IMG/VR virus record: IMGVR_UViG_3300017971_000630 | Location: 1 to 30,588 of that record | DNA: 30,588 nt | Origin: a virus | Reading direction: 5' to 3' (one strand) | Shown here: one piece after another, positions 1 to 30,588 of the stretch | Layout: each line of letters begins with the position of its first letter | Position numbering within the stretch: position 1 is the stretch's first letter | The notes under the pieces: generated by a model | The model's input: only the letters and a program-made list of their open reading frames with translations | Database searches by the model: none | What the model was told of the DNA's origin: nothing | Program-made: the position numbers and the translations under genes

Positions 1-2463
1 ACAAAATCATTGTTGGTTGAAAACTCTTCGGGTACCGACGCTCTTGAGGTTACTGATGATGGTAACGTTGGTATTGGACCTGGTAGCCCATCACAAACTT
101 ATAGTAGATTAAATATTAAAGGTCTAGGTACGGATAATAGTACTAGAGCTGTTAACATACAAACAAGTGGTGGAGTGACTAAAGCTATTATTTGGGATGG
201 TGGTCTTATAGGGTCTAATACAACATCAACATCGGTTAATAGTTATGAGTCATATAATTTTGCCGGAAGTGCGAGTATAACAGAATCTACAGGATTTAGG
301 GCGGGTACATCCACAAACTTTACTGTGAATCCAGCTTCTAATGGTACTATGAGGGCTATAGGTAACTATAGTAGATTGACTAAGAGTGGTAACAATAATA
401 TGACCACTTTAGCGGGTACATTATCAAACACACTTATCCAAGGTAGTGGTAATATATCATTAAGGAGTTCAGGTTTAGAAGCATCTATGCAGAATAATAG
501 TAGTGGGACCCTTTCAAACGTTTTCGCTATATCAGCAAACGCTCAGGTTAATGGAAACTCTACGATGTCTAATTTTGGTGTTGTAGATGTTAGGATGGAA
601 CAAGTGGCGGGTGCAGCAATTACGGACCTGTACGGTATTAGGATTAACACGCCTAGTAACGTTAGTACTACAGCAATCACCAACACATATGGCATAAAAA
701 TAAACCCTAATACAATAGGTACTAATAATTTCGGTATATACCAACAGGGTAGTGGTAGTGTGAATGTCTTTGAAGGTAATGTAGGTATTGGTTCAACAAA
801 CCCTTCAGCGACATTAGATGTTGTTGGAACATTCCAATACGTAGATGGAAACGAATCTAATGGTTATGTTCTTACTTCAGATGCAAGTGGTAACGCAACA
901 TGGCAAGCTTCATCAGGAGGTGGTTCATTCACAGGAAATACTTCAGGAGATTGTATCACAGATTTGTGGGTGACAAATATTCATTCCTGTTCACCACTTA
1001 ATATTAACCCTAATGAAGAGGGTAATGTTATTATTGGGTCTACTAGTAATAATATTACCATAAAACCTACTAGTAGGGGTATAAGTATTGGGGACAACTC
1101 AAATTATGTCGAACTTATTGTTGGTTCTGATGGTGGATGGAGTCTCGGTGGTAACGGTACAGGTGGCCAAAATAGAGTCCTTATAGGTAAAGGTGTTAAT
1201 GGAGGTTCAACAGTAAGTGCACAAAACGTCGCTATTGGACTTAACGCTGATGCGTCAGGTGCTGGTCATCCTGTCGCGATTGGAGGTACTTCTCAAGCAC
1301 TAACAAGTAGTTCTGTCGCTATCGGTTATAACTCAAGAGGTAACGCAAACGGGGCTGTCGCTATTGGTAACGGTGCCTCAGTAACAAACTCAGGATTCCC
1401 ACTAGGGAATGGTTGGGGTGTTGCTATAGGTCAATCAGCGTCAGTAACAAACTTTGATGGTATTGCGATTGGTAGAAGTACACAGGCAACACAAAATGGT
1501 TCATACGCTTTAGGTCATCTAGTACAAAATAATGTTGGTAACAGTTTCGCCGTTGGTTGGGACACAACAACACCGTACTTCTTATTCTCTAAAACAACTG
1601 ACTCATACCTTAATGGTGATGGACAGGTTGGTGTTGGTATGACATCTCCGACAGCCAAATTCCATATACAGGGTGATGGGTCAACAAGTACAACTGACGC
1701 GTTCATAGTACAAAATTCGTCAGCAACGGATATGTTCCACATTGAGGATAATGGTAGGATAGGTATGAACAATAACTCACCATTAGAACTATTACACACA
1801 AAAGGTGGGGCAGTTAAAATTGAGAAGGGTCAAACATTTAACCCTAATAACGGTTTAATACTATATCAATCAACACCTACCGCAGGAAACGATTTCAATA
1901 TACAATTCACCACTATAGATGGTACTAGTACTGAGAGGGAAGTAGCATTTATTAGAGGAACTAATTACGCTCACGGACCTTCAGCCGTGGTTAGTGGTGA
2001 TTTAGCCTTTGGTACAACATATAGTGGTACATCAGCAACAGAGGGTATGAGATTAAATCAAAGAAGTACTCTTGAAACGGCTGGTGTGTCTGTCGATACT
2101 AGATATGATAATCTATTAACCTCGACAACTATTGATTTAACTTGTAGTGAACATGTGGTATTCACTAATGTTACGGGTACCGACTCAAGAGCCGGCCTTA
2201 CTGTAGCGACTTATAATTTACCAGACACATCTGTAGATGGTGTGGTTGATGGTCAGGAATTTATATTTAGACCACTAACCTCCGTATTCGGTAATGTTGT
2301 CGTAGCGTCAACAGATGGTATTAGAATTGTTGGTAGTACTGGTACTGTAACATCGTTAACTATACACGCCAACGCTGGTGCTGACCCTGTAGACGGTAAC
2401 ACTGTAAGGAAGTTTGTATATAACACTACCTTAGGGTATTGGTTAGAATTAAATTCATTATAA
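1..2463 (+). CDS. Tail fibre / adhesin-like protein, 5' end outside the window
   Basis: The reading frame is already open at base 1 and closes with TAA at 2461-2463, so the 820 visible residues are the C-terminal part of a longer protein. Three regions carry the DGNVGIG...NPSATLDV type repeat common in trimeric phage tail fibres: residues 5-30, near 257-275, and near 545-600. Residues about 406-520 hold a run of short VAIG-x(n)-AxAxG units, the pattern of YadA-head / Hep_Hag beta-roll repeats. The remainder is rich in Gly, Ser, Thr and Asn, as expected for a beta-solenoid or trimeric fibre. Known fibre families with these repeats bind host surface receptors, and that role is inferred here. 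No C-terminal S74-type chaperone motif was recognised; the last 130 residues form a separate domain. The TTG at base 10 should not be taken as a start. Confidence 0.85.
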   Translation, partial: TKSLLVENSSGTDALEVTDDGNVGIGPGSPSQTYSRLNIKGLGTDNSTRAVNIQTSGGVTKAIIWDGGLIGSNTTSTSVNSYESYNFAGSASITESTGFRAGTSTNFTVNPASNGTMRAIGNYSRLTKSGNNNMTTLAGTLSNTLIQGSGNISLRSSGLEASMQNNSSGTLSNVFAISANAQVNGNSTMSNFGVVDVRMEQVAGAAITDLYGIRINTPSNVSTTAITNTYGIKINPNTIGTNNFGIYQQGSGSVNVFEGNVGIGSTNPSATLDVVGTFQYVDGNESNGYVLTSDASGNATWQASSGGGSFTGNTSGDCITDLWVTNIHSCSPLNINPNEEGNVIIGSTSNNITIKPTSRGISIGDNSNYVELIVGSDGGWSLGGNGTGGQNRVLIGKGVNGGSTVSAQNVAIGLNADASGAGHPVAIGGTSQALTSSSVAIGYNSRGNANGAVAIGNGASVTNSGFPLGNGWGVAIGQSASVTNFDGIAIGRSTQATQNGSYALGHLVQNNVGNSFAVGWDTTTPYFLFSKTTDSYLNGDGQVGVGMTSPTAKFHIQGDGSTSTTDAFIVQNSSATDMFHIEDNGRIGMNNNSPLELLHTKGGAVKIEKGQTFNPNNGLILYQSTPTAGNDFNIQFTTIDGTSTEREVAFIRGTNYAHGPSAVVSGDLAFGTTYSGTSATEGMRLNQRSTLETAGVSVDTRYDNLLTSTTIDLTCSEHVVFTNVTGTDSRAGLTVATYNLPDTSVDGVVDGQEFIFRPLTSVFGNVVVASTDGIRIVGSTGTVTSLTIHANAGADPVDGNTVRKFVYNTTLGYWLELNSL

Positions 2464-2465
2464 TT

Positions 2466-3047
2466 ATGGGACAAGGTATACAACACACGGGTGACGAATT
2501 TAAAAATTCCACACTAACATTTCACACTAATAAAATAACTTCCGATTTCTTATCTTATGAAGTAATGATGGATTGGGAGGACCCATTGATGTCTCACCAC
2601 GCTGATATAGTGTGTCATAATCAGGGTGATATTTTAGAGATTGGTTTTGGTATGGGTATTGCATCAGATTATATACAATCACTAAACCCAACATCACATA
2701 CTATTGTGGAAATACACCCACAAATATTCACTAATTTAGAGGCTTGGGCTAGTGGTAAAACGGGTGTGACAATACATAATTCTGATTGGTTTGATATAAA
2801 AGACACTCTTGGTCAGTATGATGGTATTATTTATGATGGTGTTTATGATATTAATATAGCTCACTTCTTTTCAACATTTGTACCGTCACACATAAAATCT
2901 AATGGTAAGTTTACTTACTTTAACACTTACGGTAGTCAACAAATTTATGGCTTAACGGGTACCACATTTAGTGGTGTTACTATAAATCCACCGTCTAATA
3001 GTTACTTTACAGATACCACATATTATATTCCAACAGTACAATACTAA
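2466..3047 (+). CDS. SAM-dependent methyltransferase, guanidinoacetate N-methyltransferase-like
   Basis: This 193-residue protein has a class I methyltransferase fold signature: motif I LEIGFGMGI at residues 57-65 and an acidic end of strand 2 in IVEIHP (Glu82). The preceding VMMDWEDPLM (33-42) and the later DGIIYDGVYD (119-128) match the layout of guanidinoacetate / arginine N-methyltransferases, where the MMxWE segment helps close the active site. The substrate cannot be read from sequence. The ATG at 2466 starts two bases after the tail-fibre stop and gives a normal family N-terminus; an upstream in-frame ATG at 2439 lies inside the fibre gene and would add an unrelated hydrophobic stretch. 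Position directly after the fibre suggests co-expression with tail genes and possibly modification of a virion or host-surface component, which is inference. Confidence 0.75.
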   Translation: MGQGIQHTGDEFKNSTLTFHTNKITSDFLSYEVMMDWEDPLMSHHADIVCHNQGDILEIGFGMGIASDYIQSLNPTSHTIVEIHPQIFTNLEAWASGKTGVTIHNSDWFDIKDTLGQYDGIIYDGVYDINIAHFFSTFVPSHIKSNGKFTYFNTYGSQQIYGLTGTTFSGVTINPPSNSYFTDTTYYIPTVQY

Positions 3048-3072
3048 TAATCAATAAAAAATTAATAAAAAG

Positions 3073-3258
3073 ATGACACATCAAGAAGCATTAGACATTT
3101 TGGTACAATCAGTTAGAGTAGCTAACAAACGTGGGGCTTTTGAGTTAGAGGAATCCTCTATAATCGCTGAAGCTATTAAAGTTTTCACACCACAACAAGG
3201 TGATGTACCACAAGAAGATGAAACTATTACCACAGAAAGTGTTGATAACCAAGAATAA
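3073..3258 (+). CDS. Small hypothetical phage protein, 61 aa
   Basis: No domain was recognised. The first 40 residues are predicted helical and moderately hydrophobic (ALDILVQSVRVA, then EESSIIAEAIKVF), and the tail after residue 40 is acidic and Gln/Glu-rich. It follows the methyltransferase by 25 bases of A/T-rich sequence with no terminator, so it is probably transcribed with the tail-fibre genes. Short helical proteins at this position behind fibre genes are common in large phages, but nothing in the sequence identifies a role. Confidence 0.6.
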   Translation: MTHQEALDILVQSVRVANKRGAFELEESSIIAEAIKVFTPQQGDVPQEDETITTESVDNQE

Positions 3259-3262
3259 GGAC

Positions 3263-3270
3263 ATATTTAT
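3263..3270 (+). promoter_or_regulatory. ATATTTAT element, candidate phage promoter
   Basis: ATATTTAT lies 13 bases before the ATG at 3284 in the short gap after the preceding gene. The same octamer precedes many other genes in this window at nearly the same distance. A promoter role, perhaps for the phage sigma factor, is inference. Confidence 0.4.
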
Positions 3271-3283
3271 AAAATAAAAAGAA

Positions 3284-3598
3284 ATGGCTTTAAGAATTAA
3301 CGATACAATCACAACTAGGGAAGGATTCACAGTACCATCGGGTACTATAGTGATGTTTAATACTATTTTCCCTAAAGGTAGTACTGAGGTACACTATAAT
3401 ATGGAATTTTATCGTAATCAACAGTCTGTTGATGATGGTGAATCTAATTATTTCCCTGTAACACCACAAACTATGGGATATGTTGAGACTGTAGAGATGA
3501 ATGTGTACACAGGATTAACACCAACGATAGTACACCAAAAACTTAAAGATTATTTAGGTGGTATTTTCACAGGTGGTACTATAGATATTATAATCTAA
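3284..3598 (+). CDS. Hypothetical protein, 104 aa, probable small structural protein
   Basis: The sequence is beta-rich, with alternating hydrophobics, few charges and a Gly/Thr/Ile-rich C-terminus ending GGTIDIII. No catalytic motif is visible. It is the last gene of the rightward tail-fibre run and is followed at once by a strong hairpin terminator. The start is supported by the preceding ATATTTAT element and an A-rich leader. Its place and composition suit a minor tail or baseplate component, but that is a contextual guess. Confidence 0.6.
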   Translation: MALRINDTITTREGFTVPSGTIVMFNTIFPKGSTEVHYNMEFYRNQQSVDDGESNYFPVTPQTMGYVETVEMNVYTGLTPTIVHQKLKDYLGGIFTGGTIDIII

Positions 3599-3756
3599 GC
3601 AGGTAAAGTATGGGTCAGTTCTATGATTTTCATGAACTGACTTTTTTCTGCCTCATAGTTTAGTTTCTCTAGGTATTCTTTTTCCTCCTGCACCTTACAC
3701 CATTCTAAGTATTCTCGATACATTTCTAACTGTTCTTGTGTTATGTGTTCATCCAT
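3595..3756 (-). CDS. Small hypothetical helical protein, 53 aa, antisense to a terminator
   Basis: A 53-residue frame begins with ATG at 3756 and ends with TAG at 3597-3595. It starts MDEHITQEQLEMYREYLEWC and continues as a highly charged helix rich in Glu, Lys and Tyr, which looks like real protein and not antisense noise. Its last codons overlap the stop of the opposing gene by four bases, and its 3' third contains the opposing terminator hairpin. A perfect TAnnTTTG box (TATATTTG on the minus strand, 3768-3761) lies only four bases before the ATG, so either the message is almost leaderless or the ATG at 3723 is the start. Function unknown. Confidence 0.55.
   Translation of the reverse strand: MDEHITQEQLEMYREYLEWCKVQEEKEYLEKLNYEAEKSQFMKIIELTHTLPA
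3614..3647 (+). terminator. Intrinsic terminator after the tail-fibre operon
   Basis: GTCAGTTC at 3614-3621 pairs perfectly with GAACTGAC at 3634-3641. The hairpin is extended inside by ATG/CAT around ATTTT and followed by six T at 3642-3647. It lies 15 bases after the stop of the gene ending at 3598. It also falls inside the opposing small gene at 3595-3756. Confidence 0.85.
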
Positions 3757-3815
3757 ACTACAAATATATGTTTTTTAATTCACTTTATCACATAAAATAG
3801 TAAACTTATTTTATT

Positions 3816-4022
3816 ATGAGTAATGAACAAGTTGAACACCCAACACACTATAATCAAGGTAAGGTTGAGATGTGGGATTACGCCCACGACCATAACTTAG
3901 ATTTCTTCGAAGGTAACATTGTGAAGTACGTTACTAGATGGAGACATAAGAATGGCTTACAAGATTTAAAGAAGGCAAAACAATATTTAGACAAATTGAT
4001 TGAATTGAATGAGAATTCATGA
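3816..4022 (+). CDS. DUF3310 family protein, 68 aa
   Basis: The protein shows the DUF3310 signature: HPTHYNQGKVEMWDY near the N-terminus, then FFEGNIVKYVTRWRHKNG and DLKKAKQYLDKLIE. This family is widespread in phages as a small stand-alone protein or a domain fused to nucleotide-metabolism enzymes; its biochemical role is not settled. Length is usual for the family. The TGA stop overlaps the ATATTTAT element that precedes the next gene. The gap at 3757-3815 is A/T-rich and shows no clear promoter in this direction. Confidence 0.85.
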   Translation: MSNEQVEHPTHYNQGKVEMWDYAHDHNLDFFEGNIVKYVTRWRHKNGLQDLKKAKQYLDKLIELNENS

Positions 4023-4029
4023 TATTTAT
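4022..4029 (+). promoter_or_regulatory. ATATTTAT element before the DHH phosphoesterase gene
   Basis: TGATATTTAT spans the stop codon of the preceding gene and lies 16 bases before the ATG at 4046. The longer TGATATTTAT string also occurs at 13048 and 17702. Promoter function is inferred from recurrence and position. Confidence 0.4.
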
Positions 4030-4045
4030 CTAAAAAGTATTATTA

Positions 4046-5479
4046 ATGTCTAGAAGAAATACAAAAAGAATCTTAGTTGAAACGGGTATTAGAAATATTC
4101 GTGAATTATCTAAGAGATACGATAAGGCGAAAATTTATTTCCACCAAGACTTAGATGGTGTTACTACAGCACTAGCTATGAAGAAGTATCTTGAGGACAA
4201 CGGTATACACGTTGTTGATGCTGAAATCATTCAATATGGTGATAAAGAGTTCGCAGTTAAAAAACCAATGGCACGTGGTGATATCATGCCAGTCCTAGTT
4301 GACTTCGCACATGGTAAACCAATGTTCGTTATTCATACGGACCACCACGACAAACAAGTAGGTGCAGAGAAAGACGCATCAAAATCATTTAGACACGCAC
4401 GTTCGAACGTTGAAACAATCTCTCAAATAGTCGCACCAAGTGATATATTCCCTGCTGATGATATTAGAATGATATCTACAGTAGATAGTGCTGACTTCGT
4501 TAGACAAGGTGTTACACCTGAAGATATTATGAGATATATCTTCGTATTAAACAAAGAGAGGGGTTTTAAGGCTAACAAACAGATTATGGCTTTAGTAACC
4601 AATAAATTATTGTTGGCTTACAAGAACAAACCTAATTTCCTAGAGAGGTTGGTATTAGAATCAACACCGTCATTGGTGAACATTTACCTTAACATTGTTA
4701 GGATAGCTAAAGAAGAAGGTTATGCAACACCTGACCTTATGACGGCTAACCTAGAGAAGTATATTAAATCACAAAAAGGTAGTGATAAGGTAAAATATCT
4801 TGAGGACCACGGAATCATTGCCCAATATGGTGGTGGAGCTTTATTTAAACCTGGTTCTTATGATAGATATGTACCATTCAAAAATTACCCTGACGCAAAC
4901 TTCTTAGTTATTGTATGGCCACTTGGTCTAATGCAATCTAGTTGTAACCCATTTAAGAAGGATAGGTCACTTAAGGGTGTTAACCTAGGTGAGATAGCAC
5001 AAGAGATGTTATTATCTTTTAAGGATGAATTAAAAAATTATTTGATTACCGTTGATACGGTAAAATATTTTGCTGAGAAACACAAGAGTTTTAACCCTGA
5101 TAGTGTTGGTTTCGGTTATTCTGATTTAATAGCCCTTTATGAGGATACTGATGAGGGTATTATCGGACTAGAACACCCACCAAAGGGAGCACCAGCAGAT
5201 TATACTACAGAGAGATGGCAAAACGCCATAAAGACAATTATGGATAAACCATATAAGATGTTGTCTGATAGAGAAAGAAAGGCCCTTAAAAAGTTAAAAC
5301 TAACGGGTTGGGATATGATTCAGGCTAATTCAGGGGGACATAAATGTATTACCAACGTAAGTGGTTTAATGTATTTCGGTAAGGATGGTGTTCCATTCTT
5401 AAAGAGGATGGCTAAAGAATTCATTGGTATACTGAAATCCAAGATTGATGAAAATACAGATATTTATAATCAGATATGA
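4046..5479 (+). CDS. DHH-family phosphoesterase (RecJ/NrnA-like)
   Basis: This 477-residue protein has the DHH superfamily motifs in order: FHQDLDGVTTA (32-42, with Asp35 and Asp37), VDFAHGKP (85-92, Asp86) and HTDHHD (97-102, the DHH motif). Near residue 430 SGGHKCITNVSG resembles the GGGH motif of the DHHA1 substrate-binding domain. Family members are Mn-dependent nucleases or phosphodiesterases acting on single-stranded DNA, short RNA or cyclic dinucleotides. The motifs fix the chemistry but not the substrate. Possible roles include processing of recombination intermediates, nanoRNA turnover or cleavage of signalling nucleotides. Its stop overlaps the start of the sigma-factor gene (ATGA), which implies translational coupling. 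Confidence 0.85.
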   Translation: MSRRNTKRILVETGIRNIRELSKRYDKAKIYFHQDLDGVTTALAMKKYLEDNGIHVVDAEIIQYGDKEFAVKKPMARGDIMPVLVDFAHGKPMFVIHTDHHDKQVGAEKDASKSFRHARSNVETISQIVAPSDIFPADDIRMISTVDSADFVRQGVTPEDIMRYIFVLNKERGFKANKQIMALVTNKLLLAYKNKPNFLERLVLESTPSLVNIYLNIVRIAKEEGYATPDLMTANLEKYIKSQKGSDKVKYLEDHGIIAQYGGGALFKPGSYDRYVPFKNYPDANFLVIVWPLGLMQSSCNPFKKDRSLKGVNLGEIAQEMLLSFKDELKNYLITVDTVKYFAEKHKSFNPDSVGFGYSDLIALYEDTDEGIIGLEHPPKGAPADYTTERWQNAIKTIMDKPYKMLSDRERKALKKLKLTGWDMIQANSGGHKCITNVSGLMYFGKDGVPFLKRMAKEFIGILKSKIDENTDIYNQI

Positions 5480-6036
5480 AAAGAAGTTTAATCAGACAAA
5501 TATTAAGAGAAGAGTTTCTAATGGAAACCGATGCTTCGGAAGCGTTGGTTGATTTCCAAACTATCTACAGTAAAATGTGGGATAAGATGGTTCGTAGTGT
5601 TTGTTTAAAATACACTAACGATATTAATAAAGCTGAAGACTTCTGTCAAAATGGTTTCATGAAGGTTTATAAGAACCTACATAAGTACGATGGTGGTGGT
5701 TCACTAGAAGGTTGGGTTAGACGTGTAATCCAAAACAACGTACTAGACGAACTAAGAAAGAAAAAAATCGAATATACAAGTGATGAACCTGATTGGGGTA
5801 GAGTTGATACTGATGACGAACCTTATGAAGAGAAGTACTCTGTAGAAATGATTGAGAGTGTTTTAACGGATTTGAGTCCGGCATACAAAACTGTATTCGA
5901 GATGTACTACTTTAGAGGTATGACTCACAGACAAATAGCCAAAAAGTTGGGTATTAGTGAGGGGACATCTAAATCCAACTTATCAAAGGCTAAAATTAAA
6001 GTAAGAAAACTTATCAAGGATAAGTTTAATGTTTAG
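5476..6036 (+). CDS. Sigma-70 family (ECF-like) RNA polymerase sigma factor with N-terminal tag
   Basis: A 186-residue two-domain sigma factor. Region 2 spans about residues 30-97, including the AEDFCQNGFMKVY core and GWVRRVIQNNVLDELRKKK. An acidic linker follows, then region 4 at 126-180 with the helix-turn-helix HRQIAKKLGISEGTSKSNLS. Such proteins bind host core polymerase and direct it to specific promoters. The size and lack of regions 1 and 3 match the ECF group. The extra N-terminus MKRSLIRQILREE is not part of the sigma fold and resembles the tag on five other proteins here. The start overlaps the DHH gene stop by four bases. It is a candidate for reading the ATATTTAT elements, and if the tag is a packaging signal it could be delivered with the DNA; both points are inference. 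Confidence 0.88.
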   Translation: MKRSLIRQILREEFLMETDASEALVDFQTIYSKMWDKMVRSVCLKYTNDINKAEDFCQNGFMKVYKNLHKYDGGGSLEGWVRRVIQNNVLDELRKKKIEYTSDEPDWGRVDTDDEPYEEKYSVEMIESVLTDLSPAYKTVFEMYYFRGMTHRQIAKKLGISEGTSKSNLSKAKIKVRKLIKDKFNV

Positions 6037-6637
6037 GGTATGTAACAAATAGTTGTGGATACTTATCTTGAGTCTCCAACATTATTTGACGTATCGACTG
6101 ATAGGTACCTTCAGCGTAGTTATCCTTCAAATATTGCATATACTCTTCCCTATTATCTATCTTCCTAGTGTAAGCGTTCTGATATAAAGCGTAATCCATC
6201 ACACTTTCCCTCCAACTTCTATAGTAGGCGTGACCATGTTGTTCACCAAGACTAGTTGTTGCTCTAACATTGGCGACCTTCATACCGAATAGGTTGTTAT
6301 TATCTTTGAATATGGTACTCTTAAAGTTACCACTCTCATATCTAGCTTGGGAAAACACGATATCAGGGAATTTAACATTTATCTCAATTAAATAATCGAC
6401 TAGTTTTTGTTCAGTAAATGAATCCTTCTCTGTGACAATAACCAAAGCCTCTTCATAATCTATATTATCTTTAACTTCCACGATTTGGGTTTTATAAAAG
6501 GTGTTACTACCGACTAATAACCCTATTAAGGTGGAACCTATAATACACGCTAATAAAATTAATATGATTTTGTGGTTGGGGATTTTCTTATATGTTAAGT
6601 CTTCCCTATTAAATTTCTCTAGATGTAATTTTGCCAT
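6026..6637 (-). CDS. Membrane-anchored glucosaminidase (FlgJ-type peptidoglycan hydrolase)
   Basis: This 203-residue protein has a basic N-terminus, one transmembrane segment at about 23-43, and a C-terminal domain outside the cytoplasm. Residues 95-155 read FSQARYESGNF...NNNLFGMK...YYRSWRESVMDYALY, the signature of the glucosaminidase / endo-beta-N-acetylglucosaminidase family, with Glu101 the likely catalytic acid. It would cut glycan strands of peptidoglycan. A signal-anchor on a phage lysin suggests secretion by the host system and tethering to the inner membrane. It is therefore a candidate endolysin that could act with the holin-family protein encoded at 23707. Its 3' end overlaps the convergent sigma gene by 11 bases, so read-through of either gene would make antisense RNA. 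Confidence 0.8.
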   Translation of the reverse strand: MAKLHLEKFNREDLTYKKIPNHKIILILLACIIGSTLIGLLVGSNTFYKTQIVEVKDNIDYEEALVIVTEKDSFTEQKLVDYLIEINVKFPDIVFSQARYESGNFKSTIFKDNNNLFGMKVANVRATTSLGEQHGHAYYRSWRESVMDYALYQNAYTRKIDNREEYMQYLKDNYAEGTYQSIRQIMLETQDKYPQLFVTYPKH

Positions 6638-6653
6638 AAAATTAATTAAAAGA

Positions 6654-6689
6654 TAAAACCCCCTCTGTTATAATAACAAAAGGGGTCTT
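6654..6689 (-). terminator. Intrinsic terminator after clpC
   Basis: On the minus strand ACCCC (plus 6686-6682) pairs with GGGGT (plus 6662-6658) around an inner GTTA/TAAC stem, followed by TTTTATCTTTT. It lies between the clpC stop at 6709 and the next minus-strand start at 6637, so it should separate the two transcripts. Confidence 0.75.
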
Positions 6690-6708
6690 ATGTTTATATG
6701 TAGGTGAT

Positions 6709-9174
6709 TTACTTTGCTTTGATTACTTCAACAAAAACGTTTTCTTTCTTGTATCCTACCTTGATGGTGTCACCTTCCTCAAGACCACCCTCCAACATCT
6801 TCTCAGCGATTGGGTCCTCGATGTACTTTTGGATAGCTCTGTTCAATGGACGAGCCCCATATCTTTCATCGTAACCAACATCTGCCAAGTAGTTCTTCAT
6901 GTTAGATGTAATCTTGACAGTGTACCCCAAGTCTTTCATTCGGTCAATTAAGTCCTTAAGTGGTAGGTTAACAATCTTCTTGATGTCCTCTCTCCCAAGA
7001 GACTCAAAGATGATAATATCGTCAAGACGATTCAAGAATTCAGGTGAGAATGCCTTCTTCACTGACTCTTGGATAACGTTTGCTCTAATTTCCTCTAGGT
7101 TCTCTACTTTAGCTCTAGTACCGAAACCAACTCCCGTACCAAAGTCTTGTAGTTTTCTAGCCCCTACGTTAGAGGTCATGATAATCAAGGTGTTCTTGAA
7201 ATTAATCTTTCTACCCAAACTATCTGTTAGGTGACCCTCATCCAACACCTGTAATAGGATGTTAAATACGTCAGGGTGTGCCTTTTCAATCTCATCCAAA
7301 AGAACTACAGAATATGGTTTTCTTCTAATTCTTTCAGTCAACTGACCACCTTCTTCATGTCCCACGTAACCAGGAGGTGAACCAATCAACTTAGAGATTG
7401 CGTGTTTCTCCATGTATTCTGACATGTCCACACGAATCATTGATTCTTCTGAACCAAATACTTCCTCTGCTAATTTCTTAGCCAAGTGGGTCTTACCAAC
7501 ACCTGTTGGTCCAAGGAAGATGAATGAACCAATTGGTTTGTTCTCATCCTTAATACCCATTCTATTTCTCTTGATAGCCTTGGTGATTTGTTCGATGGCG
7601 TTATCTTGACCAATAACCTTCTTCATCAATTCAATCTCCATACCAAGAAGTTTCTCAATCTCGGTAGTGGTAACCTTACTAACAGGGATTCCTGTCACCA
7701 TTGCCACAACTTTAGCCACCTCTTCTTCAGTAATTGACCTACGAGTTTCATCCAACTCTTTTCTCCAATTCTCATTAGCGACCTCCAAGTCTTCTTTTAA
7801 TTGTCTTTCTTCGTCACGAAGTCTAGCGGCGTCCTCGAATTGTTGTGCTCTCACAACTTCATGTTTCTTGGTATCGATTTCCGCTATCTTACCTTCCAAT
7901 TCAACAATATGTGCTGGTGGTTCGATGTGAACTTGTGCTCTCGCCCCAACCTCATCCATAATATCAATGGATTTATCAGGTTGTTCTCTATCGGTGATAT
8001 ATCTATCAGCCATTTTCACACACGCCTCGATAGCCTCTTGACTATAAGACACCTTGTGATGGTCCTCATACTTTGGTTTGATATTTTCCAAGATAACCAA
8101 CGTATCCTCAGTAGATGGTGGTTCAACCATTACAGTTTGGAATCTACGAGTTAATGCCCCATCTTTTTCGAAATTCTCACGGAACTCGTCTAAGGTTGTT
8201 GCTCCAATACATTGGATTTCACCTCTTGCTAACGCCGGTTTAAGGATGTTTGATGCGTCTAGAGAACCTGACGCGTTACCAGCACCTACCATGGTGTGGA
8301 TTTCGTCGATGAATAGAATCACATCATCAGTCTTTTCCAATTCCTGCATGATTCCCTTCAATCTTTCCTCGAATTGTCCTCTATACTTGGTACCTGCTAC
8401 CAATAGAGCCATATCCAAGGCTACAATTCTTTTGTCGAATAAGATACGTGGACATTTTCTCTCCACAATCTTTAGAGCCAAACCTTCGACGATAGCTGTC
8501 TTACCGACACCTGGCTCACCAATTAGGATAGGGTTGTTCTTCTTACGTCTACTCAATACCTGAGAAACACGTTCGATTTCATCACTCCTACCGATGATAG
8601 GGTCAATCACACCTTCTTCAGCCAACTTAGTGATATCTCTACCAAAGTTGTCTAATACAGGGGTACTTGATTTACCCTTAGTTTTTGAGGACTTAGCTCC
8701 TCCCATTTCATCATAATCACCTGTAATACTCATATTTATTTCGTTTTTAATTTGAGATAATGTTCTCTTAAATGTTTTATAAGTTATTCCTTGTTGTCCT
8801 AACAATCTAGTCCCATCTAAAGTTCTATTCTTTAAAATGGCTAACATTATATGTTCGACTCCAACGTATTCGTCACCCAATTTATCGGACTCTAATTCTG
8901 CCGTACTTACAACACTCTTTGAAACATCACTTAGTGGTATAAGTTTTTTCTTCATCTGAGGATTCTGTTCCGTTATCCGTATCTTACCCTCAACCCTTGA
9001 GATTAAGTCTTCGACATCAGACCCCATAACCCCCAAAACGTCGACAACATCATTTTCATCGTCTAGTATGGCGAGAAGAATGTGGTCGGGTTGTATTTTG
9101 TTAGCTCCTAATCGTAGGGACTCTTTGAACGAGTTCTTTAAAATTGTTCTAACCTTTGGTACAACTGGTTTCAT
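6709..9174 (-). CDS. clpC: ClpC AAA+ unfoldase, full length
   Basis: The 821 residues show the full class I Clp layout: a double Clp_N repeat (1-145); D1 ATPase with Walker A GEPGVGKT (219-226), Walker B VILFIDE (285-291) and LTRRF arginine finger (341-345); a short middle domain with a UVR-like segment (about 438-463); D2 with Walker A GPTGVGKT (555-562), Walker B VVLLDE (623-628) and sensor-2 GYDERYGARPL (767-777). The loop GVGFGT (681-686) carries the VGF tripeptide that ClpC-type enzymes use to dock on ClpP. The short middle domain and that loop separate it from ClpB. Since no clpP is seen here, host ClpP is the likely partner. Upstream on the minus strand a weak host-type box (TTG-N20-TAATATTG, 9214-9184) lies very close to the start. 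Confidence 0.95.
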   Translation of the reverse strand: MKPVVPKVRTILKNSFKESLRLGANKIQPDHILLAILDDENDVVDVLGVMGSDVEDLISRVEGKIRITEQNPQMKKKLIPLSDVSKSVVSTAELESDKLGDEYVGVEHIMLAILKNRTLDGTRLLGQQGITYKTFKRTLSQIKNEINMSITGDYDEMGGAKSSKTKGKSSTPVLDNFGRDITKLAEEGVIDPIIGRSDEIERVSQVLSRRKKNNPILIGEPGVGKTAIVEGLALKIVERKCPRILFDKRIVALDMALLVAGTKYRGQFEERLKGIMQELEKTDDVILFIDEIHTMVGAGNASGSLDASNILKPALARGEIQCIGATTLDEFRENFEKDGALTRRFQTVMVEPPSTEDTLVILENIKPKYEDHHKVSYSQEAIEACVKMADRYITDREQPDKSIDIMDEVGARAQVHIEPPAHIVELEGKIAEIDTKKHEVVRAQQFEDAARLRDEERQLKEDLEVANENWRKELDETRRSITEEEVAKVVAMVTGIPVSKVTTTEIEKLLGMEIELMKKVIGQDNAIEQITKAIKRNRMGIKDENKPIGSFIFLGPTGVGKTHLAKKLAEEVFGSEESMIRVDMSEYMEKHAISKLIGSPPGYVGHEEGGQLTERIRRKPYSVVLLDEIEKAHPDVFNILLQVLDEGHLTDSLGRKINFKNTLIIMTSNVGARKLQDFGTGVGFGTRAKVENLEEIRANVIQESVKKAFSPEFLNRLDDIIIFESLGREDIKKIVNLPLKDLIDRMKDLGYTVKITSNMKNYLADVGYDERYGARPLNRAIQKYIEDPIAEKMLEGGLEEGDTIKVGYKKENVFVEVIKAK

Positions 9175-9218
9175 TCAACACTTCAATATTAGTAATAATT
9201 TATTTACCGAACAAGCGG

Positions 9219-9249
9219 TTTCTTTTAAAAAGAAATATATTTACATTTG
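9219..9249 (+). promoter_or_regulatory. Candidate Bacteroidota-type promoter
   Basis: TACATTTG at 9242-9249 matches the TAnnTTTG -7 box of Bacteroidota primary-sigma promoters, with TTTC (consensus TTTG) at 9219-9222 after a 19-base spacer. It reads toward the small gene starting at 9263 or 9272. The region 9175-9262 holds divergent signals for this gene and clpC. Confidence 0.45.
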
Positions 9250-9271
9250 GTAAATAATTAAAGTGAACGAT

Positions 9272-9496
9272 ATGATGTTATTAACGAACATACTTAAACA
9301 AGGTAGAATCTGTCTACTAAAAAGTCAAATACGTAAGGAGAAACGTGGTATTAATAGTATGCGTTCACATATTATATACCGTAACAATAAATTCCACGGT
9401 GGTAGATTAGAGGTTGATGAGATTTTAGAGAACTCTACTGAGAAAGAAAGACTTAAAATCTACGGCCTAAAAAGGAAGATTGTTAGTAATAGGTAA
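9272..9496 (+). CDS. Small basic hypothetical protein, 74 aa
   Basis: The product is strongly basic (many Lys and Arg) and mostly helical, with SQIRKEKRGINSMRSH in the middle and DEILENSTEKERLKIYG near the end. No family was recognised; a nucleic-acid-binding role would fit the charge but is not shown. The start is uncertain: ATG at 9272 and 9275, or GTG at 9263 (77 aa). I prefer ATG because of the candidate promoter ending at 9249. A short inverted repeat (AGGTAA/TTACCT, 9491-9505) sits over the stop codon but has no T tract. Confidence 0.55.
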   Translation: MMLLTNILKQGRICLLKSQIRKEKRGINSMRSHIIYRNNKFHGGRLEVDEILENSTEKERLKIYGLKRKIVSNR

Positions 9497-9540
9497 CGTT
9501 TACCTTATTCCATGAAATATCTATCTTTTAATAAAAAAAG

Positions 9541-9768
9541 ATGGTATACGAAAAAATCACATTAATCATTAAGAATAAACCAGATTCCTACGAGGAGTTT
9601 GATGGTACGTATTCAGTAGAATATCTGAACTGTTCATATAAGTTAACAAATGAACATATGGTTGTATTGGCTGAACACAAGGATAATGTGATAGGTGAGA
9701 TTATACCAATAAAAGCTATTAAAAATTTTAAGTTAGATGGGGGTAATCCAAAAAACGGAGAAGGGTGA
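9541..9768 (+). CDS. Hypothetical protein, 75 aa
   Basis: A small beta-rich protein with alternating charged and hydrophobic residues (VYEKITLIIKN, HMVVLAEHKDNVIGEIIPI). No family was recognised. It begins after an A-rich leader with TATCTTTT at 9513-9520, a near match to a TAnnTTTG box. Its 3' end overlaps the next gene by 32 bases in another frame, which ties it into the run leading to thyA. Confidence 0.6.
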   Translation: MVYEKITLIIKNKPDSYEEFDGTYSVEYLNCSYKLTNEHMVVLAEHKDNVIGEIIPIKAIKNFKLDGGNPKNGEG

Positions 9769-10081
9769 TGTTATTGAGTGTTTGATAGATTCATCAAACA
9801 TTATTATGTCTGAGTATAACCAAAAGAATAAGTCTTTGGTCATCACCTTCAAAGCAGGGACACAATACAAATACTTTGATGTCCTACACAGAGACTACAT
9901 GAGGTTTGAAATCTCGGAAAGTCAAGGTTCGGTTTTCAACAAAACCATGAGAAAATATAAATACGAGAAATTAGATGCTATCGATGTAGCACCATTAAAA
10001 GAACAAATAGAAAATATTAAGAATGGAACAGTACAAAGACTTAGTGAAGAAAATACAGGAGGAGGGAGTACAGAAGGGTGA
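9737..10081 (+). CDS. KTSC domain protein, 114 aa
   Basis: Residues about 15-75 match the KTSC domain pattern: [35 protein letters not shown], then [20 protein letters not shown]. This small domain occurs alone or beside lysyl-tRNA synthetase-like and DNA-processing proteins in bacteria and phages; its function is unknown. A Gly/Ser/Thr/Glu-rich tail of about 15 residues ends the protein. It overlaps the gene before by 32 bases and thyA after by 59 bases, an unusually long overlap. The ThyA start is fixed by family similarity, so the overlap appears real. Confidence 0.75.
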
Positions 10082-10985
10082 TAGAACAGGTACAGGTACC
10101 AAATCTATCTTTGGACATCAAATGAGATTCAATCTTAATGATGGTTTCCCTTTGGTCACTCTGAAGAACACCTATTGGAAGGGTGTTGTACACGAACTCC
10201 TATGGTTTCTAAACGGTGACACTAACACCAAGTACCTAGTAGACAACAAAGTACATATTTGGGACGAATGGGCTGACGAGAATGGAGACCTAGGTCCTGT
10301 ATATGGTAAACAATGGGTTGATTGGGGTGGTTATTACTCTAGCGGTCATTGGAATTCTGAAACCAACGAAACAGGCAAACATTGGGATGGTATTAATCAG
10401 GTCCAAAATGTTATCGACACATTGAAGACTAACCCTGACTCACGTAGAATGATTGTCTCAGCTTGGAACGTGGGTGAGTTAGACCAAATGGCTTTAATGC
10501 CTTGTCACGCTTTCTTCCAATTCTATACAAGGGAATTAACACCATGGGAGAGAATGAAAATTTCTAAAGATTATGGTAATACTAACAATATTGAAGCTAA
10601 CTGGGATGTTAGTGAGGGGTTGATTGATTATATGTGTGATAAATGGGGTGTCCCTAAAAGAGCTGTATCACTACAACTATATCAAAGAAGTTGTGACACG
10701 TTTCTAGGATTACCGTTTAATATTGCATCATACTCATTGTTACTAATGATGGTTGCACAAACTGTTAACATGATTCCTGAGGATTTTGTATGGACAGGTG
10801 GTGATGTACATTTATACTCAAACCACATGGAACAAGTAGAACTTATGTTAGAAAGACAACCAAAGGTATTACCTTCCGTTAAATTAAACCCTGATATTGA
10901 TAATGTGTTTGATTTTACGTATGATGATATTGAATTGGTGGGGTATGACCCACACCCAACGATAAAAGCCCCTGTAGCAGTATAA
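10023..10985 (+). CDS. thyA: Thymidylate synthase ThyA
   Basis: ThyA methylates dUMP to dTMP using methylene-tetrahydrofolate, supplying thymidine for phage DNA. Family motifs are present: [10 protein letters not shown] start, GDRTGTGT (19-26), catalytic Cys161 in [20 protein letters not shown] (217-225), [12 protein letters not shown] and [11 protein letters not shown] (261-271). At 320 residues it exceeds the 264 of E. coli ThyA, mainly through an insertion at about 171-215 between the catalytic-Cys strand and LQLYQRS, plus a smaller one near 103-118. The start is chosen because it reproduces the canonical N-terminus, though it lies 59 bases inside the KTSC gene. It joins the deformylase gene through TAATG. 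Confidence 0.96.
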
Positions 10986-11419
10986 TGGAAATATTACAAG
11001 ACGGACATCCGATATTAAGAGAGATAGCTAAACCACTAGAATCCAATCTATATATTGACCTTTTAGTTGAACAAATGACTGAGGCAATGAGAGAGGCTGA
11101 TGGAGTTGGTTTAGCTGCACCACAAGTTGGTCACTCTATTCGTTTGTTCCTTGTATTGGATACTGAAACAGATAAAGTGAAAACATTCATTAATCCTGAA
11201 ATTATAAGGAAGAGTGAACAAACAGTTACGTTTGAAGAGGGGTGTCTAAGTGTGGCTGATGTGACAGGTGAAGTGAGTAGACCTGAAAGAATAATGGTAA
11301 GATATAAAGATTTAGACTTTATTGAACACACCGAAGTATTCGATGGTTATTTAGCTCGTATCATATTACATGAGTACGACCACTTAGAAGGAAAATTATT
11401 TACTGATTATTTAGTGTAG
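10985..11419 (+). CDS. def: Peptide deformylase
   Basis: A compact 144-residue metallo-enzyme that removes the formyl group from new N-terminal methionines. All three motifs are intact: GVGLAAPQVG (40-49), EGCLSV (85-90, metal ligand Cys87) and HEYDHLEG (129-136, ligands His129 and His133, catalytic Glu130). It lacks the C-terminal helix of many host enzymes, as is usual for short phage deformylases. The ATG overlaps the thyA stop (TAATG), implying coupled translation. Phage versions have been linked to keeping host or phage proteins turning over during infection. The 3' end overlaps the convergent gene by 13 bases. Confidence 0.96.
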   Translation: MEILQDGHPILREIAKPLESNLYIDLLVEQMTEAMREADGVGLAAPQVGHSIRLFLVLDTETDKVKTFINPEIIRKSEQTVTFEEGCLSVADVTGEVSRPERIMVRYKDLDFIEHTEVFDGYLARIILHEYDHLEGKLFTDYLV

Positions 11420-11733
11420 GCTTGAACGTCATAGATGTTTAGACAAGGAATGTCACCTGACTCACTTCTAGCCTTAGCAACGAATATAGGACCTTCTGTA
11501 TAAATTAGATACATTAGGTCTTTTTCTTGCTCTGTATATCCTAAGAATTTAAGTCTAACGTCTTCGAAACCGAAAGAAGATATCTCTTTAGTCATTAAGG
11601 ATTTCATATCCTCTCCTGTACATTCAATAGATTCTAGTTTAGATGCCATATCTTGAGCACTAACCTCATGGATTCTATTCTCTAATAATCTCTGTAATTG
11701 AGATTCGTTCACTATTATTGTCTTCTTACTCAT
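11407..11733 (-). CDS. Small protein with N-terminal LNE-type tag, 108 aa
   Basis: The N-terminus MSKKTIIVNESQLQRLLENR, followed by IHE, is a long-form version of the tag also found on the proteins starting at 27995 and 28428 (basic start, NE, amphipathic helix, then I-x-E). The remaining 85 residues have no recognised fold. They contain two Cys and a C-terminal segment (LMYLIYTEGPIFVAKARSES) that looks like a small beta-sheet domain. A near-match ATATTTAA element (minus strand 11745-11738) lies just upstream and overlaps the previous stop. Function unknown; a head-packaged protein is the inference from the tag. Confidence 0.65.
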   Translation of the reverse strand: MSKKTIIVNESQLQRLLENRIHEVSAQDMASKLESIECTGEDMKSLMTKEISSFGFEDVRLKFLGYTEQEKDLMYLIYTEGPIFVAKARSESGDIPCLNIYDVQAYTK

Positions 11734-11737
11734 ATTA

Positions 11738-12214
11738 TTAAATATCTAGTTCTGCGTCGTGTCTATTACCTGACTCATCATAATATATAATCTCTAAACT
11801 TTCGATATCACCATCGATACCCCAATCCCACTCATGTTCGATTAATCCCATATCTCTCGCTCTTTCACAATCTTGTTCACTTAATTCTAGTTCACCACAA
11901 TAATCTTCATAACCATATCTTGGGTCGACTTTCTTCAATAAGTTTATTGCGAACTCTAAATCATCCATGGTGTAAGTACGATAAGCGTGTACTCCGTATT
12001 GGTGTTTATTTTTAGAGTCCTCAGGGTTGATGAAGAACCATATATCGTTGTTTCTATACATGTCACCATCACCAAACATGAACTCTATCTTTATATTAAC
12101 AGCGTTTTTAGGTGAATTCAACTGTTTTTTCAATCTTAATCCAGGGATTCCTTGAATACCTTGAATCCAATCAAAATCGTTCTCTTTTAATATTTTACGA
12201 ATAATGTCTTTCAT
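11738..12214 (-). CDS. Hypothetical acidic protein with N-terminal IRKILKE tag, 158 aa
   Basis: It begins MKDIIRKILKEN, a short-form tag close to those of the sigma factor (SLIRQILREE) and the SprT-like protein (QIRNIVRE). The body is acidic and aromatic, with a Trp/Tyr-rich region (DIWFFINPEDSKNKHQYG, EHEWDWGIDGD). No catalytic motif was recognised. An ATATTTAT element lies ten bases upstream on the minus strand, back-to-back with the element for the divergent nucleotidyltransferase gene. It shares a minus-strand pair with the gene at 11407-11733, four bases apart. Function unknown. Confidence 0.65.
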   Translation of the reverse strand: MKDIIRKILKENDFDWIQGIQGIPGLRLKKQLNSPKNAVNIKIEFMFGDGDMYRNNDIWFFINPEDSKNKHQYGVHAYRTYTMDDLEFAINLLKKVDPRYGYEDYCGELELSEQDCERARDMGLIEHEWDWGIDGDIESLEIIYYDESGNRHDAELDI

Positions 12215-12224
12215 ACGTTATTTA

Positions 12225-12245
12225 ATAAATATCCACAATATTTAT
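12225..12245. promoter_or_regulatory. Back-to-back ATATTTAT elements in a divergent gap
   Basis: The 35-base gap between divergent genes holds ATATTTAT on the minus strand (12232-12225) and on the plus strand (12238-12245), five bases apart. They sit 10 and 4 bases from their start codons. This is the most compact divergent arrangement of the element in the window. Confidence 0.45.
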
Positions 12246-12249
12246 AGAT

Positions 12250-13050
12250 ATGAACCTAAATGAAAAAGAAATAGCAAAATCAGACCGTTCGATAGACCTT
12301 AGTGGTTTTAAAATGAGAGATGAACTGAATCCTAAGATTTGGGATAAGGGTCAAAAGATGAAACCTGAGGTTAGAAAAAGACTACTTAAAGTTGCTGATG
12401 ATTACTTTGAGGGACTTGAGTTGCCGGGGGTTGATATTGAGGATGTAACAATGACAGGGTCCTTAGCTAACTACAATTGGTCCAAGTATTCTGATGTGGA
12501 TTTACACATTATTATAGATTATAAGGATTTACCAATGAAGGAAGATATGGTTCAAGACTTCCTTAAATCAAAAAGTACATTATGGAACGATGCCCATGAT
12601 ATTAAGGTATATGGGTTCGAAATAGAGATTTATGTTCAAGATGTTAACGAAGAACATGTCTCATCAGGGGTGTACTCTATACTAAACAACGAATGGGTTG
12701 TTGAACCTGAAAAGAAGAGAATCAGTTTTAATGATAAAAGTGTTAAGAATAAGGCTAATCGTCTTATGGATATGATTGAGGACTTATATGATGTTTTTGA
12801 AGAGACTAATAGAAAGGGTAACGCTCTAGATTCTGACGAAGAAGACATATCAAATCAACACATAGTAGATAAGGCTGATAAGATTAAACAGAAGATAAAG
12901 AAAATGAGACAATGTGGTCTCGATAAGGGAGGTGAATGGTCTGTCGAGAATATCGTGTTCAAAGTATTAAGACGTAACGGTATGATGGAAAGACTTTCAG
13001 ATATAAAAACCGTTGCCTACGATAAATCGGTAACTCTCGAAAATAACTGA
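12250..13050 (+). CDS. Nucleotidyltransferase (pol-beta superfamily) domain protein
   Basis: The 266-residue protein carries the nucleotidyltransferase signature TGSLANYNWSKYSDVDLHII at 69-88, with Gly70-Ser71 and metal ligands Asp82 and Asp84. A third acidic position follows in the FEIEIYVQD strand (Glu124 or Glu126). Enzymes of this superfamily transfer NMP groups to RNA, proteins or small molecules. The target is not evident; toxin-antitoxin MNT-like, antibiotic-modifying and RNA-tailing members share this motif. The C-terminal half is helical and charged, possibly substrate-binding. The gene stands alone behind its own ATATTTAT element and ends at a TGA that overlaps the next element. Confidence 0.8.
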   Translation: MNLNEKEIAKSDRSIDLSGFKMRDELNPKIWDKGQKMKPEVRKRLLKVADDYFEGLELPGVDIEDVTMTGSLANYNWSKYSDVDLHIIIDYKDLPMKEDMVQDFLKSKSTLWNDAHDIKVYGFEIEIYVQDVNEEHVSSGVYSILNNEWVVEPEKKRISFNDKSVKNKANRLMDMIEDLYDVFEETNRKGNALDSDEEDISNQHIVDKADKIKQKIKKMRQCGLDKGGEWSVENIVFKVLRRNGMMERLSDIKTVAYDKSVTLENN

Positions 13051-13057
13051 TATTTAT
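13050..13057 (+). promoter_or_regulatory. ATATTTAT element before the virion block
   Basis: TGATATTTATTAA overlaps the preceding stop codon and lies 15 bases before the ATG at 13073. It would drive the run of genes up to the terminator at 17682. Confidence 0.45.
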
Positions 13058-13072
13058 TAATAAACTAGAAAA

Positions 13073-13330
13073 ATGAACGATAGTTACGATGCAATACACG
13101 CTCCTGGTAATGAGGACTTCACTAGATACCTATATTTCGGTGTCTTAGTAGATGGGACAGCAACAATTAAAGGTAATACTATCACTACTACAGGACCAAT
13201 TATTGTACCTGTTAGTATTGGTAAAGCTGGACTAGTGAGTGGTGGTGGTGTTTTAGGTCTTTTGGGTAGGTTAAATCCTGACGCAACTAGGACATTAAAT
13301 ACTGACGGAAGTTGGAATATTAAACATTAA
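13073..13330 (+). CDS. Small Gly-rich hypothetical protein, 85 aa
   Basis: The sequence is beta-rich with a Gly-rich centre (VSGGGVLGLLGRLN) and many Thr and Ile residues (TATIKGNTITTTGPIIVPV). No family was recognised. It heads the gene run containing the two large acidic proteins, six bases before the next start, and composition suggests a small structural or decoration protein. That role is inferred from place alone. Confidence 0.6.
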   Translation: MNDSYDAIHAPGNEDFTRYLYFGVLVDGTATIKGNTITTTGPIIVPVSIGKAGLVSGGGVLGLLGRLNPDATRTLNTDGSWNIKH

Positions 13331-13336
13331 TATATT

Positions 13337-15136
13337 ATGAGCAATAAGAAATTACAAAAGATGTTAAGATTGGCCGATATTAAGCCAATTACAGAAAGTA
13401 CAGAGAAAAACTTGTCGTCAGTAGAAACCCTTAAAAAGGCTGCTAACGGTAAGACTTACGCTATTGTACGTGAAAACAGAAAATATTATATCAAGGTTAC
13501 AGATAAGACTGAGAATCTTACTGAATCTGATTTTGACTACATTGGAGGAGTTAAGAATAAACCAAAGTATTCTTACAATTCTTTTAGTGAAGCTTCAAGA
13601 AACATGAACTATGTTTTTGAAGAGGTCAACAGAGCTCACGGTGGTGACATGGTGAACATCTTGGAATCTGACAATGATTTGTTAGGTGAAAAGAAGTACG
13701 TGCTGAAACAAAAATCAGCACCAGCTCCGAAACCAGAACCCGAACTAGATTTTGGTTCTGATGAGAAAGGAGGTGGTGACGAGTTCGACTTCGGTAGTGA
13801 CGAAGACGGTGGATTTGACTTTGGTGATTCAGAAGGTGGAGAAGAAGATTTAGATTTCGGAGGAGACGACGAGGATTTAGATATGGATGATGAAGATTTT
13901 GATGATGAGGACGACCCAATCAAAAGTATTCAACAAACAACAGGTGAACTAGGGCAACAGTTGAGAGATACTGAGGACAAGTCATCTGACCTACAGAAAT
14001 GGGTTGCTAAATCTGTTTTAGCAGCACTTGATTTAGATGATATGGAGAAGGCTGATAAAAAAGACCTTATCAAAACAATCAAAAAAGGAAACGAAGACGA
14101 AGAGGAAGATGATGACTTCGGAGGTGGTGACATGGACTTCGGTGGAGAAGACATGGAAGAAAACTACGACAACTATATGGATGACGAAGAGATGCCACTT
14201 TCAGATGTAGACATGCCAATTCAAGATAAAGCATATTTGAATATCGACCCTGACGTATTAACATCAGATGATTTATACGGAGCGAGTGGTGAGTATGACA
14301 ACTACATGGACGACGAAGAAGATACTGAAGGAATGTGTACACATTGTTCAGGTACAGGTTGTTCACATTGTGCGGGACTTGGTTACCACGATGTACCAAT
14401 GTCTGACGTAGACATGTCAATCCAAGATAAAGGTTATTTAAACCTTGAACCAGGTGTAGCATCAGGTATGGATGTTGATTATGATTCATACATGAATGAT
14501 GAAGAGGATTACGCTAAGTCATACGCTGATAAAGATATTCGTTCACATTATAACAAACCTTCTTTCGATGAAATGGAAAGAGGTCACGCATTACCATATG
14601 ATACTGAATTTGATTGTATCCACTGTGATAACGCGGGATGTGAAGAATGTGATGGAACATTGTATCCTAACCAAGATATGATGGATGACATTAGATTCGA
14701 AGACGAATTAGACGTAGCTAGAGGTGGAGAAAGGTTTGACACAGATGATATTCTTTACGATAGTTACATGGAAGAAGATGATACCGAATCTTTTGCTACA
14801 ATAGAAGACGAATTAGGTTTACCACCAGCAACCCCTGAGGTGGATGAGACTGATTACGCTCACACTGAAATGATGGGAGAATCCATTGATGATGTTGACA
14901 GTTTAATGGAATTTATCGATATTGATGAAGAATTAAATGATGATGAAGATATGGAAATGAACAACCCAGCACCAGCAAAAGAACCAAAAACTAAACCGGC
15001 TCCAACAAAGCCTGATACAGATAGACCGGCTCGTCCATCAAGAAGACCGTTTACCCCACCACCACATATTAGACCAGGTGAAGAACCTAGACCTAAGGCG
15101 GATTGGGATGATGACTCTGACGTAGAATTCGAGTAA
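13337..15136 (+). CDS. Large acidic protein with DnaJ-like zinc motifs and internal repeats
   Basis: This 599-residue protein has four parts. Residues 1-110 form a folded domain including KTYAIVRENRKYYIKV and a possible [IL]-x-E cut site at PITES (18-22). Residues 130-195 are an Asp/Gly/Phe-rich stretch built on DFGS/DFGG units. Residues 195-250 look helical. Residues 255-500 hold a repeat array in which YD[NS]YM appears at 277, 320, 382 and 474, and a SDVDM-x-IQDK-x-YLN segment appears twice. Within the array CTHCSGTGCSHCAGLG (334-349) matches the DnaJ cysteine-rich CxxCxGxGCxxCxGxG pattern, and C427/C430/C435/C438 form a second, looser set. A Pro-rich tail follows. I do not recognise a family; it may be an internal head or virion-associated protein. 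Confidence 0.75.
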   Translation: MSNKKLQKMLRLADIKPITESTEKNLSSVETLKKAANGKTYAIVRENRKYYIKVTDKTENLTESDFDYIGGVKNKPKYSYNSFSEASRNMNYVFEEVNRAHGGDMVNILESDNDLLGEKKYVLKQKSAPAPKPEPELDFGSDEKGGGDEFDFGSDEDGGFDFGDSEGGEEDLDFGGDDEDLDMDDEDFDDEDDPIKSIQQTTGELGQQLRDTEDKSSDLQKWVAKSVLAALDLDDMEKADKKDLIKTIKKGNEDEEEDDDFGGGDMDFGGEDMEENYDNYMDDEEMPLSDVDMPIQDKAYLNIDPDVLTSDDLYGASGEYDNYMDDEEDTEGMCTHCSGTGCSHCAGLGYHDVPMSDVDMSIQDKGYLNLEPGVASGMDVDYDSYMNDEEDYAKSYADKDIRSHYNKPSFDEMERGHALPYDTEFDCIHCDNAGCEECDGTLYPNQDMMDDIRFEDELDVARGGERFDTDDILYDSYMEEDDTESFATIEDELGLPPATPEVDETDYAHTEMMGESIDDVDSLMEFIDIDEELNDDEDMEMNNPAPAKEPKTKPAPTKPDTDRPARPSRRPFTPPPHIRPGEEPRPKADWDDDSDVEFE

Positions 15137-15137
15137 G

Positions 15138-15383
15138 ATGAATAGAAAAGATTTATTCTTAAAGGCTATCAGTACTATGTTACACTCATGGGGTGGTGAT
15201 ACACCTCCTGAAGCTTATTGGACTCTAACTGAGTTAATTGAGTGGTATGAAGCTGAGTACGGTGTACAATTAGATATACCCGAAATAGAAGAAAACTATG
15301 AATGGGCTGAAGCTGTGGTTAACGCTATCAGGAATGATGGAAATATGAATGAAGATTTAAATAGATTTAATCAACTTATATAA
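15138..15383 (+). CDS. Small acidic hypothetical protein, 81 aa
   Basis: An acidic helical protein with several Trp and Tyr residues (LTELIEWYEAEYGVQL, ENYEWAEAVVNAIRNDG). No family was recognised. It begins one base after the preceding stop and its own stop overlaps the next start through TAATG, so it is translated as part of the 13073-17601 run. Confidence 0.65.
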   Translation: MNRKDLFLKAISTMLHSWGGDTPPEAYWTLTELIEWYEAEYGVQLDIPEIEENYEWAEAVVNAIRNDGNMNEDLNRFNQLI

Positions 15384-15793
15384 TGTATTTAATTTACATA
15401 AATAAAGTTGGTACAACATTTAAAGGGGAACACATGTTTGAGTTCCTCTTTTCGGCTTCTACCGATTGGGAATGGGATGATGAATGGTATGAATCCTCAG
15501 TGATTACAGATACCACAGATTTATCACCCGATGAAAACTTTGTCAAAATCATTGGTTCTCTTAAGACAGATGAAATTGACTTTGAATTGGTACAAGAGTC
15601 AGGGGTATTCGATGTTTATAATGCTGTAGAAGGTATTATAGCTTTAGGATGGGAGAAATTAGAAGACGATGACGATTATCAACACGATGACAGAATGGTC
15701 TTTAAGTTTGGTGATTCGAAAGAGTCTGTCGACATAAAGTTGTTAGAGTATGATTTAGCTCTAACCTACAAAGAGAACAAAGTAAAACACTGA
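15383..15793 (+). CDS. Hypothetical acidic protein, 136 aa
   Basis: It starts MYLIYINKVGTTFKGEHMFE and is rich in Asp, Glu and Trp (STDWEWDDEWYESS), with a hydrophobic core pattern typical of a small alpha/beta domain. It looks like a conserved phage protein but I cannot assign a family. Both ends overlap neighbours, with TAATG at the start and an ATGA overlap at the end, so it is tightly coupled to the 602-residue protein downstream. Confidence 0.65.
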   Translation: MYLIYINKVGTTFKGEHMFEFLFSASTDWEWDDEWYESSVITDTTDLSPDENFVKIIGSLKTDEIDFELVQESGVFDVYNAVEGIIALGWEKLEDDDDYQHDDRMVFKFGDSKESVDIKLLEYDLALTYKENKVKH

Positions 15794-17601
15794 TGGCTGA
15801 CAAAGATAAAAAGTATCTGATTCAGGATGATGAATTAGGTGAAGAGGAAACTAAAAAGGTTACTCAATACGACTTCTCCAAATCAGGAGATGTTGAGAAG
15901 TTCAATGATGATTTAAGAAGAAAGAAACCTGACGCAGAAGAAATTACTGTCGGTGGTGAAGGTGCTCAAATAGAAGAGGAAGATAATATTGAAGAGGTTG
16001 AACAAACTAGAGTTATGAAGTTTGACCTTAAGAAAAGTGCTGATATTAAACAATTACAACAAATGTTTGATAAAGGTGTTGATTCTTCAAAAATCACTGT
16101 TGGTACTGACGGTACTATCCAAGTGGCTGAGAACCAAGAGGATGTAATAGGTACTAGATTACCTGATAACGTTAGGTTAACAATGGAGGATTTTAAGAAG
16201 TTAATTGATGATAAATCAAAGATTAACTTGTCGGAAAGTGAAATAATGAGTATATTGTTTGAGTCTGAGAATCCTAGGATGTCGAAGGCTGAATTAATTG
16301 AAGAAATTAGTAACCAAATAATATACGAAGCAGATATGCACGATGACGTAAGAAGAAAATTTGACTCAGGTGAACATGACTATTCGGGACATTTAGATTC
16401 TGATACAGTTAGAAATATTTCACAGGAGATTTTTGGTGACGTACAAAGAAATATTAGAGAAAAAACTGGTAGACAAAACGTTAACATGGATGACGTACAA
16501 ATGTTACTAGGACATTCTCTTATGTCAGCAATCCAAAAGGAACAGAGAATTGGTACGGGTGTTCTTGAACAAAGAGCCATTCAAATGATTAGAAATCAAT
16601 TCAATATCCCTGAGGACGCTGTAGACTTTGACGCACAAATCACAGGACTACCACAACTAGGTGGTACAGCAATCCAAAAAGGAAATTTACAGTACACTAA
16701 AGGTACAAAGACTCCACCACAAGGTAAGTCTGAGGAAGAGTTAAAACCTGAAGTTACTAGACGTAGGTTGACCAACGCTATGATGCATGGGGCAGCTAGA
16801 AAATCACAAAACTTACACCACTTGTCGGATGAATTAAGAAACGACGACCCAACATTAAACAATGACTACAGTAAGATTATGGCAGCAAACGACGCTATGT
16901 ATTGGATGATGTCTGATGAGTCTATCGAGAATGAGGGTAGAAATGGTGTACACGCAGGAAACGTTAGATTGGACTTATCTAACCCCGAAAAACCAAAAAT
17001 CATTGCACAAGGTATTGTATTCCCAATATTACTTCACGAATTAGCTAAAGGTGTTATGGAATTGATGGCACTTTGGTCACTTCCTGAGGATAAAGATGTG
17101 AGAGATTATGTTACCGATAAAACTGACCACTTACAGGCAGAAACAAACGATATTCGTTTAGGTTCTCATATTTGGGGTAAATTCGTTGAACAAATCCCTG
17201 TAGATAACCAAGAAGTAATCTCATTAACATTCAATATGTTACAACAATTACCAACAGACGAGTTCAACAATGTTATGTCAGGTTTGGCAAACAACCAAGA
17301 ACAAGCTAGAAGTGTTGTTAGAGATTTGGCACAACAAGCTATTGACGAGTTGAGTAGAGAGGACTACGAAGACGCTATCGGTCAATATGGTGACGATGAA
17401 GGTGAGGTACAATATGGTGATGACCAAGAACCTGATGATGTTGATGACATCTTAGGTGGTGGACAAGAAGTTGATACACCAATGGACGAACCTGTAGACC
17501 CTTCTACTTGGAGTCAGAAAGAAATACAAGATGAGATTGATGCAGCGTTAGACGCTGGAGACTACGAGACAGTAGCCAATCTTTCAAAATATCTAAGATA
17601 A
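15793..17601 (+). CDS. Large hypothetical virion-type protein, 602 aa
   Basis: The first 150 residues contain two related segments of the form V-x-[QK]-x-D-[FL]-x-KS-x-D, a 20-25 residue spacer, then ITVG (about residues 23-53 and 73-102), suggesting an internal duplication. The middle (about 160-480) is a helical domain with ANDAMYWMMSDESIENEGRN and FPILLHELAKGVMELMALWS. The end is an acidic, disordered tail with QYGDD repeats and a final short helical segment. HELAK is not an HExxH zinc site. No enzyme motif was found. Its place before terminase and its size suggest a structural or assembly protein. The gene ends in TAA that forms the first bases of a strong RNA hairpin. Confidence 0.7.
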   Translation: MADKDKKYLIQDDELGEEETKKVTQYDFSKSGDVEKFNDDLRRKKPDAEEITVGGEGAQIEEEDNIEEVEQTRVMKFDLKKSADIKQLQQMFDKGVDSSKITVGTDGTIQVAENQEDVIGTRLPDNVRLTMEDFKKLIDDKSKINLSESEIMSILFESENPRMSKAELIEEISNQIIYEADMHDDVRRKFDSGEHDYSGHLDSDTVRNISQEIFGDVQRNIREKTGRQNVNMDDVQMLLGHSLMSAIQKEQRIGTGVLEQRAIQMIRNQFNIPEDAVDFDAQITGLPQLGGTAIQKGNLQYTKGTKTPPQGKSEEELKPEVTRRRLTNAMMHGAARKSQNLHHLSDELRNDDPTLNNDYSKIMAANDAMYWMMSDESIENEGRNGVHAGNVRLDLSNPEKPKIIAQGIVFPILLHELAKGVMELMALWSLPEDKDVRDYVTDKTDHLQAETNDIRLGSHIWGKFVEQIPVDNQEVISLTFNMLQQLPTDEFNNVMSGLANNQEQARSVVRDLAQQAIDELSREDYEDAIGQYGDDEGEVQYGDDQEPDDVDDILGGGQEVDTPMDEPVDPSTWSQKEIQDEIDAALDAGDYETVANLSKYLR

Positions 17602-17645
17602 CGGACCCCTCACGGGGATTAGGACCGTTATAGTCTACGGACTAT
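17599..17645 (+). other. Consecutive RNA hairpins between the 602-aa gene and its terminator
   Basis: TAACGG (17599-17604) pairs with CCGTTA (17625-17630) around an inner CCCC-TCAC-GGGG stem (17606-17617). Then ATAGTC (17630-17635) pairs with GACTAT (17640-17645) closing a TACG loop, so the RNA has C(UACG)G, a member of the very stable UNCG tetraloops. A terminator follows within two bases. This is far more structure than termination needs. It could be a stable 3' end, a processing site or a small RNA; it is not a tRNA. Confidence 0.6.
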
Positions 17646-17647
17646 TG

Positions 17648-17682
17648 AAACCCACCCCATAGCGATATTGGGTGGGTTTTTT
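17648..17682 (+). terminator. Intrinsic terminator before the terminase gene
   Basis: AAACCCACCC (17648-17657) pairs with GGGTGGGTTT (17670-17679), giving a ten-base-pair stem followed by a run of T through 17682. It ends the 13073-17601 run. Confidence 0.9.
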
Positions 17683-17703
17683 GTGCTTAAACCCCTTTTT
17701 CTG

Positions 17704-17711
17704 ATATTTAT
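17704..17711 (+). promoter_or_regulatory. ATATTTAT element before terminase
   Basis: TGATATTTATTAGGAAAGG lies directly after the terminator, with the octamer 13 bases before the ATG at 17725. This supports a new transcript starting here. Confidence 0.5.
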
Positions 17712-17724
17712 TAGGAAAGGGATT

Positions 17725-19509
17725 ATGACAAAAGCTGAAAAACTTATAGAACTAGCGAAGTGTATGAAGGACCCCATATACGCTATTCAGAAGTACTTAG
17801 AGACTGAGGATAGAACACAGGGTGGATTCGTACCATTCAATCTATTCCCTAGACAGAAAGAACTAGTTAAAGGGTACCAAAAGTACCAACATAATATAGT
17901 GATGAAACCTCGTCAGGCAGGTATCTCAACAACAACCGCGGCATTCGCCGCAATCCTTACCGCTTTAGCCTCAAAGAAAGCTCCTGAGAAGATTCTAATT
18001 GCGGCTAACAAACAGGAGACGGCTAAGGAATTCTTAAAGAAGATTAAAGATTTTACATATCAATTACCGGCATGGATGGATGTGAATCGTCCAGCAGGTG
18101 CTGACGGTTGGTTCGATAAAGAAAAGAACTCAAGTTCCCACTACAAACTATGGAATGGTTCTGAGGTGAAAGCGGTAGCTTCATCTAAGGATGCTTTAAG
18201 GGGTTACGCACCATCTTTGATTATCATTGATGAGGCAGCCTTTATCGAAGGTAGTAGAGGAGAAGAGTTCTACGAAGCGGCACAACCATCACTTTCTACA
18301 GGTGGTCACTCAATCTTGATTTCTACACCAAACGGTTACGACCCATTATACCATAAAACATATAAACTCGCTAAGGAAGGTAAGAACAACTTTAACGTGG
18401 TTGAGATGAGATGGTATGAAGACCCTAGATATAATAAGGGTCTTAAATGGATTCGTACTGAAACCGTTGATGGTGAAGAGGTTACCGAGGAGATGATAGA
18501 ACTAGATAAATCCAAGTGGGATGGGATTATGGCTGAAGGTTGGACAGCAACCTCTCCATGGTTCGAAAACATGTGTGCACAACTTAACCACAATGCTAGG
18601 TCTATCGCACAAGAGTTATTGTGTTCATTCCTAGGTTCAGGTGACCAAGTAATTGATGACAAATACAAGAAGAGACAAGAAAAGGAAAACGTTAAAGACC
18701 CAATCCGTAAAGAATGGATTGATGGTAATATGTGGATATGGGAAGACCCAATAGAAGGACATAGATACATTATGGGTGTTGATGCGGCGAGTGGTTCGTC
18801 CGATGACTTTGGTTCTATCTGGGTATTAGACTATGATACAGGGGAACAAGTTGCTGAATACCACGCAAAAGTACAACCTGACGTATTGGGTGAGATTGCC
18901 AAACATTATGGTGAATCTTATGACGCGTTTGTAGTTGTCGACTTAACAGGTGGTTACGGTATTTCTACAGTACTTAAGATGTTAGAATTAGGTTACCCAA
19001 GTAGAAAGATGTATTATGACACCGCTTTCGGTATTGATGCATTAGAGAAGAATAAACAATTGGAAAAACACATGAAGAACGGTAAATTGCCGGGTCTTAA
19101 TTTCCAAGCTAAAAGACATACAATCATCTCGGAGATGGAACAGGCTATCAGACTTAACTCAATTAAGATTAGGTCAGTTAGAACATTAAACGAGATTGAC
19201 ACATTCGTTTTCATTAACGGAAGACCTGACCACATGAAAGGTTATCATGATGACCTTCTTATGGCATTAGGTATGTGTAACTTTGTGGGTATGACCTCAT
19301 TCAAGGATTTGGAGAAGTCTAAGGGACAAGCTAAAGCTATGGTAAATAGTTGGGCTGTAACATCTACGGGTACTGAAACAATTAGTGAATTAAATTCTAC
19401 AGGAGTAGCAGGGTTTTATACCGATAAAGGTAATAAACAAACAATCGAACAAACCAAGGAACATATGTGGGTCTTTGGTGGAATGATGGGATTTAAAAAC
19501 AAAAAGTAA
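17725..19509 (+). CDS. terL: Terminase large subunit (T4 gp17-like DNA packaging motor)
   Basis: The 594-residue protein has an N-terminal packaging ATPase with Walker A-type KPRQAGIST (61-69), Walker B LIIIDEAAF (165-173, Asp169-Glu170) and coupling motif LISTPNG (198-204). A C-terminal RNase H-fold nuclease follows, with metal-binding acids in GVDAASG (Asp352), FVVVDLTGG (Asp406) and HDDLLMALG (Asp509/Asp510). It pumps DNA into the prohead through the portal and cuts concatemers. The ATG at 17725 is chosen because it follows an ATATTTAT element by 13 bases; an in-frame ATG at 17668 lies inside the upstream terminator hairpin and would add a hydrophobic leader unlike the family. It joins the next gene through TAATG. 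Confidence 0.96.
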   Translation: MTKAEKLIELAKCMKDPIYAIQKYLETEDRTQGGFVPFNLFPRQKELVKGYQKYQHNIVMKPRQAGISTTTAAFAAILTALASKKAPEKILIAANKQETAKEFLKKIKDFTYQLPAWMDVNRPAGADGWFDKEKNSSSHYKLWNGSEVKAVASSKDALRGYAPSLIIIDEAAFIEGSRGEEFYEAAQPSLSTGGHSILISTPNGYDPLYHKTYKLAKEGKNNFNVVEMRWYEDPRYNKGLKWIRTETVDGEEVTEEMIELDKSKWDGIMAEGWTATSPWFENMCAQLNHNARSIAQELLCSFLGSGDQVIDDKYKKRQEKENVKDPIRKEWIDGNMWIWEDPIEGHRYIMGVDAASGSSDDFGSIWVLDYDTGEQVAEYHAKVQPDVLGEIAKHYGESYDAFVVVDLTGGYGISTVLKMLELGYPSRKMYYDTAFGIDALEKNKQLEKHMKNGKLPGLNFQAKRHTIISEMEQAIRLNSIKIRSVRTLNEIDTFVFINGRPDHMKGYHDDLLMALGMCNFVGMTSFKDLEKSKGQAKAMVNSWAVTSTGTETISELNSTGVAGFYTDKGNKQTIEQTKEHMWVFGGMMGFKNKK

Positions 19510-19748
19510 TGGCAAAACCAAGTTCAAATAAAGCATTTAGAAATCAGAAGAATACTAGGGCAATGGCTGGTCCTATTAAGTATTCTTGGAAACCTGTACC
19601 ATCCACTAAAAGGTCAAAACCAACTGATAGGGCACGAGTACCTTTCTGTGATAACCTCACAGGGATTGATAATGTGGTAACCTACGTATTTGATATATTA
19701 CCTGATGGTAACCATTCTATGTATGTAGAATGTGATTACGTAGATTAA
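19509..19748 (+). CDS. Small hypothetical protein with basic N-terminus, 79 aa
   Basis: The first 40 residues are basic and Lys/Arg/Ser/Pro-rich (KAFRNQKNTRAMAG, STKRSKPTDRARVP); the rest is neutral to acidic and beta-like (VVTYVFDILPDGNHSMYVE). No family was recognised. It follows terminase through TAATG, and its stop overlaps the convergent minus-strand gene by four bases. Co-expression with terminase suggests a packaging or head-completion role, which is only contextual. Confidence 0.6.
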   Translation: MAKPSSNKAFRNQKNTRAMAGPIKYSWKPVPSTKRSKPTDRARVPFCDNLTGIDNVVTYVFDILPDGNHSMYVECDYVD

Positions 19749-20176
19749 TCGTGAATATTCAGATTATTTGAAGGTCCTTCTCTTTCGATTACACTACTAG
19801 TATCTATAACTGACACAGGTACAATCTCGAAATCTTCGGGGTTAGCCTCACCTGGTTGTTTCAGGATTTCAACATCATGTTCTAACTTTTCAATTCTATA
19901 CCTATTTTCACTAGGTGAGTTTTCCATGAATATTTGTGCCGCATTATTAACACCCTCTACTTGTCCTTCTAGTTTAATGATTTTCTCGTATTGAGATTTA
20001 TTCTCGGTTTGTAGAGTAATAATTTCCTCTTTCATTTTGGATTTATCTGAAACCCATAAATAAGCGGTAACACCCCAACCTATTACGGATATCACAATAG
20101 CGACAATCCACTTAAGGTCTTTAAACGATAGTGTGATGTGTTTTTTGTTTAATTTATCTTCTAAATCTTCTCCCAT
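19745..20176 (-). CDS. Single-pass membrane protein with coiled coil (i-spanin-like topology)
   Basis: From the ATG at 20176 the 143-residue protein has a charged cytoplasmic-type N-terminus, one transmembrane segment at about 22-42 (LKWIVAIVISVIGWGVTAYLW), then a coiled coil at about 45-75 and another helical segment near 92-107, and a disordered acidic tail. This topology is that of inner-membrane spanins but also of many unrelated anchors. I prefer 20176 because it overlaps the upstream stop as TAATG, a junction used repeatedly in this genome; the longer alternative starts at 20200 (151 aa). The lipoprotein gene immediately upstream makes a two-component envelope function plausible but unproven. 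Confidence 0.6.
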   Translation of the reverse strand: MGEDLEDKLNKKHITLSFKDLKWIVAIVISVIGWGVTAYLWVSDKSKMKEEIITLQTENKSQYEKIIKLEGQVEGVNNAAQIFMENSPSENRYRIEKLEHDVEILKQPGEANPEDFEIVPVSVIDTSSVIEREGPSNNLNIHD

Positions 20177-20661
20177 TATATTGCTTTCATTTGGTTCCAC
20201 TTAATCCAAACCTTAGGATATTTTGAAGTGGACATAAATCGTAAACTTGTTGGTGCAGTTTCGTTATAAAAAGTGATACCTATACTATTTTCATTTTTTG
20301 AGGTTAGTTTCCCATCCACATATACATATACGTATTTAATATTTGTTGATGTGTAAGTCGCGTTATTACCGTCCCAATAGTAACTGTTACTGTAGAACCA
20401 TACATCGTAGTAATAGTATCCACCGAAAGTTTCTTTAGACCTAGAAACCATATAAGAAAAATCGTTATATGTGTAATACGTTTGGTATTGCACCCAATAC
20501 CCTACACCACTATGTTGCCATGGAACATAAACTTCGGTTTCATAATTACCGTAAGCCTCCTCAAACTCTGTTTTAACCTTGTCAGTGTCTTCCATCATAC
20601 ATGAAGATGATGTCATTAGGAAAACAGTTAATAATAAAAACACATACTTAAAAACTTTCAT
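20176..20661 (-). CDS. Tyr-rich lipoprotein, probably surface or periplasmic
   Basis: The N-terminus MKVFKYVFLLLTVFLMTSSS is a signal peptide followed by Cys21, giving a lipobox-like end, so signal peptidase II processing is expected. The residues after the Cys (MMEDTDK) are acidic, which resembles the lipoprotein export signal that sends Bacteroidota lipoproteins to the cell surface. The mature domain of about 140 residues is unusually rich in Tyr and Trp (YYTYNDFSY, GGYYYYDVWFYSNSYYW), beta-rich and without a known catalytic motif. It may be an outer-membrane lysis partner or a surface protein that blocks further infection; the sequence does not decide. It lies 11 bases after the small membrane gene and overlaps the next by TAATG. 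Confidence 0.7.
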   Translation of the reverse strand: MKVFKYVFLLLTVFLMTSSSCMMEDTDKVKTEFEEAYGNYETEVYVPWQHSGVGYWVQYQTYYTYNDFSYMVSRSKETFGGYYYYDVWFYSNSYYWDGNNATYTSTNIKYVYVYVDGKLTSKNENSIGITFYNETAPTSLRFMSTSKYPKVWIKWNQMKAI

Positions 20662-20672
20662 ATCAATAATAA

Positions 20673-20894
20673 TTAATCTTTGTCATCATTGCGAAAACGT
20701 TCTTTTATATTGATTAAAACGTATTCACCTATAATCGTAACCATGGAACCTAAAAGGAATGCTATAATCTCCTCTGTTTTGCCAGTGGCGTCACGTCCGA
20801 GGAAAACACTAGATATAGTAGATGAGACTAATACCACGGATACCGTTAGTACTAGAATCAACATGATTATATCCTTTGGATTCCAGCCTTTCAT
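20673..20894 (-). CDS. Small two-transmembrane protein, holin-like size
   Basis: The 73-residue product has two hydrophobic helices (about 9-31 and 43-62) separated by a short polar turn (GRDATGKTEE) and a charged C-terminal tail (KERFRNDDKD). Size and hairpin topology match class II holins and other small phage membrane proteins, but no family motif identifies it. The ATG at 20894 is preferred to that at 20912 because an ATATTTAT element lies between them (minus strand 20906-20899). It leads a three-gene minus-strand envelope cassette. Confidence 0.6.
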   Translation of the reverse strand: MKGWNPKDIIMLILVLTVSVVLVSSTISSVFLGRDATGKTEEIIAFLLGSMVTIIGEYVLINIKERFRNDDKD

Positions 20895-20898
20895 ATTA

Positions 20899-20906
20899 AT
20901 AAATAT
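20899..20906 (-). promoter_or_regulatory. ATATTTAT element for the minus-strand envelope cassette
   Basis: On the minus strand GATATTTATTA precedes the ATG at 20894 by four bases. It faces away from a plus-strand copy at 20948. Confidence 0.35.
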
Positions 20907-20947
20907 CACCATTCACATTTGAAGGGTTACTATTACCTTTAAATTGA

Positions 20948-20955
20948 ATATTTAT
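20948..20955 (+). promoter_or_regulatory. ATATTTAT element upstream of the portal gene
   Basis: AATATTTATATG lies 32 bases before the portal ATG at 20988, a longer distance than for most copies. Together with the minus-strand copy it makes this gap a divergent promoter candidate. Confidence 0.35.
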
Positions 20956-20987
20956 ATGTAAATAACAGGGTTTTAACCTAAAATTTT

Positions 20988-22898
20988 ATGGCTGAAAAGA
21001 AAGATAATTTAACAGTATTTCAGAAGATGTTTTACGTCTTCGGACAAGGTGGTGGACCAAAAACCAATAAAGCATATGATGCTAGGTACCAATTCACTAA
21101 CGATGATTTACTTGTTACAAAATCTAGAGAAACATACGAAAAGGAGAAACTACAACTCCAACAACAAAAATATCTAGAAGGACAGTGGGCGAAGGTAGAT
21201 AATGAACTTTACCAAAAAGCTGTTTACTATGAAACATCTAGATTGGCTTCATACATGGATTATGAAGCAATGGAATTCACACCTGAAATATCGGTGGCTT
21301 TAGATGTTATGTCGGAAGAATCGTGTACACTCAACGAACAAGGTGAGATTATTCAAATTTATTCAGATTCTTCACGTATCAAAAAAGTACTTAGGGATTT
21401 ATTTTACAATGTACTAGATGTTAATTCAAACCTACCAATGTGGGTTCGTAACACATGTAAGTACGGTGATAACTTCGTTTATCTAAAAATTCATCACCAA
21501 GAAGGGATTATTGGGGCTTCACAGTTAACTAACATTGAAATGGAGAGAACTGAAACAGGTTTATTTCCATTCCAAACACAAAACAAAGAAGCTAGTGCTG
21601 AGGAGATGAAGAAGAAAGAAGTTAAGTTCATGTGGAAGGACAAAAGTCTAGAATTTAACGCATGGGAAATAGCTCACTTCAGATTACTAGGTGATGATAG
21701 AAAACTTCCTTACGGTACATCAGTACTTGAGAAGGTAAGACGTATTTGGAAACAATTATTACTTGCTGAAGACGCGATGTTAGTTTACCGTGTAACTAGA
21801 GCACCTGAAAGAAGGGTATTCAAAGTTTACGTAGGTAATATTGACGATGATGATGTTGAGGCATATGTACAAAAAGTTGCTAACAAATTTAAGAGAACAC
21901 AACAAGCTGACCAACAAACAGGTCAGGTTGATATTAGATACAATACTCTAGCGGTAGACCAAGACTTCTTCGTACCTGTTAGGGATGTTAATGCTTCTAG
22001 TCCGATTGAAACGTTGGAAGGGGCTTCAAATCTAGACCAAATTGCTGATATCGAATTTATTCAAAGGAAAATGGTTACAGCACTTAGAGTACCAAAACCA
22101 TTCCTAGGTTTTGAGGATACTGTAGGTGAAGGTAAGAACTTGGCTTTGATGGATATTAGATTTGCTAGAACAATCAACAGAATACAACAAGCTATCATTC
22201 AAGAATTAAATAAGATAGCAATCATTCATTTATATATTCTAGGATTCCACGATGAACTAGATAATTTCAAGTTAATCCTTAATAACCCATCTACACAAGG
22301 TGAGATGTTAAAGGTTGAACAATGGAAAGAGAAAGTACTTCTTTACAAAGACCTTGTTTCAGCTATCGACGGTGGTATTGCTCCATCATCACATACATGG
22401 GCTAAGAAGGAAATCTTTAATTGGTCAGAGGATGAAATTAGACTTGACCTTGAACAACAAAGACTTGAAAGAGCTGCTGGTGCAGAACTTGAGAGGACTC
22501 CTGAAGTTATTAAGAAAACAGGATTCTTTGAGAAGGTTGATAAACTTTACGGTGAACTACCAATGGACCAAGGACCTGATATGGAAGAAGGTGAAGGTGC
22601 TGAAGGTGAAGGATTCGGCGGAGGTGAAGACTTCGGAGGAGGAGGATTCGGAGGAGGCGGTAGCCTTGACTTCGGAGGTGAAGAAGACTTCGGTGGTGAT
22701 GAGTTCGGCGGAGGTGAAGACTTCGGTGGAGGGGGTGAATTCGGTGAGAGTTTCAGAGGTGACGAAGACGTTATCGATAGACTATTAGTAGAAGGTAAGA
22801 AACGAAACGAAGACATCCTAGCCATGACCCAAGGTATTGATGACCTAATTAAAGAGGATGATGAAGATGTGGATGAAACCGACCTCTTAACCGAATAA
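20988..22898 (+). CDS. Portal vertex protein (T4 gp20-like) with DFGG-rich tail
   Basis: At 636 residues this matches the T4-type portal. Recognisable segments include VALDVMSEESCT, RVTRAPERRVFKVYVGNI (near 268-285), an aspartate-rich turn, and VRDVNASSPIETLEGASNL followed by KMVTALRVPKPFLGFED. The portal forms the dodecameric ring through which terminase packs DNA and to which the neck attaches. The C-terminus is unusual: residues about 527-590 are almost only Gly, Glu, Asp and Phe in DFGGG/EFGGG units, followed by a short ordinary helix. T4 gp20 has no such segment. A similar DFGG-rich stretch occurs in the protein at 13337. The gene is placed after terminase as in T4-like head modules. Confidence 0.93.
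   Translation: MAEKKDNLTVFQKMFYVFGQGGGPKTNKAYDARYQFTNDDLLVTKSRETYEKEKLQLQQQKYLEGQWAKVDNELYQKAVYYETSRLASYMDYEAMEFTPEISVALDVMSEESCTLNEQGEIIQIYSDSSRIKKVLRDLFYNVLDVNSNLPMWVRNTCKYGDNFVYLKIHHQEGIIGASQLTNIEMERTETGLFPFQTQNKEASAEEMKKKEVKFMWKDKSLEFNAWEIAHFRLLGDDRKLPYGTSVLEKVRRIWKQLLLAEDAMLVYRVTRAPERRVFKVYVGNIDDDDVEAYVQKVANKFKRTQQADQQTGQVDIRYNTLAVDQDFFVPVRDVNASSPIETLEGASNLDQIADIEFIQRKMVTALRVPKPFLGFEDTVGEGKNLALMDIRFARTINRIQQAIIQELNKIAIIHLYILGFHDELDNFKLILNNPSTQGEMLKVEQWKEKVLLYKDLVSAIDGGIAPSSHTWAKKEIFNWSEDEIRLDLEQQRLERAAGAELERTPEVIKKTGFFEKVDKLYGELPMDQGPDMEEGEGAEGEGFGGGEDFGGGGFGGGGSLDFGGEEDFGGDEFGGGEDFGGGGEFGESFRGDEDVIDRLLVEGKKRNEDILAMTQGIDDLIKEDDEDVDETDLLTE
22590..22745 (+). repeat. Low-complexity G-rich coding repeat in the portal gene
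   Basis: The sequence is built from short units such as GGCGGAGGTGAAGACTTCGG and GGAGGAGGATTCGG, encoding (E/G)DFGG and GFGGG repeats. It is much more G-rich than the surrounding DNA. It explains the Ser/Pro-rich antisense frame here, which is not a gene. Confidence 0.8.
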
Positions 22899-22901
22899 GG
22901 C

Positions 22902-22909
22902 ATATTTAT
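22902..22909 (+). promoter_or_regulatory. ATATTTAT element after the portal gene
   Basis: GGCATATTTATTATAAAAA begins three bases after the portal stop, with the octamer 15 bases before the ATG at 22925. Confidence 0.45.
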
Positions 22910-22924
22910 TATAAAAATAATGAT

Positions 22925-23701
22925 ATGAACTTCGGTACTATAAAAGATATATTTGCATCACAATACATTGAGTCTCACATTTTAGGTGAAGATAAGGGTA
23001 AAAAACTTTACAAGAAATTCGTAAAGTTAATGTCAGAGAATGAGGTATTAAAATCTCAGTTTATCGTGTACAAGAATGTTGAAAACAAGTATTTCGACAG
23101 TGAAGTTACAGCATCCGACTATCTTAAGGAAAATATTTCAGTACTAAAAAAGTACTCGAAAGAAGATATAGAAAAAGCTAACAATAAGTTAGTTAAGTTG
23201 TTAGAGAGTAATGGTATTGATACCACTCCTGACACTTATAGAAAGTTACACGAGAGTTTACACACTCTAATCATTGAAGATAAATCAGCCGTAAACATCA
23301 ACAGATTACACGAATCTTTTAACGTTGTTAAAGATTGGTTGTTGGTAGAGAAGGTTGAGGACGAAAAAAGTGAATATGTTAGAGAAGGTGTTGACCATAA
23401 GGTTTTCTTAGATTTAGTAGTAGAAAAATACAATGAAAAGTACTCTGAATTATCTGAAGAGGACAAGGAAATTGTAAAAGTTTTGAGAGAGGGAGATGAG
23501 AGTTCTATGAAGTCCTTAATGGATAAGTTAATAAAAGAGAATATTGACTTGATAAATCAACATCTAGAAGAGTATGGTAACAATATCGATATAAAAGAGA
23601 AGTTACTTGAGGCTAAAGACGTTGTTTACAAGATGGTTGATAATGATAAAAGTTTCGGTGAGAATGTTTTAAAATTGCTGGAACTTAAAGACAATCTTTA
23701 A
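22925..23701 (+). CDS. Helical hypothetical protein downstream of the portal, 258 aa
   Basis: The protein is almost wholly alpha-helical, rich in Lys, Glu and Leu, with long heptad-like stretches (KKYSKEDIEKANNKLVKLLES, LSEEDKEIVKVLREGDES) and no enzyme motif. In T4 the small prohead core proteins gp67 and gp68 follow the portal gene, so a core or assembly role is possible by position, although this protein is longer. No sequence similarity can be claimed. It has its own ATATTTAT element and ends five bases before the holin-family gene. Confidence 0.6.
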   Translation: MNFGTIKDIFASQYIESHILGEDKGKKLYKKFVKLMSENEVLKSQFIVYKNVENKYFDSEVTASDYLKENISVLKKYSKEDIEKANNKLVKLLESNGIDTTPDTYRKLHESLHTLIIEDKSAVNINRLHESFNVVKDWLLVEKVEDEKSEYVREGVDHKVFLDLVVEKYNEKYSELSEEDKEIVKVLREGDESSMKSLMDKLIKENIDLINQHLEEYGNNIDIKEKLLEAKDVVYKMVDNDKSFGENVLKLLELKDNL

Positions 23702-23706
23702 ACAAA

Positions 23707-24243
23707 ATGCGTAACTTCTTTAATTACATCGTTAGTAACTTCGGATTCGACGACCTATCTGACTTTACATCATCATTACTACATCCAAAAGCAATGTTAC
23801 TTACAATACCTTTTGCTGGGTTATCCTCGGTATTTGAAACGTATTTTGGATTACAGAGTATCACGATTTTTTCATTTGTCTTATTGGTGACACTAGAACT
23901 GATTACAGGTCTAACGGCTTCAAAGGTACAGGGTAAACCAATAGAGTCTAAGAAATTTGGGAGATTCGGTTTAAAAGTATTCGTATGGATTTCACTCATA
24001 TTTATACTAAACTCATTAAAAATAGAATACCGTGGTCATGAGGACACAATAGGTGGTTTGGCTTACGGATTGTTAAATTGGTTACATGGAACCTTGTTCA
24101 TATACATTTGTATTGAATATTTGATTTCGGTCCTAGAAAATATGGGAGCTATCTCAGGTAAGAGTAATAAGGGGATTATAGATAACATAAAAGATAAGTT
24201 AAAAAGTTTTATGGGTAATGACAAAAAAAAACAAGAAAGATGA
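23707..24243 (+). CDS. Phage holin-family membrane protein
   Basis: This 178-residue protein has about four hydrophobic segments (29-48, 52-71, 88-105, 118-142). The central ELITGLTASKVQGKPIESKK, with the later EYLISVLENMGAIS, matches the pattern of the phage holin 4-type family (toxin secretion / phage lysis holins). Holins open the inner membrane at a set time so lysins reach the peptidoglycan. The C-terminus is a basic cytoplasmic tail. The next gene overlaps it by ATGA and also encodes a membrane protein, a common holin/regulator arrangement. Placement within the head-gene region implies late expression. Confidence 0.75.
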   Translation: MRNFFNYIVSNFGFDDLSDFTSSLLHPKAMLLTIPFAGLSSVFETYFGLQSITIFSFVLLVTLELITGLTASKVQGKPIESKKFGRFGLKVFVWISLIFILNSLKIEYRGHEDTIGGLAYGLLNWLHGTLFIYICIEYLISVLENMGAISGKSNKGIIDNIKDKLKSFMGNDKKKQER

Positions 24244-24551
24244 AAATTAAACAGTGGTTTTCGAACGTAGGTAAGAAGATTAAATGGTTTTTTAATGAGA
24301 TGATGAAAATTTACTCTAATGAACCATCTTACTTCTCGAAGAAAAGAATTGAGTCAGGTATCGCATTTATTATCGGACAATTTGGTATGGTGTACTACCT
24401 TGTTACACATACTATGGACTCACAAGACTTAGGAATTTGGGCTGGTATTGAATTCTTGATTGCTGGATATACCGTAAGACAAATCCAAAAAGAAAAGAAG
24501 ACAAACACCCCAACAGATTCAGGGGATGACCCAACACTACTTAACGATTAA
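24240..24551 (+). CDS. Small membrane protein, possible holin partner, 103 aa
   Basis: A basic amphipathic N-terminus (MKIKQWFSNVGKKIKWFF) is followed by two hydrophobic segments at about 40-58 and 66-83 and a polar tail ending in DSGDDPTLLND. No family was recognised. It overlaps the holin-family gene by four bases, and a strong terminator follows 12 bases after its stop, so the two are very likely made together. An antiholin or second holin is possible but not shown. Confidence 0.6.
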   Translation: MKIKQWFSNVGKKIKWFFNEMMKIYSNEPSYFSKKRIESGIAFIIGQFGMVYYLVTHTMDSQDLGIWAGIEFLIAGYTVRQIQKEKKTNTPTDSGDDPTLLND

Positions 24552-24563
24552 TAAGGTATAATA

Positions 24564-24594
24564 GAAAGCCCTCCGCAATGGGGGGCTTTTTTTA
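24564..24594 (+). terminator. Intrinsic terminator after the portal-holin run
   Basis: AAGCCCTCC pairs with GGGGGGCTT (one G-T pair) around GCAAT, followed by seven T ending at 24593. It separates the portal-holin transcript from the glutamine synthetase gene. Confidence 0.9.
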
Positions 24595-24656
24595 TTGCGA
24601 TATTTTTCGTAAAATTATACATAATAACTAGAATGGCAAAATAAAAAACAAAAATT

Positions 24657-25799
24657 ATGAAAGTTTTTTTAGAGTACCTTTGGTTGGATGGGGAAGAAAC
24701 CCAAAAAGTCAGAGGTAAAACTAAAGTTGCAGACACGTCAGAATCGAGATGGGAAAAACACAATGGATTCAAGAACGTGATGAACTACCCTGATTGGTCG
24801 TATGATGGGAGTTCAACAAAACAAGCCGAATCGGGTAAAGGTAAAAATACTGACTGTATACTAAAACCTGTTTTCGTATGTGATGACCCCTTTAGAGGTA
24901 CACCACATAAATTAGTTCTTTGTGATGTGTATAACCCTAATGGGACACCACACAAAACAAATCAACGAATAAAGTTAAAGAATTTCTTGGATAATAACAA
25001 CCTTAAAGAAACCATTGATTGGGTAGGTGAAGGTAAAGTTGTTAGACAACTACATAAAAAGAAAGATTTACCTTGGTTCGGTTGGGAACAAGAATATACG
25101 TTAACCACAAAACCCAACTTTCAGGAGGGTGAGGGTCTACCACTAGGATTTAGACCAAATGAACAGCCTAGGGCACAGGGTGATTATTATTGTGGTATCG
25201 GTTCCGATAATGTTGTCGGCCGTAAGATAGTTGAGGAACACTTAGAAAAATGTGTCGAAGTAGGTCTAGACGTTTCAGGTATAAACGCTGAAGTACTACT
25301 TGGTCAATGGGAGTATCAGATAGGTCCCGTTACATCTTTAGATGGTTCAGACCAATTATGGATGTCTAGATACATCTTACATAGAATAGCAGAAAATCAT
25401 GGTGTAATTATCTCCTTCCATCCAAAACCTATTGAGGGTAATTGGAATGGTTCGGGATGTCACGTTAACTTCTCCAATAAAGAGATGAGGGAAGAGGGTG
25501 GTCTTGCTGTGATATTACAAGCTATGGATGGTCTTAGAGTAAACCATAAGGCTCATATCGACGTTTATGGTTTAGACAATGAAAAACGTTCTACAGGAGA
25601 GTTAGAAACAGCCGATATTAACAAGTTTAGTTTTGGTTATAGCACAAGAGATACTAGTGTAAGAATTCCTGTACAAACGAAGAATGAGGAGAAGGGTTAT
25701 TTTGAAGACAGAAGACCAGCATCTAACTGTGACCCTTACATGGTATCCCTACGTATGTTAGAGACCGTGTATAATGCTGTGGCAACGAGCCAACAGTAA
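24657..25799 (+). CDS. glnII: Glutamine synthetase type II
   Basis: The 380-residue length and motifs are those of the GSII (eukaryote-like) class rather than the 470-residue GSI. They are WSYDGSST (47-54), WFGWEQEYTL with metal/glutamate ligands Glu144 and Glu146, GINAEVLLGQWEYQIGP (208-224, Glu212 and Glu219), His255 in SFHPKP, GNWNGSGCHVNFS (261-273), RDTSVRIP (331-338) and YFEDRRPASNCDPY (348-361). Every recognised active-site element is present, so an active enzyme making glutamine from glutamate, ammonia and ATP is expected. Glutamine is the nitrogen donor for nucleotide synthesis, so the gene would support phage DNA production. It lies between two terminators as a metabolic insert in the head module. 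No clear host-type promoter was found in its 60-base leader. Confidence 0.95.
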   Translation: MKVFLEYLWLDGEETQKVRGKTKVADTSESRWEKHNGFKNVMNYPDWSYDGSSTKQAESGKGKNTDCILKPVFVCDDPFRGTPHKLVLCDVYNPNGTPHKTNQRIKLKNFLDNNNLKETIDWVGEGKVVRQLHKKKDLPWFGWEQEYTLTTKPNFQEGEGLPLGFRPNEQPRAQGDYYCGIGSDNVVGRKIVEEHLEKCVEVGLDVSGINAEVLLGQWEYQIGPVTSLDGSDQLWMSRYILHRIAENHGVIISFHPKPIEGNWNGSGCHVNFSNKEMREEGGLAVILQAMDGLRVNHKAHIDVYGLDNEKRSTGELETADINKFSFGYSTRDTSVRIPVQTKNEEKGYFEDRRPASNCDPYMVSLRMLETVYNAVATSQQ

Positions 25800-25818
25800 A
25801 GGAAGTAACCAAATATTA

Positions 25819-26259
25819 ATGAAAAGAGGAAAAGAAGTGAAAATTAACCTTCCATATCAGTACAATGTTGTTACGGGAACAGTAGACAACAAGAACCCAA
25901 AGTCAATTTATATACAAATTTCGGCTTGGGGTAAACCAAAACAAAAACACGAAAGTGATTATGATTCAATTATAAAAAGAAAATCTAAAAGAGTTAAAAG
26001 AAAACTTTATGAGGTGGTAGATGATAATCGATTCCATAAAAACAGGTCCATTGTGGATTTCAATATGGCGTCGTCAGGAATCAATTACGGTAAGAGGAGT
26101 TTTATGTCAGTAGAAATGACATTATTCCAAAAGAAGGAACCAATGTTACCAGTGAACTCTGATGAACTTAAACCAATTCTTGAGACAATATCTAGAAAGA
26201 TAATTAATGATGTTTTTGAGGTTGATGAGGACTTCGAGTTCTATCAACGTAAGAAGTAG
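25819..26259 (+). CDS. Hypothetical basic protein, 146 aa, paired with glutamine synthetase
   Basis: The protein is basic with a KRKSKRVKRKLYEVVDD stretch and beta-rich flanks (INLPYQYNVVTGTV, KSIYIQISAWGKP); no family was recognised. The ATG at 25819 is preferred over the upstream ATG at 25774, which overlaps the glutamine synthetase gene by 26 bases: an AAGGAAG sequence precedes it and the protein then starts MKRGKEVKINL. A terminator follows directly, so it forms a two-gene transcript with the synthetase. A functional link to nitrogen metabolism is possible only by context. Confidence 0.6.
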   Translation: MKRGKEVKINLPYQYNVVTGTVDNKNPKSIYIQISAWGKPKQKHESDYDSIIKRKSKRVKRKLYEVVDDNRFHKNRSIVDFNMASSGINYGKRSFMSVEMTLFQKKEPMLPVNSDELKPILETISRKIINDVFEVDEDFEFYQRKK

Positions 26260-26262
26260 ATG

Positions 26263-26291
26263 AAAAGGGGACCGTAAAGTCCCCTTTTTTT
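26263..26291 (+). terminator. Intrinsic terminator after the glutamine synthetase pair
   Basis: AAAAGGGGAC (26263-26272) pairs with GTCCCCTTTT (26279-26288), continuing into a T run to 26291. The A-rich left arm may let it act in both directions for the convergent minus-strand genes. Confidence 0.92.
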
Positions 26292-26445
26292 AATCATCTA
26301 ATATTTCAGGGTTACTCTCTTTTTCTTCTTCACACGGTGGACCTATAATCTTTTGTATCCCTATCCCAATACCTATACCTAAAATCACACCTGCGAACCA
26401 CAACCAAAAACCATGTTCTATGGTAATGTGAGTAACTAATTCCAT
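26290..26445 (-). CDS. Small membrane protein with glycine zipper, 51 aa
   Basis: A 51-residue frame starts MELVTHITIEHGFWLWFAGV, runs through one transmembrane helix with alternating Gly (GVILGIGIGIGIQKIIG, a glycine-zipper pattern) and ends in an acidic tail EEEKESNPEILDD. Its ATG overlaps the stop of the gene upstream as TAATG, the junction used throughout this genome, which strongly supports it as a real gene. Glycine zippers favour tight helix packing or oligomers, so a small channel-forming or envelope-modifying peptide is possible. Function not known. Confidence 0.65.
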   Translation of the reverse strand: MELVTHITIEHGFWLWFAGVILGIGIGIGIQKIIGPPCEEEKESNPEILDD

Positions 26446-27134
26446 TAGTCTACTTCTTCAGCCTTCTCACTCTTTAAGGAAATGGTAGGTTGGATTTCCT
26501 CATAAAGAGTCTCAATATCGATACCCGTGTCTTTGGAGATTTTGTACAACTTGTCGATTGTACCCTTTTTGATTGAGTACTTAGTTACACACTCGATAAG
26601 GTTCTCCTTATCTTCTTCTGTGATATCCTCACAATTCTCAATCAGTTCAGCGATAGTGTCCTGATTTCTCTCCAACACAGTCATGTTGAATTGGAACTTA
26701 GTATCCTCATCTACGATACCATCAATAACGTTCCCATCTTCATCAGTCTCACCATAAGTTTCGTTGAGATATTCCGCTCTCTCGGCGTCGATGGTTTTAT
26801 ACTTATCCATTACGGTAACCAATACGGAACCATCGTAATCCGTACTTAAAATATAAGAAGTCTCTCTCTTACCTGTATTTTCTAACAGTTTAATGAACTC
26901 CTCTTTACCAATAGCCTTAATGACGGAATCATATCCAGCCAACTCTGCCTTGAGTTTGTTTTGTTCTTTTTTAATGTGGGCAAACTTTGCCAGTTTATTG
27001 TGGAACTCCTTCATTTGTTCATCGGCAGTCTGATTCTCGTTATCCTCAAATTTTGGGGTAACGTTTACTTTATCAGTCGCCTTCTTAGTTGTTGCTTTTG
27101 GTTTGGCTTTCGCCTTCGAGAACATGTTTGCCAT
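26445..27134 (-). CDS. Hypothetical phage protein with Lys/Ala-rich N-terminus, 229 aa
   Basis: The first 25 residues are Lys/Ala-rich (MANMFSKAKAKPKATTKKAT) and probably disordered. Residues 38-70 form a coiled-coil-like helix, and the rest is an acidic alpha/beta region with YILSTDYDGSVLVTVMDKYK and a conserved-looking KGTIDKLYKISKDTGID end. It resembles a type of conserved hypothetical protein found in large phages of this kind, without known function. A clear host-type promoter lies 43 bases upstream of the start, so early or middle expression by host polymerase is likely, in contrast with the flanking head genes. It is coupled to the small glycine-zipper gene. Confidence 0.65.
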   Translation of the reverse strand: MANMFSKAKAKPKATTKKATDKVNVTPKFEDNENQTADEQMKEFHNKLAKFAHIKKEQNKLKAELAGYDSVIKAIGKEEFIKLLENTGKRETSYILSTDYDGSVLVTVMDKYKTIDAERAEYLNETYGETDEDGNVIDGIVDEDTKFQFNMTVLERNQDTIAELIENCEDITEEDKENLIECVTKYSIKKGTIDKLYKISKDTGIDIETLYEEIQPTISLKSEKAEEVD

Positions 27135-27177
27135 AGAAATATAATATTTTTAGAGGTTAATAATCTTTAGAACTCCT

Positions 27178-27207
27178 CAAATATAGAACAATGTTTTAGT
27201 TTGGCAA
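27178..27207 (-). promoter_or_regulatory. Bacteroidota-type promoter for the minus-strand pair
   Basis: On the minus strand TTG (27207-27205), a 19-base spacer and TATATTTG (27185-27178) fit the Bacteroidota primary-sigma consensus TTG-N19-TAnnTTTG exactly. It is placed to give a leader of about 35-40 bases before the ATG at 27134. This is the best host-type promoter in the window. Confidence 0.7.
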
Positions 27208-27224
27208 TGAACAAGACTGATTTT

Positions 27225-27244
27225 TTGCATATTTATTAGAAAAC
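27225..27244 (+). promoter_or_regulatory. Extended ATATTTAT element before the prohead protease
   Basis: The 20 bases TTGCATATTTATTAGAAAAC match the copy at 30065-30084 at 19 of 20 positions. The octamer lies 15 bases before the ATG at 27252. It reads opposite to the host-type promoter 18 bases away. Confidence 0.55.
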
Positions 27245-27251
27245 TATCTAT

Positions 27252-27995
27252 ATGAAAATACTTAAACCAGGACAAACAGGGCACGGATTTTTAGTTGAGT
27301 ATGATTCAGGGTATATTTCACCTGAATTGACTTGTGCTGACGGTGTCTGTTCAAATGAGAATATATTGAAAGAGTTTAAATCGGGTACTAACCTAGGAAG
27401 TGGTGATTTACCTGACGTTATAGAAGTATACGCCGTATTACAGAAATATGGTGTCGAAAACAAGAATGGTAGAATCTACCCAAAAGAAATACTAGAAAGA
27501 GAAGCTAAAAGATATCAAGAGTTTATTAACATGGGTACATCCCTTGGGGAACTTAATCACCCTGAATCATCTATTATTGATGCTGACCGTGTGTCACATA
27601 TGATTACTGAGATTTGGTGGGAAGGTAAAACTCTAATGGGTAAACTAGAATTAGATACTACACCAGGATATCATAAGATGGGTGTTATTTCTTCAGTTGG
27701 AGATAAGGTACTTAATATGATTAGAAAGGGTTGGACCGTTGGTATCTCATCAAGGGGTGTTGGTTCACTTAAACAAGAAGGTGGTAAAAATGTTGTACAA
27801 GATGATTTTGAATTAATCTGTTGGGATATTGTTACTTCACCATCTACACCTGGAGCTTGGATTTCTACTAGTGACGCAGACTTAAAACAATTTACAGAAA
27901 ATACAAGAAACAGAGGTACTATCTCTAATTCACCAACATATTTATCTGAAAGTGAAGAAAAGATAATGAATGGTCTTAAAAAATTCCTAAGCTAA
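27252..27995 (+). CDS. Prohead core protease (T4 gp21-like)
   Basis: The 247-residue protein carries the serine-protease signatures of the herpesvirus/T4 assembly protease group: GELNHPE (99-105, catalytic His103) and VGISSRGVGS (163-172, Ser166 or Ser167 as nucleophile). The flanks YGVENKNGRIYPKEIL and TEIWWEGKTLMGKLELD are also typical of the family. It sits inside the prohead, and in T4 the enzyme cuts scaffold, capsid and packaged internal proteins after [LI]-x-E. It is longer than T4 gp21 by an N-terminal part of about 50 residues that includes two Cys. The two genes immediately downstream encode proteins with an N-terminal tag ending in M-x-E, plausible substrates. The next gene overlaps through TAATG. 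Confidence 0.92.
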   Translation: MKILKPGQTGHGFLVEYDSGYISPELTCADGVCSNENILKEFKSGTNLGSGDLPDVIEVYAVLQKYGVENKNGRIYPKEILEREAKRYQEFINMGTSLGELNHPESSIIDADRVSHMITEIWWEGKTLMGKLELDTTPGYHKMGVISSVGDKVLNMIRKGWTVGISSRGVGSLKQEGGKNVVQDDFELICWDIVTSPSTPGAWISTSDADLKQFTENTRNRGTISNSPTYLSESEEKIMNGLKKFLS

Positions 27996-28360
27996 TGAAA
28001 AAGAGAGTAGTAAGATTAAACGAAAAGGATATTGAAAAGTTGGTAGGTAAAATCATGAATGAAAACTTACCAAGAAGAGAACGTGAAAGACACGCAAATC
28101 AATTTGCCAAAGCAGCGTTCGAACCTTATGATAGAGAACGTGAAATTATGAACGCGTTCGGTCCTTATAGAGATGATGTTCCAGCAAACGTTATTTCTTA
28201 CCTTAGAAAAAACCCAAGAAACTTTTTGAAAAGATTAACAGCTTTCTATGGTATGGATAAGATGTTAGATTTTATTGGGTACCAAGAACCTGAGATTGGT
28301 GAGGGGTACGATGATGAAATGGGTGACGACACTTGTAATGAGTGTGGCAGTATGTATTAA
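27995..28360 (+). CDS. Small tagged protein next to the prohead protease, 121 aa
   Basis: The N-terminus MKKRVVRLNEKDIEKLVGK followed by IMNE is nearly the same as that of the next gene's product (MKKRTIKLNESDLERLVER, IMTE), although the bodies differ. The remaining residues are basic and helical (ENLPRRERERHANQFAKAAF, VISYLRKNPRNFLKRLTAF) and end in an acidic tail with CNEC, half of a zinc-knuckle pattern. A basic body suits DNA association inside the head, as for T4 internal proteins. It is coupled to the protease gene through TAATG. Internal head protein is the inference; no direct family match. Confidence 0.7.
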   Translation: MKKRVVRLNEKDIEKLVGKIMNENLPRRERERHANQFAKAAFEPYDREREIMNAFGPYRDDVPANVISYLRKNPRNFLKRLTAFYGMDKMLDFIGYQEPEIGEGYDDEMGDDTCNECGSMY

Positions 28361-28387
28361 TATATACTATTAAATAAAAATATTAAA

Positions 28388-28427
28388 AGCGCGCTGCAGC
28401 AAGCAGCTAAGCAAAAAGCAAGCAGCA
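28388..28427 (+). repeat. GC-rich repeat and hairpin leader
   Basis: In very AT-rich surroundings this 40-base leader consists largely of GCA/AGC triplets. The ten-mer AGCAAGCAGC occurs twice (28398-28407 and 28417-28426, period 19). GCTGC (28393-28397) pairs with GCAGC (28403-28407). It ends directly at the start codon of the next gene and may form structure around its ribosome-binding region. Confidence 0.7.
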
Positions 28428-29258
28428 ATGAAAAAAAGAACTATTAAACTTAATGAATCTGATTTAGAGAGATTGGTTGAAAGAATCATGACCGAAGAAA
28501 CTGACTCCAACACTGAGGATGAATTTCTTAATATGTTAGTTGAGAATGTTATCAGAGAAGAGGAGGGTGAAGAAAAGAATGATGACCCTCAAGATGTTCA
28601 AAGGTTCTTAGACTTAGCAGATAAATATTTGTTCAACAGATATGGTAAGTACGCTGAGAAAATTAATACCCCTCAAGAGAAAGCTACATTAATTGCTGCA
28701 TTAGCACAAAAATGGGGTGTAGATGTAAATGACTTATCAAGAGTTAAAAGATACCTAACTAAAGAACAGAGAGAACAATTAGATGAAATCGGATACGATT
28801 CTCCTGAAGTATTTGCACAACATGCAGGTAGTCTAATGGGACAAGTTAGGTCTATGTTCAATAACCTAACCCAAATGGTTAAAGAAATGGAACAGAATTT
28901 AGATAAACCAAAAAGTGTAAATCTACAAACACTTAACAAACTTACAGGTGGAATTAATATGTTATCAATGTTATTGGAAAGAATGATTCCTGAAATGCCT
29001 GAAGATGATTTAGGTAGTGCTAGTGAAGAGTTTGTTGGGGTACTTAAATCATTCGAAAGAAGAATTAGAACCTTAGTAACAGCAGCAACTGCTTATTCCG
29101 ATAAAGACTTCAGTGAACAGTTAGAGAAATTCTTGGTTAAGTTCACAACTTCAATGATGAAGTATGGTAAAGTTATTCTAGATGTTGACAAAAGATTATA
29201 CCAAAGAGCTCAAGGACGTGGTCGTGGAGACTATGGTTCAGGGTATGATTTAAATTAA
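28428..29258 (+). CDS. Tagged helical protein in the head module, 276 aa
   Basis: It starts MKKRTIKLNESDLERLVER then IMTEE, the longest and clearest form of the shared N-terminal tag. An acidic stretch (20-55) follows, then a helical middle with FLDLADKYLFNRYGKYAEKI, then long helices (MLLERMIPEMPEDDLGSASEEF) to a basic, Gly/Arg-rich end (RAQGRGRGDYGSGYD). No enzymatic motif was found. Its place between the prohead protease and the scaffold-like gene suggests an internal head or core protein. The unusual GC-rich leader ends at its start codon, so translation may be controlled there. Confidence 0.7.
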   Translation: MKKRTIKLNESDLERLVERIMTEETDSNTEDEFLNMLVENVIREEEGEEKNDDPQDVQRFLDLADKYLFNRYGKYAEKINTPQEKATLIAALAQKWGVDVNDLSRVKRYLTKEQREQLDEIGYDSPEVFAQHAGSLMGQVRSMFNNLTQMVKEMEQNLDKPKSVNLQTLNKLTGGINMLSMLLERMIPEMPEDDLGSASEEFVGVLKSFERRIRTLVTAATAYSDKDFSEQLEKFLVKFTTSMMKYGKVILDVDKRLYQRAQGRGRGDYGSGYDLN

Positions 29259-29331
29259 TCAAAACCATTCACATATATATCTGAAATAGGTATTCTTACT
29301 ACATAATTAATCATAAAAAAAAATAATTGAT

Positions 29332-29562
29332 ATGAATGACAGTGTAGTACAATTCTTCCTAGTTAAAGTTGAATTCGAAAGTATTAACGAAGCTAACGGA
29401 AGACCAAAGAAAATCAAAACACAATATCTTGTAGACGCTATGTCTTGTACTGAAGCAGAGGCTCGTACAACTAAGTATCTAAAAGATTCTGTATTGGATT
29501 ATGAAATTGTTTCGGCAGTTAAGAGTCCAATCGAGGATACTATTATGAGAGAAGAGGCTTAA
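29332..29562 (+). CDS. DUF4494 family protein, 76 aa
   Basis: The pattern FFLVKVEFESINEANGRPKK, then TQYLVDAMSCTEAEARTTKYL and DYEIVSAVKSPIEDTI, fits DUF4494, a small family typical of Bacteroidota genomes and their phages. Function is not known. It supports the host assignment. It follows a 73-base A/T-rich gap and overlaps the convergent peptidase gene by four bases. Confidence 0.8.
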   Translation: MNDSVVQFFLVKVEFESINEANGRPKKIKTQYLVDAMSCTEAEARTTKYLKDSVLDYEIVSAVKSPIEDTIMREEA

Positions 29563-30002
29563 TCCCTTCTTTCTATAGGAAGACCCATTTTCTCAGCTAA
29601 AGTATTGAACAGACCACTATGTTCTTTGTGGTCAGGTAAATCTTCACCTATTGCAGCATGGATTAACTCGTGTGTAATCACATCTTCGAGATAGTCCATG
29701 TTGTTTAGTGCTTTGGGTTTTATACCTAAAACACCATTATCACCATTATGGTCAGGGTGAGAAAACCCCCCAATTTTACCATCTTTTATGTTTGGGTCGA
29801 GTTTTACCTCTATTTTTGGTAGGTATAAGTCCTCTCCTGTGACTTCTAAATACGCTTGGCTTAACTTTTTTTCCACTTTTTTTACTAGATGTTTTAACGT
29901 CTCAATCTCCGTTCCATATTCTTCATATATGGTAAAACCTCCGTTTTTTGGTGAATTTCCAAGATATTCACGAACTATATTTCTTATTTGGTCTCTCATC
30001 AT
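29559..30002 (-). CDS. SprT-like zinc metallopeptidase with N-terminal tag
   Basis: The 147-residue protein contains VITHELIHAAIGED (108-121), an HExxH zinc site with His111, Glu112 and His115, and a further His in DHKEHSGLF (His125 or His128) as third ligand. This is the arrangement of SprT / Spartan-type peptidases, some of which degrade DNA-bound or crosslinked proteins. It is a minimal catalytic domain without a DNA-binding C-terminus. The N-terminus MMRDQIRNIVRE is a short-form version of the shared tag and is separated from the catalytic domain by a linker. If the tag targets the head, this would be a packaged protease. An ATATTTAT element lies three bases upstream on the minus strand. 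Confidence 0.78.
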   Translation of the reverse strand: MMRDQIRNIVREYLGNSPKNGGFTIYEEYGTEIETLKHLVKKVEKKLSQAYLEVTGEDLYLPKIEVKLDPNIKDGKIGGFSHPDHNGDNGVLGIKPKALNNMDYLEDVITHELIHAAIGEDLPDHKEHSGLFNTLAEKMGLPIERRD

Positions 30003-30005
30003 ACT

Positions 30006-30013
30006 ATAAATAT
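30006..30013 (-). promoter_or_regulatory. ATATTTAT element before the SprT-like gene
   Basis: On the minus strand GGATATTTATAGT precedes the ATG at 30002 by three bases, closer than in most other copies. Confidence 0.35.
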
Positions 30014-30064
30014 CCCATAAAAACCCTTCCTAATCGATTTTATTTAATGCTTTTTGGTTTTTCC

Positions 30065-30084
30065 TTGCATATTTATTGGAAAAC
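30065..30084 (+). promoter_or_regulatory. Extended ATATTTAT element before the scaffold-like gene
   Basis: TTGCATATTTATTGGAAAAC matches the copy before the prohead protease at 19 of 20 positions. The octamer lies 66 bases before the ATG at 30143, so this message would have a longer leader than the others. Confidence 0.55.
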
Positions 30085-30142
30085 CCACCTTTTTATTAGG
30101 GTGTGTTTGATAATTAACAAATTTCTAAAAAGAAAAAGAAAA

Positions 30143-30588
30143 ATGGCTCAAAAAGGAAAGTCTATTATCGACAAAGCTCTTCTAGAAGCGGAAGAAATTG
30201 ATAAAGCTTTTGAGGCCAACGCGAAAGAAATACTGTCCCGTTCAATGGGTTCAGAAATTGAAGAAATGGTAAAGGAATCTCTAGAAGGTTCGATGGCTCT
30301 TAATGAAGACGATGACGATGTAGAATTAGAGGTGTCAGACGAAATTGACATCGACGCCGACGATGACGGCGAAGTAGAACTAGATTTGGAGTTGGGGGAT
30401 GACCTTGACGACGAAGATAACGACTTAGATGTTGATGATGAAGCCGACTTAGATATGGATGACGAAGTTGAGACTATCGATTTAACAGGTGCTGATGACA
30501 TGGATGTTATCACAGTTTTTAAGAAAATGGGACCTGAAGATGAAATCGAAGTAGTTCAAGACGGAGACTCAATCGATATTAAGGACAC
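30143..30588 (+). CDS. Acidic scaffold-like protein, 3' end outside the window
   Basis: The frame starts MAQKGKSIIDKALLEAEEID after an A-rich leader and is still open at the last base, giving 148 visible residues. The first 55 are helical. They are followed by an extreme Asp/Glu stretch (about 56-112) with repeating D-L-D and D-D-E units, then a turn to ordinary sequence (VITVFKKMGPEDEIEVVQDG). In T4 the gene after the prohead protease encodes the major scaffold gp22, also acidic and helical, so a scaffold or core role is likely by order and composition. No direct similarity was recognised. The frame on the opposite strand is a Ser-rich shadow of this acidic gene. Confidence 0.75.
   Translation, partial: MAQKGKSIIDKALLEAEEIDKAFEANAKEILSRSMGSEIEEMVKESLEGSMALNEDDDDVELEVSDEIDIDADDDGEVELDLELGDDLDDEDNDLDVDDEADLDMDDEVETIDLTGADDMDVITVFKKMGPEDEIEVVQDGDSIDIKD

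Follow-up and report, generated by a model that had tools for sequence, protein, structure and literature searches.

In the internal protein IPIII of phage T4, residues 4 and 7 govern targeting and residues 8 and 10 govern processing, and an Asp at position 10 stops processing but not targeting (PMC9026906). Within the T4 sequence MKTYQEFIAE, residues 4, 7, 8 and 10 correspond to P7, P4, P3 and P1, respectively. The head (ejection) proteins of phiKZ and SPN3US have propeptides that are cut after A-x-E or S-x-E; several of those in SPN3US exceed 100 residues, and in the text consulted a shared N-terminus is noted only for the paralogues gp53 and gp54 (PMC5694885). For phage P1 DarB, the N-terminal 30 residues are enough to bring a reporter to the capsid (PMC9024508). 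Leaders ending in hydrophobic-x-Glu are also shared by several proteins in each of two phages with an S77-type protease, immuto (MENFDLKKFLVENKLT...) and P-SSM2 (MKSFxQFLxE). In Flavobacterium phage immuto (MW353175, host Flavobacterium sp. LMO8; L135, L136 and L138), two further leaders, MENFDLKKFLVENKLTxNSKLxE and MKKQILSEQFxRMQxLAGIITES, each recur on several proteins.

Here we describe an N-terminal tag encoded in a 30,588-nucleotide stretch of viral DNA (IMG/VR record IMGVR_UViG_3300017971_000630; hereafter the window) and in related phages (the clade). We consider it to be a capsid-targeting leader of the T4 kind, carrying a predicted cargo wider than that of T4, at a probability of roughly 0.83; location in the virion, docking, cleavage and injection are inferred. 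Like the capsid-targeting peptides of T4 IPII and IPIII, the tag has hydrophobic residues at P7, P4 and P3 and Glu at P1. In T4 and the clade alike a short leader sits on differing bodies, the protease belongs to the same family, and the site also occurs in capsid and core proteins. The Glu is residue 10 in T4 and mostly residue 9-12 in the clade (69/86 tagged proteins). There is no identity beyond the pattern, the clade has a long two-part form, and the tag is found on tens of proteins as opposed to a few in T4, with a predicted cargo that includes recognisable regulators and enzymes. The likeness to phiKZ and SPN3US lies in the bulk loading of many different head proteins and in their cleavage after Glu by a protease related to gp21, but SPN3US differs in its long propeptides and, as far as the available parts of the source go, in having the noted shared N-terminus on paralogues only. 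The P1 signal was described for DarB and resembles the proposed capsid-targeting leader in being N-terminal, with no relation between the two shown. The leaders of immuto and P-SSM2 differ from the tag in sequence and occur on fewer proteins.

The features of the window are listed below, with a slash marking each presumed cut point.

4046 to 5479, plus strand: DHH-like protein (the DHH match, at E=0.003, is weak and misses the cut-off), with leader MSRRNTKRILVE/TG at 4046 to 4081.
5459 to 5467, plus strand: putative late-type promoter motif GATATTTAT, preceding the sigma gene.
5476 to 6036, plus strand: sigma-70-type factor (Sigma70_r2, 1.3e-14), with short tag MKRSLIRQILRE at 5476 to 5511, a second site FLME/T and GATATTTAT just upstream.
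11407 to 11733, minus strand: 108-aa protein, with degenerate long-form tag MSKKTIIVNESQLQRLLENRIHE at 11665 to 11733 (0.0 bits).
11738 to 12214, minus strand: protein with short tag MKDIIRKILKE at 12182 to 12214 (11.7 bits), then NDFDW, and GATATTTAT 18 bases upstream.
20988 to 22898, plus strand: portal protein of the T4 gp20 type (PF07230, E=4.8e-73).
27252 to 27995, plus strand: prohead core protease of the gp21 / peptidase S77 type (PF03420, E=9.7e-29; T4 gp21 structure 5jbl, E=7e-21).
27995 to 28360, plus strand: small protein, with long-form tag MKKRVVRLNEKDIEKLVGKIMNEN at 27995 to 28066 (47.1 bits).
28428 to 29258, plus strand: 276-aa protein, with long-form tag MKKRTIKLNESDLERLVERIMTEE at 28428 to 28499 (48.9 bits); orthologues tagged.
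29559 to 30002, minus strand: SprT-like peptidase (PF10263, E=0.0011, below cut-off; phrog_6361, 1e-8), with short tag MMRDQIRNIVRE at 29967 to 30002 and a promoter motif at 30013 (minus).
30143 to 30588, continuing past the window, plus strand: start of an acidic scaffold-like protein (gp22 position), with SIIDKALLE/A near its start.
4022, 12232 (minus), 13050, 17704, 20948, 27229 and 30013 (minus): copies of the 8-mer ATATTTAT.

No PDB entry matched the 4046 protein. In relatives, N-termini like that of the 30143 frame are found directly ahead of the capsid gene, and this acidic frame is likely the scaffold gene; 28428 had been considered for that role and was dropped, as relatives show a better fit for the acidic gene preceding the capsid gene. 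The window also has a glutamine synthetase-like gene among the head genes, downstream of portal and upstream of protease (24657-25799, plus), a ClpB-like AAA ATPase gene (6709-9174, minus) and a polypeptide deformylase gene (10985-11419, plus).

To define the tag, we located tag-bearing stretches with degenerate DNA patterns, the strict long-tag version of which matched just 20 stretches among 2.9 million viral contigs scanned, and we took 80 loci that each encode a relative of the window protease. A long-tag profile was built from 61 distinct tags from the protease-relative loci and four long contigs, giving [VI][KR]L[NT]E[SN]D[IL]E[KR]LV[KQ][KR]I[IM][KRN]E; both Glu are invariant, although the search pattern demanded them. 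The short form, M-x(1-4)-[LI][IV][KR][KR]I[IL]KE, is the C-terminal half of the long form. A preliminary description of this DNA had distinguished a long and a short form of the tag; we regard them as one signal.

The same description had named six tagged open reading frames, starting at 5476, 27995, 28428 and, on the minus strand, 11733, 12214 and 30002, and all six are present with those starts. The 27995 and 28428 tags score 47 and 49 bits on the long profile (internal-segment maximum 6.7), and the 11733 gene scores 0.0 (null 99.9% quantile -12). The short profile gives 11.7 for 12214, 7.4 for sigma and -1.6 for SprT (null 99% quantile 1.2). Judged by sequence score alone, the long form is certain and 12214 and sigma are good, with SprT and 11733 weak when taken singly. 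We accept these last two on the evidence of their orthologues: SprT orthologues begin MRSLIKKVLSE, MKESIKKILRE and MNDFLKKIIKE, and those of 11733, whose tags are clearer, begin MKKVIKITESQLERLTERRVKE and MKKIIRLTESQMAKLTEVRINE. SprT orthologue N-termini are variable, yet most keep a hydrophobic-x-Glu leader; in two 11733 orthologues Asp replaces Glu at the cut site. For 12214, locus L162 has a syntenic tagged pair. The 27995 orthologues carry the tag, and several of them also have a further site, [IV][NQ]E/[AG]LPRRE. All three sigma orthologues found are likewise tagged, the G003 copy starting MEKLIKKILKEELLKEN (18.9 bits); a scan with the window sigma factor recovered one additional relative. 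The original list of six was incomplete, since the 4046 gene (ILVE/TG) is also a member.

A search of relatives, with the attached domains listed, found the tag to be far commoner than the window suggests. The long form or its C-terminal half occurs on 7-28 proteins in each of the four long contigs, whose completeness as genomes is not proven. Contigs of 380, 318, 210 and 130 kb have 24, 23, 22 and 7 short-form matches at 8 bits or more, where the internal segments of their proteins would predict about 0, 1, 0 and 0. Tag matches numbered 26, 24, 26 and 7 in the four contigs versus 0-1 per phage in T4, PTm1, crAss001, phage K, part of phage G, P-SSM2, CP220, Mel-JY01 and immuto. Of the 605 non-redundant genes lying no more than 10 kb from a close protease relative, 104 carry the tag. 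Profile matches include false ones, such as thymidylate synthase (10023-10985, plus; 10.7 on the short profile). A text search of the literature for the tag strings found no paper, and a tblastn search with the tag alone found no match among isolated phages, a null that is uninformative because low-complexity filtering was on. We also observed a second motif, [DEN][FLWI][DENGS]W, no more than 16 residues past the tag in 31/86 tagged proteins and at a like position in 15/1129 untagged ones; it occurs in the window (12181-12167, minus) and in contigs G001, G002, G003 and G009.

With their N-termini removed, the 86 tagged proteins fall into 59 body clusters, which bears out the earlier claim that the bodies are unrelated. 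Recognisable bodies include the sigma factor, the SprT-like peptidase, PolyA_pol head (nucleotidyltransferase) domains, a lysozyme domain, GP88 and L5 gp82.

Support for a cut after Glu comes from the capsid protein and the 4046 family. In an alignment of the clade's major capsid proteins, [LF][IL][NST]E/[TSA] is conserved just ahead of the mature region, and we infer by analogy with T4 that this is the cut site, no N-terminus having been sequenced. Orthologues of 4046 share 54-77% identity, vary freely over their first 6-15 residues, and have leaders that stop exactly at the start of the conserved body. Each of the 41 leaders parsed carries Glu at P1, one of L, I or V at both P3 and P4, and S, G or T at P1'; they are not independent events because they are related by descent, and an apparent 337-residue leader, a parsing error, was left out of the 41. 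Leaderless orthologues, three from IMG/VR and the G001 copy, begin M-GGIRN at the same point, with stops upstream. In G002 (~108940-109110) the orthologue is seemingly frame-shifted near its start, with a leader MIISEKIFEKILIE/SG in the other frame. The preliminary description cautioned that the residue after the Glu is not the Ala or Gly favoured in T4. This is answered in part: the capsid protein and 4046 orthologues have S, G, T or A there, and the tag's own Glu is mostly followed by E or D. Given the acidic residue, cutting at IIKE/E may be slow or absent. A second hydrophobic-hydrophobic-x-Glu site followed by S/G/T/A lies no more than 14 residues away in 18 of the 86 tagged proteins, and in some tagged proteins the site used may be this downstream one.

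The gp21-like protease said to lie directly ahead of two tagged genes is a firm assignment (100.7 bits against the S77 family, cut-off 27), and a PF03420 protease is encoded in the window and all four long contigs. Tag-bearing contigs without one are fragments of 7-58 kb, most of which also lack a portal match. Generic N-terminal hydrophobic-hydrophobic-x-Glu sites are enriched 2.2-3.8 fold in the clade, 2.8-fold in immuto (p=2e-7), 1.7-fold in T4 (p=0.004) and 1.8-fold in P-SSM2 (p=0.012); applied to T4, this filter picks out IpII, IpIII, gp68, gp21, gp22 and gp24. No such enrichment was found in crAss001, phage K or part of phage G (0.7-1.1 fold), which are AT-rich and lack a gp21-type protease, nor was it significant in the S77 phages PTm1, CP220 and Mel-JY01. 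The proposed co-occurrence is supported by the site enrichment in T4, P-SSM2 and immuto and its absence in the three protease-less phages, but three S77 phages are without significant enrichment, so an S77 protease does not imply a large cargo. The p-values are not corrected for 13 genomes, and protease-less controls are few. A tag common in phages lacking such a protease would have counted against the proposal; the three give 0-1 matches. Judged by the excess over background, the three longest contigs would each have ~35-40 proteins of this kind, as an estimate and not a count.

Tagged genes share a putative promoter motif with head and tail genes. The top enriched 8-mer upstream of tagged genes is ATATTTAT, and in the window the motif precedes 4046, sigma, 12214, SprT, protease, portal and terminase. 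A GATATTTAT-like motif lies 10-45 bases ahead of head, tail and tagged genes in the window and in G001-G003 and G009. All four contigs have it ahead of the terminase, portal, sheath, neck and tail-completion genes, and three of the four ahead of the protease gene. The capsid gene is an exception, with a match just inside the gene start in 3/4. The motif is missing before thymidylate synthase, DnaB, RecA, exonuclease and PhoH; ahead of one RNR gene it occurs at -6. It is directly upstream of 39/86 tagged and 224/1140 untagged genes (p=2e-7), and at the operon level the counts are 71/86 and 601/1140 (p=2e-8). We infer that it is probably the late promoter of the clade, a label that rests on the kinds of genes it precedes. 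The tagged sigma was considered as the late sigma factor and rejected, as G001, G002 and G009 share the motif without a sigma match.

Several other explanations of the tag were weighed. Lysine-rich starts could look alike by chance in a genome of ~30% GC, where Lys and Ile codons are abundant, but we discount this almost entirely: internal segments of the same proteins yield 0-1 matches, and phage K and part of phage G, likewise at 30% GC, yield none. The nine-phage comparison rules out base composition as the source of the tag. Because many tagged genes have the promoter motif just upstream, the shared segment might instead reflect an element acting in DNA or RNA (a promoter, ribosome site or recombination hotspot) or recent copying of one gene start. 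This is very improbable, since identical peptides differ in their codons as often as chance predicts (codon identity inside tags is 0.54-0.65, with 0.56-0.61 expected from codon usage). Sharing of amino acids with codon sharing at the chance rate indicates selection on the peptide rather than copied DNA. DNA-level copying is ruled out by this codon test, and gene duplication by the 59 body clusters.

The segment appears amphipathic with a basic start, as would a localisation helix unrelated to the head, binding a membrane or replication site for example, with the Glu as part of the helix. We judge this improbable: some orthologues are leaderless and start exactly at the cut point, the capsid protein has the same site, tagged genes use the head-gene promoter motif, and only 2/86 tagged proteins are membrane-like compared to 121/1140 untagged (p=0.009). 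Harder to set aside is the idea that the tag does take proteins into the prohead core, where they are cut, but that these are only structural or scaffold parts, kept or degraded, with nothing useful injected. The long-form genes do cluster near the protease and capsid genes; nevertheless we think this unlikely, as the bodies include a sigma factor, nucleotidyltransferase (PolyA_pol), lysozyme domain and SprT-like peptidase, many tagged genes are 50-200 kb away from head genes, and 4046-family leaders end just ahead of an intact body.

We favor a T4-like prohead-targeting and cleavage leader, a reading already advanced in the preliminary description, and one that fits every computational test available: specificity, the capsid site, a detachable leader, the late-type promoter and the S77 association. 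We hypothesize that late-made proteins carrying the amphipathic N-terminal segment dock on the prohead core during head assembly, and that the gp21-type protease, whose gene neighbours those of the core, would cut after the Glu of the hydrophobic-hydrophobic-x-Glu site, so that the mature protein stays in the head alongside the DNA. The long-form proteins, mostly encoded near head genes, would then be likely core proteins, and the scattered short-form proteins, including the sigma factor, SprT-like peptidase and DHH-like protein, likely cargo injected with the genome. We found no virion proteomics for any tagged phage. More tentatively, and with real doubt, we speculate that perhaps 25-40 different proteins per genome are loaded into the head via this one label, in some of these phages with a ready-made sigma factor among them, so that the injected set can redirect host transcription and defence ahead of any phage gene expression.

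If the capsid-targeting reading is true, head contents would be predictable from sequence, and in S77 phages any late gene with a leader ending in hydrophobic-hydrophobic-x-Glu would be flagged as coding for cargo. A packaged sigma factor is predicted, for which we found no precedent in the literature searched. Should the mechanism hold in immuto, MENFDLKKFLVEN-type proteins are predicted in its virions, with new N-termini following a hydrophobic-x-Glu site. The leaders would, in addition, be candidate tools for packing phage heads with proteins of choice. For uncultured phages, the tag would provide a candidate list of injected proteins, mostly of unknown function and possibly aimed at host defence.
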